A DNA stretch of 64,000 nt from NCBI GenBank assembly GCA_022447625.1, contig JAKVAX010000009.1, positions 1-64,000 on the forward strand. Reading direction: 5' to 3'. The stretch comes from Flavobacteriales bacterium. GTDB lineage: Bacteria > Bacteroidota > Bacteroidia > Flavobacteriales_D > Sanyastnellaceae. The notes beneath the pieces were generated by a model. It saw only the letters and a list, made by a program, of their open reading frames with translations, was not told where the DNA came from and did no database searches. The position numbers were made by a program, and so were the translations under genes. Below are positions 1 to 64,000 of this stretch, in pieces. Every line of letters starts with the position of its first letter. The first letter of the stretch is position 1.

Positions 1-1649
<1,649 letters not shown>

Positions 1650-1653
<4 letters not shown>

Positions 1654-2231
1654 GGGTTTTCAGCTTCAATCAGTCGTTTGATATTCTCCAGGTTATCGTC
1701 GAAAATGGAGGCGATTCGATGCGCACCCAAGGAGGTTTTCAATTGAACCCAAAGACTCGGACTCTCCTTAAATTCCAAGGTAAATGCGAGCTGTGTTTTT
1801 CCATCGGGAAGGGAGGTATACCGTTGTTCGGTAAATAGCCCCTCGGCAGTCATCGGGAAATCTACAAAGTCATAAACGTCAAGCCGACGAAGTTCATGGG
1901 GTACCACCTCGGTCGTCAGCTCGTCCCAGCGCATTCCACTTTCATCTGGGTTGCAGAAGGCCCTGCGTACAGAACCAACGGCGCCATCGGGGTAGCTTGT
2001 GGCATTCAAAGGAGTGATGTGATCTACGAAGACGGACCACTCTTTGGCGTGGTCGCTATTTCCGAGATACGTGAAGACGGTTTCTACCGGAGCGTCAATT
2101 TCTATCGAGCAGATAATGGCTCGTTGCGTCTCACCGGGGTAGTGTTGGTATGGACTCAATACCACTGCCAAAATGAGGAGTGTTATACCCGCTATGAATA
2201 GCCATTTCAATATGGACTTCAATAACTTCAT
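1650..2231 (-). CDS. START/SRPBCC-fold membrane-anchored protein
   Basis: A 193-residue protein with one hydrophobic N-terminal segment (about residues 10-27), followed by a polyketide-cyclase/START-like SRPBCC domain starting near the sequence CSIEIDAPVETVF. That opening phrase, with a Pro and Val-Phe before an amphipathic helix, is typical of the family, whose members bind hydrophobic ligands in a helix-grip cavity. Its start overlaps the preceding stop by one base (TGATG), and its own stop overlaps the AMP ligase start. In this operon it could carry or sense a lipid intermediate, which is inference. I see no catalytic motif. Confidence 0.7.
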
Positions 2232-3217
2232 CAGAGTTCATTCAGGTAAAGCGAGTAGGTAGTATAGGTAGAGATTCCCATCTTTTGCGTGTGCTTCGTG
2301 CTTGTGCCCTTCGCGTAGATGAAGGCATGAATAACTTCTTGAAATCCTTGGGCTTTCAGTACCTGATTCAAGGAGTAAACGAGCCATGTTCCCAGCCGAG
2401 CATGCTTAGGGTCAGGGTCTCGTGCTACGGTTTTTAGAATGGCACGTTTTGACTCGGTCATTGAGAAGTCAGGATAAGCAAAGATGAACCCGACCAGTTG
2501 GTCGTCGTCATAAGCGAGCAAGGTGAATCGTGGGTCAATGATGGGCTTGACCTGATTGTATTGATCGTGGAAGCTCTTTCGGCTGATCTCAGTAAAGAGG
2601 AAATTCGTTTGGAAGGATCGTTGGTTGAAGTCATATAGCGCATCCAATTGAGCCTCCCATTCGTTCAAGTTGATGTTTCGAAGCTCATAGCGTTCCTGGA
2701 TCGTGGCAATCTCCTGATCGCTGAGGATGGCAGAGGTATTGAACGCGGTGTCTAAGGCAGAGTAATAGCGGAAATGCTGCTGGAAGTAGCTTCTCCATTG
2801 CTCGTTATACTGGGATTCATGAATCTTTTCGCCGGCAAATAGTGGGACTTCCTCCTGCGACTGATCCCTAAAACGATACGACTTCCACGTGCTGCCATTG
2901 AGAGGACCAACCAAGACTTCCGCACCGTGTTTTTTCGCTTCCGCGCTAGCGAAATCAAAAAGCTGAGAAGGCGACTCATCATGAAGCCATTCGTAGTTCC
3001 CCAAAGACCAAACCCGTTTGTTGTGGTATTTCATTTGTCCACCCTTGTACAAACAAACCATACCCACGGCTTCCGCGCTAGCGTTCAATGCCACCAAGGC
3101 GCCATGAAGAAGATCAGCTTCATACCCAGCACTTAATCGCGTTCCGTGAGGATCTTCAACCAGTTGTTGTCGAACCGTTTCAATCGTTGCTATGTCATAG
3201 ATCCACTCCAGCTTCAT
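2231..3217 (-). CDS. acetyltransferase-like (GNAT-fold) protein
   Basis: About 328 residues from the ATG at 3217, which begins MKLEWIYD. A longer in-frame start at 3352 lies inside the upstream gene and would add about 45 His-rich, unlikely residues. The C-terminal third (FTLLAYDDDQLVGFIFAYPDF, then a segment ending LGTWLVYSLNQ) resembles the acetyl-CoA-binding core of GNAT enzymes. The N-terminal half, with LVGPLNGSTWKSYRF, is less familiar. The gene starts five bases after the stop of the kinase-like gene and overlaps the START-like gene by one base. It may acylate a lipid or head group, which is inference. It contains two copies of the 13-bp word TTCCGCGCTAGCG, each encoding ASAEA. Confidence 0.6.
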   Translation of the reverse strand: MKLEWIYDIATIETVRQQLVEDPHGTRLSAGYEADLLHGALVALNASAEAVGMVCLYKGGQMKYHNKRVWSLGNYEWLHDESPSQLFDFASAEAKKHGAEVLVGPLNGSTWKSYRFRDQSQEEVPLFAGEKIHESQYNEQWRSYFQQHFRYYSALDTAFNTSAILSDQEIATIQERYELRNINLNEWEAQLDALYDFNQRSFQTNFLFTEISRKSFHDQYNQVKPIIDPRFTLLAYDDDQLVGFIFAYPDFSMTESKRAILKTVARDPDPKHARLGTWLVYSLNQVLKAQGFQEVIHAFIYAKGTSTKHTQKMGISTYTTYSLYLNEL

Positions 3218-3222
3218 ACACG

Positions 3223-3882
3223 CTACAGGATAAGCAAGATGAGTAATCCGCTCAGGGGAATGGTCAGATTGTCCCAGCCATTGCCGCTCATGGCTTCCAC
3301 GATCGTGGTGACCAGCGCAAAGAGCAAAGTGATCATGATGATGGATGTCCATTCAAGATTCATCTGCGCGATTCCGATGGCAGCAATGCAACATGCAGAC
3401 AAGAAGAAGGCAAGGGAACCGAGGTAGCTTTTTTCATGTCCCCAAAGGTGATACTTGGTTTTCCCGAAACGCTTACCCACAAGGGCAGCGAGTGGATCTG
3501 AAATGGCCAAGGTCAGAATGGGGATGTAGAAATAGGCGTACTGAACTTCCTTGTATTCAAAGGCGAAGAAGCAGAGGTAAACTGCCAATGGATAAAGCAG
3601 GCTGCCATGCGATTTCCGTTCGATGGCGTTGATTGATTTCAGGAAATTGAAGCGTAGGCTGGTCAAGAGCAGCAGGGCAAAACTGCTGCACAAGAAAAGT
3701 ACGTACCAATGACTGCTTAAGAGGATGGGGAAAAGCAAGGAAAGAATTCCAGTGCCGAAGTGCGACCACTTGCGGGTGAGTTCGACTTTCACCTGAAAGC
3801 GATGATACATGATCTCCCCCACGAGAAAGAGGGTCAGGAATGCACCCGATAGGAGAAGACAATGGATCAGATCAGTGCTCAT
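3223..3882 (-). CDS. dolichol/phytol-kinase-like integral membrane protein
   Basis: A 219-residue polytopic protein with about seven hydrophobic segments. It carries the landmarks of the SEC59/DGK1/VTE5 family of CTP-dependent lipid kinases: RKWSHFGTG near residue 37, SDPLAALVGKRFGKTKY followed by KSYLGSLAFF in the middle, and EAMSGNGWDNLTIP near the end. Known members phosphorylate dolichol, phytol or diacylglycerol. The substrate cannot be read from sequence. The start overlaps the end of the BtaA-like gene by 11 bases, so the two are probably translated together. It is one of two candidate lipid kinases in the operon, the other being the dikinase-like protein at 6290-8776. Confidence 0.78.
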   Translation of the reverse strand: MSTDLIHCLLLSGAFLTLFLVGEIMYHRFQVKVELTRKWSHFGTGILSLLFPILLSSHWYVLFLCSSFALLLLTSLRFNFLKSINAIERKSHGSLLYPLAVYLCFFAFEYKEVQYAYFYIPILTLAISDPLAALVGKRFGKTKYHLWGHEKSYLGSLAFFLSACCIAAIGIAQMNLEWTSIIMITLLFALVTTIVEAMSGNGWDNLTIPLSGLLILLIL

Positions 3883-4966
3883 TCTTTTTTTGTTCTATCA
3901 CAACCCCTTTGTAGAAGAAGCCCTTGTCAACTTTTCGTTGTGCATTGGTGGTGGCTTCATCGTATTCAATGGAGTCAACAATTCGATGCACATGACGCGT
4001 TACCATGAGGTTCCAATAGCACAGTTTGCCGCCTTCGCTGAGTCCGTCAGAGAGGGCTTTAGCGCTACTTTCGAAGACCGGCAAGGGCATGTATTCGAAA
4101 ATGTTGCTCAAGTTCATTCCGTGGAAGGTGCCAAATTCTGAAATGGCATCTTCGGCATACCCTTGATAGAATTTCAAACGATCAATGCGCGCTTGAATGT
4201 TGGCGTAATTCGCTTCCTGCAGATAATGAGGGAGCTCATGACCAAAGTTTCCTGTCAATTGGTAACGAAGCATTCCATTGTGCTGGCACGCCGGAGTGCT
4301 CAAGTGCTGCTTTGCTTGATCCAAGATAAAGCGATTGACAGAAATGTCTACTTCCTTCATGAATTCAGGGTCTCGACCTAATCTTCCCATGACCCATTTC
4401 GAAAAGAAGATGCGGAAAAGCCATTCCCATCTTCGATTATGCCAACGCTCGTTGTAAAAGCGTTCTTGGTCCTCTGCCGACTTTTCTTCGAGTAATTGCC
4501 GCACCGTTTTCTTTCGATGAATCAAGGGCAGAACAGTGGAAGAGAAGATGCGGAAATACTCTTCGAATTTGCCTCGGTGTACAATCCCGCTTTCAATTGA
4601 GGGGATGTGCGCGTCAAACAGCTCTTGCGCCGGTGGAGATAGAGCGCCTCTTAAATGTTGATAGGTCTGTTCTCTTTTCTCGCTAGCGCGGAATCCAAGG
4701 AATGCCATGCACTCTTCTCGCGAAAGCGTTTTGATTGCCACGGCCTTCAATTCGGTCAGTGCAAGTTGGATCGGACTCACATCTACTGCCACCACAAGGG
4801 ATGGGTCGAGGGTCAACAAGCTCAGGGAATTATCACCTGCGCTCGCAATGCTCAAGAATTTTCTGTCTGGAGCTCCTCCTAAGGCGTGCATTAAGACATC
4901 CGCATCTTCCCAAACGTTCGCGTAACGCAGGAAGTTAAAGTCAGCACGTTTGGTGATGGATGCCAT
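3872..4966 (-). CDS. BtaA-like SAM:diacylglycerol 3-amino-3-carboxypropyltransferase (DUF3419)
   Basis: A 364-residue DUF3419 protein. Residues 15-30 (YANVWEDADVLMHAL) and the SAM-binding stretch SIASAGDNSLSLL (39-51) followed by AVDVSPIQLALTELK (60-74) match the BtaA family. BtaA moves the 3-amino-3-carboxypropyl group of SAM to diacylglycerol, making diacylglyceryl-homoserine, the precursor of betaine lipid. The N-methyltransferase BtaB that normally follows is not in the window, so the product may stay unmethylated or the acceptor may differ. The start overlaps the CDP-alcohol phosphatidyltransferase stop by one base (TAATG). Family assignment is firm; the acceptor is inference. Confidence 0.82.
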   Translation of the reverse strand: MASITKRADFNFLRYANVWEDADVLMHALGGAPDRKFLSIASAGDNSLSLLTLDPSLVVAVDVSPIQLALTELKAVAIKTLSREECMAFLGFRASEKREQTYQHLRGALSPPAQELFDAHIPSIESGIVHRGKFEEYFRIFSSTVLPLIHRKKTVRQLLEEKSAEDQERFYNERWHNRRWEWLFRIFFSKWVMGRLGRDPEFMKEVDISVNRFILDQAKQHLSTPACQHNGMLRYQLTGNFGHELPHYLQEANYANIQARIDRLKFYQGYAEDAISEFGTFHGMNLSNIFEYMPLPVFESSAKALSDGLSEGGKLCYWNLMVTRHVHRIVDSIEYDEATTNAQRKVDKGFFYKGVVIEQKKNEH

Positions 4967-5535
4967 TACTGTTCTTTATTACGCTTTAAGTACCAGTAAA
5001 CGCCTTTGACGTTGTGCGTTGGTTCGGGTACGATGAAGCACAAAGCAATGAGTTCGAGTTGGGTAATGATACCCAGAATCACGGCCAACTTGAAGAGCCA
5101 CGGGAAAAAGCCGATTCCGAAGAGCACGGCGAAAAAGATTCCTTGTGTATATCCGGCTACTTTTGTGCTGTAGGCGTGCCACCCCGCTACCCATAGGCCC
5201 AATTTGACTTTGGCAATAACAAGCTGGATCAAGTAAAGCCCGACAAACAGCCAGAGCCAAATCGCGTGGGTTTCATGTATGACGGGGTGAAACACCACCA
5301 TGCCAACGACCGCAAGAATCATCACGCCGAAATCTGCCCAAGAGTCCAACATGATGCCGATTTCACTGCCCATGTTAAATCGACGCGCGATAAAACCATC
5401 GAGAATATCGGTGATCAAGCTCACCACAAAGAGGATGGCGAAGAGGTCTTCTTTTCCCAAATAGATGATCCAGAGCAACACAGGGAACATCAACAAGCGG
5501 TACAAAGACAGTATGTTGGGAATGGTCCATTTCAT
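4966..5535 (-). CDS. CDP-alcohol phosphatidyltransferase
   Basis: A 189-residue integral membrane protein with the complete family signature D-x2-D-G-x2-A-R-x8-G-x3-D-x3-D: D43, D46, G47, A50, R51, G60, D64 and D68. Such enzymes replace CMP of a CDP-activated lipid with an alcohol, giving phosphatidylglycerol-phosphate, phosphatidylinositol-type or archaetidyl-type lipids. The size and N-terminus (IPNILSLYRLL) are PgsA-like, but the alcohol cannot be predicted. It follows CdsA with an ATGA overlap, which suggests it uses the CDP-lipid that CdsA makes. Its position in the operon suggests a specialised lipid rather than housekeeping PG synthesis. Confidence 0.88.
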   Translation of the reverse strand: MKWTIPNILSLYRLLMFPVLLWIIYLGKEDLFAILFVVSLITDILDGFIARRFNMGSEIGIMLDSWADFGVMILAVVGMVVFHPVIHETHAIWLWLFVGLYLIQLVIAKVKLGLWVAGWHAYSTKVAGYTQGIFFAVLFGIGFFPWLFKLAVILGIITQLELIALCFIVPEPTHNVKGVYWYLKRNKEQ

Positions 5536-6290
5536 GGTGTGCTCAGTGTCGATTGAATGATTAGGAGCAAATTCGATGCCGCAACGCTGAAGATGAAGCT
5601 GTCAAATCTATCGAGAAGGCCACCATGTCCGGGAATCAAGTTGTTGAAGTCTTTGACTTCGGCCTTGCGCTTTAGAAGTGAGGTGAAGAAATCGCCAAAG
5701 AAAGCAGAGACACAGAGGTATAACATCCATGTCAATGGAAGAATGTCTCCGATGATGAAGTATAAGGTAGTACAGGTAATGACGGTACCCCCGATGGTGC
5801 CTCCAATGGTTTTTTTCGGACTGATTTTGGGTAGAATCTTTGGTCCACCTACCAGTTGACCAGTCAGCTGAGAGAAGCCATCAAAGATGACCACCCCGAA
5901 GAAGATAACAGCAAAGCCAAAATAGAGTGAACTACTACCGACGAATAAAGTAAGAACGAGGAGTAAGAAAATAAGGGAGATGGTTCTTAATTGAGGCTTG
6001 CCTTTGGTTACCATTATCACCTCAATCACGGCCCCAATCGCCAGAGCGATTTTGAATCCTAGCATGATCATCTGCGTTGATTCCCAGTGCCTAAACAGGA
6101 GCAACAAGGGCCAGACAATCAAAAGATACAAGAAGTACTTTTTCCAAGCTTCTCTCTTGTCTTCGTCGCTCTTGCGTTTGTTCACATGCCAAAGACCCAT
6201 CGCGCCAATGACGAAAAATATCAAGAGCGTAAGACACACCCATTTGAATTGGGGAGCATAGAATGACTCTGCATAATATTGAGCTAGCAT
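5532..6290 (-). CDS. cdsA: phosphatidate cytidylyltransferase
   Basis: A 252-residue polytopic membrane protein of the CdsA family, which condenses CTP with a phosphatidic-acid-type lipid to give a CDP-lipid. The C-terminal CdsA signature is complete: SLLKR at 204-208, KDF at 213-215 and PGHGGLLDRFDS at 220-231. An SPKKTIGG segment lies at 157-164. The start overlaps the stop of the dikinase-like gene by one base (TAATG). Its placement between a phosphotransferase-like gene and a CDP-alcohol phosphatidyltransferase gives a plausible order of phosphorylation, cytidylylation and head-group exchange. It could be the only CdsA in the genome or a dedicated paralogue; the window cannot tell. Confidence 0.9.
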   Translation of the reverse strand: MLAQYYAESFYAPQFKWVCLTLLIFFVIGAMGLWHVNKRKSDEDKREAWKKYFLYLLIVWPLLLLFRHWESTQMIMLGFKIALAIGAVIEVIMVTKGKPQLRTISLIFLLLVLTLFVGSSSLYFGFAVIFFGVVIFDGFSQLTGQLVGGPKILPKISPKKTIGGTIGGTVITCTTLYFIIGDILPLTWMLYLCVSAFFGDFFTSLLKRKAEVKDFNNLIPGHGGLLDRFDSFIFSVAASNLLLIIQSTLSTP

Positions 6291-8776
6291 TATTGAATTC
6301 GTTTTATCACTCCCGTGGAGCCATCCATTTCAACCATGTCTCCAGTCTTCAGCGTGTTTAATAAACCGGTGACGGCGACAATACAGGGCTTCCCCATTTC
6401 CCGGCTTACAATCGCCGAGTGGGATAGCAACGACCCACGTTCTACAATGATAGCAGAGGCTCCAGGGAACAAGGTAATCCATCCTGGGTCGGTGCTGCTA
6501 GTGACTAAGATGTCTCCATTTAAACTGTCTACTTCTGACGGGTCATGAATCACTTGCACTCGCGCTTTCACCACTCCCGGACAACATCCAATGCCCTGAA
6601 GGTCTCCTTCTTCCGCAATGACGGGTGGCGATTGACTCAGTTGATTCTCGTGCACGGCCCCATAAGTGACAATGCGTTCTGGTAAATACAGAGAGTCATA
6701 AACTTCGTAATCTCTCTTGCGTTGATCTATGAGCACCTTCAGCTCTGGAGAATGTCCGGTACCGTTGATGAAGTCAAACACTTCTTCCATTTTCAAGTAA
6801 AAGATGTCACGTTGTTCATGGAGATGTCCTTGCTCTTCCCACCGTTTTCCGATGGCTAGGAACAACTCTCGAACCTTCCCAAATCCACGGGTACGTTCGA
6901 AGCGGAGGTTCTCTCGTTCACTCACCAGGGTACGCGCGCGCTTGAGGAAGTATCGGTATACCTTGCGCTTCCACCACTTTCCTTTCAAGGCCAGCGCGAG
7001 TTTCTTCTCGGCTTCTTTCCGCAATCGTTCACCATGCACGAGCTGATCAGTGGGGTCAACCTGAGAGCGCAAGTAATTCTGAAGGATGCGGATGTATTTT
7101 TCTGGCGCTTGCTTCAAGGTGATCGTCTCCAACTTCAGTTCGCCGACGGTGCGGTCACCAAAATCACGCAGAAAATCGTTGACGAGCGCTTTGATTTTCG
7201 GGTACTTCTCGAGGTGTTCCATTCCCTCTTCCGCTGGTAACGACGCGAAATGCTTGGGTAGTTCAGGGAAGTCATCCATCGCTTGAATGATCTCCATGCT
7301 TCGTTTGACATGCTCTGTGCTGATAATGTCATTCGACCCACTCAACAGATCATTGTGAATGCCTTCAGGGAGCTCGTATTTCTCCGTTAACTTCTGCGTT
7401 ACGCCAAAGAAGATCATGGCGAAGAAATCGTTGACCAGCGGCGCTTGCCAGTTTTTGGTCAATCGTTCCTCAAATGCCAAATAGTGATGCATCAATGCAG
7501 TATCCGAAAGTTCATCCAATGGGAGGGCATGGTAGCTTGATAGCACACGTTGAAAGTGTGTCTGAAATGCTTTTCGCTCGCGCGGAAGTCGGCGGTAGTT
7601 ACGGAGCATGATGACCCCTAAACGAGCTACCCTTAGATAGGCCTTCCACTTTGATGTCTGCACATGACCCTGCAGTTCAAAGCGTTCCTTGACCCCCATC
7701 ATGCGTTCCATGAACTCAGCGTTGAGATCATATCCCGGGAGTAAGGCCAAGGCTTTGTACCACGAGAGCAGGTTGTAGTACACACGTCCTTTCAGGAGCC
7801 CGAGCATGTTGTCGAACACGAAGGCGTTCGCGTCGATTTCCTTTGCGGTGACCCCCATGATCAAACTCATTTCGCGATACACCGCGGAGTACATCTTCTT
7901 GATGAAAGAAAAGGTGAGCGGACTACTCAACCCGGGATAGGATTCGATGATGTTGCTGTTGTCCCACACAATCATTTTGGTGCGGTCTCTTTTGCGCACA
8001 CCGGTGATGGGTCTCGATTGCAGAATATACAGCTGAGCGTTTGCGATCGCCCATTCTACGTCTTGGGGCGAACCGAAGAGCGCTTCTAACTTGGCTGTTT
8101 GGTTCGCAATGTCTTGTACTTCTTGATCGGAGATCGAAGCTGCTTCCTGTAGTGGTGCATCTACAGCTTGTTCGATTACGCCTCCGTTCTCGTGATCAAG
8201 TTTAAACGCATGGGTTTTCTGCGTGAGTTGTGCCTTGACATCACCATTGTTTACCACAAAAGAATCGGCATTCAATGCGCCGCTGACCAGTCCTTCACCA
8301 ACGCCATATACGGCATTAATCACTGTGTGTTCTTCTCCCGAAACCGGGTCAATACCAAAGGCCACCCCGGCACTTCGCGCGTCGATCATTTCTTGGATGA
8401 TCACGGCCATGCGCATTCCCTGAGTAATGCCTTTTTCTTTTAGGTAGGTATTGATTCTTTCGCTGTTCGCGGAACGGTGAACCTTTTGAATGGCTTCCTT
8501 TAAGTCATTGGGTGCGACAAAGAGCAAGGTCTCAAAGAGACCGGCAAACGAGTGGTCACTGCCGTCTTCATCAGCTGCCGAAGAGCGCACGGCTAACCAA
8601 GAAGTTCCTTGAAAGTGGGTTTGAACTTCTTGAATCTTCGCGTCAAGCGTTTCCGGATTCAAAAAGTCATCTGCCGCGATGACCATGAAATCGGGTACAG
8701 GAAGTCCGGCATCCTTCATCTGTTGAAGATGCCAAGCCTTACCGCCGATATCTGTCTTTGGAGCCTGACTACCCAT
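6290..8776 (-). CDS. PEP-synthase/rifampin-phosphotransferase-like dikinase
   Basis: An 828-residue protein with an N-terminal PPDK-type ATP-grasp domain (residues 1 to about 260, with GGKAWHLQQMKDAGLPVPDF at 12-31 and WLAVRSSAADEDG soon after). A long middle region (about 270-720) has no motif I recognise. The C-terminal phosphohistidine domain has GSLLSHSAIVSREMGKP, with H786 the expected phosphoacceptor. PEP synthase continues into a TIM-barrel PEP domain after the histidine domain; here the protein ends 42 residues after the histidine. That order matches rifampin phosphotransferase, in which the middle domain binds the acceptor alcohol. In this operon the acceptor is probably a lipid or head-group precursor (inference). 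The gene starts six bases after the UbiA gene. Confidence 0.8.
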   Translation of the reverse strand: MGSQAPKTDIGGKAWHLQQMKDAGLPVPDFMVIAADDFLNPETLDAKIQEVQTHFQGTSWLAVRSSAADEDGSDHSFAGLFETLLFVAPNDLKEAIQKVHRSANSERINTYLKEKGITQGMRMAVIIQEMIDARSAGVAFGIDPVSGEEHTVINAVYGVGEGLVSGALNADSFVVNNGDVKAQLTQKTHAFKLDHENGGVIEQAVDAPLQEAASISDQEVQDIANQTAKLEALFGSPQDVEWAIANAQLYILQSRPITGVRKRDRTKMIVWDNSNIIESYPGLSSPLTFSFIKKMYSAVYREMSLIMGVTAKEIDANAFVFDNMLGLLKGRVYYNLLSWYKALALLPGYDLNAEFMERMMGVKERFELQGHVQTSKWKAYLRVARLGVIMLRNYRRLPRERKAFQTHFQRVLSSYHALPLDELSDTALMHHYLAFEERLTKNWQAPLVNDFFAMIFFGVTQKLTEKYELPEGIHNDLLSGSNDIISTEHVKRSMEIIQAMDDFPELPKHFASLPAEEGMEHLEKYPKIKALVNDFLRDFGDRTVGELKLETITLKQAPEKYIRILQNYLRSQVDPTDQLVHGERLRKEAEKKLALALKGKWWKRKVYRYFLKRARTLVSERENLRFERTRGFGKVRELFLAIGKRWEEQGHLHEQRDIFYLKMEEVFDFINGTGHSPELKVLIDQRKRDYEVYDSLYLPERIVTYGAVHENQLSQSPPVIAEEGDLQGIGCCPGVVKARVQVIHDPSEVDSLNGDILVTSSTDPGWITLFPGASAIIVERGSLLSHSAIVSREMGKPCIVAVTGLLNTLKTGDMVEMDGSTGVIKRIQ

Positions 8777-8782
8777 TTCTTA

Positions 8783-9703
8783 TCAAGTTAAGAGAAAAGG
8801 TAGTCCACCGATCGTGAGGTACATCATGATGCTCCAGATTCCAGAGATCACTTCCATAGTCTTCGCATTCTTGGAGCTTTGATTTCCGCGATAGCGAAGT
8901 CCAACAACCAAACAAAGCAGCAGATTCATAGTCAACACTATCAAGCAGGCCGGATGAAAACCACCATAGATGCATGCAAATGCCGCCAGCGTCGCGGTGG
9001 CAAAGAGACAAACAATCCATAAGTGAATGGCTTTTCGCGCTCCGAGCATAGAAGAGTAGGTGAGTACTCCTTCGCGTTCTTCGTCGGGTGCGCGTAATTT
9101 TCTTCCTACTTCCAGCACAATACCATTCATGAAAGACACTGCGAAGAAAATGGCGAGTCCGATGGGTGCTTGACGTCCATCGATATACCAATCAAAACTA
9201 CTCGCGAACACGTCTACAAAAGGGATGATGAGCATATGCGAAACCACGTACCAGAATTGCCGCGCTTTCAGCCATTCCGCCACGAAGAACTCTTTGCCCA
9301 TAAGCACCATCCACACCATGACTAAGCCGAGGGGCAGCAAGATTTTCGGATAGAGCCACAAGTCAATCGCCACCATCAATACGAAAAAGGAGATTCCAAA
9401 GATGCGTAGTTCAGGTAGTGAGATCAACCCACGTGATACAGGTAAATCAGGACGATAGCGCTGGTCATCTTCGAGGTCTTTATGTTCGTCAAAGACTCTC
9501 AGGAGGAAGAAAATTCCGATCGTATTGAAGAGGCAAACGGCGAAACGTTTCCATTCAATAAAGTCATCGAAACCGGCGCTCAGTCGGGCATAGGCAATGG
9601 CACTAAAAGTAAACGCACCAATCAGGATCCCATGCGTCAGGAAGGGGAACCTTTCCTTTTGATAGGTGAGGAATCGACCGATCAGTGGTTTTTCATTGCT
9701 CAT
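8783..9703 (-). CDS. UbiA-family membrane prenyltransferase
   Basis: A 306-residue protein with about eight to nine hydrophobic segments. The first Asp-rich motif is RVFDEHKDLEDD (69-80) instead of the usual N-x3-D-x3-D, with RYRPDLPVSRGLIS after it. The second motif region is EVGRKLRAPDEEREG (198-212), which also differs from the canonical D-x3-D. UbiA enzymes transfer a prenyl chain to an aromatic or glycerol-phosphate-type acceptor in the membrane. Homologues are often labelled ubiquinone or digeranylgeranylglyceryl-phosphate type, but motif divergence makes either label unsafe. The ATG overlaps the HMG-CoA reductase stop (ATGA). Confidence 0.75.
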   Translation of the reverse strand: MSNEKPLIGRFLTYQKERFPFLTHGILIGAFTFSAIAYARLSAGFDDFIEWKRFAVCLFNTIGIFFLLRVFDEHKDLEDDQRYRPDLPVSRGLISLPELRIFGISFFVLMVAIDLWLYPKILLPLGLVMVWMVLMGKEFFVAEWLKARQFWYVVSHMLIIPFVDVFASSFDWYIDGRQAPIGLAIFFAVSFMNGIVLEVGRKLRAPDEEREGVLTYSSMLGARKAIHLWIVCLFATATLAAFACIYGGFHPACLIVLTMNLLLCLVVGLRYRGNQSSKNAKTMEVISGIWSIMMYLTIGGLPFLLT

Positions 9704-11028
9704 TTCTTTCGTCCAAGACGTTCGTGTGCACTGGTGAAATGTCCGACACTCAATGCTGAGGCGATGGATAACTCACCAGCCAAGACCATCGCAGCCGCAA
9801 TTTCCGCGAACTTTCGTGCCTTGTCTGGTCCGTAACAATCCATCAGTTCGAGACACTCTCGTTGCGTTGGGAGGGCGGTTCCTCCACCAACGGTTCCAAC
9901 GATGAGGTTTGGTAGTGTCACTGCAGCGTACAAACTGCCGTCTTTTCGTGCTTCCATACGAGTAATCCCCACAGCGGCTTCCGAGACACAAGCGGCATCT
10001 TGGCCTGTGGCAATGAATAGTGCGGCGAGTCCGTTGGCGTAATGTCCTTGCGCTCCAATACTCCCACTTTGAATCGTTCCTAAGGTCGACGATTGACAGT
10101 ACTGAGCAATCTTATCGGCACTGGTTTTCAATACCCCTTCGATCACCTCTTTCGGTAATTCAGTCTCAGCAGTCACCTTTTTTCCCCGCACATTGAGGAA
10201 AGACTGTGCTGTAGCTTTTTTATCACCCGAGAAGTTTCCTTCCACATACCAACATTCCGGTTGAACCGGACAGTTTTGAATGATCCACTGGCAAATCGCA
10301 TCCGTACAGATGGTCACCATGTTTTGTCCTGAAGCGTCACCCGTGATATAGTTGAACAAAAGGGTCAGTTGGTTCCCTTCGATATTCGTGCTGAGGTCAT
10401 CCAGTTGCGCGTAACGACTCGTCTGCGAAACGATTTCGCGGAATTTATCTTCCAACGGCAGCAACCAAAGCAGGAAGGTACCCAGTTCACCAAGGTTCTT
10501 AAATCGGAACAAAGGCGCGCGTTGAACCCCTTGAGTCAAACATACAGAACGCACTCCGCCAGCCAAGAAGGTAGCTTTCGCTCCGCGGTGATAGCTCGCA
10601 ACCAAGGCTCCTTCACTTGTAGCTAACGGCACGAAGAAATCGCCATCCGCCGCAGAACCGATCACTTTAATCGGACCAATCACCCCGGTCGGAACACGGC
10701 TCATCCCGATGTAGTTTTCGATATTCCCTTCGAGTACATTCAGGTCATCCATCGGCTTATTTCGAGCCAATAGATCCAACTTAGCACCGGTATTTTGTTC
10801 TAAAAACTCCACCCGTGCATCCATCGCATGCAGGTTCAATAGTTCACGAGAAGGGAATCCAGAACGAACCACTTCAGGCGTCTCCGTCGGATTCAGTTTC
10901 TGCAATAAGGTTTCAATGTCATGAACTTCAGAGAGTTTCTGCAAAGCGGTCAGTGCTTTGGTATAAGAGAAGGCCATTGGTTTCGTTTTGGTGTAGGGGT
11001 GAAGATAGGTTTTTCGGTTTAACGACAC
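9700..11028 (-). CDS. hydroxymethylglutaryl-CoA reductase
   Basis: This enzyme reduces HMG-CoA to mevalonate. All landmarks are present: ENYIGMSRVPTGVIGP (104-119), catalytic Glu in TSEGALV (E139), DASGQN (231-236), GDKKAT (269-274) with the catalytic Lys, GQDAACVSEAA with Asp344, and a C-terminal GHFTSAHERLGR with the likely catalytic His435. The eukaryote-like class I pattern fits better than the Pseudomonas class II pattern. A downstream ATG at 10977 (MAFSYTKAL) is an equally good start, since the first 17 residues look dispensable. No other mevalonate-pathway gene is in the window, so placing it at the head of this operon suggests it supplies isoprenoid for the UbiA step (inference). Confidence 0.92.
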   Translation of the reverse strand: MSLNRKTYLHPYTKTKPMAFSYTKALTALQKLSEVHDIETLLQKLNPTETPEVVRSGFPSRELLNLHAMDARVEFLEQNTGAKLDLLARNKPMDDLNVLEGNIENYIGMSRVPTGVIGPIKVIGSAADGDFFVPLATSEGALVASYHRGAKATFLAGGVRSVCLTQGVQRAPLFRFKNLGELGTFLLWLLPLEDKFREIVSQTSRYAQLDDLSTNIEGNQLTLLFNYITGDASGQNMVTICTDAICQWIIQNCPVQPECWYVEGNFSGDKKATAQSFLNVRGKKVTAETELPKEVIEGVLKTSADKIAQYCQSSTLGTIQSGSIGAQGHYANGLAALFIATGQDAACVSEAAVGITRMEARKDGSLYAAVTLPNLIVGTVGGGTALPTQRECLELMDCYGPDKARKFAEIAAAMVLAGELSIASALSVGHFTSAHERLGRKK

Positions 11029-11052
11029 CTATGGCTGACGGCCTGGGGTGTT

Positions 11053-11076
11053 CCGGCGTCCGGCGTCCGGCGTCCG
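11053..11076. repeat. CCGGCGT heptamer array
   Basis: Three exact CCGGCGT units (11053-11073) plus a partial fourth. An array of the same heptamer, with one variant unit CCGGCAT, lies at 13430-13453 on the other side of the serine hydrolase gene. Confidence 0.95.
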
Positions 11077-11126
11077 TTTTTTCTTAAGGGCGAACTGGTG
11101 AAAAGGCTAAATGGCGAAATGTAGGG

Positions 11127-11147
11127 AGGCTTTAGGCTTTAGGCTTT
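11127..11147. repeat. AGGCTTT heptamer array
   Basis: Three exact AGGCTTT units. A decayed relative reading CCTAAGGCCTAGGGCTTAAGG lies near 13398-13419. Unlike the GGTCCAC arrays, it is not at a gene end. Confidence 0.9.
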
Positions 11148-11184
11148 AGGCGCTAGTGGGGAAGGGGTAATCCGAACGTAGGCT

Positions 11185-11205
11185 GTATGCGGTATGCGGT
11201 ATGCT
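11185..11205. repeat. GTATGCG heptamer array
   Basis: Two exact GTATGCG units and a third reading GTATGCT. A shorter version (GGTAGGCGGTATGCTG) near 13535-13550 is likewise followed by a TTTTGAATAAT block, so these two modules keep their order in both copies. Confidence 0.9.
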
Positions 11206-11212
11206 GTCTTTT

Positions 11213-11240
11213 GAATAATGAATAATGATTAATGAATGTG
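11213..11240. repeat. degenerate GAATAAT heptamer array
   Basis: Reads GAATAAT, GAATAAT, GATTAAT, GAATGTG in register, that is, four seven-base units that are progressively diverged. The corresponding block at about 13554-13590 holds GAATAAT, AAATAAA, GATTAAT, GAATGTG. Confidence 0.75.
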
Positions 11241-11298
11241 AATAATGAACTCAGGCTCTGAGGGGATTCACAATTTATTACTCTTATAGTCCTTTAGC

Positions 11299-11314
11299 GG
11301 CGCATTTATGCGCC
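11299..11314. repeat. inverted repeat 1
   Basis: GGCGCA (11299-11304) and TGCGCC (11309-11314) flank a four-base loop. It is the first of six short, nearly perfect palindromes with different arm sequences in 255 bases. Confidence 0.85.
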
Positions 11315-11346
11315 TTTGCATCGGAATTAGAAAGTAAGATTTGTAG

Positions 11347-11365
11347 AGATGGATGAAATCCATCT
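11347..11365. repeat. inverted repeat 2
   Basis: Arms AGATGGAT (11347-11354) and ATCCATCT (11358-11365) with a GAA loop. It is a perfect eight-base stem preceded by GTAG. Confidence 0.9.
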
Positions 11366-11401
11366 GGGTCTAGGGAGTGTCGATATCCGTTATCCGTTTA
11401 A

Positions 11402-11419
11402 GCTGCGCAAAAGCGCAGC
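11402..11419. repeat. inverted repeat 3
   Basis: Arms GCTGCGC (11402-11408) and GCGCAGC (11413-11419) with an AAAA loop. A relative with one T-T mismatch in the stem lies at 13459-13477, and both are followed by TTCT-TTTATAC. Confidence 0.9.
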
Positions 11420-11446
11420 CTTCTCTTTATACGCGCTCTTTGGTAG

Positions 11447-11466
11447 GGATTGCCCGCGGGCAATCC
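11447..11466. repeat. inverted repeat 4 (20-bp perfect palindrome)
   Basis: A perfect 20-base palindrome with arms GGATTGCCCG and CGGGCAATCC and no loop, preceded by GGTAG. A second copy with a three-base CGT spacer lies at 13504-13524. Confidence 0.95.
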
Positions 11467-11490
11467 GATCATGAGGGATCCGTCTTTTAG

Positions 11491-11508
11491 GGGCACGCAT
11501 GCGTGCCC
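11491..11508. repeat. inverted repeat 5 (18-bp perfect palindrome)
   Basis: A perfect 18-base palindrome GGGCACGCA/TGCGTGCCC, extendable by a G-T and an A-T pair. It has no counterpart in the second mosaic. Confidence 0.9.
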
Positions 11509-11534
11509 TTAACGGTTATGGGGGTCTTGGGGTT

Positions 11535-11553
11535 GGACGGATTTTATCCGTCC
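11535..11553. repeat. inverted repeat 6
   Basis: Arms GGACGGAT (11535-11542) and ATCCGTCC (11546-11553) with a TTT loop. It lies about 115 bases beyond the stop of the serine hydrolase gene, so it could act in 3' processing of that transcript, but it lacks the U tract of a classical terminator. Confidence 0.85.
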
Positions 11554-11643
11554 CTCTCGGGGGGGGTGGTTGGAGGTAGTCTCATCAGCCATAGCATCCC
11601 ATTCACTATTTATTATTTACGATTCATTATTTATTATTCTTTC

Positions 11644-11671
11644 GGTCCACGGTCCACGGTCCACGGTCTAC
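11644..11671. repeat. heptamer tandem array GGTCCAC x3 + GGTCTAC
   Basis: Three exact GGTCCAC units (11644-11664) and a final GGTCTAC (11665-11671). The last unit contains the TAG stop of the serine hydrolase gene on the minus strand (11668-11670), exactly as at the end of the AMP ligase gene. Confidence 0.95.
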
Positions 11672-13305
11672 CTGTAAAACAAAATCCCCTTCACCGTCCC
11701 TTCCGAAGCTACCTCAAACGAAACTACCTCACCGTTTTCGTTTCGGTGGAAGGTGTATCGCGTGCGGCGGTTGGCGCCGAATTCGTCTTTTTGGCCTTCT
11801 TTTAGTGCCATGGGTGATCTGTTGGGGATCTGGAGGATGAGTTGTCCTTCTTCTATGTGGAGTTGGTAGGTGGTGTTTAGTTCTTTGGAGTGGAAGGTGC
11901 CAGTGAAGTCTTTAAGTTGTGTGGTGGGTTGCGGGTTCAGTTCAATACGTTCGAAATAGAAAGTGGCGCCGCCGAAATCAACGAGGAGATCGGCTTGGGT
12001 GATGGGGTCTGGGGCGAAGTTGTAGTGGACGGACGCGCTTCCAGATCGTTGGAAGTTGGTTTCTGAAACGGCGACGAGTGTGTTGGGTTCACGTCCGAAG
12101 GAGCTGATGGCCTTGAGGGTGTCTTGCTCTTCAAAAGTGTTCATCCGTAGGTCACTGTTGAGCTCTTGGTAGGTGCCGATGAACGAGTCGAAGTTTCCTG
12201 AATGAGTGAATGTTGATGTTTGTTCCTCGGTGTTCTTTTGAGCGGGGTTGATGAAGCAATCGATGACCTCATATGACAACGCATTGGCGTTGATGTCTTC
12301 TGAGTTGGTGTATACAATGACCGCTAAATCGAGTTGGGGGATACAAATGAACTGGGAACGCATCCCGAGGTCTCGTCCGCCGTGGTGGATGGTTTTGTAC
12401 CCTTGGTAGTCTGCGATGAAGAGACCGCGGGCATTGGCCATGATTTGTCCGTTGGGTAGTTGGTCTTGTTCGGTTAAGAAGCTTCCCAGGTATGACATGG
12501 GGTGTGATGGTGCCAACAGCACCTGCGACCAGTTGGCCAGATCTTCCACGGTACTTCCCATGCCACCTGCTCCCACACAAAGTGTAAGCGACTTTGGGGT
12601 TTTGAATTGGTCGTTGTCGATGTAGTGGGGTACGGCGACATTTTCAATAATCCGATGAAGGTCACTCTGGATGAAGGAGTCTTTCATTCCTAAGGGATTA
12701 AAAATCTCACGCTTCAAGAACTGGTGGTAATCCAAACCAGATGCACGTTCGATGATGAGGGCGAGCAGTACATAATTGGTATTCGAGTACAGCATTTTCT
12801 CTCCAGGAGCATTGTTGATGCCTTCCTGTTGGAACATCAATTCCTGAATCATTGCGTTCGTATACCCACGATGCTCGTAGTCAAACCCCGACAAGTCAAG
12901 CAATACATTATGGTTTCGAATCCCACTCGTATGATTCAACAAATGTTTGATCCGAATGGTCTCCCCATAATCCTTCATCTCAGGCACCCACACCCGAATA
13001 TCATCCTCCACCGAAAGACGACCTTGATGCACCAGCACCCCAATCCCAGCCGCCGTAAACTGCTTGGTCACGGAAGCCAATCCAAATACGGTGCTATCAT
13101 TAAAGGGCACCTGATATGCCCTATTCATACTGCCCCGAAACCCATGATAAATCAGCTCTCCAGACTTCACCACTCCAATAATCACCCCAGGGTGTTCATC
13201 ATTCGGAACGGTCGCTTTCAACAACGAGTCAATTCGATCTTGCGCTTGAACCCCACTACCTAGAAGTAGGCAAGCGAAAATGTAAAGTGTGATTGTCTTT
13301 CCCAT
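11668..13305 (-). CDS. secreted beta-lactamase-fold serine hydrolase
   Basis: A 545-residue class C/penicillin-binding-like serine hydrolase with a signal peptide (cleavage probably after VQA near residue 21). The active-site motifs are S78-V-T-K81, Y173-S-N175 and H307-H-G309. A C-terminal region of about 180 residues, with a lipocalin- or beta-sandwich-like pattern, follows the catalytic domain. Such proteins act in the periplasm or extracellularly as esterases, D-amino peptidases or beta-lactamases; the sequence does not decide which. Antibiotic resistance should not be assumed. The gene stands alone between the two repeat mosaics, and its TAG stop is supplied by the heptamer array. Confidence 0.88.
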   Translation of the reverse strand: MGKTITLYIFACLLLGSGVQAQDRIDSLLKATVPNDEHPGVIIGVVKSGELIYHGFRGSMNRAYQVPFNDSTVFGLASVTKQFTAAGIGVLVHQGRLSVEDDIRVWVPEMKDYGETIRIKHLLNHTSGIRNHNVLLDLSGFDYEHRGYTNAMIQELMFQQEGINNAPGEKMLYSNTNYVLLALIIERASGLDYHQFLKREIFNPLGMKDSFIQSDLHRIIENVAVPHYIDNDQFKTPKSLTLCVGAGGMGSTVEDLANWSQVLLAPSHPMSYLGSFLTEQDQLPNGQIMANARGLFIADYQGYKTIHHGGRDLGMRSQFICIPQLDLAVIVYTNSEDINANALSYEVIDCFINPAQKNTEEQTSTFTHSGNFDSFIGTYQELNSDLRMNTFEEQDTLKAISSFGREPNTLVAVSETNFQRSGSASVHYNFAPDPITQADLLVDFGGATFYFERIELNPQPTTQLKDFTGTFHSKELNTTYQLHIEEGQLILQIPNRSPMALKEGQKDEFGANRRTRYTFHRNENGEVVSFEVASEGTVKGILFYR

Positions 13306-13429
13306 GTAGGGGTAATGCGGGAATTGTAGAAGGTAACGGATCTTTTAGGGCGAAATGGCGAAAAGGCTAAATGGCGAAATGGGAATTGGGCTTATGGCCT
13401 AAGGCCTAGGGCTTAAGGCATGGTTTATT

Positions 13430-13453
13430 CCGGCGTCCGGCATCCGGCGTCCG
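13430..13453. repeat. CCGGCGT heptamer array, second copy
   Basis: Units are CCGGCGT, CCGGCAT, CCGGCGT and a partial CCG. In the first mosaic the same array comes before the GGCGAA block; here it comes after it. Confidence 0.92.
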
Positions 13454-13458
13454 AATTT

Positions 13459-13477
13459 GGCTGCGCCTTGCGCTGCC
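13459..13477. repeat. imperfect inverted repeat (relative of repeat 3)
   Basis: GGC-T-GCGC, loop CTT, GCGC-T-GCC, a stem with one T-T mismatch. It is followed by TTCTTTTTATAC, as the perfect version at 11402-11419 is followed by TTCTCTTTATAC. Confidence 0.75.
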
Positions 13478-13503
13478 TTCTTTTTATACCGGCCCATTTG
13501 TAG

Positions 13504-13524
13504 GGATTGCCCCGTGGGCAATCC
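13504..13524. repeat. inverted repeat, second copy of repeat 4
   Basis: Arms GGATTGCCC (13504-13512) and GGGCAATCC (13516-13524) around CGT, preceded by GTAG like its partner at 11447-11466. Confidence 0.92.
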
Positions 13525-13650
13525 AACCGTAAGCGGTAGGCGGTATGCTGACTTTTGAATAATAAATAAAGATTAATGAATGTGAATGATGAACTCGGGC
13601 TCTGAGCACATTTACCATTCATTAATCATATTCATTATTTATTCTTCTTC

Positions 13651-13681
<31 letters not shown>

Positions 13682-13737
13682 TAGAGATGAAACCTTTATC
13701 GCCATTTCCCGTATCTGGTAGAAGAAAAAACCGCGTC

Positions 13738-15867
13738 ATGCGATACCTACTGTACATACTGGTGTTCCTTTCCACCCTGGTTTGTACCGCACTTAGTGCG
13801 CAAACCGACACCACTGTGCAGGAGACTCCAACGCCTCCGGCGTACAGCTCCTCGAAAGGAATTCAACTCAAACCGAGACTCGGGTTGGGCATGGGAACTC
13901 TTGTGTTCCTTGGTGATATTGGCCGTGATAACCGAGGGTACCACCCTGGTTCTGCCGATTTGGCTTACACCTTGAGTGTGACCAATGAGCTCACGAGTTA
14001 CCTTGATTTGCGCTTGTATAGCGTATTCGGGACCATCAACATCGACGAATTAACGTATGAACGTGCGATGAATCTCCAGTCTCAAATCAGAACTGGTGGA
14101 TTTGCACTTTCCTACAATTTTGATCACTTCTTGCCTTCGAATCGCGACATTGACCCCTTCGTCACGGTCGGATTTGAAGCATTTGAGTTCTTATCAAAAA
14201 CAGACCTCTACGATGCCAATGGTTACCGTTACCACTATTGGTCTGACGGAACCATTCGCAGCTTGTCAGAGAATGCTGAGAATGCACAGAACGCAATTAT
14301 GCTTCAGCGAGATTACGTCTATGAAACAGACCTTCGTGAGTTGAATCTAGATGGCAATGGGCGCTACCTCGAACGTAGCTTCGCTATTCCGGTTGGAGCG
14401 GGAATTCAATTCAAGATGACAGATCGCTTCCGAGCGAGAATGGCCTTTACTTATTCTTTCGGGATGACCGATTTGGTTGACAACATGACGGCTGAAAGTA
14501 CAGGTGTGCGTCAGGGTGATCAACGCAATGATCGCTTCATGTTTACTTCGGTATCGTTGAACTACGACCTGAATCCAATGCAAATCAAGAAGGAGCAATT
14601 CGATCCACTCATCATGGATGAGAATGGAAACTTCCTTGCCAATCTTGAAGACACGGATAAAGATGGAGTTCCCGATGTAGGCGACAAATGTCCTGGCACC
14701 CCAGAAGGCGTTGAAGTAGACCGTGACGGTTGTCCGGTTGATTCAGACAAAGATGGTTTCCCTGATTACAGAGATGCAGAGCCAAACTCGCCGCACGCTT
14801 ACGTAGACGGTGAAGGGGTGGCAATGATTGATGATGATATTTATAACCGTTACCTCATGTGGCACGATTCAATCGCATGGAAAGGAACGGATCCATTAAC
14901 CGAAAACTTCGCTAAGGTCATGAGTGACCCAAGTCAAGGTGGAGGTAAAATTTATGGTGTTCGCATTGCTCGTTCAGAAGTGGAAGCCATGACACAGGAT
15001 GAAATCAACTTGCTGATGTCATTTAAAGACGTCCATGAGATTGTCGGTCCTGATGGTGAGTACCTCGTCATTGGCAGCTTCAGTGAATTGCCACTTGCTA
15101 TTCAACGAAAACTTCAACTCGCTTCCGACGGCATCGAGACCAACCTTGTACAATCTGGAGAACAGGGAGACTATGAAGATGTCACTCCTTCAGACGAAAT
15201 GAGGGCTCAAGCCGAAGAAGATTTTGCAGCTGATTTAGCGAGCAAATTGGACGGAGATCAAGGTTTGCACTACCGAGTACAGGTGGGTGCCTTTAGGTAC
15301 CAGTTGAATCAAAATATCTTCGCTGATATGGGAGATGTGATCGCTGTGAAAGGTGGCGATAAGCTTACCCGCTATATGACTCGTAGCTATGATAGTATGA
15401 AAGACGCCGCCAACCGAAGAGTTGAGCTTCTTCTCATGGGCTTTGACGGTGCATTTATTACAGCCTACGAAGGTGGAGATCGCATCACCCTTTCAGAAGC
15501 AGGAATGACTGTAGTTGATGAATCAAAAGACGTTACGGTTGATGTGGAGAACAACTCAATCGACGTTTCAAAGGTGAAGTACGTTGTTCAGCTGGGAAGC
15601 TTCGACGGAGATATTCCGACAGAAACACTTGACAAGCTCTTAGGATTCGGAAACGTGAAGCCACGTCGCGAGTCTGATGGCAAGACCTACTTCCTCAGCG
15701 CATCCTGCGAAGACCTTCAAGAGGCCAATGCACTTCTCGACAAGGCACTTGGCCTAGGGATCAATTCAGCCACGCTCGTAGGTGAATTCAACCACAAGTT
15801 GATCACAGTAGACGAGGCGATGAAGATGAAAGGCGACGACGATACCCAAGTTTATTTAGAAGATTGA
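13738..15867 (+). CDS. outer-membrane barrel protein with TSP3 and SPOR domains
   Basis: About 709 residues from the ATG at 13738. This start gives a clean signal peptide (MRYLLYILVFLSTLVCTALSA). An upstream ATG at 13687 would add a charged tail. After the signal comes a beta-barrel-like region of about 280 residues (ending SVSLNYDLNP), then two thrombospondin type-3 calcium-binding repeats (DTDKDGVPDVGDKCPGTPEG, DSDKDGFPDYRD), and a long C-terminal part with at least two SPOR-like units (beginning YRVQVGAF and YVVQLGSF). SPOR domains bind denuded peptidoglycan, so the protein probably ties the outer membrane to the wall. It lacks the usual OmpA peptidoglycan domain. The 3' end overlaps the convergent dehydrogenase gene by 16 bases. 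Confidence 0.8.
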   Translation: MRYLLYILVFLSTLVCTALSAQTDTTVQETPTPPAYSSSKGIQLKPRLGLGMGTLVFLGDIGRDNRGYHPGSADLAYTLSVTNELTSYLDLRLYSVFGTINIDELTYERAMNLQSQIRTGGFALSYNFDHFLPSNRDIDPFVTVGFEAFEFLSKTDLYDANGYRYHYWSDGTIRSLSENAENAQNAIMLQRDYVYETDLRELNLDGNGRYLERSFAIPVGAGIQFKMTDRFRARMAFTYSFGMTDLVDNMTAESTGVRQGDQRNDRFMFTSVSLNYDLNPMQIKKEQFDPLIMDENGNFLANLEDTDKDGVPDVGDKCPGTPEGVEVDRDGCPVDSDKDGFPDYRDAEPNSPHAYVDGEGVAMIDDDIYNRYLMWHDSIAWKGTDPLTENFAKVMSDPSQGGGKIYGVRIARSEVEAMTQDEINLLMSFKDVHEIVGPDGEYLVIGSFSELPLAIQRKLQLASDGIETNLVQSGEQGDYEDVTPSDEMRAQAEEDFAADLASKLDGDQGLHYRVQVGAFRYQLNQNIFADMGDVIAVKGGDKLTRYMTRSYDSMKDAANRRVELLLMGFDGAFITAYEGGDRITLSEAGMTVVDESKDVTVDVENNSIDVSKVKYVVQLGSFDGDIPTETLDKLLGFGNVKPRRESDGKTYFLSASCEDLQEANALLDKALGLGINSATLVGEFNHKLITVDEAMKMKGDDDTQVYLED

Positions 15868-17408
15868 TGGATCTCAGCAATGGCGGCAGCTACGCGCTGT
15901 CCGTCTATTGCTGCAGATACGATTCCTCCAGCATACCCTGCGCCTTCTCCACAAGGGAATAGGCCCATCACCTCTGGATGTTCTAGGGTTTGTTCTTGTC
16001 TCGGAATACGCACGGGGCTTGAGGTTCTACTTTCCGGACCAACTAAGATCGCATCATTGGTCATGAAACCCTTCATTCGTTTTCCAAATTCCTTGAACCC
16101 TTCTGCTAGTCGATCAGCAATGAAAGCTGGAAGAACTTCTCGCAAATTCACCGAGACCACTCCTGGTTGATAAGAGCAACCTGGAAGATCTTTACTCTTT
16201 CTTCCTTCAATAAAATCGATCAAGCGCTGCGCTGGTGCCAACTGTTTTCCTCCGGCAACATCACAGCATGCTTTTTCTATTGAAGCCTGAAATTCCAGCG
16301 CTCCAAGGTCTCCTGAAAAACCAAGCGCTTCAATTTCTTCTGGCTCTACACTGACCACCATTCCCGAGTTCGCGTAAGGATTGTTGCGCTTTGAAGGTGA
16401 CCATCCGTTGGTGACGACTTCTCCATCTGCTGTTGCACAAGGAGCAATGATACCCCCCGGACACATGCAGAAAGAGTAAACTCCTTTGCCATCAACTTGA
16501 CAAACCAGGGAATAAGATGCTGGAGGAAGGACCTCTCCTCTGTCGCGTTTGTATTGAATCCGATCAATTAGAGGTTGTGGGTGTTCGATGCGCACTCCAA
16601 GTGCGAATGTCTTGGCTTCAATTTTCCATCCATTGCGATGGAACATGTGAAAAATGTCTCTTGCTGAATGTCCAGTCGCTACAATCACTTGACTCGCAGT
16701 CATCAACGTCTGATTGACTTTGAGCGTGGTGACTTTCCCTTCTTCTACCACAATATCTTCTACGCGAGCATCGAAATGAATCTCTCCCCCTGAAGCGAGT
16801 ATTTGCTCTCGCATGTTCTCAATAATCTTCGGCAGCTTATTGGTTCCGATGTGTGGATGTGCATCAACTAGGATGTCATGCTCAGCACCGTGTGAAACCA
16901 ATGTTTTCAAGACATCTTTGATGCTGCCTCTTTTTCCTGAACGCGTATAGAGCTTGCCATCCGAGTAAGTTCCAGCCCCTCCTTCTCCGAAACAATAGTT
17001 GGAATCAGGATCAACCTGTTGTTCTCGAATAATCTTTACCAAATCGCGTCGACGTTCACGAACAGGCTTTCCGCGTTCTAAGATGATTGGCTTGAAGCCA
17101 AGCTCAATCAAGCGCAATGCAGCGAACATACCCGCAGGTCCCATCCCGATGATGTGCACCTCCCGTGCTTCCAGAACATTTGGGTATTCTACATTGAAGT
17201 TGGGAGCTTCGTACTTCTCTCCATGGGTGAATACCTCGAGCAGAAGTTGATACACCGGTTTTTTTCTAGCGTCAATCGAACGCTTCCGAATGTGTACATC
17301 AGATACTTCATCTGGTTCAATCCCAAGGCGTTCGGCGGCACACTTGAAGAGCAATGCTTCATGATTCAAATGCTCTGGAGCCAGACGTACGGTGCATTCG
17401 CGAGACAT
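15852..17408 (-). CDS. FAD-dependent dehydrogenase (COG2509-like)
   Basis: A 518-residue flavoprotein. The Rossmann dinucleotide motif GMGPAGMFAALRLIELG lies near residues 88-104. It is followed by ERGKPVRERRRD, the cysteine-containing FGEGGAGTYSDGKLYTR segment typical of this uncharacterised dehydrogenase family, VIVATGHSARD, and a C-terminal FPCGEGAGYAGGIVSAA that closes the FAD site. Family members are annotated only as NAD(FAD)-utilising dehydrogenases, and the substrate is unknown. A TAGTTTTG -7-like element (17414-17421) sits only five bases before the ATG, so the transcript could have almost no leader. The gene converges on the SPOR protein gene. Confidence 0.85.
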   Translation of the reverse strand: MSRECTVRLAPEHLNHEALLFKCAAERLGIEPDEVSDVHIRKRSIDARKKPVYQLLLEVFTHGEKYEAPNFNVEYPNVLEAREVHIIGMGPAGMFAALRLIELGFKPIILERGKPVRERRRDLVKIIREQQVDPDSNYCFGEGGAGTYSDGKLYTRSGKRGSIKDVLKTLVSHGAEHDILVDAHPHIGTNKLPKIIENMREQILASGGEIHFDARVEDIVVEEGKVTTLKVNQTLMTASQVIVATGHSARDIFHMFHRNGWKIEAKTFALGVRIEHPQPLIDRIQYKRDRGEVLPPASYSLVCQVDGKGVYSFCMCPGGIIAPCATADGEVVTNGWSPSKRNNPYANSGMVVSVEPEEIEALGFSGDLGALEFQASIEKACCDVAGGKQLAPAQRLIDFIEGRKSKDLPGCSYQPGVVSVNLREVLPAFIADRLAEGFKEFGKRMKGFMTNDAILVGPESRTSSPVRIPRQEQTLEHPEVMGLFPCGEGAGYAGGIVSAAIDGQRVAAAIAEIHQSSK

Positions 17409-17543
17409 GTGTGCAAAACTAGAGAGAAAAGATCAATCCTCCTTTTGCAAGAAATTCGAGGAAGGTGATGTTGATAATTCCCAAAAAGAGAATCCTATTG
17501 TTATTTGTAACTTAGCAAACCTTGACCATTAACATCAACTGCC

Positions 17544-17960
17544 ATGTTCGCGAAGAGAAGAAAACGTCGTGCTGTAGCCGAGTTCTGGAACTGGTTTCAA
17601 CTAAATCAGAAGTCTCTGGAAGATTTTATCGATTCTGATGCCCCAGACATCCAAGTTTACAAATCACTGCTTATCCAACTGGGTAAGGTCAGCGAACACG
17701 TAACTCCTATTTTAGAGGTCGGTAAAAAAGTGACGTACAAACTCAGCATAAATGGTGAAGGCGATCAGCAATCAGCCGAAGACCTCACTCACTTGACTTC
17801 TCAGGCCCCCGTGCTTAAAGAATGGGAGCTTTCCTTCTATCAATCGAATGGAGAAGAGACGGTATTGCAAGCCGATTCTTCATCGAACAGAACAAATGAG
17901 ACCAGCGGTTCTGATCCGAACTTCAGTATGCTTGGTTCTTTGATTCCCTCTTTATCCTAG
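17544..17960 (+). CDS. hypothetical protein, 138 residues
   Basis: I do not recognise this protein. It begins with a basic stretch (MFAKRRKRRAVAEFWNWF) followed by an acidic, helix-forming segment, and ends in a Ser/Asn-rich tail. There is no signal peptide or membrane segment. Its opening, with an F-W-x-W-F phrase and mention-free catalytic residues, suggests a small soluble binding protein at most. It is monocistronic; the 3' end overlaps the convergent outer-membrane gene by four bases. Confidence 0.6.
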   Translation: MFAKRRKRRAVAEFWNWFQLNQKSLEDFIDSDAPDIQVYKSLLIQLGKVSEHVTPILEVGKKVTYKLSINGEGDQQSAEDLTHLTSQAPVLKEWELSFYQSNGEETVLQADSSSNRTNETSGSDPNFSMLGSLIPSLS

Positions 17961-18682
17961 AACGCGTAGCGTGCACTGAAACCAAGTGTTGCGAAGTTTG
18001 CACGTCTGTAGTTGTCACTGTAGTTGAAAGACCGTGACCCTACCGTTTCTCGAACATCAGAAGATTGCGCTCCGATTTGGGTTTCGTTACTCACGTCTAA
18101 GCGAACCATGGTGCGAATCGCCGCAAATATTCGTTCTGAGATAGGGAAAGAACAATGCAGTCCTGCATGAACGCTTGTTCCTTTCATTTCGATATTCGCG
18201 AGGGTGTATTCGGCCCACTCAGAGTTTTGATCTCTCCTGATATCAACGGTAGTACCTCCACTTTCTGTTTGGTAAGATGCTGAGAAGCGACTTATACCGT
18301 ATGCGATTCCCCAACCTATGGGTGCATTAAATCGCGAAAAGTAAGTTCGAACTTCAAGCCCAATGTCCTGACCACGAGAAACAACATCTTCTCTTACATC
18401 CCCGAAATCAGTCATCGCGGTGTTGTATTTCATTCGTCGATAGAACATCGCAACTTCAGATCTTCTATTGATACAATAAGCAAGATCTAGTTCCAATGGC
18501 AGGGTACTACCTTCAAAGAAGTCACCACCATCCGTAGGCGTCCAAGCAACTGAGACACCAGTACAAAATCGCTTTCCGATGTATCCGGTAACTTGACTCT
18601 GAGCTGTTGATGCCATCAACAACACCAACACCATTAGCGCCACCACCCTAAATAGCTTGCTATGCGTTTCTACACTTTTCAT
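17957..18682 (-). CDS. outer-membrane beta-barrel protein, unknown function
   Basis: A 241-residue protein with a signal peptide (cleavage probably after AQS near residue 29), alternating polar and hydrophobic strands, and a C-terminal aromatic residue in the last strand (GFSARYAF). These features fit a small outer-membrane barrel of eight to ten strands. I cannot assign a function. It starts eight bases after the stop of the M48 peptidase gene, so the two are probably co-transcribed. Confidence 0.65.
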   Translation of the reverse strand: MKSVETHSKLFRVVALMVLVLLMASTAQSQVTGYIGKRFCTGVSVAWTPTDGGDFFEGSTLPLELDLAYCINRRSEVAMFYRRMKYNTAMTDFGDVREDVVSRGQDIGLEVRTYFSRFNAPIGWGIAYGISRFSASYQTESGGTTVDIRRDQNSEWAEYTLANIEMKGTSVHAGLHCSFPISERIFAAIRTMVRLDVSNETQIGAQSSDVRETVGSRSFNYSDNYRRANFATLGFSARYAF

Positions 18683-18689
18683 CCTTCTT

Positions 18690-20978
18690 CTATTTGGCGA
18701 TTAGCTGACTCATGCTATCATGAACAATCCTGGTCACGCCAATGTCATTCAGTCTCTGTTGGTAAGTGAAGTTTTGATTAAGCAGGCAATCTCCGCTGCG
18801 CAAATCAAATGCCATGGTAGGCACTTCTACAGTCCACCTTGGACGAGAAGCTGCTAGAATTGTTAATGGAAGTAGTGGGTACAACAGTGTACTGTACACC
18901 CATGTCAATGGATCAATTTGCTGTGGTTGACGGTAAGACAATACTCCGGTGAAAACAAAGGCTTCCGTTTCAAAGGTATCTGGATAATCCCATACGTATT
19001 CAGCATTCAACGGAATCATCGGAATGTTTCCATGATTGAGTCTTTCGAAGAACCAGTCGTTTAGTAGGCTGATTCGATTCATTGTGGTCACGTCTATATC
19101 AATCTGATGTTCTGAAAGAAGCGTATGCTTCAGTCCAAACTCATCATTCATTCGCTGATAAGAAGCGTGCACGCGCTCTTCATAAACACCTGAGTTATGG
19201 GCATCACTGTCAAAATCCTTGTTGTACTTGTAGAAAAATGGGTTCACGAAGACAGGATTTTCAAGATTTCGTTGAAGACCTTTTCTCGCTATTTGTCGAT
19301 TTTGATTTGCCTTAAAGGTATACCAATCGTTCTCAAAGAAGTTTTCGCGATCATCACGCTCTTCTGCTTCCTCGTTAGCACGTTCTTCTAGGCTGTCATA
19401 AAATGAAACGAAAGCCGAATCAAGCGAAAGTCTGCCAAATAAGGCCAGGTAAAAGTTATCTTCATTGAGCGCGGCAGATTTCGTACCCGTAGAGTCTTCT
19501 GAGACTCCCGCACTACGCTTCGCCTCGCGTTCCGCGCGCAGACGTTCTAACTTAGTCATCTCTCGCTCTATTTCCTCTACTTTCTCCTCTTCTCCTTCTC
19601 CTTCTCTTTCTTCCTCTTCCGGCTCATCAAAAGCAGACAAGGTCAGAGCATCATCCAAAGAAGGTCCATTCAAACGATATTCGATCATGATATCCTCAGC
19701 AAGGGTCACCATGAATTCATCATCAGGGTATTTAGTCATGTAATTGTACACGTCGTACGCCGCTAAGCTCAGGGCTGCTTCTTCATTCATCTCATCGAAG
19801 AAGAATGCCGAAACTGATAGTTCGCCTTGAGCATCATGGTAATCAAGCCTGCTCGTGTACCACAAATCATGTAGTTTGTATTTCGCCATTCCATAAAGTG
19901 ATTTTGCACGGAATCGCTGGATGTCTTTGTTATTCCCATAAATGTTTTCAAGCACGCACGTTTCATGATAAACCTCAGTGTACCGTGCATCTCCAAGCAT
20001 CATCTTCAGTGACTCCATTCGTGCTTGGTAACGAAGCTCATTGAAACGACTTTGGTCAAATTGATAGATCACCCCTTCGTTCGAATTCTCTTCGTAATCC
20101 ATCAAGTCATAGAGGGCGTCACGACGCGTAGATAGGTTGGGGTGCGTACTACGTGAATCATCTGCAAGGTCACCGTCAAGGTCAATCTCCTTGATAGAAT
20201 CAGGATAAAGGATATCTGGAACACGAAGGTCTCCGCTGAAGTCATTCAAATGAAAGGGAATCTCATCCAAGGGCAAGTATGAAAATTGCAGAACATCCAT
20301 CGTGTTCACTGCTTCTTCCAAATCATACCCAGCATTAGCAAACAACTCAAAACCCAATCCATCGGACTCCAGTTCTAGCTCCTTGCTATATGCAGAAAGT
20401 TCGTCTAGTACTTGTGTATAGATACGATTGCTTCGCTTTAGTTTCTGGTTCTCGTTTCTGAACGAGTTGACAATGTGATTGCGTTTAACGTGAGTAATTT
20501 CGTGAGCAATGATGAAGGCAAGCTGCGCTTCATTCTCCACTTCTGCTACCAGACCTGTCGTAACAAAAATAGCACCAATCTCTGTCGCGAAGGCGTTCGC
20601 CTCCGTCTGACGCATTAAGTAAATCTGGATTCGTTCCTGGTCTTCCGGGGTATCCTTTAGCAAATGATCTTTAATCTCATTCAGGTAGTTCGAGATCGGA
20701 TCGTTGAACAACACAAATCCGCTACCTAGTAGCGAGGTCGTTGAGAATGTTGAACGCTCAATGAACTTTTCCGTTGATCGATGAAGATTCTCACCTGCAA
20801 TACCCGCTTGAGCTTCTTCTCGCTTAGCGAGAATTTCTGTGTAGCCCATAATCAACTCCTCAGGGAGTTCACCACTGGAAGCCAAAGGAGTGTATTCAAA
20901 ATGTTGCTGGGCGTTGGAAGTAAACACGCTTCCTAAGAAAAGAACAAGGCAAAGTGTTCCCGCTATCAGATGTCTCAA
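18690..20978 (-). CDS. M48-family zinc metalloprotease with long C-terminal extension
   Basis: A 762-residue secreted peptidase. The signal peptide ends near residue 23 (SNA). The zinc motif is H159-E-I-T-H163, with a probable third ligand E204 in ELESDGLGFEL. The catalytic part ends near residue 300. The remaining 450 residues are not usual for this family: they include a highly charged Glu-rich stretch and coiled coil (about 450-490, EEREGEGEEEKVEE) and a C-terminal region of unknown fold. Family members such as BepA work in outer-membrane protein quality control in the periplasm. The following barrel gene could be a client or partner (inference). Confidence 0.82.
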   Translation of the reverse strand: MRHLIAGTLCLVLFLGSVFTSNAQQHFEYTPLASSGELPEELIMGYTEILAKREEAQAGIAGENLHRSTEKFIERSTFSTTSLLGSGFVLFNDPISNYLNEIKDHLLKDTPEDQERIQIYLMRQTEANAFATEIGAIFVTTGLVAEVENEAQLAFIIAHEITHVKRNHIVNSFRNENQKLKRSNRIYTQVLDELSAYSKELELESDGLGFELFANAGYDLEEAVNTMDVLQFSYLPLDEIPFHLNDFSGDLRVPDILYPDSIKEIDLDGDLADDSRSTHPNLSTRRDALYDLMDYEENSNEGVIYQFDQSRFNELRYQARMESLKMMLGDARYTEVYHETCVLENIYGNNKDIQRFRAKSLYGMAKYKLHDLWYTSRLDYHDAQGELSVSAFFFDEMNEEAALSLAAYDVYNYMTKYPDDEFMVTLAEDIMIEYRLNGPSLDDALTLSAFDEPEEEEREGEGEEEKVEEIEREMTKLERLRAEREAKRSAGVSEDSTGTKSAALNEDNFYLALFGRLSLDSAFVSFYDSLEERANEEAEERDDRENFFENDWYTFKANQNRQIARKGLQRNLENPVFVNPFFYKYNKDFDSDAHNSGVYEERVHASYQRMNDEFGLKHTLLSEHQIDIDVTTMNRISLLNDWFFERLNHGNIPMIPLNAEYVWDYPDTFETEAFVFTGVLSYRQPQQIDPLTWVYSTLLYPLLPLTILAASRPRWTVEVPTMAFDLRSGDCLLNQNFTYQQRLNDIGVTRIVHDSMSQLIAK

Positions 20979-21130
20979 GCTCGCAGTTTTTTGGTATTTG
21001 CAATATAGGGTTTCTACAAGAACTTAATTCTTACCTAAAGCTTTTAACATCCACAAAAGCCTGAATATAATCAGCTGTTATTCGCTTGTCTTTTTCAAGA
21101 ATTTTAAACGTATATCCCTCTCCGAAACTT

Positions 21131-21138
21131 TACCTTTG
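21131..21138 (+). promoter_or_regulatory. putative -7 element TACCTTTG
   Basis: An exact match to the Bacteroidota -7 consensus TAnnTTTG, 16 bases before the ATG of the AsmA-like gene. No clear -33 TTG is seen at the usual spacing. Confidence 0.55.
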
Positions 21139-21154
21139 AAGTAAGATCTATCCT

Positions 21155-23977
21155 ATGAAAAAAATCCTGCGCATTGTACTCATAGTCTTCCTTCTGTTGA
21201 TTGTTGCGATCATGGCCTTACCAGTGATCTTCAAAGGTCGAATCCAAGAAGAGGTCATCAATCTTGCGAATGACAATCTCACTGCTGAGCTCGCATTTAG
21301 TGACGTTTCACTCTCACTCATCAGTGATTTCCCGAACCTAACCGTCGATCTCGAAGGCCTTTCCATTACTGGATTAGAAGAATTCGCAGGACGAAAGCTG
21401 GTTGATGCAAAGCAAATCACCGCTACGGTGGATGTCATGAGCCTTTTCGGAGATACGATTGCCGTCAAAGAAATCTCCCTAATTGATCCTAAAATTAATG
21501 TCTTGGTTCTGGCCGATGGTAGTGCGAACTATGACATCGCAAAACCTGGTGAGGATTCGGAAAATAATGAAGATACTGAGTCTACAGAAAGTGGTGGATT
21601 TGGACTTGAGCTCACCGCTTACACCATTGAAAATGGAAGTATCTCGTACGTAGATCATATGCTACCCATGAATATTCAAGTGGTAGATCTTGACCACGAA
21701 GGAAGCGGAAATTTCTCCGATGTACTTTTTACGTTGGCAACAAACACTACTATTGAAAAGCTTGATCTTGTCTACGACGGAAGTAGGTACATCAACAGTG
21801 CTCCACTTGACCTAAAGGCTGATCTAGAGATCGATAACGCGAACAGCAAATACACCTTTAAGGAGAACGAGCTAAAAATCAACGAGCTCACTCTTCAAGC
21901 AGATGGATATGTGGCCATGCCCACAAACGATATCGAGATGGACATCGACTTCGCGGCTCCTGGGGCTGAAATCATCCACCTTTTATCAATGGTACCAGCA
22001 GAATTCGCTCATGATTTGGCGGGGGTTCAAGCTGCAGGTAGGATGGATCTCAATGGATTTATTCGCGGGATACTCAGTGATACCTCTATGCCAGGGTTTG
22101 GATTGAATTTGAGCGTTGCAGATGGTAGCTTCAACTACCCTGACATGCCACAAGGTGTAGAAAACATTGTCATCGATGCTGTCATTGATGCCACTCAAGG
22201 AATTGATCACGACGCACTTACCCTTGACATCAATCAATTTTACATGGAAATGGCCAATAATCCTGTTGACCTTAAGCTTCATGTAGCCAACCCATACACT
22301 GACCCCTTGGTTGATTGTGATGTGACAGCAAAAGTCAATTTTGAATCCTTAAGCGAGGTTATTCCATTGGAAAAAGGTGATGAACTCACTGGTTCTGTTA
22401 ACGCTGATGTTCAACTCAAAGGACGTATGTCTGCCATTGAAGAAGAGCGATACAATGATTTCACCGCTTCAGGAGAAATGGTCTTATTGAACCTCATCTA
22501 TTCCAGCGATAGCTTACCATACGACATGGATATTAGAAGCGCCTATTTCAACTTCTCGCCGCAATATATTGAGTTAAGTGGCTTTAATGCTATGGTCGGA
22601 AAAACAGACATGAAAGCGGAGGGTCAGATCACCAATTACCTTGATTATGCACTTCGTGACTCGATGCTCACCGGAGACTTTGATGTCCGTTGTAGCATGA
22701 TGGATCTGAATGAATTCATGAGCGAAGAAGGAGAAGAGTTAGAATCAGAAGGAGAATCAAAAACAGAGGTTGGCAAGATTGAGTTACCAGGAAATATTGA
22801 TTTTGAATTGGATCTCGCCTTTGACAATGTGTTGTATGACGACATTGAGATTTCGAATGGTTCGGGGAAAATGAAACTTAGAGACCAAGTAGCTTACATG
22901 TCTGGAGTTGAGCTCGACATGCTTGGAGGAAGCGTTGTGCTCGATGGTAGTTATGATTCAAAACCAGCGGATGTCCTCATGAATATGGATTTCGGCATCA
23001 AAAATTTCAACATCAAAGAGACCGCTGAGGCCTTTGGAACCATCGAGAAACTCGCTCCTATCGCAAAAAGCTGCCTCGGAAGCTTTAGTACCAACATGCA
23101 TCTCGATTGCGCATTAAATGCAGCCATGGAGCCTATTGAAGAAACCATCAATGGAGGTGGCGGTATGCAAACGACCAGTGTTTACGTGGAAAAATTCGAA
23201 CCACTAAATAAGGTGGCAGGTGAATTGGGAATCGATCGTCTGGCAAAACAAACCATAGATGATGTCAACATCTCTTACCGTTTCGAAAACGGACGCGTAT
23301 TCGCTGATCCGTTTACCATCAAACTCGAAGGAATTCCAACAGAGATTGAAGGTAGTATGAGCTTCTCACAGGAACTGGACTACCGTATGAAAATGGATGT
23401 CCCCGAGGATAAATTACCTGGAAACTTGGGGAACCAAGCTTCAAGCCTCCTACAATCGATCAATGACAAAGTGGGTAGTAACATCAACGTGGGCACCACC
23501 ATTCCAGTCAGCATGAAGATTACCGGGACCATGGACAAACCAAAGGTTGAAGGGAATTACGGTGATTTGATCCAAGAGCAAAAGGAAGAGATCAAGGAAC
23601 AGGTGATTGAAGCTGTGGAGGAAGCAGTCGAAGAGCAAGTTGACAATGCAAAGGAAGAAGCTATTGCCAAGGCCAAAGAAGAAGCAGACCAGTTGATGGC
23701 TGATGTACAAGCCCAAGCTGATCAGATCTTAGCCGATGCTAAAAAAACCGCTGATGAACTCAAGGCGAAAGCATACGAAGAGGCACAAAAAGTAGAAGAC
23801 AGTGCAAAAAATCCTTTCGAAAAGGCGGCTAAAAAGCTCGCGGCAGATAAATTGCGCCAAGAAGCTGACAAGGCACATACGAAAGCCTTAGAAGAAGCAC
23901 AGAAAAAGGCAGATGGAATTCTGCAAAAAGCCCAAGAACAAGCAGATGCAAAAATTGCAGCTGCTGAAGCACAGTAA
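21155..23977 (+). CDS. AsmA-like protein with coiled-coil tail
   Basis: A 940-residue protein with an N-terminal membrane anchor (residues 4-25), then the AsmA opening (INLANDNLTAELAFSDVSLSLISDFPNLTVDLEGLSI) and repeated beta-rich segments typical of AsmA/TamB-like periplasmic proteins, now seen as lipid-transfer bridges or regulators of outer-membrane biogenesis. From about residue 805 the sequence becomes a long Glu/Lys/Ala-rich coiled coil (EEAVEEQVDNAKEEAIAKAK and similar) to the end, which is not part of the classical AsmA fold. The gene lies 28 bases before the PD40-OmpA gene and is probably transcribed with it. Confidence 0.82.
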   Translation: MKKILRIVLIVFLLLIVAIMALPVIFKGRIQEEVINLANDNLTAELAFSDVSLSLISDFPNLTVDLEGLSITGLEEFAGRKLVDAKQITATVDVMSLFGDTIAVKEISLIDPKINVLVLADGSANYDIAKPGEDSENNEDTESTESGGFGLELTAYTIENGSISYVDHMLPMNIQVVDLDHEGSGNFSDVLFTLATNTTIEKLDLVYDGSRYINSAPLDLKADLEIDNANSKYTFKENELKINELTLQADGYVAMPTNDIEMDIDFAAPGAEIIHLLSMVPAEFAHDLAGVQAAGRMDLNGFIRGILSDTSMPGFGLNLSVADGSFNYPDMPQGVENIVIDAVIDATQGIDHDALTLDINQFYMEMANNPVDLKLHVANPYTDPLVDCDVTAKVNFESLSEVIPLEKGDELTGSVNADVQLKGRMSAIEEERYNDFTASGEMVLLNLIYSSDSLPYDMDIRSAYFNFSPQYIELSGFNAMVGKTDMKAEGQITNYLDYALRDSMLTGDFDVRCSMMDLNEFMSEEGEELESEGESKTEVGKIELPGNIDFELDLAFDNVLYDDIEISNGSGKMKLRDQVAYMSGVELDMLGGSVVLDGSYDSKPADVLMNMDFGIKNFNIKETAEAFGTIEKLAPIAKSCLGSFSTNMHLDCALNAAMEPIEETINGGGGMQTTSVYVEKFEPLNKVAGELGIDRLAKQTIDDVNISYRFENGRVFADPFTIKLEGIPTEIEGSMSFSQELDYRMKMDVPEDKLPGNLGNQASSLLQSINDKVGSNINVGTTIPVSMKITGTMDKPKVEGNYGDLIQEQKEEIKEQVIEAVEEAVEEQVDNAKEEAIAKAKEEADQLMADVQAQADQILADAKKTADELKAKAYEEAQKVEDSAKNPFEKAAKKLAADKLRQEADKAHTKALEEAQKKADGILQKAQEQADAKIAAAEAQ

Positions 23978-24005
23978 TGGCACCAATCTTGCGTTTGTAT
24001 TTGAG

Positions 24006-26042
24006 ATGATGAAAGCAACACTTTTCCTAGCACTATCCTTTTTCCTCGTCACAACCGGAGTTTCCGGACAAGATGAATGTGATTATGACCCCGGACCAAA
24101 AGTCCAGAAGCTGATTGAAAAGTCACAAGACAAAAAAAAGTACGACAGTGATAAGCGACGAGGTTTCATGGAAGAAGCCTTAGAAGAAGACGAGAATTGT
24201 CTGCCTTGTCTAATGCGTTTAGGAGAATCGGCTTTTAAAATCGCTAAACGCGGAAACGCAAGCTTTGGTCAAGCTGAATCATACTTTGAACGCGTAAAAG
24301 AACGCTGTGATGAATACCACAGTGAACTTTGGTATTTCCTTGGAGCGATTTACTACGCCGAACAGCGCTATGAAGAGGCCCTGGATGCCTTTGACAGATT
24401 CATTCACTTCCCTGACGATGACCCCTCGAAATTTGATCGTGATTACGACAAGAAATACGAGGAAGTACAAGGAGCGCTGCCGTATGTTCAGTTCTACAAC
24501 GATTACTACAGAAACGATGGAGAACTCGACATTGTGGCCGTTGATGGCGTTTCTTCGGTAAATGACGACTACCTCCCTGCCCTATCGCCAGATGGCGAAA
24601 TCATGTTCTACACTCGGAAGTTCATGAAAAAGGCGAAAGGTGATCTTGTGAGTCGTCAAGTGGAAGAATTCACCTGGAGTCACCGAACGAACATTAATAC
24701 TGATTTTGATGGTGGTGATGCGCTGCCTCAACCCTTCAATATGGGAGATAACTACGGAGGTGCAAGTATCTCCGTTGACAACCGTGAATTGTACATCGCG
24801 AAGCGTAATCCTGCTCCAGAGAACCCAGAAAACATTGACATTTTCAGAACTCGATACGAGTATACATTTGATGAAACCCAAGGCAAAAATGTCTACAAAT
24901 GGGCACCGCTAGAAGACTTAGGAGAAAACATCAATACCGAAAGCGGTTGGGAAAGTCAGCCCTCATTAAGTGGTGATGGAAAGACCCTCTACTTCGCCAC
25001 AGTGAGAGCGGATAGTAAACCTGATCGCAACGGGAACCCTTCAACCGACATCTACTACAGTTCTCGTATGCCAGACGGCTCTTGGGGACCAGCGAAACCA
25101 ATCAAAGGTGAGATAAACACTGAATACAACGACAAAGCTCCCTTCATGCACTCAGATAGTCATACGCTATACTTTGCCAGCGATCGCAAACCGAGCGGTG
25201 GTGGGTATGACATCTGGTACACACGTCAACAAGGCGATGGAAGCTGGTCTTCACCGAGAAATATTGGTGCCCCAATCAACTCAGACGACGATGAGCACGG
25301 AATGATTGTGAGTTCAGACGGTGAAGAAGCCTACTTCGCTTCCCGAAGAATGCGAGGATCGCGAGGTCTCGACATCTACTCCTTCCCACTACCTGAAGAT
25401 GCACGTCCTGAAAAAGTAGTCATCCTTAAAGGAAAGGTCGAAGATGAAAATGGGGGTGTTCCAGAAGATGCCCGCATCGAAATCAACTACGTGCAAAGCA
25501 AAGAAGTTGATGTGGGGGAAGTCAATAACGACGACGGTGCCTACGCTACCATTGTCAATGTTGATCGTGCCGAGGATGTTTTGGTACAGGTAAAGGCCAA
25601 AGACGCTGCGTTCAACACCCACATCGTGGTTGATCAAGACGAACCGATTCCGCCAAGTGTGGTGAAGCTGGAGGTTAAAACGGAAGAAGTGAAACGTTCT
25701 AAGCCCTTCATCATTCCTGATATTTTCTATGCCACGAATAGCTCAGACATCAACCGCGGATCTAAGCTTGTTCTTGACTCCTTTGCGCAGTACCTGATTG
25801 AGAATCCGAATATCTCGATTGAGATTGGCGGACACACCGACGACCGAGGTGGAGATTCTGATAATCTCGCACTTTCTATGGACCGTGCCTTTGAGGTCAA
25901 GGGATACTTAGAATCGAAAGGAGTTCCAGGAAAAAGAATCTCTGCCCAAGGCTATGGAGAGACCCGTCCGATTGAAGACAATTCAACCGAAGAAGGGCGT
26001 GCGAAGAACCGCAGAACCGAATTCACCATTACCCGCATGTAA
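24006..26042 (+). CDS. TPR-PD40-OmpA outer-membrane protein (PorE-like architecture)
   Basis: About 679 residues from 24006 (24009 is also possible). A longer in-frame start at 23913 lies inside the AsmA-like gene and spoils the signal peptide. The order is: signal peptide ending SG-Q, TPR-like helices (about 30-150), PD40/WD40-like propeller blades (about 190-460, with repeated S-x-D-G-x-x-x-Y/F-A-S/T phrases), a carboxypeptidase-regulatory-like domain and a C-terminal OmpA domain (GGHTDDRGG, then LSMDRAFEVKGYL and GYGETRPI). This is the layout of PorE of the type IX secretion system, but PorE is a lipoprotein and this protein has no lipobox. Many paralogues share the layout, so a PorE role is not claimed. 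Confidence 0.82.
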   Translation: MMKATLFLALSFFLVTTGVSGQDECDYDPGPKVQKLIEKSQDKKKYDSDKRRGFMEEALEEDENCLPCLMRLGESAFKIAKRGNASFGQAESYFERVKERCDEYHSELWYFLGAIYYAEQRYEEALDAFDRFIHFPDDDPSKFDRDYDKKYEEVQGALPYVQFYNDYYRNDGELDIVAVDGVSSVNDDYLPALSPDGEIMFYTRKFMKKAKGDLVSRQVEEFTWSHRTNINTDFDGGDALPQPFNMGDNYGGASISVDNRELYIAKRNPAPENPENIDIFRTRYEYTFDETQGKNVYKWAPLEDLGENINTESGWESQPSLSGDGKTLYFATVRADSKPDRNGNPSTDIYYSSRMPDGSWGPAKPIKGEINTEYNDKAPFMHSDSHTLYFASDRKPSGGGYDIWYTRQQGDGSWSSPRNIGAPINSDDDEHGMIVSSDGEEAYFASRRMRGSRGLDIYSFPLPEDARPEKVVILKGKVEDENGGVPEDARIEINYVQSKEVDVGEVNNDDGAYATIVNVDRAEDVLVQVKAKDAAFNTHIVVDQDEPIPPSVVKLEVKTEEVKRSKPFIIPDIFYATNSSDINRGSKLVLDSFAQYLIENPNISIEIGGHTDDRGGDSDNLALSMDRAFEVKGYLESKGVPGKRISAQGYGETRPIEDNSTEEGRAKNRRTEFTITRM

Positions 26043-26081
26043 TTCCTGCGATTCCACAGGTTTCAGGAAAGTTCATTGTTC

Positions 26082-26089
26082 TATATTTG
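26082..26089 (+). promoter_or_regulatory. putative promoter with -7 element TATATTTG
   Basis: TATATTTGCCGC matches the Bacteroidota -7 consensus with the frequent GC extension. It lies 22 bases before the ATG at 26112. A TTTC 17 bases upstream could serve as a weak -33 element. Confidence 0.6.
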
Positions 26090-26111
26090 CCGCAAATCTT
26101 TTGCGACGAAA

Positions 26112-26771
26112 ATGAAAAAGTTACTCTTTATCGCGTTGGCTGCAGGACTATATGCATGCGGCGGATCGCACGACCATGACGGTCATGACCACGGTGATCA
26201 CGCAGATCACAACCACGAACAAGAAACAATGGAAGAAACACCAGCCATGGCAGTTGCTATGTACGGTGCAGACTTCGATACAACTGGCGCTGCTGGAGTT
26301 GCTATGATGGCATCGAACGTTGAAGCTGGAAACACGAACGGTGTTTACAAAGCGAAAATCGTTGAGAGCTGCCAGAAAATGGGATGCTGGATGTCAGTAG
26401 AAGATGCTGAAGGACAGCCAATGATGGTATACATGGGTGACCATGAGTTCTTCGTACCGAAGACAGGTGTTGACGGGCTTGACTGCTACATCGCAGGAAA
26501 TGCATACTACGATACACTTTCTGTAGACTTCCAGAAGCACCTTCTAGAAGATGCCAATGCTCCTCAAGAAGAGATCGATGCGATCACAGAAGAGAAGTAC
26601 GAAATGGCATTCACAGCTACTGGTGTAATGATTGAAGGATACGAAGCTCCAGCTGAAATGGAAGGAGACCACGATCACGAGCATGACCATGATGGTGAAA
26701 GCCATGAGCATGATCACGATCACGAAGGTGACCACGACCATGAGCACGAAGGAGAAGCAGCTTCTCACTAA
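26112..26771 (+). CDS. His-rich DUF4920 lipoprotein
   Basis: 219 residues from the ATG at 26112. A lipoprotein signal peptide ends in the lipobox LYAC (Cys near residue 16). Next come a His/Asp-rich stretch (HDHDGHDHGDHADHNH), a DUF4920 domain with SCQKMGCWMSV and LDCYIAG, and a second, longer His/Asp/Glu-rich tail. The tails could bind Zn, Ni or Cu, and the Cys and Met residues of the domain could bind Cu; both are inference. The upstream in-frame ATG at 26076 overlaps the promoter and is less likely. A strong terminator follows at once, so the gene is probably monocistronic. Confidence 0.82.
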   Translation: MKKLLFIALAAGLYACGGSHDHDGHDHGDHADHNHEQETMEETPAMAVAMYGADFDTTGAAGVAMMASNVEAGNTNGVYKAKIVESCQKMGCWMSVEDAEGQPMMVYMGDHEFFVPKTGVDGLDCYIAGNAYYDTLSVDFQKHLLEDANAPQEEIDAITEEKYEMAFTATGVMIEGYEAPAEMEGDHDHEHDHDGESHEHDHDHEGDHDHEHEGEAASH

Positions 26772-26790
26772 GCTGAACACAATATTTCGA

Positions 26791-26821
26791 AAAAGGGCTG
26801 CCGGTTAGGTAGCCCTTTTTT
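26791..26821 (+). terminator. rho-independent terminator
   Basis: A nine-base stem AAAAGGGCT / AGCCCTTTT (26791-26799 with 26811-26819) and an 11-base loop, followed by T residues, 20 bases after the DUF4920 stop. Confidence 0.85.
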
Positions 26822-27005
26822 ATTGCCCTTATCTCAAGGTTTTTGCGGTGTAATAACGTCCACAGAATAGCGTTGATAAATAAGCGACCACGAAACCTGC
26901 AAGCATCGCTGTATCGCTACCTTTAAATGTTCTGTGAACTATAGTTTTAGGAACACTGTACCGCGTTGGTACAGTAGTTGCCTATGTATTGAAAACCAAC
27001 GCCTC

Positions 27006-30000
27006 ATGCGCAAGAATCCATCCATCGGGATACTGACTGTCGCTCTGCTTTTTAGTATGACATCCTTCGCTCAGAAGACGGCTACTTATGTAGCACCTGA
27101 TCGAATGTACCGGGATGCTGTAGATCTCTTTGATAAAGAGAAATACGCAGCGGCTCAAGATAAATTTGAGCAATACATTGCAGACGATCCGAATGAACAT
27201 TCTGAACGTTCAATCAATGCAGAATACTATGCCGGTCTTTGTGCGATGTATCTCTTTCATAAAGATGCTGAGTACCGCCTCGAAACTTTCGTAGCTGATC
27301 ATCCTGAGAGTCCTTGGGTTCGTCAGGTGTTCTACGAGCTCGCGAGTTATAACTATCGTCGAAAGCGCTACAAAAAGGCCTTGGACTGGTTTGAGCAAAC
27401 CGATCCTCGTGTACTTCCGGCAAGCAAGCAAACCGAATTCAAATTCAAGCGCGGACATTCATACTTCGAGCAGGAGCAGCTCGAAGCAGCGCGTCAAGAC
27501 TTCTATGAAGTAAAAGACACTGAAGGAGACTTTGGTGTTCCATCAACCTACTACTACAGCCACATTGTCTACAAGCAAGGTGATTACGAAACAGCACTCG
27601 ATGGCTTCAAGAAGTTGGAGAAGGATCCGAACTTCGCCCCGATTGTTCCATACTACATCACACAGATCTTGTACAAACAAGGGAGATACGATGAAGTATT
27701 GACCTACGCTCCTACTTTCCTTGATTCTTCGAACGTATCGAATACGAAGAGACTTCCTGAGATTTCACGACTGATCGGAGATTCTTACTACCGCGAATCA
27801 CAGTATGAAGAAGCCATTCCATACCTAGAGTTGTATCACAACGAGATTAACAAGAAGGACAAAAGCCGAGAGGATTTCTTCCAGATGGGTTACTGCTTCT
27901 ATCAGACAGGGAAATTCCAAGAAGCGCTAGAGTACTTAAATGAATCGTCAAAAGAAGATGACGAACTCGGACAGAGCTCTATCTACCATATGGCGGATTG
28001 TTACTTGAAACTTGATCAAAAGCCATACGCTCGAACGGCATTCCGCGAAGCGTCAGAAATGAATCACAACTTTGAGATTAAAGAAGACGCCCTGTTCAAC
28101 TACGCGAAGCTGGCTTTTGAGCTTTCATACAACCCATTTGACGAAGCCATTACTGCCTTCGAATCCTACTTGGTTGAATACCCTGAGTCTCCTCGTCGTG
28201 AAGAGGCTTACGAGTTCTTGTTGAATGTTTATATGAAGACTAAGGCCTATGCTAAGGCACTTGAGTCGCTTGACCGAATTGAAAACAAAGACACACGCAC
28301 GAAAGAAGCTTACCAAGTAGTAGCTTTCAATCAGGGCGTGGAACTTTTCAAAGCAGGTAACTACACCCAAGCCGAGTCATTCTTCTCGAAGGTGAACACC
28401 TATCCTGTGAATGCAGCGCTGACCGCTGAATCTATGTTCTGGCTTGCAGAAATTGCTTACAACGAAAAGGCGTACACAAAAGCTACCGGGTTGTACAATC
28501 AGTTCTTAAAAGAGCCTGGTGGATACCAAAGTCCGTACTACAACGAAGCCAACTACGGTGCCGGTTACAGCCTTTTCAATCAGCGCAAATACGTATCAGC
28601 TGCTTCTTCTTTCAGAAAATACGTTGATCAATTCAAAGGCGATGATATGAAGCGTAAGAATGATGCGTTGCTTCGTGTGGGTGATTGCTATTACGTTAAC
28701 AAGCAGTATGACTTAGCTATTGAATATTATGATCGCGCTATCGCGGAAGCTCAGTTCAATGAAGACTATGCCATGTATCAGAAAGCCATCTGTTACGGCT
28801 TGAAAGACGACAATGGAAGCGAGATCGCGACCTTGAAGAAAATCATCGATACTCAGACTGATTCAAAATTCACAGAAGCAGCGAAGTACCAGCTTGGAAA
28901 GAGTTACCTAGAAGCTAACAATCCGGGCGAAGCCCGCTTTTGGTTTGAGAACATTCTTCAGGAACACCCGAACAGTGCTTATGTGAAGAATAGTCTCCTG
29001 GATCTGTGTCTTGTTTATCTCAAGCTAGGCAACAATCAGAAAGTGGTTGAGCTTTGGAACCAAATCAAGACCACCTATCCGAATGATGAGGTGACCATTG
29101 ATGCATTCAACTTGGTGGAGAATATCCTACTTGAAGAAGGCTTGATGGACGAGCTTCCTGATAACCTTGGTTTGACGGATGCAGACATTGAGAAGAAAAT
29201 ATACAATGCAGCGGCAGACTTCGCCATTTCTGGCGATTGCGCTACAGCTATTTCCAAACTCGAAGAGTACTTGAGAAAGTACCAGCCTGGCATCTACGCT
29301 ACACCTGCGAATTACTACATCGCAAGCTGCTACTTCGAGCAAGGGAATACTGAACAGGCATTGAACAGTTACAACTATGTCATCACTCAACCGGTGAGCG
29401 ACTTCACCGAAGAATCACTCATTGCTGCAGCAACGATCAACTACAACAATCGTAACTATCAGCAAGCGTTGAACCACTACATCGAACTTGAAGGCGTCGC
29501 TTCACTCGAGAAAAACGAACTCGAAGCTCAGATTGGTCAAATGCGCTGTCACTACCTTCTCGGACAAGTTGACTACGCTCTTCAATATGCTGAGAAAGTG
29601 ATCCTGAATGAAGGAACACCAGATGAAATCCTCACTACTGCTCACCTATGGAAAGGGCGTATCCTTCAGGAGCAAGGGAAATTTGACGACGCATACTACG
29701 ACTATGTCGAAGTAGTGAAGCGCGGAGGCAAACAAGGTGCCGAAGCGAAATTTCACATGGCTGAAATCGCTTACGCGAAAGAAGCTTATAAAGCAGCGGA
29801 AACAGAGATTTTCGAATTGATTGAAAACTTCTCTGCTTATGCGGAATGGAAGTTCAAAGGCTTCCTCCTTCTTTCAGACGTATACATCGGTTTGGAAGAT
29901 CTATTCCAGGCTAGAGTGACACTCGAAACCATCCTAGACAATGTCTCTGAGAGTTGGGTTGTCATGGAGGCAGAGAATAAACTACAAGCCCTCGAAGCAT

Positions 30001-30077
30001 TGGAGAACCAGGAAACCCGAGGAGCTGAAGAACCGGAAGAAGAAATTGAGATCGACCTCAACGAAGACAATAAATAG
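27006..30077 (+). CDS. large secreted TPR-repeat protein
   Basis: About 1023 residues from the ATG at 27006, which gives a signal peptide ending SFAQ. The longer start at 26934 does not. Almost the whole protein consists of TPR-type helical repeats, recognisable by recurring A-x-x-x-F/Y and P-N/D/E-S phrases (for example DPNEHSERSINAEYYAGLC, HPESPWVRQVFYELASYNY, EHPNSAYVKNSLLDLCL), ending in an acidic tail. It is likely a periplasmic or outer-membrane-attached scaffold. The outer-membrane protein gene follows after seven bases, and I infer a two-gene operon in which the TPR protein may serve the barrel. Confidence 0.8.
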   Translation: MRKNPSIGILTVALLFSMTSFAQKTATYVAPDRMYRDAVDLFDKEKYAAAQDKFEQYIADDPNEHSERSINAEYYAGLCAMYLFHKDAEYRLETFVADHPESPWVRQVFYELASYNYRRKRYKKALDWFEQTDPRVLPASKQTEFKFKRGHSYFEQEQLEAARQDFYEVKDTEGDFGVPSTYYYSHIVYKQGDYETALDGFKKLEKDPNFAPIVPYYITQILYKQGRYDEVLTYAPTFLDSSNVSNTKRLPEISRLIGDSYYRESQYEEAIPYLELYHNEINKKDKSREDFFQMGYCFYQTGKFQEALEYLNESSKEDDELGQSSIYHMADCYLKLDQKPYARTAFREASEMNHNFEIKEDALFNYAKLAFELSYNPFDEAITAFESYLVEYPESPRREEAYEFLLNVYMKTKAYAKALESLDRIENKDTRTKEAYQVVAFNQGVELFKAGNYTQAESFFSKVNTYPVNAALTAESMFWLAEIAYNEKAYTKATGLYNQFLKEPGGYQSPYYNEANYGAGYSLFNQRKYVSAASSFRKYVDQFKGDDMKRKNDALLRVGDCYYVNKQYDLAIEYYDRAIAEAQFNEDYAMYQKAICYGLKDDNGSEIATLKKIIDTQTDSKFTEAAKYQLGKSYLEANNPGEARFWFENILQEHPNSAYVKNSLLDLCLVYLKLGNNQKVVELWNQIKTTYPNDEVTIDAFNLVENILLEEGLMDELPDNLGLTDADIEKKIYNAAADFAISGDCATAISKLEEYLRKYQPGIYATPANYYIASCYFEQGNTEQALNSYNYVITQPVSDFTEESLIAAATINYNNRNYQQALNHYIELEGVASLEKNELEAQIGQMRCHYLLGQVDYALQYAEKVILNEGTPDEILTTAHLWKGRILQEQGKFDDAYYDYVEVVKRGGKQGAEAKFHMAEIAYAKEAYKAAETEIFELIENFSAYAEWKFKGFLLLSDVYIGLEDLFQARVTLETILDNVSESWVVMEAENKLQALEALENQETRGAEEPEEEIEIDLNEDNK

Positions 30078-30084
30078 TACGGCC

Positions 30085-31785
30085 ATGAAGAAGTATATCA
30101 CATATAGCCTCACCGTTGCTCTAGCCATCATTTGTGGAACCGGAGCCTGGGCTCAAGAAGATACCTTGAGCATGGACGTGACCTTCACAGGTACTCAAGA
30201 ACTGTTTTTGAAGAATGCTGCCAAGCAACAAGCTTGGCCCAAAATCAAAGAATCAGTGGTGGAGATTCCATCGATCAAGTATACTTTGATTCCAAACAAA
30301 CAGCAAGTTTCGATTCAACCCAAATTGATTGAACCTGCGAAGGTCTTGGTAGAATCGAAGTTGACGAAGCTGTACAAAGGACATGTCCGCGCTGGGTTTG
30401 GTTTGTATACCACGCCCCTTCTTGATCTCCACTACATGGATGGACGATCACGAAACGGAGTGTGGGGAGTAAACTACTACCACTTGAGTAGTGCCGGTGG
30501 GGTTGCTCTCGAAGATTCGATTCCAGATAGTTTCTCAACGAACTCAGTGCGTCTTTGGGGACGTAAATTCCTCAAGAAACATGCGATTGAAGGCGCTTTC
30601 GAATGGGACCGTGATGTGGTGAACTACTACGGCTTCGATCCTTACCTGAACTGGGATGCTGATATCTCGGACACAAAACAGCGATTCAATAACATTCAGG
30701 GAGACCTGCAATTGATTAGCTACCATCGCGATTCAAGCCAAGTGAATTACCACGGTGGTATTAAGTTCCGCAATTTCAGAGATTTGGATGACGGAGTGGA
30801 AAACAATGTAGATGTCCGCACCCACCTCAGAACTACAAAAGGAACTGAGACATACCACGGTGATATCTCCATCAATTACAATGACTACACCTTCACGAAT
30901 CTGAATGACAGTACCGAAGGCAACCAAGATCAAGTATTGATTCAGGTGGCACCTCAAATTCAGACCCGTATTGGGAATTTCATGGTAAATGTAGGAGCCG
31001 GGATTTGGATCGATGCACAGAGTGAGCGTCCGTTCCACTTCTACCCTCTTGCTGAGGCGAGCTACAGCCTTCTTGATGACCTCTTCATTCCTTATGTTGG
31101 GGTTCAAGGACGTGTAGAACAGAACACCTACCGCAGCATCACAGATGACAACCCATTCGTATTGAATGATATTGAAATCAAGAATACGAACCGTCGTCTT
31201 GAACTCTTCGGAGGAATTCGCGGAACCCTGTCTTCGACAACAAGCTTCAATGCACGACTATCTACGACACGTTTTGAAGACTACATGTACTTCGTGAATG
31301 ACTCAACCTACAGCCCAGGATCACGTTTCTTCGCGCTGTACGACGATCTAACCGTATTCAACCTTCGTGGAGAAGTGAGCATCAACAATGGCGAAAAGCT
31401 TCATATGCAATTGCGAGGAGATTACTTCTTGTACAGCACCGATGAAGAAGAACACCCATGGTACCAGCCAACTACGCGTGTTACAGTGACTACTTCGTAT
31501 AATTTGGTAGATAAACTGGTATTGAACCTCGATATCTTCACTGAAGGACAGCGTAAGGCGAAGTCACTTGTACAACATCAAGACGGCACGCTTGAAAGTG
31601 ACGGCAGCTACACAGTAGATCTGAAAGGATACGCTGATGTGAATCTTGGCGTTGAATACCGTTACTCGAAGCGCTTGAGTGCTTGGGTTCGATTCAACAA
31701 CATGTTCGCCGCAAGATACCAGCAATGGTCTCCGTACAATGTACAGCGATTCAATGCGATGCTTGGAGCGAGCTATTCGTTCTAA
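30085..31785 (+). CDS. outer-membrane beta-barrel protein (TonB-receptor-like barrel without plug)
   Basis: About 566 residues from the ATG at 30085, with a signal peptide ending AWAQ. After about 100 residues the sequence alternates in barrel fashion (VRAGFGLYTTPLLDLHYM, GVWGVNYYHLSS, many later strands) and ends with the aromatic GASYSF. I see no TonB box or plug domain. It is co-transcribed with the TPR protein and is probably a specialised porin or assembly factor. The stop abuts the stop of the convergent kinase gene with no gap. Confidence 0.72.
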   Translation: MKKYITYSLTVALAIICGTGAWAQEDTLSMDVTFTGTQELFLKNAAKQQAWPKIKESVVEIPSIKYTLIPNKQQVSIQPKLIEPAKVLVESKLTKLYKGHVRAGFGLYTTPLLDLHYMDGRSRNGVWGVNYYHLSSAGGVALEDSIPDSFSTNSVRLWGRKFLKKHAIEGAFEWDRDVVNYYGFDPYLNWDADISDTKQRFNNIQGDLQLISYHRDSSQVNYHGGIKFRNFRDLDDGVENNVDVRTHLRTTKGTETYHGDISINYNDYTFTNLNDSTEGNQDQVLIQVAPQIQTRIGNFMVNVGAGIWIDAQSERPFHFYPLAEASYSLLDDLFIPYVGVQGRVEQNTYRSITDDNPFVLNDIEIKNTNRRLELFGGIRGTLSSTTSFNARLSTTRFEDYMYFVNDSTYSPGSRFFALYDDLTVFNLRGEVSINNGEKLHMQLRGDYFLYSTDEEEHPWYQPTTRVTVTTSYNLVDKLVLNLDIFTEGQRKAKSLVQHQDGTLESDGSYTVDLKGYADVNLGVEYRYSKRLSAWVRFNNMFAARYQQWSPYNVQRFNAMLGASYSF

Positions 31786-33750
31786 TTAGAGATAACTGCG
31801 GATAAGTTCCGCTAGGACTAGAGGCTTAAAAGGCTTGGTGATGATCTTGTTCATTCCAACCTCGTAGGCCTTTTGTTCTGTTCGGTCTGAAACATCAGCA
31901 GTGAATCCTAGGATTGGAAGATCATCATAGGCACCGTGATTCCTGAGGTGCTGAGTTGCCTCGAATCCATCCATAAAAGGCATTTGGATATCCATCAAAA
32001 CAATTCTAGGTGTGTGCTTGATGACTTCCTCTACAGCTTCCTTTCCGTTACTTGCTGAGCGCGTAACGGCTCCCCATTGTTTAAGGAAGGCTTCAGCCAC
32101 TTTGAGGTTAATCTCGTTATCATCGACGATCAGAATGTCTACACCATTTAAATCAAATTGATGCGGTTGCTGGTCTGTGGGAACTTCGAGCTCCTGTTCT
32201 GATATTTTAAAAGGAATTCGAACTGTGAAAACAGATCCCATACCTACTTGGCTTTCTACCTCAATATTTCCACCCTGGAGTTCAACCAATCGCTTTGTAA
32301 TCGAAAGACCTAAACCAGTTCCACCTTCAGGACGATAAACATTCCTATTGACTTGTTCAAAGGCGTCAAAGATAGAATGCAGATCTTCAGGGGGAATTCC
32401 TTCTCCGGTGTCAGAAACAACCAATCGGATGAGGGCTGTTTCATCTGTAGCATATTCAATTCCGACGCTGAGACTAACCGAACCCCGGTGTGTAAACTTC
32501 AAGGCATTACTGATCAGGTTATTCAAGATCTGCTGCAGACGAAGTTCGTCTCCGATCACAACCAAATCTTGAGGGAAATCTACATGACAAGCACAGTCAA
32601 TCCCTTTTTCCATTGCCTTTGGACCGTGAGTTGCCTTGATATTCTGAACCTGGTCAAGTAGGTTAAATGGAAGTGATTTAAAGGCAAATCGCTCTGCCTC
32701 AATTTTCTCGAAATCGAGAATATCGTTCACCAGACCTAGGAGATTATTCGCACTGAAATCGATCATTGAAATGAACTCTTTCTGTTTCTCGCTTAGTTCT
32801 GTTGACTGCATCAAGCGCGCCAGAGATACCACTGCATGTATAGGTGTGCGAATCTCATGACTCATCACCGACAAAAACTCGTCTTTCGCCTTGTTCGCTT
32901 TCTCTGCTTGTTGCTTTGCCTTCTGGAGATCGGTTACATCCGTTGCATAAACATTCACGACTCTTCGTTCAGCAATGGGCACTATGATGACCTGGTACTG
33001 CTTTTTGCCTGCGATAATCACCGTTTCTTTTCGGTTTCTCTCGTCAATGGAGTTTTTAACTAACGATTTGACCTTGTCGAATTGACTCGGGTCATCTGAA
33101 ATCAATATGGCTTCGAGCAGTTGTTTTGACTCATCATTGGCAAGGAGAAGCTCACCTTCGTAACTAATCTTGAAAACGGGGTTCGGATTCTCAGTGTGAA
33201 GTCTGGCATTTTCGCGGTTTTCTTCCTCCACCAAATTGCGTGCAATTTTCTGTGCCGAGATGATTGCAATGTTACGCACCACACGTTCATGATGCGAGGT
33301 AAAGAACCCGGGGTCTGGATGTTCGCTATCAATAACCCCAATCACCTTTCCTTCAGAAATAATAGGCACCGCCAATTCGGATGCACGCGCGAGGTCGTCA
33401 ACGATGTAACGCTTGTCTTGGCTTACATCTTGAACGAGCTCTGGTTTACCTGTCAGAGCAACAGAACCAACAATACCTTTTCCAATAGGGATTTCGATCG
33501 GCTGAAAAACCTTTCGATAATCTTGGCGTTTGTTACCGAATGCCGCTTTCTGAACAAGCATTCCGCATTGTTCGTCTACAATATAGAGCACACAATCAAC
33601 GAAGCCCAAACGGTGTACACAGTTCTCCGCAATGTCCCATAGTATATCATCAACGGAATTCTGCTGAAATATTGATACTGCGAAATACTCAATTACCTTT
33701 AAGTGCTCCTCAAGTTGTTCGGCCGAATGCTTAATCTCACGATGTGGCAT
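31786..33750 (-). CDS. GAF-containing hybrid histidine kinase
   Basis: A 654-residue soluble sensor. A GAF domain lies at about 16-170 (with PIGKGIVGSVALTGKPELVQDV), a PAS-like linker at about 185-275, HisKA with phosphoacceptor H298 (MSHEIRTP), HATPase_c at about 400-515 with DTGEGIPPEDL and GGTGLGLSI, and a C-terminal receiver at about 533-654 with phosphoacceptor D587. No membrane segment is seen, so the signal is probably a small cytoplasmic ligand or redox state. No output gene lies next to it. It shares its short 5' region with gyrB on the other strand. Confidence 0.9.
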   Translation of the reverse strand: MPHREIKHSAEQLEEHLKVIEYFAVSIFQQNSVDDILWDIAENCVHRLGFVDCVLYIVDEQCGMLVQKAAFGNKRQDYRKVFQPIEIPIGKGIVGSVALTGKPELVQDVSQDKRYIVDDLARASELAVPIISEGKVIGVIDSEHPDPGFFTSHHERVVRNIAIISAQKIARNLVEEENRENARLHTENPNPVFKISYEGELLLANDESKQLLEAILISDDPSQFDKVKSLVKNSIDERNRKETVIIAGKKQYQVIIVPIAERRVVNVYATDVTDLQKAKQQAEKANKAKDEFLSVMSHEIRTPIHAVVSLARLMQSTELSEKQKEFISMIDFSANNLLGLVNDILDFEKIEAERFAFKSLPFNLLDQVQNIKATHGPKAMEKGIDCACHVDFPQDLVVIGDELRLQQILNNLISNALKFTHRGSVSLSVGIEYATDETALIRLVVSDTGEGIPPEDLHSIFDAFEQVNRNVYRPEGGTGLGLSITKRLVELQGGNIEVESQVGMGSVFTVRIPFKISEQELEVPTDQQPHQFDLNGVDILIVDDNEINLKVAEAFLKQWGAVTRSASNGKEAVEEVIKHTPRIVLMDIQMPFMDGFEATQHLRNHGAYDDLPILGFTADVSDRTEQKAYEVGMNKIITKPFKPLVLAELIRSYL

Positions 33751-33879
33751 AGCGCTTCGAAAATAGGCAAAATGACCTTGGATTTGCCAATTTTTTCAAG
33801 AGTTACTCAACTATCAGACACCGACTTACACATAAGCGTGGAAAAGTGTGCCAAAAATGTTGAAAAATGCCAGAATTGA

Positions 33880-35940
<2,061 letters not shown>

Positions 35941-35961
35941 TTCGATAAATGATTCATGAAG

Positions 35962-35986
35962 AAGGGCGGGTTTTCCTGCCCTTTTT
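35962..35986 (+). terminator. rho-independent terminator after gyrB
   Basis: GGGC-GGG, loop TTTT, CC-GCCC hairpin with flanking A and T pairs, and a T-rich tail, 22 bases after the gyrB stop and before the SDR ATG. Confidence 0.8.
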
Positions 35987-36012
35987 CTTTTGCTGTACCT
36001 TGCGACACCAAT

Positions 36013-36813
36013 ATGAAATCTTTCTACGAAAACAAACACGTCTGGATCACTGGTGCCTCTTCTGGAATTGGAAAAGCACTGACGCAGACATTGTCATCAT
36101 ACGGTGCCCGGCTCATTATCTCGTCACGTCGTGAAGAAGCGTTGAAGGAAGTAAGAGAGACATGTGCCTTCCCCGAAAAAATTGGCATTCTCCCACTTGA
36201 TTTAGCAGATGGAGATTCGCTACCTGAAAAAGTCGCGATCGCTATCGGCATGGCTGGAGGACAGATTGACATGATGGTCCACAACGGCGGAATCAGTCAA
36301 CGTTCCTTGGTGAAGGATACTGATATCTCCGTTGACCGTAAGGTCATGGAGATAGACTATTTTGGGACGGTCGCACTCACCAAAGCGCTATTACCTCACT
36401 TTTTAGAGAATCAAAGCGGACACTTCGCTGTAGTGACAAGCTTGATGGGAGTCTTCTCTTCTCCAATGAGATCAGGCTACTGCGCTGCAAAACATGCCCT
36501 CCATGGATTTTTCGATGCCTTACGTGCTGAACATCACGAGGATAACATTTACGTCTCGATTATTTGTCCAGGCTTTATTCGCACAGAGATTTCTAAGAAT
36601 GCACTGGTCGGAGATGGGTCAAAACAAGAGACTATGGACCAAGCCACCGACAAGGGATTGACCCCTGAGCAATGTGCGCAACGAATGGCTAAAGCCATTA
36701 GCAAACGCAAGCCTGAAATTTATGTCGGAAAAAAGGAAATTTTGGCAATTTATTTAAAGCGTTGGATGCCAGGTGTATTGCGCCGAATTATAAGAAAAGC
36801 AGCGGTCACATAA
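36013..36813 (+). CDS. short-chain dehydrogenase/reductase
   Basis: 266 residues from the ATG at 36013. An in-frame ATG at 35956 lies inside the terminator. The NAD(P)-binding motif TGASSGIG is at 13-20, and catalytic Ser143, Tyr156 and Lys160 (YCAAK) are in the standard arrangement. The C-terminal stretch (EIYVGKKEILAIYLKRWMPGVLRRIIRK) looks membrane-associating, as in the DHRS7/dehydrogenase-reductase group, so the substrate may be a lipid or sterol-like carbonyl. This is inference. The gene stands between gyrB and the degenerate ABC gene. Confidence 0.88.
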   Translation: MKSFYENKHVWITGASSGIGKALTQTLSSYGARLIISSRREEALKEVRETCAFPEKIGILPLDLADGDSLPEKVAIAIGMAGGQIDMMVHNGGISQRSLVKDTDISVDRKVMEIDYFGTVALTKALLPHFLENQSGHFAVVTSLMGVFSSPMRSGYCAAKHALHGFFDALRAEHHEDNIYVSIICPGFIRTEISKNALVGDGSKQETMDQATDKGLTPEQCAQRMAKAISKRKPEIYVGKKEILAIYLKRWMPGVLRRIIRKAAVT

Positions 36814-36859
36814 CCCCGCCTTGGTAGGAACAATTCTACCTTAACGTTGTTTCATCCCG

Positions 36860-36867
36860 TAAATTTG
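36860..36867 (+). promoter_or_regulatory. putative -7 element TAAATTTG
   Basis: An exact TAnnTTTG match with the GC extension (TAAATTTGCAGC), 34 bases before the start of the degenerate ABC protein. No good -33 element is seen. Confidence 0.5.
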
Positions 36868-36901
36868 CAGCTTCAGCGCAACACGCTACAGAGTCCGATT
36901 T

Positions 36902-38536
36902 ATGAGAAACAACCTAACGAACTCTTTACTGTCTCCTTGGCAACGTTTATGGAGACTACTCAACGGCGAGCGAAAACTACTTGGTAAGATCTTTCTTATC
37001 GCAGCTTTTGGAGGTCTTATTGGTCTCTCTCTTCCCCTCGGTATTCAGGCTATCATCAACTTCATTCAAGCAGGTCGTGTCAGCACCTCTTGGATCGTTC
37101 TGATATCCTTTGTACTTCTCGGAATCTTCTTTAGTGGATGGCTTCAAATTCGACAGCAGTGGCTAACGGAGTATCTGCAACAAAGAATCTTCAGTAAAGC
37201 CAGCATTGAATTCTCTGTACGCCTTCCTAAACTCTTGTTCAGAGAGCTTGAAAAAAGAAATCCTGCTGAGTTGATGAACCGTTTCTTCGACGTCTTGACG
37301 TTGCAGAAAGGGATCAGTAAATTGATTATTGATTTTTCTACAGCCGTACTTCAGATCTTCTTCGGATTGATCCTTCTGGGCTTGTACCACCCCTTCTTTA
37401 TCCTCTTCGATTTCGCGCTTATCATCCTCATGTTCTTCCTCTTTAGAATGGCCATGAGGCGAGGACTCAACACGAGTATCCAAGAAAGTACTTGGAAATA
37501 CTCTGTTGTTCGATGGCTTGAAGAGGTGGCACTGAACCTTGAATCATTCAGAATGACACCTGCCACAACCATGGCAGAAAAGCAGACGGATAATCTCACT
37601 GATAAGTACCTCGATGCCCGCACAGAGCACTTCAAGGTACTTGTTCGACACTACATCGCTCTCCTCGTCTTTAAGCTGATCATTGCAGCAGGTCTCCTAC
37701 TTCTCGGTTCCCTGCTTGTAATCAACAACCAAATTGGAATTGGTCAGTTCGTAGCAGCCGAGATCGTTATCCTCTTGATTAGTTCTTCGGTAGAGAAGGT
37801 GATGTTGAACCTTGAGACAGTGTATGATGTCCTTACTGCCCTTGAGAAGGTAGGGTCAGTTACTGATTTGAAACTGGAACCAGGAGGAAGCATAAAGAAC
37901 CAATCGTCGAATGCTCCGCTCTTGAAAATGGAGGATGTCATTATCCAAGAAGACAATTACACTTCTCAACTTGAGATCGAGGAACTTCAGATAAATGAAG
38001 GGGATCGAGTCTTTATCAGCTATGAGCACCCCTTCTTGGTACGTACCATGGTGCAGCTTATCACGGCGCGTGACTGCAATTTCCAAGGGCATGTCCACTA
38101 TCGTGGGAAATCGTTGAAGACCTTCAACAAAGACCTCTACCGAATTTCTGTAGGTGAAATTTGGGGGCGTGACACTCTGTTCACTGATACGGTGTTTGAA
38201 AACATCCGTATGGGACGCGATATCCCGGATGAGTCTGTTGACAAGGTCTTGAACGAAATGGGACTCATCAAAGATGTGCGCTTCCTTCCAGAGGGAGAAA
38301 ACACGATGGTACTGCCCTTCTCGAACCTGCTGTCCAACTCATTGACGAAAGGAATTCTCTTAGCTCGTATGGTGGTTGATAAACCAGATATTCTAATCGT
38401 CGATGCTGAGCAATTGCCTTCTGATCCTGTGCGAAAGAAGCAGTTGTTGAATTACCTACTTGATCCAATCCATCCTTGGGCTTTGATATTCCTTGGAGAA
38501 ACGGATCCAGGGTCTGAGTTCTTCGATTTGCGATGA
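36902..38536 (+). CDS. ABC-exporter-like protein with degenerate ATPase domain
   Basis: A 544-residue type I exporter half: a six-helix transmembrane domain (about 25-300) then a nucleotide-binding-domain-like region (about 340-540). Walker A is missing: where GxxGxGKST should be, residues 371-383 read FISYEHPFLVRTM. The Q-loop and LSGGQ signature (477-482, LLSNSL) are also lost, and the switch His is replaced (FLGETD). Only a partial Walker B (ILIVDAE, 497-503) survives. The fold is still traceable through TLFTDTVFENI and FLPEGENTMV. It cannot hydrolyse ATP as a normal exporter would. The HlyD-type and TolC-type genes follow, so it is an export-system component, not a random relic. Confidence 0.85.
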   Translation: MRNNLTNSLLSPWQRLWRLLNGERKLLGKIFLIAAFGGLIGLSLPLGIQAIINFIQAGRVSTSWIVLISFVLLGIFFSGWLQIRQQWLTEYLQQRIFSKASIEFSVRLPKLLFRELEKRNPAELMNRFFDVLTLQKGISKLIIDFSTAVLQIFFGLILLGLYHPFFILFDFALIILMFFLFRMAMRRGLNTSIQESTWKYSVVRWLEEVALNLESFRMTPATTMAEKQTDNLTDKYLDARTEHFKVLVRHYIALLVFKLIIAAGLLLLGSLLVINNQIGIGQFVAAEIVILLISSSVEKVMLNLETVYDVLTALEKVGSVTDLKLEPGGSIKNQSSNAPLLKMEDVIIQEDNYTSQLEIEELQINEGDRVFISYEHPFLVRTMVQLITARDCNFQGHVHYRGKSLKTFNKDLYRISVGEIWGRDTLFTDTVFENIRMGRDIPDESVDKVLNEMGLIKDVRFLPEGENTMVLPFSNLLSNSLTKGILLARMVVDKPDILIVDAEQLPSDPVRKKQLLNYLLDPIHPWALIFLGETDPGSEFFDLR

Positions 38537-38578
38537 AAATATGACGACGGTGTTCTCCGTAAAGAAAGCTGATAGATT

Positions 38579-39937
38579 ATGCTGAACATTAGTCCAAATA
38601 CAACACCTGAACGCGAGAAGCACCTGCACTCAAAAAGTCTCGAAAGACTGGAGGGTAAGGGCGAGCAGACTAAGTTCCTGCGAATGTTAGGAATCAGCTT
38701 CGGTATCCTAGTCATCCTCATGCTCTTGCCTTGGACACAGAACCTGAATGCTCCGGGTGAGGTCATTTCTCGGTTCCCTGATAAAAAACCGCAGCAGATC
38801 AATTCTCTGATCGATGGCCGTATCAAAAAATGGTACGCATTTGAAGGGCAGAATATTAACGCTGGAGATACGATTGTCACCTTGACGGAAGTCAAGCCAG
38901 AATTCCTAGATGAGGACCTCATTCCAAGAACGCAGGCTTTGGTTCGTGCGAAGGAAGAGGCCATCGTGCTATATACGAACAAGCTGGAGGCTTTATCTAA
39001 TCAAGAAGTTATTCTAGAAGAGCGACGTGAGTTGGCTATTCAACAGGCGAAACTTAAAATTCAGCAGTCCATTCAGAAGGTAGCAGCGGATAGCGCTGCA
39101 GCTGTTCAGGCTAGAATTGATCGCGATATCGCCAATGAACGTGAGAAACGTGCGTATCAACTGTTCGAAGATGGGTTGATCACACAAACAGACCTTGAGT
39201 CACGCATCTTGAAAAAGCAGGAAGCTCAAGCAAAATTTGTCAAGGCTGAGAACACCTTGAGCACGACGCGTCAATCCTTAAGCGTGGCTCGATTAGATGT
39301 TCGCAGCAAACGCGCTGAATACAACGATAAAATTGCAAATAACCAGAGCGACCAAGCTTCAACTGGTGCTGCGAAGCAAGACGCTATCGCGGAAAAGACC
39401 AAATTAGAAAACACCTTGGCCAACTACCGCACACGTCAAACAGGCCAAGTGATCCTTGCACCTCAAGGCGGACGAATAGTGAGCACAATGCAAGGTGGTG
39501 TGGGTGAAATCATCAGGGCCGGAGCTTCTGTTTGTACCGTACAACCACTCGACTTCCAAGAAGCTGCAGAACTCTACGTCAACGCCATGGATGTACCTTT
39601 GATTCATCCAGGAGAAAACGTTCGACTTCAGTTTGATGGATGGCCCGCATTGGTATTTTCAGGCTGGCCAAGTGCCTCTGTCGGAACCTTCGGAGGACGC
39701 GTAGTGAGCGTTGATCAGGTGATTAACGCCAGAGGAAAGTACCGCGTCATAATTATCCCTGAGGAAGGAGAATCATGGCCTCGTCCTTTGAGTATTGGAT
39801 CAGGTGTATACGGAATGGTACTCTTGAAAGATGTACCGCTCGGATATGAACTTTGGCGACAAATCAACGGCTTCCCTCCTGAGTTCTACAAAGGGAAAGA
39901 TGCCGAAGAAAGAAAAGAGGGGGATGAGAAAAAATAG
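38579..39937 (+). CDS. HlyD-family membrane fusion protein
   Basis: 452 residues with one N-terminal membrane segment (about 40-55), a lipoyl/barrel-sandwich split by a long coiled coil (about 120-270, with DLIPRTQALVRAKEEAIVLYTN and later LSTTRQSLSVARLDV), then a periplasmic beta domain (GRIVSTMQGGVGEIIRAG). It would bridge the inner-membrane protein to the outer-membrane channel. It starts 42 bases after the ABC-like gene and overlaps the TolC-like gene by 14 to 38 bases, depending on that start. Confidence 0.88.
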   Translation: MLNISPNTTPEREKHLHSKSLERLEGKGEQTKFLRMLGISFGILVILMLLPWTQNLNAPGEVISRFPDKKPQQINSLIDGRIKKWYAFEGQNINAGDTIVTLTEVKPEFLDEDLIPRTQALVRAKEEAIVLYTNKLEALSNQEVILEERRELAIQQAKLKIQQSIQKVAADSAAAVQARIDRDIANEREKRAYQLFEDGLITQTDLESRILKKQEAQAKFVKAENTLSTTRQSLSVARLDVRSKRAEYNDKIANNQSDQASTGAAKQDAIAEKTKLENTLANYRTRQTGQVILAPQGGRIVSTMQGGVGEIIRAGASVCTVQPLDFQEAAELYVNAMDVPLIHPGENVRLQFDGWPALVFSGWPSASVGTFGGRVVSVDQVINARGKYRVIIIPEEGESWPRPLSIGSGVYGMVLLKDVPLGYELWRQINGFPPEFYKGKDAEERKEGDEKK

Positions 39938-41309
39938 CGCTGTCCTCCTGTTAGTTGGTATCCTGTCGACATCATATTTGCATGCTCAGGATAGTCTGAT
40001 AATCAGCGAACAGCGTTTTCTCCAGCAGTTCCTGACCTCCTACCCTTTGCTTCAAGTGGCTGAGCGTAATGTGGTTATCGCCGAATTAGAGGTTGAAAAT
40101 GCACGTGCCGCCTTTGACCCTATTTGGTATGGCGAATTCGGGAATAAAGTGCTCGAAGGCAAAGATTATTACAGTTACAATCATTCATCCGTTGAATGGA
40201 ACCTCCCTCCGGGTTTCCAACTTCGGGCTGGTACCGATGTGAACCGTGGAGATTTCATTAATCCTGAACGTTTCACCCCTTCAGAAGGCCTCGCTTTCGC
40301 AGAATTGAAAGTACCTCTCGGTCAGGGTTTATTGAGAGATGAATTCAATACCTACCTTCAGCGCGCTCGACTGCTCAACGAACGGAGTATTCTAAACCTC
40401 GAATTAGCACAGCGAGAGTGGCTCATTATTGCCGCTGAAGCTTACTGGAGCTGGAAAGCATTGGAGGAAGTGGTATCTATGCGCGAGCAGATTACAGCCC
40501 TCTCTCAACTCCGATATGAGCAGACCGTTCAACGCTACAATAAAGGAGCGGCAACAGCCATGGATACGCTTGAAGCGTACAACCAAGTGGTCAAGCGTAA
40601 AGTCGAGTTAGTGACTTCACAGGCAGAACGGGAGTTCTGGTATCGTACTGTGGGGGGTATGATTTGGGATCAACAACTCATCCCAGCTTACAGACGTGGC
40701 GGTGTGCAACCAGACACCACATGGACTACCACCCTTTCACAGCAGATCCCAACCAATGATCAGCTGTTGCTCCACCCGAAGATGGGCATGATCCGATTTG
40801 ACGCCGGTGTAGCTGACCTTGATTTCAGATTAGCCAGAGAAAATCTTCGTCCTAAGATTGACTTCAAAGCACAGGCGCTTTCTGATCCAAGAAATCTTAG
40901 TATTTCTAGTAACAGTACGATATTCGGCGTTAGCGCAAAAGTGCCAATCATCAGCCGTAAAGAACGCGCCAAGTTCAATGCGACGAAGATTAAAATGGAA
41001 CAGGTAAGTTTGAAGCTGTCTCAGGCAGAACGAGACCTGATGCAGAAGTACGATCAGCTCTCAACGCAAACCTCGCTGCTAAATCAAAGCCTATCATTGG
41101 TCGAAGAAAACGCAGTCAACGCTCGCAGACTATTGTCTATGGAGGAGCAAAAGCTACGGATTGGGGAAAGCACCATATTCCTCTTGAACCGTCGAGAAAA
41201 CAGCTACATCGAAGCTGAGTTGAAGCGAATTGAGACACAACTCAAGCTTCGTTCTACGGAGTGGAAATTGTTGATGTTGACTGAGGAACCTTCGAACGTG
41301 GTGTTCTAG
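39924..41309 (+). CDS. TolC-family outer-membrane channel
   Basis: About 461 residues from 39924 (MRKNSAVLLLVGILSTSYLHAQ, a clean signal peptide). The ATG at 39900 is also possible and has a better-placed A/G-rich stretch upstream. The long helical hairpins of the outer-membrane efflux family are seen in two halves (QRFLQQFLTSYPLLQVAERNVVIAELEV, and RKERAKFNATKIKMEQVSLKLSQAE with ENAVNARRLLSMEEQKLRIG). It is the exit duct of the tripartite system. The TAG stop is followed after two bases by a GGTTCGT heptamer array. Confidence 0.87.
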   Translation: MRKNSAVLLLVGILSTSYLHAQDSLIISEQRFLQQFLTSYPLLQVAERNVVIAELEVENARAAFDPIWYGEFGNKVLEGKDYYSYNHSSVEWNLPPGFQLRAGTDVNRGDFINPERFTPSEGLAFAELKVPLGQGLLRDEFNTYLQRARLLNERSILNLELAQREWLIIAAEAYWSWKALEEVVSMREQITALSQLRYEQTVQRYNKGAATAMDTLEAYNQVVKRKVELVTSQAEREFWYRTVGGMIWDQQLIPAYRRGGVQPDTTWTTTLSQQIPTNDQLLLHPKMGMIRFDAGVADLDFRLARENLRPKIDFKAQALSDPRNLSISSNSTIFGVSAKVPIISRKERAKFNATKIKMEQVSLKLSQAERDLMQKYDQLSTQTSLLNQSLSLVEENAVNARRLLSMEEQKLRIGESTIFLLNRRENSYIEAELKRIETQLKLRSTEWKLLMLTEEPSNVVF

Positions 41310-41313
41310 GAGT

Positions 41314-41341
41314 GGTTCGTGGTTCGTGGTTCGTGGTTCGT
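41314..41341. repeat. heptamer tandem array GGTTCGT x4
   Basis: Four exact GGTTCGT units. Read in another register as GTGGTTC, the unit matches five of seven bases of GTGGACC, the unit read downstream of the AMP ligase and serine hydrolase genes. The array starts within two bases of the TolC-like TAG stop, in the same orientation to transcription as the others. Confidence 0.95.
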
Positions 41342-41364
41342 GGTAGATTAAAACGAAAAACCTC

Positions 41365-42129
41365 CTACTTCTCGTACTCCCTTCCCTTCACGTCAAGCGC
41401 CGATGTCTTTTTCTTCAGCGTACGAAGCGTAATGAAGATGACGAAAGAAACTGGAACAGCGTACATCCAGAACGGATCGATCAAGAAGTCGAGTTCGAAG
41501 CGTTCGAAGTCGAGGTAGTTCTTGATGACATCGAGGAAAAGGAAGCTGATAAAAACAGCGAAGAATCCGTTGTATTCACGTTTAAGTACATTCTTCATTG
41601 AGAACATCATACCTGCCGCTTCGTAGTTCGAAAAGCGAGGAAGGAATGGCGGTGTTATTTCAGCCCATTTCTTGTAGCTAGACCCAAACTTGCGGGTCAA
41701 GAAAGCTTCTTCTGCGAACATGATGCGCTCGTAGTACAGCCAGAACATGAGGGTGCAAAGTGCAGTGAACCACCAGTTACCAACGTACATAATGATTCCA
41801 ACCCACATGAAGAAGTTTCCAAGGTAGAGTGGGTGGCGCACCATGGAGTAGATTCCTTTGGTGTTGAGCACCTCAGCCACTTGTCCTTCTGCAGTATTTC
41901 TTCCAGAAGTTCCTTTTGGGGTGTATCCTACCGTGAAAGCTCGTACGATCAGTCCAAGGAAACTCACTCCAAGACAAACGAGGATCCATGTTAAGTCGCG
42001 ATGATTCATTTGATCATCCCAACCGAACAACATGACGATAAGCGCCATGACATATAATACGAGGGGTAGAAAACTCCTCCAACGGAAGAGCCAGTTTCCG
42101 CTCTTCTCTAATTCTTCGACCATTGCCAT
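41365..42129 (-). CDS. isoprenylcysteine-carboxyl-methyltransferase-like membrane methyltransferase
   Basis: A 254-residue polytopic protein with the ICMT/PEMT-type C-terminal core: GIYSMVRHPLYLGNFF, then a helix pair, YYERIMFAEEAFLTRKFGSSYKKWAEITPPFLP. Members methylate prenyl-cysteine, phospholipid amines or lipid A phosphate. A lipid A 1-phosphate methyltransferase role is possible in Bacteroidota but cannot be read from sequence. A TACTTTTG -7-like element (42134-42141) lies only four bases before the ATG, so the mRNA may be leaderless, or the start may be at the third codon ATG (42123). Confidence 0.75.
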   Translation of the reverse strand: MAMVEELEKSGNWLFRWRSFLPLVLYVMALIVMLFGWDDQMNHRDLTWILVCLGVSFLGLIVRAFTVGYTPKGTSGRNTAEGQVAEVLNTKGIYSMVRHPLYLGNFFMWVGIIMYVGNWWFTALCTLMFWLYYERIMFAEEAFLTRKFGSSYKKWAEITPPFLPRFSNYEAAGMMFSMKNVLKREYNGFFAVFISFLFLDVIKNYLDFERFELDFLIDPFWMYAVPVSFVIFITLRTLKKKTSALDVKGREYEK

Positions 42130-42176
42130 GCGGCAAAAGTAGGAATTCGAGTGATTGTACTTAACTCAGGGATAAA

Positions 42177-43283
42177 TTATTCGAAGCGTGGTTGATTCCA
42201 GACCTTAATCTCGTCTTCTTCAGTGATGCCACTTAAGATCTCAACCATGATTCCGTCAGACAACCCAAGCTCAACGTCTTTACGCGTCCAGCCACCGTTT
42301 CCATCTGGAACTTCAACGTAAGTATTCTGTTCTTCGTCAAACTGAATGACCGCTTCTGGCACTGCCATCACTTGATCTCTTCTATCCAAGACCACATCCG
42401 CGTTAGCGCTATAACCCGCACGAATGAAATCAGTTGAATCAAGCTTAACAGCTGCCTTAATCTCAAATTGAATCGCACCATTCTCCTCCACTCCTTTTGG
42501 AGAAATGTATTCGAGCTCTGCCTTGTACGTCTTGTCTTCGATCGCACCAATGGTTAGAATCAACTCCATTCCAGGAGAAAGCTTCTCTACCTCCGACTCA
42601 TCCAACTTTCCGAGGAAGATCAAATCATCCATAGCCGCAACTGAAGCGATGGTTGTGCCGTCATTGAAGTTATTCGCCTCAATTACTGAGTTTCCTTTCT
42701 TAATCGGCACATCAAGGATCATCCCTGAGATTGTAGATCGCACCTTCGTTAGCGTAGCGCCGCCTGAACGTTTAGCCACCCCTTCGCGCACGATTTGGAG
42801 GTTGTCTTGGGCCGCTTTGAACTCTTCGTTCGCTTGTCTCCGAGCAATTTCGAACTGCTGGAAATCAGCTGGCGCAATCACTCCTTTATCGAGCAACTGT
42901 TTGTTGCGCTCATAGTCCATGTCAGCATTATCAAGGGCAATACGCGCACGTTCCAAACGGTTCTCCGCATTGCTCATACTTACCATGTCTGGAATCACTT
43001 TCACCTTCGCCAGGAGATCACCTTCCTTCACGATATCACCAGCCTGGACATAGATCTCGCTGATAATGCCGCTGATCTGTGGTTTGATTTCAATTTCTTG
43101 ACGTGGCTGAACTGAACCATTGGCTACCGTTTTCAAAACGATATCAGTTTTCTCAGCTTTCTTGGTGTCAAAGGTTTCAGGACCAGTCGATTCCTTCTCC
43201 TTTAGGTAGTATAGCGTTCCTCCGGCTCCAGCGAGGATCAAGACCACAAAAGTGATTAGTACGTATAGGCAACCTTTGTTCAT
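42177..43283 (-). CDS. MacA/HlyD-type periplasmic adaptor
   Basis: A 368-residue adaptor with an N-terminal membrane anchor, a biotinyl-lipoyl-like domain (PQISGIISEIYVQAGDIVKEGDLL, near residue 67), a coiled-coil hairpin (about 100-175), and a barrel domain (PISKGNSVI-type region, then VPEAVIQF). It is the last gene of the ATPase-permease-permease-adaptor operon and links the permeases to an outer-membrane channel, none of which is encoded next to it. The TolC-like gene at 39924 lies on the other strand. Confidence 0.88.
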   Translation of the reverse strand: MNKGCLYVLITFVVLILAGAGGTLYYLKEKESTGPETFDTKKAEKTDIVLKTVANGSVQPRQEIEIKPQISGIISEIYVQAGDIVKEGDLLAKVKVIPDMVSMSNAENRLERARIALDNADMDYERNKQLLDKGVIAPADFQQFEIARRQANEEFKAAQDNLQIVREGVAKRSGGATLTKVRSTISGMILDVPIKKGNSVIEANNFNDGTTIASVAAMDDLIFLGKLDESEVEKLSPGMELILTIGAIEDKTYKAELEYISPKGVEENGAIQFEIKAAVKLDSTDFIRAGYSANADVVLDRRDQVMAVPEAVIQFDEEQNTYVEVPDGNGGWTRKDVELGLSDGIMVEILSGITEEDEIKVWNQPRFE

Positions 43284-43295
43284 GTTGTTAATTGT

Positions 43296-44555
43296 TTAGT
43301 CTGCCCTCAGGGCGTCAACAGGTTTTATACTTACGGCGCGCAGTGCAGGTAGTAAGCCCGCAAATGCCCCCATAATGATCATAAATGCAAGGATCGATAC
43401 AACGATCACAAGTTTCACTCCTGGGTTTCGGAATGAACCCGACTCCCCAGACATTGAAAGTACTTCAGCTACAATGTCTATCAACAGTACACCGAAAACC
43501 ATACCTCCCAATCCAGCAATCGTGGTTAAGAAGATTGTCTCAAGGATAATTTGCTCAATCACTTTCCGTGGTGTGGCTCCTAGCCCCCTTCTGATCCCGA
43601 TTTCTTTGGTCCGTTCTTTTACGGTGATAAGCATAATATTGACGATTCCAATGATACCAGCGAGTAGCACCAATCCACCGAAAAAGAAACCGACAATATT
43701 GAATCCAGTGAAAACCAATTCAATCTCTTCCAGCTCCTCGGCCATCGTCCAGAATCCAAAGGCTCTTGGGTCATCTGGGTGGACACTTTTTCTGGCTTTC
43801 AACGCTGCGACAACCTCATCAGCGCCATCATTGGCATTCACACCTTCCTTAATGAGAATCGATAACCACCCCACGTAATCTCCGAAGTGAAAAGCTTTTT
43901 GGAAGGTAGTTATTGGAACGAAAATCGACTGTGTCGCTTCTTCAGCGTCTTCCCCTGTTCGGAATGAGCGGTACATCCCCACCACCAAGAAATTCACTCC
44001 GTTGATACGGATATACTCACCAACGGCCTCACTCCCATCAGGGAACAAGACTTCATAGACTCGCTTACCAATCACACAAACCTTCCGTTCCTCTTCAATG
44101 TCACGTTGATTGATATAGCGTCCTTGATAGATATCATTGGGCTCAATATCTATGTAGTCAGGGGTATCACCATAGATGTTGAAGGCCCCTGTTTCAACGC
44201 CCCTCGTCACGTTATTCGATCCATTATAACCTCCCAATTGAATACGTGGAGAAACTAGATCTACTGTGGTCAGATTACGTCGTAGGTATTCTACATCGCT
44301 GTTATTTAGCTGAAAGTAACGCCCAGACTTGAATCCTTTATGTGGCATACTCGTCTGTTGCGTCCAGAGGAACATACTGTTGGCCGCTCTATTCTCAGAG
44401 TCTGCTCGAATACCGTTTTGCAGCCCGTTAACGCTTCCGATGGTAATGATCAACATGATGATACCCCAACTCACACCAAGGCCCGACAAAAAGGCTCGGA
44501 TAGGGTTCCGGAGTACGATCTGCAATATTTCTAACCACTTATCCTTATCGAACAT
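43296..44555 (-). CDS. MacB/FtsX-family ABC transporter permease
   Basis: 419 residues: one N-terminal helix (about 15-40), a periplasmic MacB_PCD-like domain (about 45-270) and a C-terminal FtsX domain with three helices, including the family phrase VKERTKEIGIRRGLGATPRKVIEQI and the ending LPALRAVSIKPVDALRAD. It shares its start codon base with the stop of the preceding permease, and the two proteins are paralogues that probably form a heterodimer. Confidence 0.9.
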   Translation of the reverse strand: MFDKDKWLEILQIVLRNPIRAFLSGLGVSWGIIMLIITIGSVNGLQNGIRADSENRAANSMFLWTQQTSMPHKGFKSGRYFQLNNSDVEYLRRNLTTVDLVSPRIQLGGYNGSNNVTRGVETGAFNIYGDTPDYIDIEPNDIYQGRYINQRDIEEERKVCVIGKRVYEVLFPDGSEAVGEYIRINGVNFLVVGMYRSFRTGEDAEEATQSIFVPITTFQKAFHFGDYVGWLSILIKEGVNANDGADEVVAALKARKSVHPDDPRAFGFWTMAEELEEIELVFTGFNIVGFFFGGLVLLAGIIGIVNIMLITVKERTKEIGIRRGLGATPRKVIEQIILETIFLTTIAGLGGMVFGVLLIDIVAEVLSMSGESGSFRNPGVKLVIVVSILAFMIIMGAFAGLLPALRAVSIKPVDALRAD

Positions 44556-45781
44556 TACTCATCTCTTAAGGCTTCAACAGGTTTTATCGATACCGCTCTT
44601 AATGCGGGTATTAGTCCGGATATGGCTCCAGAAACTACAAGTAATCCCAGGGCAATGACACACACGGTGAAATCTACGCTTGGGTTCTTGAAGAAGTCAT
44701 GATCAACAAAACTGGCGATTAGTTCCAACAGGCCTATACCCGCTACCAATCCACAACATCCAGCAACAAGCGAAAGAAAGATACTCTCTTGAACAATCAA
44801 ACTTAAGATCGTTCGCGGCGTCGCCCCAAGCGCTTTTCGAATTCCAATTTCTTTGGTACGTTCTGCCACCACAATCGACATGATATTGGCCACACCAATC
44901 ATTCCGGCTAACAACGTCAAGCTACCTATGGCCCAGATGAAGAGTCGAATTCCTAAGAAAATCATCATGAATTCCCTGAACTCTTCATTGTTGTTACGCA
45001 CCCTTACTGCGCGATTATCGTTTGGATTGACTCGGTGATGTTCTTTCAGGTACGCTTCAATCTCATTGGCCATTTCAATCGATTCCTCGAGGTTGGCTGT
45101 ACCCGTGGAGATCATGTACATATCGATGTCTTCACTCTTACCAAAGAGCTTCTGGGCCGTGGAAATAGGCACATATGCCAATCGGTTTTCCCAGCGACTG
45201 TTCGGGTCGTTGAAGGTCCCAACGACTTTGAATTGGACCCCACGTATCATGAGGTATTCCCCAATGGGGTCTGCTCCCTCGAAAAGATCATCAACGATGA
45301 CCTGACCCACCACGCATACCTTGCGGAACCCAATCAAATCTGATTCGTTGATATATCTTCCATTGGCAATGTCTGTGCGTTCAATTCCTTGATGCCCTGG
45401 ATGAATACCTCTTAGCGGGAAACTCATCGTTTTCCGACCAGAGTTCATTGAAGCGCCCCAGAAAGCTAAACGCGCAGAATAATCCCCTACGCCTTCGATG
45501 TTATCCAAGGTCCAATTGAGGTCATCATTGTCATATTGAATGCGTCGACCAGAGTTCAATCCTCGGAAAGGACGCGACGTTCGCCCACTTCGAATCCATA
45601 GAGAATTGATAGCGTCATCCTGAATTTGAGTGTACACCCCATTTTGCAACCCAAAACCGAGTCCTTGCATCACGACCAAGATGAAAATTCCCAAAGCAAC
45701 AGACACGCCCGTGAGAAAAGTTCTAAGAGGGTTCTGAACAATGGTGTGGAATATTTCAAGCCATTTATCGCGATCGAACAT
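44555..45781 (-). CDS. MacB/FtsX-family ABC transporter permease (paralogue)
   Basis: 408 residues with the same layout as its neighbour: N-terminal helix, MacB_PCD-like periplasmic domain, and FtsX core with VAERTKEIGIRKALGATPRTILSLI and the ending IPALRAVSIKPVEALRDE. The start is three bases after the ATPase stop. Confidence 0.9.
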   Translation of the reverse strand: MFDRDKWLEIFHTIVQNPLRTFLTGVSVALGIFILVVMQGLGFGLQNGVYTQIQDDAINSLWIRSGRTSRPFRGLNSGRRIQYDNDDLNWTLDNIEGVGDYSARLAFWGASMNSGRKTMSFPLRGIHPGHQGIERTDIANGRYINESDLIGFRKVCVVGQVIVDDLFEGADPIGEYLMIRGVQFKVVGTFNDPNSRWENRLAYVPISTAQKLFGKSEDIDMYMISTGTANLEESIEMANEIEAYLKEHHRVNPNDNRAVRVRNNNEEFREFMMIFLGIRLFIWAIGSLTLLAGMIGVANIMSIVVAERTKEIGIRKALGATPRTILSLIVQESIFLSLVAGCCGLVAGIGLLELIASFVDHDFFKNPSVDFTVCVIALGLLVVSGAISGLIPALRAVSIKPVEALRDE

Positions 45782-45784
45782 GGC

Positions 45785-46480
45785 TTAACTATTAGTCAAG
45801 ATTTCAGACTCACGTCCGGTAGATTCGATCAAACCATCGCGCAAACGAATCACGCGATCGGTTAACTCTGCGATTTCATTTTCATGCGTCACGATGACTA
45901 TCGTGATGCCTTCTTTGTTCACCCGGTCGAGCACTTCCATCACCTCTTCACTTGTCTTGGTATCCAGCGCTCCTGTTGGCTCATCGGCCAAGATCAAACG
46001 AGGCTTGGAGATCAACGAGCGTGCAATGGCCACACGTTGTTTTTGTCCACCACTCATCTCATTTGGCAAGTGATTTGCCCAATCGGCAAGGCCTACTTTA
46101 TCTAGGTACTCCATTGCCATCTTGTTGCGTTCCTTACGATTGACTTTTTGGTAGTAAAGTGGCAGCGCCACGTTTTCCACCTCAGTCTTGAAACTGATCA
46201 GGTTAAAGCTTTGGAACACAAAGCCTAGAAACTGACTGCGGTATTTCGCCGCCTGAGTCTCTGAAAGCTTATCCATCGATATACCATCCAGGGTGTAGGT
46301 TCCTCCATCAGCGATATCGAGGAGGCCTAAGATATTCAGCAAGGTTGACTTACCTGACCCTGAAGATCCCATGATCGAAACCAATTCACCTTCCGCAATG
46401 TTGAGGTCGATTCCTTTCAAAACTTGCAGCTCGCTAATGCCCATTTTGTAGGATTTGGTAATGTTTTGGAGGTTGATCAT
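45785..46480 (-). CDS. ABC transporter ATPase (LolD/MacB type)
   Basis: 231 residues with every catalytic motif: Walker A GSSGSGKST (about 38-46), Q-loop FVFQSFNLI, signature MSGGQKQRVAIARSL, Walker B LILADEPTGALD and switch His in IVTHE. It powers the two permeases. It is the first gene of the operon. A TACCTTTA element on the minus strand (46498-46505) lies 18 bases before the start and may be the -7 box. Confidence 0.94.
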   Translation of the reverse strand: MINLQNITKSYKMGISELQVLKGIDLNIAEGELVSIMGSSGSGKSTLLNILGLLDIADGGTYTLDGISMDKLSETQAAKYRSQFLGFVFQSFNLISFKTEVENVALPLYYQKVNRKERNKMAMEYLDKVGLADWANHLPNEMSGGQKQRVAIARSLISKPRLILADEPTGALDTKTSEEVMEVLDRVNKEGITIVIVTHENEIAELTDRVIRLRDGLIESTGRESEILTNS

Positions 46481-46576
46481 GCAGCTATTGTTCAGGCTAA
46501 AGGTACTTTCTTCGCTGCACTCCCAAGTGTTTGCGAGGGTAATTTTTGTTAACGGAAGATGAGCAGGGATGAACGG

Positions 46577-47482
46577 TTATTGGCAGCGTTCATTATCTAC
46601 TCTAAACCAACGGTATCCGTCAAGGTAGAGACCCTCATCATCCATTGACAATTGGTAGTTCCATTGACGACCATCTTCGAAGTTCAGGGTCAGTACAGCT
46701 CCTTGCACCGTCCATCGTCCGTATTGTTCGCCTGAGTCACCGGCGTAGCTGAAATCTGCGTAACCTCCAGAGAGGTAACTATCGCTGCCGCTGTATGCGA
46801 AGCTTCCATCCGGACATAACCACATATGGCAAGATTCAGAATACCCATTCGCCGTCTTCATATAGCGCAGGTATTGACCTCTCATATAGTTGTACCACTC
46901 TCCGCTTCCAGCAGCGGTGGTTGTGTTAGCGTTTGAAGTTGTTGAGTTCGTTGCGGGAGCATTCAATTGGGCTTGAGCTACCATTTGATCCATGGCTGGA
47001 ACCTGCGATTGAATTGACGATGGAGGGGCAATCAACACTACACCGAAACCAGTACCATGGCTTCCCGGTTTAGCTGACGCATAGGCATCAAAATCACCCA
47101 GTCCGTAGGTGCTGAAATTATTGCAAACCATATCCCCTTTCCGTTGTGCTTTTCCTTTAGGCTGAATCCCACTCCACGCCTCAATCGGAAGAGGATTATT
47201 CAAATCTGTGGTCAATGATTCATAGCTGTAATCATCAATCAAAATGAATGCCGTGGAACCGCCATTGCTTGGCTCAAGAATGAAAGCTTCGCTGGCTTCA
47301 GGTAAGGCACCAATCCAGCCAACTGGCACCTGAAATGTGAGTCCTATTTGTGAAATACTGATGCGTTCTCCTCCTTGATAAACCACACCCGCTTGGAGTT
47401 CGCTTTGACCAAGCATAAGCATCGGCATCAAGGTGATAATGGAAAGAACAGTTTTGATGATTGAGGTATTTGCTGCTGTCAT
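46577..47482 (-). CDS. secreted protein of unknown function
   Basis: About 301 residues from the ATG at 47482, where a signal peptide is seen (MTAANTSIIKTVLSIITLMPMLMLG). The upstream ATG at 47521 adds 13 residues with no role. An N-terminal half follows with a GLTFQVPVGW phrase, then a low-complexity Asn/Thr/Ser linker (about 180-195), and a C-terminal lipocalin-like or SH3-like module with many Tyr, Gly and Trp residues (CPDGSFAYSGSDSYLSGG). I recognise no enzyme. It is preceded by a 13-bp word CGCTAGCGCGGAA in the non-coding gap. Confidence 0.6.
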   Translation of the reverse strand: MTAANTSIIKTVLSIITLMPMLMLGQSELQAGVVYQGGERISISQIGLTFQVPVGWIGALPEASEAFILEPSNGGSTAFILIDDYSYESLTTDLNNPLPIEAWSGIQPKGKAQRKGDMVCNNFSTYGLGDFDAYASAKPGSHGTGFGVVLIAPPSSIQSQVPAMDQMVAQAQLNAPATNSTTSNANTTTAAGSGEWYNYMRGQYLRYMKTANGYSESCHMWLCPDGSFAYSGSDSYLSGGYADFSYAGDSGEQYGRWTVQGAVLTLNFEDGRQWNYQLSMDDEGLYLDGYRWFRVDNERCQ

Positions 47483-47523
47483 GGCTTGAATTTTAATGCA
47501 AGCTACCTCTGTGCTTCTCATCT

Positions 47524-47536
47524 CGCTAGCGCGGAA
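47524..47536. repeat. 13-bp interspersed word (intergenic copy)
   Basis: CGCTAGCGCGGAA, the reverse complement of TTCCGCGCTAGCG. It is the only non-coding copy in the window. The others are at 2939-2951, 3071-3083, 4681-4693, 52282-52294 (one mismatch), 57896-57908 and 63253-63265 (one mismatch). Confidence 0.85.
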
Positions 47537-47571
47537 TCCTTGATTTCAATACTTCAGGGAATTCCCTGATA

Positions 47572-49509
47572 TCATAGCTGGATTTCAATGTAGACAGACG
47601 TTCCACGTCCTTCTTGACTCTGGATATCAATCTCACCATTGATGGCATCAACGCGACTACGAATGCTTTTCATTCCCAGACCTTCGTACTCTTTGGAAGT
47701 ATCAAACCCTCTTCCATCGTCTTCAATAGTGATAGTCAACAGATTCTCTCTTCTCACTAATTGCACCATGGTCTCTTTCGCTTGAGCGTGTTTAATGATG
47801 TTGTTGACCAACTCCATCACAATGCGATAAACCATACGTTCAAGGTGCGGCTCAAAGCGTTGCTCCATACCCATGTGCTCGAATGAAACTTCCAGTTGCT
47901 TCGCACTGTTGATGTCAGTGATCCATGAATTCAAGGCATCAATCAAGCCATAGCGCTCCAACGAACCTGGCATGAGGTTGTGACTGATTCGTCTCACCTC
48001 GCCTGAAACTTCATCCATGCTGGCAATTAATCCCTCATGGCTTTCTGCTTTACTCATGCGCATTTTCAATGCCGCTAACATTCCAGACAATCCATCATGA
48101 AGGTCTTTAGCGATTCGGATGCGCTCCTTTTCCTCACCAAGGATCATTGATTTGTAGGAAGCAATTTGCTGCTCATTGCGCAAGTTGGCCACCTTACGTT
48201 CATGCAGTTTCTTTCGCTGGGTGTAGCTGATTACTAAGAAGATGACCACCAAAAACAAGATCCCAATTCCAATCCATGCTTGGCGTTTGCCTTGAGCCTC
48301 AGAAGCAAGATCTAATCTCGTTTCTGCGATTTCTCGGTCCTTAATAGCGCTTTGATACTTCACCTCTAAATCATTGATCTGCCGCGTCTTTTCTGTATTC
48401 AGTACAGAATCTCTGTATGTCAAATGAAGGAACTTATACTCGTAGGCTTCTTCATACTTCCCCAATCCTGCCATAGTTTCTGCTAAACATTCCAATGCAT
48501 TGTTGGCTTGCTCCAGCATGTTCATCTCTACCGACTGCTCGTATGCGGATTTAAGCAATACTTCAGCTGCGTCGAGAGACCCGAATTCTAACTCACGACA
48601 CCCTAGGTTTTGTTTCGCATTCACCACATTGTAGGGGTTACCAGTGAGTTCTGCGTAGTTCAGTGTTTTACGCGCTCGGAACATAGCGCTGTCTCCCTTA
48701 CCAGCAAAGAAAAAAGCCTGGGCGAGGTTATTATTGCTCAGGTAAAGCACGTTGTAATTCCCACTCGAGATGGCCAGACGTTCCGCTTCGTAGTAGGCAA
48801 CAAAAGCAGAATCAATCTTTCCTTCGATCACGGCGTAGGCATGACCTACATTGAGCAAAGCTGAGCTGATGTCTGACTCTGACCCCACTTCCATTGAGAG
48901 GTCATAAACGCGATTGAAATAAATGAGCGCCTGATCTTGTTGACCAAGTTCCATGAGGACAGAGGCATAGTTCCCCAGAGCATAACTCAAGCGCTGCTTG
49001 TCATCGTCTTTTTCATATACCTCAATCGCGATCATATATTTTGAAGCGGCCTTGTCGAACTGCCCAAGGTAATTGTAGATCACCCCTTCATTCGTTGCAG
49101 CTGCCGCCACACCTGTGCTGTATCCAATCTTTTCGAAATGCATACTCGATTCCGCATAACGCTTGAAGGCTTCATCATAGTTTCCCTGATCACTGTTCAC
49201 GATTCCCGCGTACAACATGCACCTTCCCTTCGCAATTTGATAATTCACTTTCTCTGCCAACACCAGCGCTTGATCATAGAGCCAAATCGCAGAATCAGGT
49301 GAAGGGTATTCCAAGGCATAGGCCAGATCCACCAAGAAATCGACCTTGGTTGAATCTTCAGGTAAGGCGTCTAATTGTTTCAGGGATCCTTCAGGTAATA
49401 AATGCTGCACCCCGAGCAGATCTTTGCTATTAAAGTCTCCGTCAGAAGCGATTAGCGTTCCGCCGCTAGGCGAAAGAAAAAGAAGAAATAGAAGAATTCT
49501 AGTTGTCAT
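47572..49509 (-). CDS. TPR-containing sensor histidine kinase (NarL/DegS type)
   Basis: 645 residues: signal peptide, TPR repeats (about 60-370; for example DEAFKRYAESSMHFEKIGY, DKAASKYMIAIEVYEKD), a transmembrane helix (about 415-432), a coiled coil, HisKA_3 with H471 (DLHDGL) and a HATPase_c domain (ELVNNIIKHAQA, DDGRGF). Partners of such kinases are LuxR-type response regulators, usually next door. None is here. The gene is followed by 62 non-coding bases before the secreted protein. Confidence 0.9.
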   Translation of the reverse strand: MTTRILLFLLFLSPSGGTLIASDGDFNSKDLLGVQHLLPEGSLKQLDALPEDSTKVDFLVDLAYALEYPSPDSAIWLYDQALVLAEKVNYQIAKGRCMLYAGIVNSDQGNYDEAFKRYAESSMHFEKIGYSTGVAAAATNEGVIYNYLGQFDKAASKYMIAIEVYEKDDDKQRLSYALGNYASVLMELGQQDQALIYFNRVYDLSMEVGSESDISSALLNVGHAYAVIEGKIDSAFVAYYEAERLAISSGNYNVLYLSNNNLAQAFFFAGKGDSAMFRARKTLNYAELTGNPYNVVNAKQNLGCRELEFGSLDAAEVLLKSAYEQSVEMNMLEQANNALECLAETMAGLGKYEEAYEYKFLHLTYRDSVLNTEKTRQINDLEVKYQSAIKDREIAETRLDLASEAQGKRQAWIGIGILFLVVIFLVISYTQRKKLHERKVANLRNEQQIASYKSMILGEEKERIRIAKDLHDGLSGMLAALKMRMSKAESHEGLIASMDEVSGEVRRISHNLMPGSLERYGLIDALNSWITDINSAKQLEVSFEHMGMEQRFEPHLERMVYRIVMELVNNIIKHAQAKETMVQLVRRENLLTITIEDDGRGFDTSKEYEGLGMKSIRSRVDAINGEIDIQSQEGRGTSVYIEIQL

Positions 49510-49600
49510 AGCGCGCCATCAAATTACCAGTGCAAGGTCAAGGAACTGCAAGGTAAATTTCTACGCGAAAACTAGGAAGGGGAAAAATCAGGGAAAACCC

Positions 49601-51826
49601 TTAGTAATTATTGAGGTTAGGGAACCACTCATTGATCATGTCATTGAGCTTGTCTGGATCCAAGGGTTTGTTCATGTAGTCATCCATTCCTGCGGAGAGG
49701 CAAGACTTCTTTTCTTTGGCATCTGACGAGGCCGACATCCCGATGATCACTGGCGATTCACGGCGATTCAACATGGTCTTAATCTTGCGAGTCGCTTCAA
49801 GACCATCCATGACCGGCATTTCTAAGTCCATCAAAATCATGTCATAGTCTCCGCCCGAAATCTTTTCTAACACTTCATAGCCGTTATATGCCTTCTCAGC
49901 CCGGTACCCAAGCACAGAAAGGGTTCTGGAAACAACTGCTTGATGAATCTCATTGTCTTCAGCCACCAAGATGTTCAAATCTTTTACAGGAATCTCTTTC
50001 ACCTCATTATTATTGGCCAGAGGGGCCGTATTCATCTCACGTTCTTCCTCAGCCAAACCGCTGACCTTTTTGATGGTGGTCAGCAACTTCATTGGCTTTA
50101 CCGGCTTCGTGAGGTAGCGATTCCACAATCCTGATTGATCATCGAGAATTCCCGTGCCAATAGAAGACAACACGATTACAGGCAATTCTTCAGGGCTATA
50201 GTGCTTTCGAATCTCTTTGGTCAGCTGTTTACCATCGATTCCAGGCATCTGCATATCAAGGATACAGAAGTCGAATTTCTTGAGATTATCAAGGATCTCA
50301 AGTACCAGTTCTGGGCTATTGAATGGCGTGGCTTGGATGCCCCAATTGCTGAGTTGTTTTACCAGAATCTTCAGGTTGGTAGTGTTATCATCAACGATTA
50401 AGGCTTTTAACCCTTGCAGCCCTCCGATTTCCGAAGTAGCACCGTCTTCACCTGCCTTTTCTGTAATGATTGTAAAGAAGAAGGTAGAGCCCTTCCCTGG
50501 TATACTATTCACCCAAATACGACCACCCATTAATTGTACGATGCGTTTGCAAATGGCCTATCCAAGACCCGTTCCACCGTACTGACGAGTGGTTGAAGTA
50601 TCTGCTTGCGTAAACGACTGGAAAAGGTGGTTGATGTTTTCTGGATCAATACCGATTCCGGTGTCTTTCACAGAGAACTGAATCTGCATGAAATCGTGTT
50701 CAGTCGTCACGTGCTCTACACGCAGAAGAATCTCGCCTTTATCGGTAAATTTAATGGCGTTATTCAACAGATTGATCAAAACCTGCTTCAATCGAGTCAC
50801 ATCACCACGGATGATATTTGGTACTTCTGGCTCGAAGTACATCATGAGCTCAAGCCTCTTTTCATATGCCGTTGGACGAAGCAAGTCAACCACTTCTTCA
50901 ATGGCGTGATGGAGATCAAAGTTCTCTTGCTCCAGTTCCATCTTACCACTCTCAATCTTCGAGTAGTCAAGAATATCGTTGATGATGACCAACAGATTCT
51001 CCGAGCTGTTTCGAATCGTCTGAACATAATCTCGTTGATCCTTATCCAGCTTCGTATTCTCGAGCAAGTCAGCCATTCCCAGAATCCCGTTCATTGGCGT
51101 GCGCACCTCGTGGCTCATATTCGCCAAGAAATCTGACTTGATCTGGCTCACCTTTTCCAAGTTTCGGTTCAGCTCTAACAGCTCGTCGTTTTGCATTCCC
51201 AGCTTATTCAGCACTGGACGAATAATGAACATGAAGGCCAAGAAGAGAACCATCAGCGTGGTAATCGCCAAGGTCCAACTTAGTGTTCTCAATCGAGAAA
51301 TTTGTCCTGCTGATTCGCTTGTGTATTGATACACCACGCGATTCATCAGGTCTTGGTACTGATCGTCTTTGCGAAGGATATTGGTAATGGCTGAGTCACA
51401 ATCCTGACCATTGTTGTCTAAGATAGTGCGCACATTGTCTTTAAGCTCAAAGAACACCGGACGAACTTCATTAAAGAGCGCCTTAATTTCAGTGCTATTT
51501 TCCCCATCGATATCGAAGAGCTCTGAACCTTGCAGCAGTGCACGGTGACTATCTTCCCAATGTTTTGAAACCGTTCGGAGTTCATTAACCTCATCTTGAG
51601 TTACTTCTCCAGCTTCAGATTGGTATCGGATTTCGAGGGAAAGCTTAGCGATTTGTTGAACGTACGTTCGTTGTCTACCGGCGATGTTAATCTCCATCCC
51701 AGAGTGTTCTTGATCTGAAAGGTGACTATGAAAGATCAACTGAGACGTCAAGATCAAGATGATGACCGACGACAGAAATAATATATAGTTTCTTGAATAG
51801 TTAACCCGCTGCGACATGTGTTCCAA
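49601..51826 (-). pseudogene. hybrid histidine kinase broken by an in-frame TAG
   Basis: One reading frame across 742 codons with a single TAG at 50558-50560. Upstream: N-terminal membrane segment, a PilJ/NarX-like periplasmic sensor ([14 protein letters not shown]), a second helix, HisKA ([11 protein letters not shown]) and HATPase_c to GGTGLG. Downstream: AICKRIVQLMGGRIWVNS, two receiver domains (ILDMQMPGIDG and ILMDLEMPVMDG). Homologues have Leu at the stop position (GTGLGLAI), so a one-base change (TTG to TAG) explains it. ATG 50530, 28 bases past the TAG, could restart translation of the receiver pair. Alternatives are a recent nonsense mutation, a sequence error or read-through. Confidence 0.88.
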
Positions 51827-51870
51827 ATCCCGGTAAATGCAAATGTACCGAGTTTTTGTGGTTTATATGC

Positions 51871-53931
51871 CTACAAGGATTCTTCGACGCGAGAGCTGAG
51901 CGTTTGTCTCAAGATATCGAGCTGAATCGGCTTAGTGATAAATCCAGTCATTCCCACCTCAAGACAACGTTCTTCGTCTTCTTTTAGGGCATTAGCAGTC
52001 ATTGCAATGACTTCTGGAATCGATCCAAGGATGTTCTCACCCGTGAGTATATGACGTGTTGTTTCCAGTCCATCCATTTCAGGCATTTGGAGATCCATGA
52101 AGACGATATCCACTTCGTTCTCAGCCAAGATTTCTAGCGCCTCTACCCCGTTATTGGCCATTAATGGCTTGATTCCGAAATTCTGGAGCATCAATGAAAT
52201 CACTTGTTGATTCACCAAGTTATCTTCCGCCACCAAGACTCTCAATTGGTCGACGTTGACTACTTTATTGGGTGCTTTTTTTGCTAGCGCGGAATCAGTG
52301 TCCTCACCTTCCTTGAGTGGAATTTGAAACGCGAAGGTTGATCCGTGTTCTACGGTTGATTTTACCGTGATGTCACCTGACATCAGGTTGACCAATCGTT
52401 TCGAAATCGCTAGTCCAAGACCAGTTCCTCCATACTTTCGTGTGGTACTTGAATCCACTTGAGAGAATGACTCAAATAGCTTCTCAAGTTTATCGTTGGC
52501 AATACCAATCCCAGTGTCTTGCACTTTGAATCGAAGGTCGTAAACATCTCCCCGCTTTCCTCGAAGTTCGGCAGTAATAGAGACGCTTCCTGTTTCAGTG
52601 AACTTGACTGCGTTTCCAAGGAGATTGATCAGAACCTGTCTAATTCGCGTAGAGTCACCTTTGAGGAAGCGAGGGATGTCTTTCCGAATAATGCTATTCA
52701 AGCTCAAGCTCTTCGTTTCCGCCATTGGTGCCAAAATGCGCATCACATCACGTACCATCTCATGGAGATCGAAATTCTCTTGTTCGAGCTCAACCTTACC
52801 ACTTTCAATCTTTGAGAAATCGAGAATATCATTAATAATGACCAAGAGGTTTTCACCACTGGTCTTAATGGTATCTACAAATTCGTTTTGCTCGTTAGTA
52901 AGACGAGTCTGCGACAGCAGTTCTGTCATCCCAATCACACCATTCATCGGTGTACGAATCTCGTGGCTCATCGTGGCCAGGAACTCACTCTTTGCAATCG
53001 CTGCTTGCTCTGCTTCTTCCTTCGCTCGAATCATCTCTTGTTTCGCTGCGAAGTCGTCAGAAATATCACGAATACGGTAAACTAGGTAATCTTTCTCGAA
53101 ACGATGGATATAACTAATTTGAATGACGGCATCGAACTCTGTTCCGTTTTTGCGCTTCATGGTAATTTCATCATTCCAGAAACGATCACGGACAAGGTGA
53201 CCAATACCTTCTTGATCTTCTTCTTCCGTCAAACGGTGTTTACGTAAATCAGAAATATCCAATCCTGGAAGCTCTTCTGGAGTATATCCAAAGAGTTCTT
53301 CGGCCTTATCAGTTGCTTCGTGGATGATCCCTTCCCAATCTGTCAAGAAGATGGCGTCTTCTGTTTTTGACACAATGGTTTGAAGTAGCTCCTTCTGGAA
53401 CTTCATACTCCGCTGAAAGGCAGTTTTCGAGCGAACAATGGCCAGAATCAATATTGAACTCCCCATCATCGCCGAGATGATCATAACGCTATTGGTCGAT
53501 TCATCCACAATCGTTGCACAAAGAAGAATCAACAAGGAATTCGAAAAACTCAAATAATAGATCGCTTGTTTCACTGATCTAAATGAAATCGCAATGGCCT
53601 GAAGAGTCAGGAACAATGCAATAACATAATTGAATTCAAGGTTGTGCTGCGCTGCGACAAAGAGAGTTTGTGCGGTAACAAGGTAAAACAAACCACTGGC
53701 TGCGACATACAGCACTTTCGGTCGAAGGCGTTTATTGAAGCTTATAAGGTAAACGACGATAGAGGTAACGAATACCACTGCACGGTCCCAGATCAGCTCG
53801 TTCTTTCCGGGGTAGATATAAAGAAATATCACTCCGAACATCACAGAGATCACGATCCCGATGAGGCTCATCATACGGTAGAAGGAAATCCCACTACCAG
53901 CTCTTCGATATGAGGCGAGCATGCCTTGCAT
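51871..53931 (-). CDS. membrane-bound PAS hybrid histidine kinase
   Basis: About 686 residues from the ATG at 53931 (or 53922). The longer start at 54090 overlaps the divergent DUF2279 gene. A membrane region of six helices (about 20-190) is followed by a PAS domain (about 205-330, with TDWEGIIHEATDKAEELFGY), HisKA (MSHEIRTPMNG), HATPase_c with intact GGTGLGLAI, and one receiver (VFMDLQMP). It is next to, and similar in its kinase core to, the interrupted kinase, so the two may be tandem paralogues with different sensors. No output protein is adjacent. Confidence 0.88.
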   Translation of the reverse strand: MQGMLASYRRAGSGISFYRMMSLIGIVISVMFGVIFLYIYPGKNELIWDRAVVFVTSIVVYLISFNKRLRPKVLYVAASGLFYLVTAQTLFVAAQHNLEFNYVIALFLTLQAIAISFRSVKQAIYYLSFSNSLLILLCATIVDESTNSVMIISAMMGSSILILAIVRSKTAFQRSMKFQKELLQTIVSKTEDAIFLTDWEGIIHEATDKAEELFGYTPEELPGLDISDLRKHRLTEEEDQEGIGHLVRDRFWNDEITMKRKNGTEFDAVIQISYIHRFEKDYLVYRIRDISDDFAAKQEMIRAKEEAEQAAIAKSEFLATMSHEIRTPMNGVIGMTELLSQTRLTNEQNEFVDTIKTSGENLLVIINDILDFSKIESGKVELEQENFDLHEMVRDVMRILAPMAETKSLSLNSIIRKDIPRFLKGDSTRIRQVLINLLGNAVKFTETGSVSITAELRGKRGDVYDLRFKVQDTGIGIANDKLEKLFESFSQVDSSTTRKYGGTGLGLAISKRLVNLMSGDITVKSTVEHGSTFAFQIPLKEGEDTDSALAKKAPNKVVNVDQLRVLVAEDNLVNQQVISLMLQNFGIKPLMANNGVEALEILAENEVDIVFMDLQMPEMDGLETTRHILTGENILGSIPEVIAMTANALKEDEERCLEVGMTGFITKPIQLDILRQTLSSRVEESL
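52282..52294. repeat. 13-bp interspersed word
   Basis: TGCTAGCGCGGAA, one mismatch from the consensus. It lies in the hybrid kinase gene and encodes SALA in another frame than the ASAE copies. Confidence 0.7.
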
Positions 53932-54016
53932 TACATTTCGTTTTTCACCAGTCTCGAGGTAACTTGTTCCCCGAAGTCGAAAAAACAATAGTACCTCATA
54001 TATCCAGGCTACACCA

Positions 54017-54943
54017 ATGAAATGCATGCATCTAAGGGCATTTCGGATTTGTCTTACGCTGGCACTTATCACAGTACTACAGAGTAGCACTAGCGCACAG
54101 CTTGACGTCCAAGAACCTTCGTTTCAACCGAAGCGTTTCTATCCGCTAGCGGCAACGGGTGGATCATTGGTGGTTGGTTCGCTATCAGGACTGTATGTGT
54201 TATGGTATAGCGATTATGAGCAACAAAAGTTTCATTTCTTCAATGATAATGCTGAATGGTTGCAGATGGATAAGGTGGGACATTCAATCTCCACCTACTA
54301 CATCAGCTCACTTAGTTATCATTCGCTCAAATGGAGCGGTGTAGAGGAAAAAAAAGCGCTCATTACCAGTGGTGCAATCGGAGTAGGCTATCTCACCGCC
54401 GTGGAAGTCATGGACGGATTTTCAGCAGGTTGGGGATTCAGCACCGGAGATATGATGGCCAATGTGGGAGGAAGTGCATTGTTCATTGCGCAGCAAGGCA
54501 TCTGGAAAGAACAACGGCTGAAACTGAAGTATAATTTCCTCCCTACGGAGTATCCCGACTATCGCCCGAATGTTTTAGGCAGCTCCTTCATTGAACAGTC
54601 ACTCAAAGACTACAACGGTCAGGCTTATTGGATCACCACGAATCCCGCAAAATGGAATATGAGTGACCGATGGCCAAAATGGTTCGATCTAGCGTTTGGA
54701 TACAGTGCAGATGGTATGACAGGAGGCTTTGAAAATGTGTTCCCGTCGATTCCTGAGGGAGAGCCCACTCCCGACTTTCAACGAACACGTCAATTCTATC
54801 TATCGCTAGATATCGACTTAAACGAGCTTCCTGCGCAGCGCAGTTGGTTCCGTGCTTTTCGAAGAGTGATTGGGTTTGTGAAGATTCCAGCCCCGGCAAT
54901 TGGGGTGAACTCAAACGGAGAGTTATTGCTCGGAATTCGGTAG
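54017..54943 (+). CDS. DUF2279-family protein
   Basis: 308 residues (or 305 from the ATG at 54026). A signal peptide is followed by the DUF2279 landmarks (DKVGHSISTYYISSLSYHSLKWSG, residues about 84-107, then SAGWGFSTGDMMANVGGSALF). The C-terminal 130 residues contain a barrel-like end. The family is annotated as putative periplasmic or outer-membrane protein of unknown function. The 3' end overlaps the convergent nuclease-fold gene by 21 bases. Confidence 0.78.
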   Translation: MKCMHLRAFRICLTLALITVLQSSTSAQLDVQEPSFQPKRFYPLAATGGSLVVGSLSGLYVLWYSDYEQQKFHFFNDNAEWLQMDKVGHSISTYYISSLSYHSLKWSGVEEKKALITSGAIGVGYLTAVEVMDGFSAGWGFSTGDMMANVGGSALFIAQQGIWKEQRLKLKYNFLPTEYPDYRPNVLGSSFIEQSLKDYNGQAYWITTNPAKWNMSDRWPKWFDLAFGYSADGMTGGFENVFPSIPEGEPTPDFQRTRQFYLSLDIDLNELPAQRSWFRAFRRVIGFVKIPAPAIGVNSNGELLLGIR

Positions 54944-55900
54944 TTCTTCCACCTTAATTCGCATGAATACAGCAAGGTGGTCACTATACCCTCCTACATA
55001 CCTTCTTCCAACGTAGGTGCGATTGGGTTTGACTTTATTGCTTCTTGCCATCTTGTAAATGGTATCCCCCTCATCAAAGAGGCGCATACGCTCTTTGTAC
55101 ACTTGCAGCGCCCCTTTGTTCAATAGGTTCCCAGTCACGATGAACATGTCAAAGAGGAACCATTCGTCTTCATGGGAAACGCTTCCCCATTGACGCTTGC
55201 TTATGGGCCAACCGAGATTCACTAGGGCTTGATCTCCGTGCCCGTTCTCCCCTGCCTTAAGCACATGGCGTAGGCTAGCATCATGTGGTTGATCATTGAA
55301 ATCTCCCATGATGATGATACGAGCATCGGGCTCTTTGTATTGAATATTATTGATCTCTTCACGCAGTGCTGTTGCCGCTGCTAGACGTTTGTATTCCGTC
55401 TTTTCTTTTCCAGCTCTTCGAGAAGGCCAATGATTTATGAAGAGGTGAACCTTGTCACCATTGATCATTCTTCCCCAGACGTACATGATGTCTCGGGCAT
55501 TGAATTCCTCGCCAGTGAGGCGTTCGAAGTTGATCATTCGGTGCCCATCGTATTCAAATGCGTTTTTGCTGTAAGCCAAGGCGACATCGATACCGCGCAC
55601 GTCTCTTGACTCTGCGTGCACGATGCCATACTCTTCATGGTCTAGATCTCGATGCTCAAGTAGGTCTTCTATCACCTTTCGGTTCTCCACTTCAGCAAAA
55701 CCGATAAACGCTGGAAGTGTATGGCGAAGTCCCATACCCTTGATGACCTCCGCTAAGTTTTCGATTTTATCGTGGTAGCGGTATTCATCCCACTTCATTT
55801 CACCGTGTGGAGTAAACGCCTCATCGTTCTTACGAGGGTTGTTTTTGACGTCGAAGAAATTCTCGACGTTATAGAAAGCTACGGTGAAATCCCAGCTCAT
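54923..55900 (-). CDS. endonuclease/exonuclease/phosphatase-fold protein (cytoplasmic)
   Basis: 325 residues of the EEP superfamily: FYNVENFFDVKNNP (residues 9-22), GFAEVENRKVIEDL, HWPSRRAGKEKTEYKR, and IMGDFNDQP with catalytic Asp and Asn, then YVGGYSDHLAVF at the C-terminus. No signal peptide is seen, unlike the relative at 62485. EEP enzymes cut nucleic acids or phosphodiester lipids; the substrate is unknown. It overlaps the HerA-like gene by one base (TAATG), so the two are probably translated together. Confidence 0.85.
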   Translation of the reverse strand: MSWDFTVAFYNVENFFDVKNNPRKNDEAFTPHGEMKWDEYRYHDKIENLAEVIKGMGLRHTLPAFIGFAEVENRKVIEDLLEHRDLDHEEYGIVHAESRDVRGIDVALAYSKNAFEYDGHRMINFERLTGEEFNARDIMYVWGRMINGDKVHLFINHWPSRRAGKEKTEYKRLAAATALREEINNIQYKEPDARIIIMGDFNDQPHDASLRHVLKAGENGHGDQALVNLGWPISKRQWGSVSHEDEWFLFDMFIVTGNLLNKGALQVYKERMRLFDEGDTIYKMARSNKVKPNRTYVGRRYVGGYSDHLAVFMRIKVEELPNSEQ

Positions 55901-57441
55901 TACTTCTTCAGAATTCCGAGGAGTCCTCGAGTGATTTCACGAACGATCGTGCGACCTAGCTGGCGTACCATGGTATTCTTTGACATCTCCTCTACGAAGC
56001 TCTTCTCTTTCATACTGCTTCTACGTCTTGAACCTCCCGACTTGCGCTCTTCTTCCTTTTTTGCCTCCTCTACTTTCGCTTTCTCAGCCGCATTCTTCAT
56101 CTTTTCTGTCAAGATTTCGTAAGCTGACTCCTTGTCAATTTCTTCGTTGTAGTAGCGAATGATATCAGAGCTATTGACGATGTCTTTGATTTCAGTCTTG
56201 GTCAAAACATCCATTCTCGTTTTTGGTGCACATAGGAGCGTCGCGGCCAGCGGAGTTGGAATACCCTTTTCATTCAATGCCGTAATGAACGCTTCTCCAA
56301 TACCCAGAGAAGTCAGGGTTTCGTCAGTATTATAGAAATTAGATATGGGGTAGTTCTCTGCAGTTTTCTTGATGGCTTTACGGTCTTTCGCCGTGAATGC
56401 ACGAAGTGCATGTTGAACTTTCAAACCGAGCTGTCCTAGAACAGCATCTGGAATGTCTGTTGGGTCTTGGGTACAGAAGTATACTCCCACTCCTTTTGAA
56501 CGAATGAGTTTGATGATCGCTTCGATTTGTTCCAAGAGCGCATCACTCGCTTCTTTGAATACCAAGTGAGCCTCATCAATGAAGATGCAGAGTTCAGGTT
56601 CGTCTTTATCTCCTTGTTCAGGGAAGGTATTATACACCTCAGCTAACAAGCTCAACATAAAGGTTGAGAAAAGTTTCGGACGATCTTGAATATCTGTCAA
56701 TCGTAAGATGGAGATCATACCGCGATCACCAGCTTTGCGACAAAGGTCTTTGACCTCAAACGAACGTTCCCCAAAGAAGGTATCTGCCCCTTGTTGCTCG
56801 ATCTCGACGATCTTTCGGCTGATGGCACCTATAGAAGCAGGAGAAATGAATCCATATTCTGAGGTAAATTCTTTCTTACCATCTTCCATGACATACTTGA
56901 GCGTTTGCTTGACATCTTTGAGGTCAACCAGTGGCATGTTGTTGTCATCGCAATACTTGAAGACCACCGCCATAACACCAGACTGTGTGTCATTCAGATC
57001 AAGGATCTTCGAGAACAAAACAGGTCCGAATTCAGAGACAGTTGCCCGCATTTTTGCTCCGGGCTCTCCTGAAATGGAAAGGAGTTCGATTGGCATTGCT
57101 CCGGGGTTATATTCCTCTCCAATTGCGCCTTGACGCCAAACAATGTGGTCATTGTTTTCCCCTGGCTGGGCAAGTCCAGACAGGTCTCCCTTAAGGTCCA
57201 TCAAAAGACATGGAATTCCTTTTAAAGAGAGGCGTTCAGCCATTACCTGCAATGTTTTCGTCTTACCGGTTCCCGTGGCTCCGGCGATTAGGCCGTGACG
57301 GTTCAGGGTCTTCAATGGAATCTTCACTTGAGCGCCTTCTACAGGTTCTCCATCAAGCATAGCTACACCGAGCAGCAAGCTATCTCTCTTGAAGGTGTTT
57401 CCTTCAATGACATATTGTGCGAATTCTTCTTTATTCGACAT
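55900..57441 (-). CDS. HerA-like ATPase (DUF853 family)
   Basis: 513 residues from the ATG at 57441. Walker A is GATGTGKT (54-61), and Walker B is LCIFIDEAHLVF near residue 300. A basic, Lys/Ser-rich linker (about 460-480) precedes a C-terminal segment with ARG-rich ends. DUF853 proteins are HerA/FtsK-type ATPases that are thought to move DNA or work with nucleases. Joining it to an EEP-fold gene is suggestive, but no function is established. The earlier in-frame ATG at 57480 is within the terminator region and less likely. Confidence 0.82.
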   Translation of the reverse strand: MSNKEEFAQYVIEGNTFKRDSLLLGVAMLDGEPVEGAQVKIPLKTLNRHGLIAGATGTGKTKTLQVMAERLSLKGIPCLLMDLKGDLSGLAQPGENNDHIVWRQGAIGEEYNPGAMPIELLSISGEPGAKMRATVSEFGPVLFSKILDLNDTQSGVMAVVFKYCDDNNMPLVDLKDVKQTLKYVMEDGKKEFTSEYGFISPASIGAISRKIVEIEQQGADTFFGERSFEVKDLCRKAGDRGMISILRLTDIQDRPKLFSTFMLSLLAEVYNTFPEQGDKDEPELCIFIDEAHLVFKEASDALLEQIEAIIKLIRSKGVGVYFCTQDPTDIPDAVLGQLGLKVQHALRAFTAKDRKAIKKTAENYPISNFYNTDETLTSLGIGEAFITALNEKGIPTPLAATLLCAPKTRMDVLTKTEIKDIVNSSDIIRYYNEEIDKESAYEILTEKMKNAAEKAKVEEAKKEEERKSGGSRRRSSMKEKSFVEEMSKNTMVRQLGRTIVREITRGLLGILKK

Positions 57442-57485
57442 GGGTCTTGGAATGAATGCGCTGCAATTTCGGGAATTCATGCAAC

Positions 57486-57514
57486 AAAAAACCCCGGGAG
57501 GCCCGGGGTTTTTT
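57486..57514. terminator. strong bidirectional-looking terminator
   Basis: A 13-base stem, six A followed by CCCCGGG against CCCGGGG followed by six T (57486-57498 with 57502-57514), with the loop AGG. It lies after the stop of the small-protein operon read on the minus strand and separates it from the HerA-like gene. Confidence 0.93.
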
Positions 57515-57530
57515 AGTTAAAAGCGATTGC

Positions 57531-57791
57531 TTACTTAGAAGCAGCCCACTTGCGGATCTCAGTGCGGAACCACTCGTCAGCAGCCTCAGTCCACTTAAAG
57601 TTTTCGCGAACGTAAGACATAGTATCCTTTTCGATATCAGTGTAAGAATCACCGTCTTTCACTGCGTCTAGTAGCTGTGCTGCATCATCTTTGGAGATGC
57701 GTCCGTCACCAGCTCCTGAAGTCAATTTTTCTGCAAGTTCGATGATCTCACCATCGTACTTCTTACCGTCGATTGTTTTGTAGTATCCCAT
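57531..57791 (-). CDS. small acidic protein, EF-hand-like loop
   Basis: 86 residues. The phrase GAGDGRISKDDAAQLLDAVKDG (27-48) resembles one EF-hand loop with Asp, Gly and Asp positions, and a helix follows with KWTEAADEWFRTEIRKW. No signal peptide. I do not recognise a named family. It is the last gene of an operon and is followed by the strong terminator, which suggests it is well expressed. Confidence 0.65.
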   Translation of the reverse strand: MGYYKTIDGKKYDGEIIELAEKLTSGAGDGRISKDDAAQLLDAVKDGDSYTDIEKDTMSYVRENFKWTEAADEWFRTEIRKWAASK

Positions 57792-57817
57792 TGTAAATTG
57801 ATTTTGTGGTTTTCACA

Positions 57818-58261
57818 TTAACTAAAAAGTCCGCCTAGCATCCCTTTTGCTTGGTCAAGAAGACCATCACCTCCTCCGAAGAAAGAAGCAATTCCTTCCG
57901 CGCTAGCGCCATTATCTGAACCAGAGAACTTACTCACTGCGGCACTGATGATCATTGGAACTACCTTATCAGCGATAGATCCAGCGATACCATCCCCTAG
58001 ACCGAGAGAGGAAGTTAGTTTTTCAGTGAGGTTAGAAACGATACCCGAAATAATTGGGTTTGAAGATGAAGTGTCTGAATCACCTTTAAAAAGGCTGATC
58101 ACTCCGTCGAGGTTTCCACCTGTAACTTCTGACATTACTCCGTTTTTCACAGAATCTCCTGAAAGCTTAAGTACGTCGTCAAGTTTATCCATACCAAGTC
58201 CTTCGTCCGAAATGGAATCACCAACTTGGCCTTTAAGTGAGTTTAATAGATCGTCGATCAT
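57818..58261 (-). CDS. DUF937-like protein
   Basis: 147 residues, Gly/Ser/Asp/Leu-rich, with helical segments and low complexity: KLDDVLKLSG, then IISGIVSNLTEKLTSSLGLGDG and a Gly-rich end (FFGGGDGLLDQAKGMLGGLFS). These features match the loose DUF937/YidB type of small protein. It has no signal peptide. A copy of the 13-bp word (57896-57908) encodes GASAEG. Confidence 0.6.
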   Translation of the reverse strand: MIDDLLNSLKGQVGDSISDEGLGMDKLDDVLKLSGDSVKNGVMSEVTGGNLDGVISLFKGDSDTSSSNPIISGIVSNLTEKLTSSLGLGDGIAGSIADKVVPMIISAAVSKFSGSDNGASAEGIASFFGGGDGLLDQAKGMLGGLFS

Positions 58262-58278
58262 GATCGAAAAGATTGTGA

Positions 58279-58974
58279 TTATTTGTTAGCATTCTGCAGG
58301 CTACCCTTCACCTTTGCAGCTTCTGCTTCAAGATCCATCACTGCCTGCTTTGCCTTCGCAATACGTTGCTTCTTATCAGCAATCTCTTCTTCGCTAATCG
58401 TGCCTGCATCCATGTCTTGTAGAAGCTTGACCTCTGCAGCTTTAATTTTAAGCTTCGCGTTCTCCACCTTTTGGTTCGTTTGAGAAACACGTGCTGCTGC
58501 GCGCGCCTGCATTGCTTCGCTGCGTTCAACTGCAGGAAGGTTATGCACTTCGTCTCTAGACATGTCCATAATGCGGTTCATCTCTTCTTTGGTCTTACCC
58601 AATTCAGTTCCGTAGCGGTTAGCAATCTCTTCACGTTCCTTTTCTGCAGCTGCTCGAGCCTCATCCATATTCATATCGATGACTTCTTCTGTCTTTGACT
58701 GCGCCTCATCTGCCATTGATCCTGCTTCCTTCGCAGCATCTTTAGCCATGGCTTCGCCTTGATCAGCAGCGCTCTTTGCATCACGCTCCATTTGCTCTGC
58801 AGTACCTTTCGCTTGGTTTGCAGCATCATTCGCGTCCATTTCTGCTTTTTTGGCATCGTCTTTCATCGACTTCTCCGTTTGCTTCGCAGAATTCTTAAGG
58901 TTGGCAGCGTCTTTTGATTGTGCGAAACCAGCAGTTCCGATGGCTAGGCACAGGGTTAGTAGTAGTACTCTCAT
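58279..58974 (-). CDS. secreted coiled-coil, LEA/apolipoprotein-like protein
   Basis: 231 residues with a signal peptide ending FAQ, then a long Ala/Lys/Glu/Asp-rich alpha-helix with repeats of about 11 residues (KDAANLKNSAKQTEKS, KDDAKKAEMDANDAAN, AKDAAKEAGSMADEAQ) like LEA group 3 or apolipoproteins. Later a coiled-coil portion (ARAAARVSQTNQKVENAK) ends in KVKGSLQNANK. Such proteins can bind or protect membranes; this is inference from composition. Confidence 0.7.
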   Translation of the reverse strand: MRVLLLTLCLAIGTAGFAQSKDAANLKNSAKQTEKSMKDDAKKAEMDANDAANQAKGTAEQMERDAKSAADQGEAMAKDAAKEAGSMADEAQSKTEEVIDMNMDEARAAAEKEREEIANRYGTELGKTKEEMNRIMDMSRDEVHNLPAVERSEAMQARAAARVSQTNQKVENAKLKIKAAEVKLLQDMDAGTISEEEIADKKQRIAKAKQAVMDLEAEAAKVKGSLQNANK

Positions 58975-58978
58975 CTGA

Positions 58979-59197
58979 TTAAAGGTCGTTTAGTGCTTCG
59001 TCTAGTTGAGCTTCACGTTTTTCGATCGCTTCAACCGCGTTTTCTAATTCTATGGCTACAGCTTCTGCTGCTTTCTCAGCTTCCGCTGAAACTTCTTTCG
59101 TTACTTCGGCAGCTGCATCTGCAGCTGCCTCTTCTCCTCCACACGCAGTGAATAGCGCAAACATTGGGAGTAGTAGTAGGTATTTAACAGTTTTCAT
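58979..59197 (-). CDS. small Ala/Glu-rich lipoprotein
   Basis: 72 residues: lipoprotein signal with lipobox FTAC (Cys at residue 19), then a Glu/Ala-rich helix (EEAAADAAAEVTKEVSAEAE). It resembles the neighbouring secreted coiled-coil protein in composition and is encoded five bases before it. Confidence 0.7.
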   Translation of the reverse strand: MKTVKYLLLLPMFALFTACGGEEAAADAAAEVTKEVSAEAEKAAEAVAIELENAVEAIEKREAQLDEALNDL

Positions 59198-59215
59198 TGA
59201 GTGGTTATTTACAAG

Positions 59216-59950
59216 TTATCTTCTGCTCATTGCTGCTGCAATGAGGTAGAGTAAGGTCGCAATGCTGGCTATCGCCGAAACGAGGTAGGTACGTGCGGCC
59301 CACTTCAACGCATCTTTTGACGCAGCAAACTCGGTTTGAGTCACAATATTTTTTTCATCAATCCATGCCAAGGCACGATTTGAGGCATCATACTCAACAG
59401 GTAATGTAATGATACTAAACAAAGTAGTCATCGCAAAAAGTCCGATTCCAATCCATAATAAACTTGGAAAACTTCCAATAAAAATGAAGCCTGCGAGTAG
59501 TACGAAGTTCTGAAAGCGCGATGTCACACTTATAATCGGCACCAAACGTGAGCGCATTTGTAACCAAGCATATCCATAGGCATGCTGTACTGCGTGACCC
59601 ACTTCGTGCGCAGCTACTGCTGCTGCTGCTGCATTACGTTGCATATAAACAGCCTCACTAAGGTTGACGGTCTTCTTCATTGGGTTGTAGTGATCAGTCA
59701 ACTGACCTGCCACGCTAATTACTTTTACATCGAAGATTCCATTATCAGCAAGCATCTTCTCAGCTACCTCTTTTCCAGACATGCCTGATTCAAGCGGCAT
59801 CTGGCTGTATTTTCGGAATTTAGACTTCAGTCTGTTGCTCACGAACATGCTGATTCCTGCGAATACAATACCAATCAGGTAAAGGCCCATGTAGCCTCCA
59901 CTGAAAGCTACTAATATCATTCCGAACTGGTTCATTCCAATTGTCTCCAT
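59216..59950 (-). CDS. YugP-family zinc metallopeptidase
   Basis: 244 residues with a signal-anchor or N-terminal helix, a zinc motif H115-E-V-G-H119 (AAHEVGHAVQHAYGYAWLQMRSRLVPI) and two or three membrane helices after it. It belongs to the Zn-dependent membrane protease family YugP, whose role is poorly known. The start overlaps the glutamate-synthase-like stop by one base (TAATG). Confidence 0.88.
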   Translation of the reverse strand: METIGMNQFGMILVAFSGGYMGLYLIGIVFAGISMFVSNRLKSKFRKYSQMPLESGMSGKEVAEKMLADNGIFDVKVISVAGQLTDHYNPMKKTVNLSEAVYMQRNAAAAAVAAHEVGHAVQHAYGYAWLQMRSRLVPIISVTSRFQNFVLLAGFIFIGSFPSLLWIGIGLFAMTTLFSIITLPVEYDASNRALAWIDEKNIVTQTEFAASKDALKWAARTYLVSAIASIATLLYLIAAAMSRR

Positions 59951-61524
59951 TACACGTCTTTTTTTGCAGTTCCTAAGTACTTACACGCCTGTAGAGCCGC
60001 CATACTACTGAAAGGTACACTAGTTTTCCGGTACCCGAATATCTCGTTAAGATTTTTTGACTGGTAGTAGTCACTGGTGTTCATCTTAATGTCTTGCATC
60101 GTGAACTGGCTAGGGTGCTCGTATCCTGCGGCATGAGTAATCTCCAACAGCTCTTTTCTAAACACCATAAAATAGTTCGCTGCCCGGTGCGACTTGTCGT
60201 TTACATCCAAGCCGCGTTGCAACCATTTCTTCTGAGTGGCTACTCCAGCCGGACAAGAATTGTCGTGGCATTTCTGTGCTTGGATGCATCCGATGCTCAA
60301 CATAGCTTCACGAGCTACGTGAATCATGTCTACTCCCAATGCAAAGGCCATTGCTGCTTTACTCGGAAAGCCCAGTTTTCCTGAACCAATGAATACAACA
60401 TCTTTCTCCAATCCGTGTTCTTGGAAGATTCTGTAGATCTCACTGAAAGCATATAGGAAAGGCAAACTCACATGGTGTGCAAATGCCGGAGGTGCCGCTC
60501 CTGTTCCACCTTCTCCTCCATCTACTGAAATGAAGTCCGGGCCTTTTCCTTGTTCTGCCATGAGACGAGCGAGTTCATCCCACATTTCAAGCTTTCCAAC
60601 AGCACTTTTGATACCAACTGGCAGTCCGGTTTCTTCGGCGATCTTTTCTACGAAGTCAATCAAACCTTGAACACCTTCAAAGGCTTTGTGATAGGCCGGA
60701 GAAATGACATCTTTCCCCATCTCTACTCCTCGAATCGCTGCTATTTCTGCATCAATCTTCTTGCCCGGGAGTACCCCGCCTTTTCCCGGCTTTGCTCCCT
60801 GGCTGAGTTTGACTTCGATCATGCGAACGAAGGGGCTGTCCGTCACTAATTGCTTCATCTTCTCCATAGAGAAGTTTCCGTCTTCTGTTCTTACCCCGAA
60901 GTATCCTGTTCCGAAATGGAAGCATACATCACTTCCAGTAGAATGATAAGGTGACAACCCTCCTTCACCTGTGTTGTGATAGCATCCAGCAATTCCAGCT
61001 CCACGATTGAGTGATTCTATGGCTGGCGCCGAAAGGCTACCGTAGCTCATCGCCGAAATATTAATGACTGAACGCGGACGAAACGGACGCTTGCGCTTTG
61101 GCCCGATCACTTTTGCACAGGGTAGGAAGTCTTTCTCCTCTTTGTTCGGGTGCCCTTCCGCGATAGCGTGAGGAAAGAGATCAGGCTTAACAAAAAGGTA
61201 ATTGGTAGCTGATTGATCTTGGTCTGAACCGAATCCTTCGTAGTTATTTTCCTTCTTCGCACTGGCATAAATCCAGCTGCGCTGAGAATGGTTAAATGGA
61301 AGCTCTTCTCGGTTATTCGCCACAATGTACTGACGCAACTCAGGTCCCACTCTTTCTAGTAGATAACGAACATGTCCTACCACTGGAAAATTACGCAGGA
61401 TGGTGTGTTTACGGTTAATGAAGACGTCATGAATGAAGACGATTAAGATTAAAAAGAGCAAAATCATCCACCACGTAATAGTAAAACCAGCAACGGTAAA
61501 AAGCGCAAAAAGTGAAGGTACCAT
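59950..61524 (-). CDS. FMN-binding glutamate-synthase-like protein
   Basis: 524 residues: an N-terminal membrane helix (about 5-30), then the large glutamate-synthase domain of GltB2 type with RSVINISAMSYGSLSAPAIESLNRGA, AKPGKGGVLPGKKIDAE, VDGGEGGTGAAPPAF and GIQAQKCHDNSCPAGVATQ-like Cys-containing segment. Only the FMN/4Fe-4S part is present and no glutaminase domain, so a true glutamate synthase is unlikely. It is the first gene of a six-gene operon. Minus-strand promoter elements TTG and TACCTTTA (61579-61581 and 61551-61558, spacing 20) lie just upstream. Confidence 0.85.
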   Translation of the reverse strand: MVPSLFALFTVAGFTITWWMILLFLILIVFIHDVFINRKHTILRNFPVVGHVRYLLERVGPELRQYIVANNREELPFNHSQRSWIYASAKKENNYEGFGSDQDQSATNYLFVKPDLFPHAIAEGHPNKEEKDFLPCAKVIGPKRKRPFRPRSVINISAMSYGSLSAPAIESLNRGAGIAGCYHNTGEGGLSPYHSTGSDVCFHFGTGYFGVRTEDGNFSMEKMKQLVTDSPFVRMIEVKLSQGAKPGKGGVLPGKKIDAEIAAIRGVEMGKDVISPAYHKAFEGVQGLIDFVEKIAEETGLPVGIKSAVGKLEMWDELARLMAEQGKGPDFISVDGGEGGTGAAPPAFAHHVSLPFLYAFSEIYRIFQEHGLEKDVVFIGSGKLGFPSKAAMAFALGVDMIHVAREAMLSIGCIQAQKCHDNSCPAGVATQKKWLQRGLDVNDKSHRAANYFMVFRKELLEITHAAGYEHPSQFTMQDIKMNTSDYYQSKNLNEIFGYRKTSVPFSSMAALQACKYLGTAKKDV

Positions 61525-61550
61525 GGGCGGAGGCGAGGTATTAAGTTGCG

Positions 61551-61581
61551 TAAAGGTAAGCAGAGCTATAAGGACTTACAA
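61551..61581 (-). promoter_or_regulatory. putative promoter of the YugP operon
   Basis: On the minus strand, TTG (61581-61579), 20 bases, then TACCTTTA (61558-61551). It is one base from TAnnTTTG, at normal Bacteroidota spacing, 26 bases before the ATG at 61524. Confidence 0.55.
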
Positions 61582-61607
61582 TTACCGAGAACAATTACCT
61601 TTCGGAT

Positions 61608-62495
61608 ATGGAATTGAACGTTGAAAAGCACCGCTATGAGGGTGAAGGTAAACTCAAATTGAAGCACCATGGTACGGAACCAAAAGACCGCATGAAGGAA
61701 GAAGAAGCGCTTCCTATCATTGCTGAGAATGTGCGTGCCATGGCTGAAATGCAAGAAAAGCTCTACGCTAGTTCTTCACACGCCTTGCTCATTGTTTTTC
61801 AAGCAATGGACGCTGCGGGGAAGGATGGAACGTTACGTCGTTTGCTCAGTGGAATCAACCCTCAAGGCTGCGTGATCAGCAATTTCAAGAAGCCGACGCC
61901 AGAAGAAATCTCACATGACTTTCTTTGGCGTGTAGCTAAAAAACTACCGGCAAAAGGAATGATCGGTCTATTCAACCGCAGTCACTATGAAGAGGTATTG
62001 GTCTGTAAGGTTCATCCTGAATATGTGGTATACCAAGGAATACCTGGGAAGAACACCGTTGAATCTCTCGACAAAGATTTCTGGGAAGGACGTTACGAAG
62101 CGATTCGCGAATGGGAACAACACCTCGCCAACAGCGGAACACGCATCTTGAAGTTCTTCTTGAACGTATCTAAAGACGAACAAAAGAAACGTCTCCTAAA
62201 GCGCATGGATCGCCCAGATAAACACTGGAAATTCAACCTAGGAGATGTCAAGGAAAGAGCCTACTGGTCGGCGTATATGAACGCCTACGAAGAAGCCATT
62301 GATGAGACTGCTCGTCCACATGCGCCATGGTTTATCATTCCAGCTGACGACAAGGACTACATGCGTGCGGCGGTAACCACCATCGTACGTCAAGAAATGG
62401 AAAAGCTCAACTTAGACTACCCTTCAACCGCCCCAAACATTGCAGAAGAGATTGCAGAAGGAAGACGAATGCTTGACGCTGAGACTAATGATTGA
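61608..62495 (+). CDS. PPK2-family polyphosphate:nucleotide phosphotransferase
   Basis: 295 residues. Walker A is MDAAGKDGT (67-75), the Walker B-like stretch is IGLFNRSHYEEVL, and the lid is KRMDRPDKHWKFNLGDVKER. The length and the single PPK2 domain fit class I or III enzymes, which phosphorylate nucleoside mono- or diphosphates with polyphosphate. The subclass is not certain. The 3' end overlaps the convergent EEP lipoprotein gene by 11 bases. Confidence 0.9.
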   Translation: MELNVEKHRYEGEGKLKLKHHGTEPKDRMKEEEALPIIAENVRAMAEMQEKLYASSSHALLIVFQAMDAAGKDGTLRRLLSGINPQGCVISNFKKPTPEEISHDFLWRVAKKLPAKGMIGLFNRSHYEEVLVCKVHPEYVVYQGIPGKNTVESLDKDFWEGRYEAIREWEQHLANSGTRILKFFLNVSKDEQKKRLLKRMDRPDKHWKFNLGDVKERAYWSAYMNAYEEAIDETARPHAPWFIIPADDKDYMRAAVTTIVRQEMEKLNLDYPSTAPNIAEEIAEGRRMLDAETND

Positions 62496-63504
62496 TTTTC
62501 ATGAAGATCGGGAGGTGATCTGAGAAACCCGCGTAGTAGTTCTTACCTCCATAGGTTCTGCTTGGGTAGGCTTCACCTTTGTCGTTCACGTACATCATCC
62601 AATCATGTTTCACGAATTCTACGGTTGATTCATCAACATCTGCTCCTTCATCATCAACAAGGTTCTGTGATACGATGAATTGATCAAGTGCACCCCAATC
62701 GCCTTTGTAGTTGTATGAACCTAGGCCTGACTTGTGCTTCTCCCACATGAGATTCACGAGCAGTTTTCCGTCTCCTTTCTTCCCTGCGCTGAGGACCTCC
62801 ATGAGGCTTTTGTTGTTTGGGTAATCATTGAAATCTCCCATCATAACGATCTGGGCTTCAGGATTCTTTTCCAAAATCTCGTCAATTTTCTGACGTACAT
62901 TATAAGCGACAGTAAGTCGGTTTGGCTCCGAATGCTCTTGCCCTCCATGACGCGAAGGCCAGTGGTTGACAAATACATGTAGGGCCTTCCCATCAAATTC
63001 ACCTTCAGCGTGCATGACCAGGCGTGTATTCGGACGATCACCCACAGGTAACTTCGACTGAATCGTGCTAGCAAGGCTCAACTGAATTCGGTTTGGGTTG
63101 TAGATCAATGCGACGTCGATACCTCTTCCATCAGGGGAATCAACATGAAGGAAATCATAGCCTGCTTTTTTGAACCAGGCAGATTCGATTAAGTCTTGAA
63201 CGACTAAGGCGTTCTCAACCTCACACAAACCCAAGATATCAGGCATGTGCGAATCCGCGCTAGCGATAACCTTACCTAGCTGACTCAACTTATGCTGGTA
63301 ACGCTCTGCAGTCCACTCTTTGGAACCAGTAGGCGTGAATTCCTCATCGTAAGTATCTGGATCATCAACGGTATCGAATAGGTTCTCTACGTTATAGAAC
63401 ATCAGACTGATAGAGCTATCATCTTCATTGACTGCCGTCGGACGAACGTCTGAGCAAGCCAAGAATGAACAAATAAAAACTGCGAGTAGGATCAGTCGTT
63501 GCAT
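62485..63504 (-). CDS. EEP-fold lipoprotein
   Basis: 339 residues. The lipoprotein signal ends in FLAC (Cys at residue 17). Then come the EEP landmarks FYNVENLFDTVDD, LCEVENALVVQDL, HWPSRHGGQEHSEPNRL and MGDFNDYPNN, and GFSDHLPIFMKI at the end. It would act at the cell envelope, in contrast to its cytoplasmic relative at 54923. A copy of the 13-bp word (63253-63265) encodes IASAD. Confidence 0.85.
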   Translation of the reverse strand: MQRLILLAVFICSFLACSDVRPTAVNEDDSSISLMFYNVENLFDTVDDPDTYDEEFTPTGSKEWTAERYQHKLSQLGKVIASADSHMPDILGLCEVENALVVQDLIESAWFKKAGYDFLHVDSPDGRGIDVALIYNPNRIQLSLASTIQSKLPVGDRPNTRLVMHAEGEFDGKALHVFVNHWPSRHGGQEHSEPNRLTVAYNVRQKIDEILEKNPEAQIVMMGDFNDYPNNKSLMEVLSAGKKGDGKLLVNLMWEKHKSGLGSYNYKGDWGALDQFIVSQNLVDDEGADVDESTVEFVKHDWMMYVNDKGEAYPSRTYGGKNYYAGFSDHLPIFMKINH

Positions 63505-63515
63505 GGGAATGGTCG

Positions 63516-63523
63516 TATCTTTG
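63516..63523 (+). promoter_or_regulatory. putative -7 element TATCTTTG
   Basis: TATCTTTGCGGC matches the -7 consensus and its GC extension on the plus strand, 126 bases before the DUF5916 ATG. A TTG lies 14 bases upstream, which is shorter than usual. Confidence 0.4.
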
Positions 63524-63648
63524 CGGCGAAATTACGAAAGTGACAAGCTTTCTCGACAAGAAAACCTCAGGGGTATTAACAGGAATTAACGGGCTGTTAA
63601 CAAACTGAGTTGAAGGGAAAATTTAGCTTGCCGCAAAGCCGGAATTGA

Positions 63649-64000
63649 ATGCCAAGACTGTTCGCTATCATCTGTATCTTGTTCTCGACACAGGCGTTTT
63701 CGGGAGGACCAACCACGAAAAAAGCCCTGACTGCTTTCAGACTAGAGGAAAGTATCAAGGTTGATGGTCTTCTTGATGAACCTGTATGGGAGAATGCTGA
63801 AATCGCCACTGGTTTTATACAAAATCGCCCGAATCCTGGCGACCCTGCCTCTGCGAAATCAGAAGTACGAATCCTGTACGATGATGAGTCGATTTATGTC
63901 GGTGCGTACATGTATGACAACCCAGATTCTATTCTCTCTCAACTCACTGAACGTGATGATTTAGGGAATACTGACTTCTTTGGGTTCTGGATCAGTACTT
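63649..64000 (+). CDS. DUF5916-family secreted protein (partial)
   Basis: The first 117 codons of a gene cut by the window edge. A signal peptide (MPRLFAIICILFSTQAFSG) precedes a CBM9-like carbohydrate-binding domain (SIKVDGLLDEPVWENAEIATGF, then SEVRILYDDESIYVGAYM). That is the start of DUF5916 proteins, which continue into a large outer-membrane barrel. It reads through to the edge with no stop. Confidence 0.83.
   Translation, partial: MPRLFAIICILFSTQAFSGGPTTKKALTAFRLEESIKVDGLLDEPVWENAEIATGFIQNRPNPGDPASAKSEVRILYDDESIYVGAYMYDNPDSILSQLTERDDLGNTDFFGFWIST

Follow-up and report, generated by a model that had tools for sequence, protein, structure and literature searches.

Type I secretion systems of the HlyB-HlyD-TolC kind are the closest described counterparts of the locus analysed here. 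According to PMC9751043, which cites Zhao et al. 2022, the HlyB/HlyD complex consists of three HlyB dimers and six HlyD, with only one dimer described as transport competent, which makes non-working copies in such a ring structurally conceivable. In the review PMC8277102, tripartite and type I systems are described with an energized inner-membrane transporter. Our system has in common with HlyB-HlyD-TolC (HlyB, LssB, PrtD; PDB 8dck) the fold of the transmembrane domain (TMD), the ABC-HlyD-TolC gene order and the tripartite architecture; however, its ABC protein has no Walker A, signature, catalytic Glu, switch His or N-terminal C39-like domain, no substrate gene lies alongside the operon, and some of its relatives have no nucleotide-binding domain (NBD). 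The peptidase-containing and NHLP bacteriocin exporters (PCAT1, TIGR03796, TIGR03797) provide the best matches among curated profiles, at 76 bits, and are among the best structural matches, but the protein stays far under the equivalog cut-offs of TIGR03796 and TIGR03797 (709-853 bits), has no peptidase domain and has lost the ATPase motifs. Heterodimeric exporters such as TM287/288, TmrAB, BmrCD and TAP also carry degenerate NBD motifs in one chain; these keep one composite site through a partner, whereas no partner gene was found here. MacA-MacB-TolC pumps have a similar layout of ABC protein, fusion protein and TolC, but the NBD of MacB is active and its TMD has another fold. The open-access literature yielded no account of type I systems lacking an ATPase or of NBD-less ABC exporters in Bacteroidota, which is weak evidence. 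The protein studied here is an ABC exporter by structure, and its operon has the layout of type I secretion.

The locus lies in a 64,000-nt stretch of a Flavobacteriales genome, referred to below as the window (Table 1). Its ABC gene has exactly the intact reading frame given in the original prediction, which was made from the sequence of the window and which held that the ATPase motifs had been lost while the fold and the operon were kept. Motif positions were set by alignment with canonical exporters from the same genome and with relatives. At the Walker A position GPSGAGKST of the canonical exporters has become YEHPFLVRT, the Q-loop Gln is replaced by Gly/Arg, the signature LSGGQ by LSNSL and the D-loop SSLD by LPSD; the switch His is replaced by Gly/Glu and the A-loop aromatic residue is gone. 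The alignment bears out the predicted losses at Walker A, Q-loop, signature and switch His, and adds that of the catalytic Glu, as Walker B reads LIVDA in place of LILDE and retains only its Asp.

Table 1. Features of the ATPase-less exporter operon (window coordinates) and of two relocated regulator genes (genome:contig:coordinates)
Feature	Position	Strand	Details
ATPase-less ABC half-exporter, HlyB-like without N-terminal extension	36902..38536	+	544 aa, ATG start, intact ORF
TMD, residues about 10-323, strongly conserved part	36929..37870	+	identity, dN/dS
Second intracellular loop, residues 215-220 SFRMTP; site of [ST]FK(L)xG coupling motif in ATPase relatives	37544..37561	+	
Degenerate NBD, residues 338-544	37913..38533	+	PF00005 below cut-off
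Walker A position, residues 374-382 YEHPFLVRT	38021..38047	+	alignment
ABC signature position, residues 477-481 LSNSL	38330..38344	+	alignment
Walker B position, residues 498-502 LIVDA; Asp retained, Ala in place of the catalytic Glu	38393..38407	+	alignment
Switch-His position, residues 532-533 Gly-Glu	38495..38500	+	alignment
HlyD-type membrane fusion protein, 452 aa	38579..39937	+	HlyD_3 44.3 bits
TolC-type outer membrane efflux protein, signal peptide	39924..41309	+	OEP 85.7 bits
Bacteroidota-type -7 promoter element TAAATTTG	36860..36867	+	42 nt upstream of ATG; kept in G012
Relocated TetR-type regulator L276	G032:C2:2238826-2239479		
Relocated TetR-type regulator L277	G005:C34:1985-2632		

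The expectation that the fold would be traceable was confirmed by an AlphaFold2 model with a mean pLDDT of 88.6, whose best match among solved structures is HlyB of the HlyB/HlyD complex (PDB 8dck; Z 27.2, 2.8 A, 532 residues). TmrAB, BmrCD and PCAT1 follow, the last at Z 26, and TM287/288 and TAP are also among the matches. On this model the fold is a real exporter fold. A Pfam ABC_membrane match (PF00664) of 30.5 bits, above the cut-off of 28, agrees with the structural matches in placing the protein among the type IV ABC exporters with their six-helix ABC_membrane fold; the ABC_tran match (PF00005) begins past the P-loop and reaches only 20.8 bits, below the cut-off of 25. Since the protein lacks Walker A, the signature, the catalytic Glu together with the switch His and an ABC_tran match above the cut-off, and so fails every ATPase test, the name ABC ATPase is not appropriate for it, nor that of an ATP-driven type I secretion system for its operon. 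It is well supported by the alignment that the protein would have no ATP turnover of its own and, with every ATP-handling motif replaced, should not function as an ATP-driven exporter, as had been proposed.

The HlyD-type and TolC-type genes follow directly after the ABC gene, as predicted. The TolC-type gene overlaps the end of the HlyD gene, and its start was picked by comparison with the nearest relative, G012. The operon therefore has the ABC exporter, HlyD adaptor and TolC duct of type I secretion but not its ATP-driven inner-membrane motor, as the motor motifs are lost and the genome encodes no other HlyB-type protein. The promoter-like -7 element that had been pointed out is present and is retained in G012, and TAnnTTTG occurs 33-91 nt before the ATG in all four close relatives; taken alone, the motif shows no excess over chance across the window. 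A short tandem array of GTGGTTC lies right after the TolC stop codon (window 41309-41345). Beside the operon, on its downstream side, the minus strand (window 42177-45500) encodes a fusion protein of the MacA type, two permeases resembling MacB and an ABC ATPase of 231 aa, a cluster that is partly kept at loci L033 and L119. PADLOC returned no result.

With a search profile built from the TMD alone, the family was detected in 138 of 299 genomes from the order, and, taken together with its outgroup, in 97 of 395 genomes from the phylum; a separate scan gave 456 candidate loci, so that this is a large Bacteroidota family. HlyD and TolC genes lie downstream in nearly all of 80 loci examined, where the contig reaches, and a TetR-type gene is found at 55 of the 80, mostly just upstream, giving a family operon order of TetR-ABC-HlyD-TolC. 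Not one of 173 distinct family NBDs has the catalytic Glu and the switch His together, while a P-loop in a relaxed sense is kept in 151 and gone in 22. An outgroup of 18 more distant Bacteroidota proteins, also mostly encoded in ABC-HlyD-TolC operons, retains Walker A and, in Walker B, the D-E pair, and 15 of the 18 also keep the switch His. These ATPases form one clade (100/100) outside the family on the TMD tree, which argues that catalysis was lost once, in the stem of the family, and the P-loop later. Judged from this tree, the common ancestor of this large Bacteroidota family had already lost catalysis. A subclade (L009, L011, L013, L014 and L027) reads LSGG at the signature, yet has neither the catalytic Glu nor the switch His. 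The proteins L187-L192 carry N-terminal additions of about 155-165 residues, which may be a degenerate C39-like domain; no Pfam match was obtained for the extensions of L187 and L192 or of the outgroup proteins L202, L207, L209 and L214. The operon was also found in metagenome-assembled genomes labelled Saccharospirillaceae (L066) and Chitinophaga pinensis (L065), which are likely binning or naming errors and otherwise transfer.

Loss of the P-loop was counted on a carefully built TMD tree of 91 rows, with the direction of change set by the ATPase outgroup. Six changes were obtained, an estimate, as the branch order of the main radiation is partly unresolved and L113 sits on a very long branch. 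One change falls in the clade of the window protein and the others in a clade of g20/HlyD fusions, in L222-L225 with L233, in L226, L227, L234 and L238, in L239 and in a clade of TMD-only proteins. A single loss, with all rows that have lost the P-loop held together, was ruled out (AU test, p-AU 4e-55). In some relatives the entire NBD is missing. TMD-only proteins of 332-339 aa were found in six genomes of three bacterial families (L180-L185; L026, where the contig ends inside the gene, and L116, a truncated fusion, were left out); they stop 8-12 residues past the TMD, and the HlyD gene starts within 66 nt, with an 8-nt overlap in four of the six. L192, with its N-terminal extension, is sister to this clade. 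In a second architecture, found in L113, L114, L115, L220 and L221, TMD and HlyD are fused in proteins of about 750 aa with no NBD between. The NBD-less proteins of both kinds are mostly still encoded beside HlyD/TolC, and the absence of the NBD from them indicates that it is dispensable in those lineages. By these comparisons the window gene is no isolated oddity but stands at one end of a series: NBD function had already gone in the ancestor, the P-loop disappeared on several occasions, and two or more lineages discarded the NBD altogether.

The median pairwise identity is 49% for the TMD and 39% for the NBD in the ATPase outgroup, 51% and 31% in members with a P-loop and 48% and 18% in those without; conservation of the NBD drops in step with motif loss, whereas that of the TMD does not. 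The Lys of the coupling motif in the second intracellular loop is present in all 18 outgroup ATPases, in 41 of 45 members with a P-loop and in 4 of 18 without; in the TMD-HlyD fusions this loop is shortened and the motif absent. The TMD-only proteins still have the first intracellular loop (ELxNRFFD), although this loop faces the NBD when an exporter is functional. TMD residues retained even in NBD-less proteins include E90, Q135, K136, K140, Y162, S196, K199, Y200, Q282, E287, K299 and K316; from their conservation, E90, K136, K140, S196, K199, Q282, E287, K299 and K316 may be regarded as first candidates for coupling. Most of the conserved TMD charges are common to the ATPase outgroup, the exception being E90, which is conserved in 28% of it. 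No gain of a residue clearly diagnostic of proton or ion coupling was seen: the candidates that the family acquired are E90, G47, Q94, Q151, F154, F283 and a few others, none of them decisive. A HlyD C-terminal motif unique to the family was considered and rejected, as the pattern that set the two groups apart was too narrow and outgroup HlyDs have a similar YExWRxxNGxP tail.

We propose, with a probability of roughly 0.5, that the 544-residue protein is an ATP-independent inner-membrane conduit or secondary transporter feeding the HlyD-TolC complex. The inner-membrane subunit of this trans-envelope tripartite complex would descend from an ATP-driven type I secretion-like ABC exporter that lost the use of ATP, then repeatedly the P-loop and the whole NBD, while TMD, HlyD and TolC were kept under strong selection. 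A TMD dimer, and probably more than one within a HlyD ring of the HlyB/HlyD kind, would form a gated conduit or secondary transporter and hand a small molecule or peptide to the HlyD-TolC channel, driven perhaps by a substrate gradient, by ion-motive force or by the binding and release of HlyD/TolC. The remaining NBD may have a structural role, clamping the helix bundle from the cytoplasm, and would be expendable in the lineages that have deleted it. Counting against the proposal, no substrate gene is conserved beside the operon, no clear ion-coupling residue was gained, and the TMD-only proteins retain the first intracellular loop. That the large Bacteroidota clade as a whole exports through HlyD-TolC without an ATPase, having removed the P-loop about six times and the NBD in two architectures, we hold to be slightly more probable than its opposite.

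The main rival to an ATP-independent conduit is that the protein is only an assembly platform, which would anchor and cluster HlyD so that it holds TolC but would itself move nothing, with another transporter feeding the duct. The HlyB/HlyD ring with its one competent dimer, as described in PMC9751043, makes structural copies plausible, and the TMD-HlyD fusions would suit an anchor. However, HlyD has a membrane anchor of its own, and a bundle of 320 residues with conserved polar positions exceeds what anchoring would need; moreover, no conserved neighbouring transporter lies beside the operon among the 80 loci examined. We consider a pure platform unlikely.

Less likely again is a hetero-complex in which an ATPase-competent ABC protein encoded elsewhere drives the 544-residue protein as its degenerate half. 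Heterodimeric exporters often contain a degenerate half, the structural matches include TM287/288, TmrAB and TAP, and the first intracellular loop is conserved even in TMD-only members, for which a trans-acting NBD is on that account possible. However, a single chain has lost both the signature and the catalytic residues; given the known mechanism of ABC proteins, a normal half-transporter as partner would restore neither of the two composite sites. In addition, the ICL2 coupling motif is deleted in the TMD-HlyD fusions. No second ABC exporter gene or partner ATPase was present in the operons examined, and family TMD matches occur nearly always once per genome. The genome itself encodes five PF00664 proteins, the 544-residue protein and four MsbA/BmrA-type exporters with intact P-loops, and one HlyD of the operon's type; the PF00664 search found no HlyB-type paralogue, and the four MsbA-type exporters, one of which may yet be an unlinked partner, have neither HlyD nor TolC next to them. 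Of the readings put forward in the original prediction, a passive or non-ATP-driven role is favoured, whereas pairing with an ATPase encoded elsewhere is disfavoured, there being no second ABC gene in the operons examined, no paralogue in the genome and coupling elements that are eroded or deleted.

It is improbable that the family forms an ATP-gated valve, in which members with a P-loop would bind ATP without hydrolysis to open or close the conduit and the window clade would have lost this control. This idea draws on the P-loop of the 151 NBDs, most of which keep an aromatic A-loop; many of these members read E-D where ATPases read D-E, and judging from such residues slow or regulatory ATP use outside the window clade is possible. 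However, repeated loss of the P-loop and deletion of the NBD show that binding is inessential, and the valve cannot apply to the window protein itself.

Four relatives fall in the clade of the window protein, at protein identities of 98% (G012), 68% (G032), 62% (G005) and 59% (G015). All four carry the degenerate motifs (in G032, G005 and G015 the P-loop position reads Y..P[FL][FL]VRT and Walker B reads IDAEQLPSDP), and none of them has an intact Walker A and signature, which would have pointed to decay in this strain only. Among relatives near 40% identity Walker A is mostly still present, but degeneration of the signature, the catalytic Glu and the switch His extends through the whole family. 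Comparison of the window genome with G012 gives a dN/dS of 0.007-0.013 in the TMD and of 0.021-0.042 in the NBD, values similar to those of gyrB (0.014-0.022), while HlyD and TolC give higher values. The TMD is 71-80% identical within the clade and has a median identity of 52% to the family; the NBD is 53% identical within the clade and 24% to the family. The low dN/dS and the shared altered motifs together indicate an active gene, with an altered NBD that the clade has conserved in its own right; by these measures both TMD and NBD are under purifying selection, and the proposal that selection has kept the protein holds. That the gene is a relic on its way out is hardly credible, for although the NBD evolves faster than the TMD and a relative of the window clade (G025:C204:2447-4113, L020) is split across two frames, by an assembly frameshift or as a broken gene, recent decay is rejected by a dN/dS of 0.01-0.04 and by replaced motifs common to four relatives, with frame, promoter element and operon all kept.

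Regulation of the operon appears to differ within the clade. The TetR-type genes (L033-L112) are preceded by a palindrome, ATAGTAnTACTAT, which sits beside the -7 element and has exact inverted ATAGTA arms separated by a one-base gap in 29 of 55; in L033 and L034 it stands upstream of the ABC gene. G032 and G005 have no adjacent TetR gene but encode an orthologue elsewhere (Table 1) and have the palindrome upstream of the ABC gene, whereas the window genome, G012 and G015 have lost regulator and palindrome alike. Presence of the two agrees in all five window-clade genomes. From this pattern, ATAGTAnTACTAT is probably the operator of the operon's TetR-type regulator, and the data support repression by this regulator in the family and its loss in the window species.

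If our reading is true, these proteins would be ABC transporters without an ATP-binding cassette, and the family a natural test of what the TMD can do alone. It makes it possible to ask directly whether the TMD of an ABC exporter can work as a secondary transporter or channel, and for which of its parts ATP is needed, and the NBD-less homologues are natural minimal constructs in this respect. Where Bacteroidota genes of this kind are annotated as 'ABC transporter ATP-binding protein' or 'type I secretion ATPase', the label may mislead as to the energy source.
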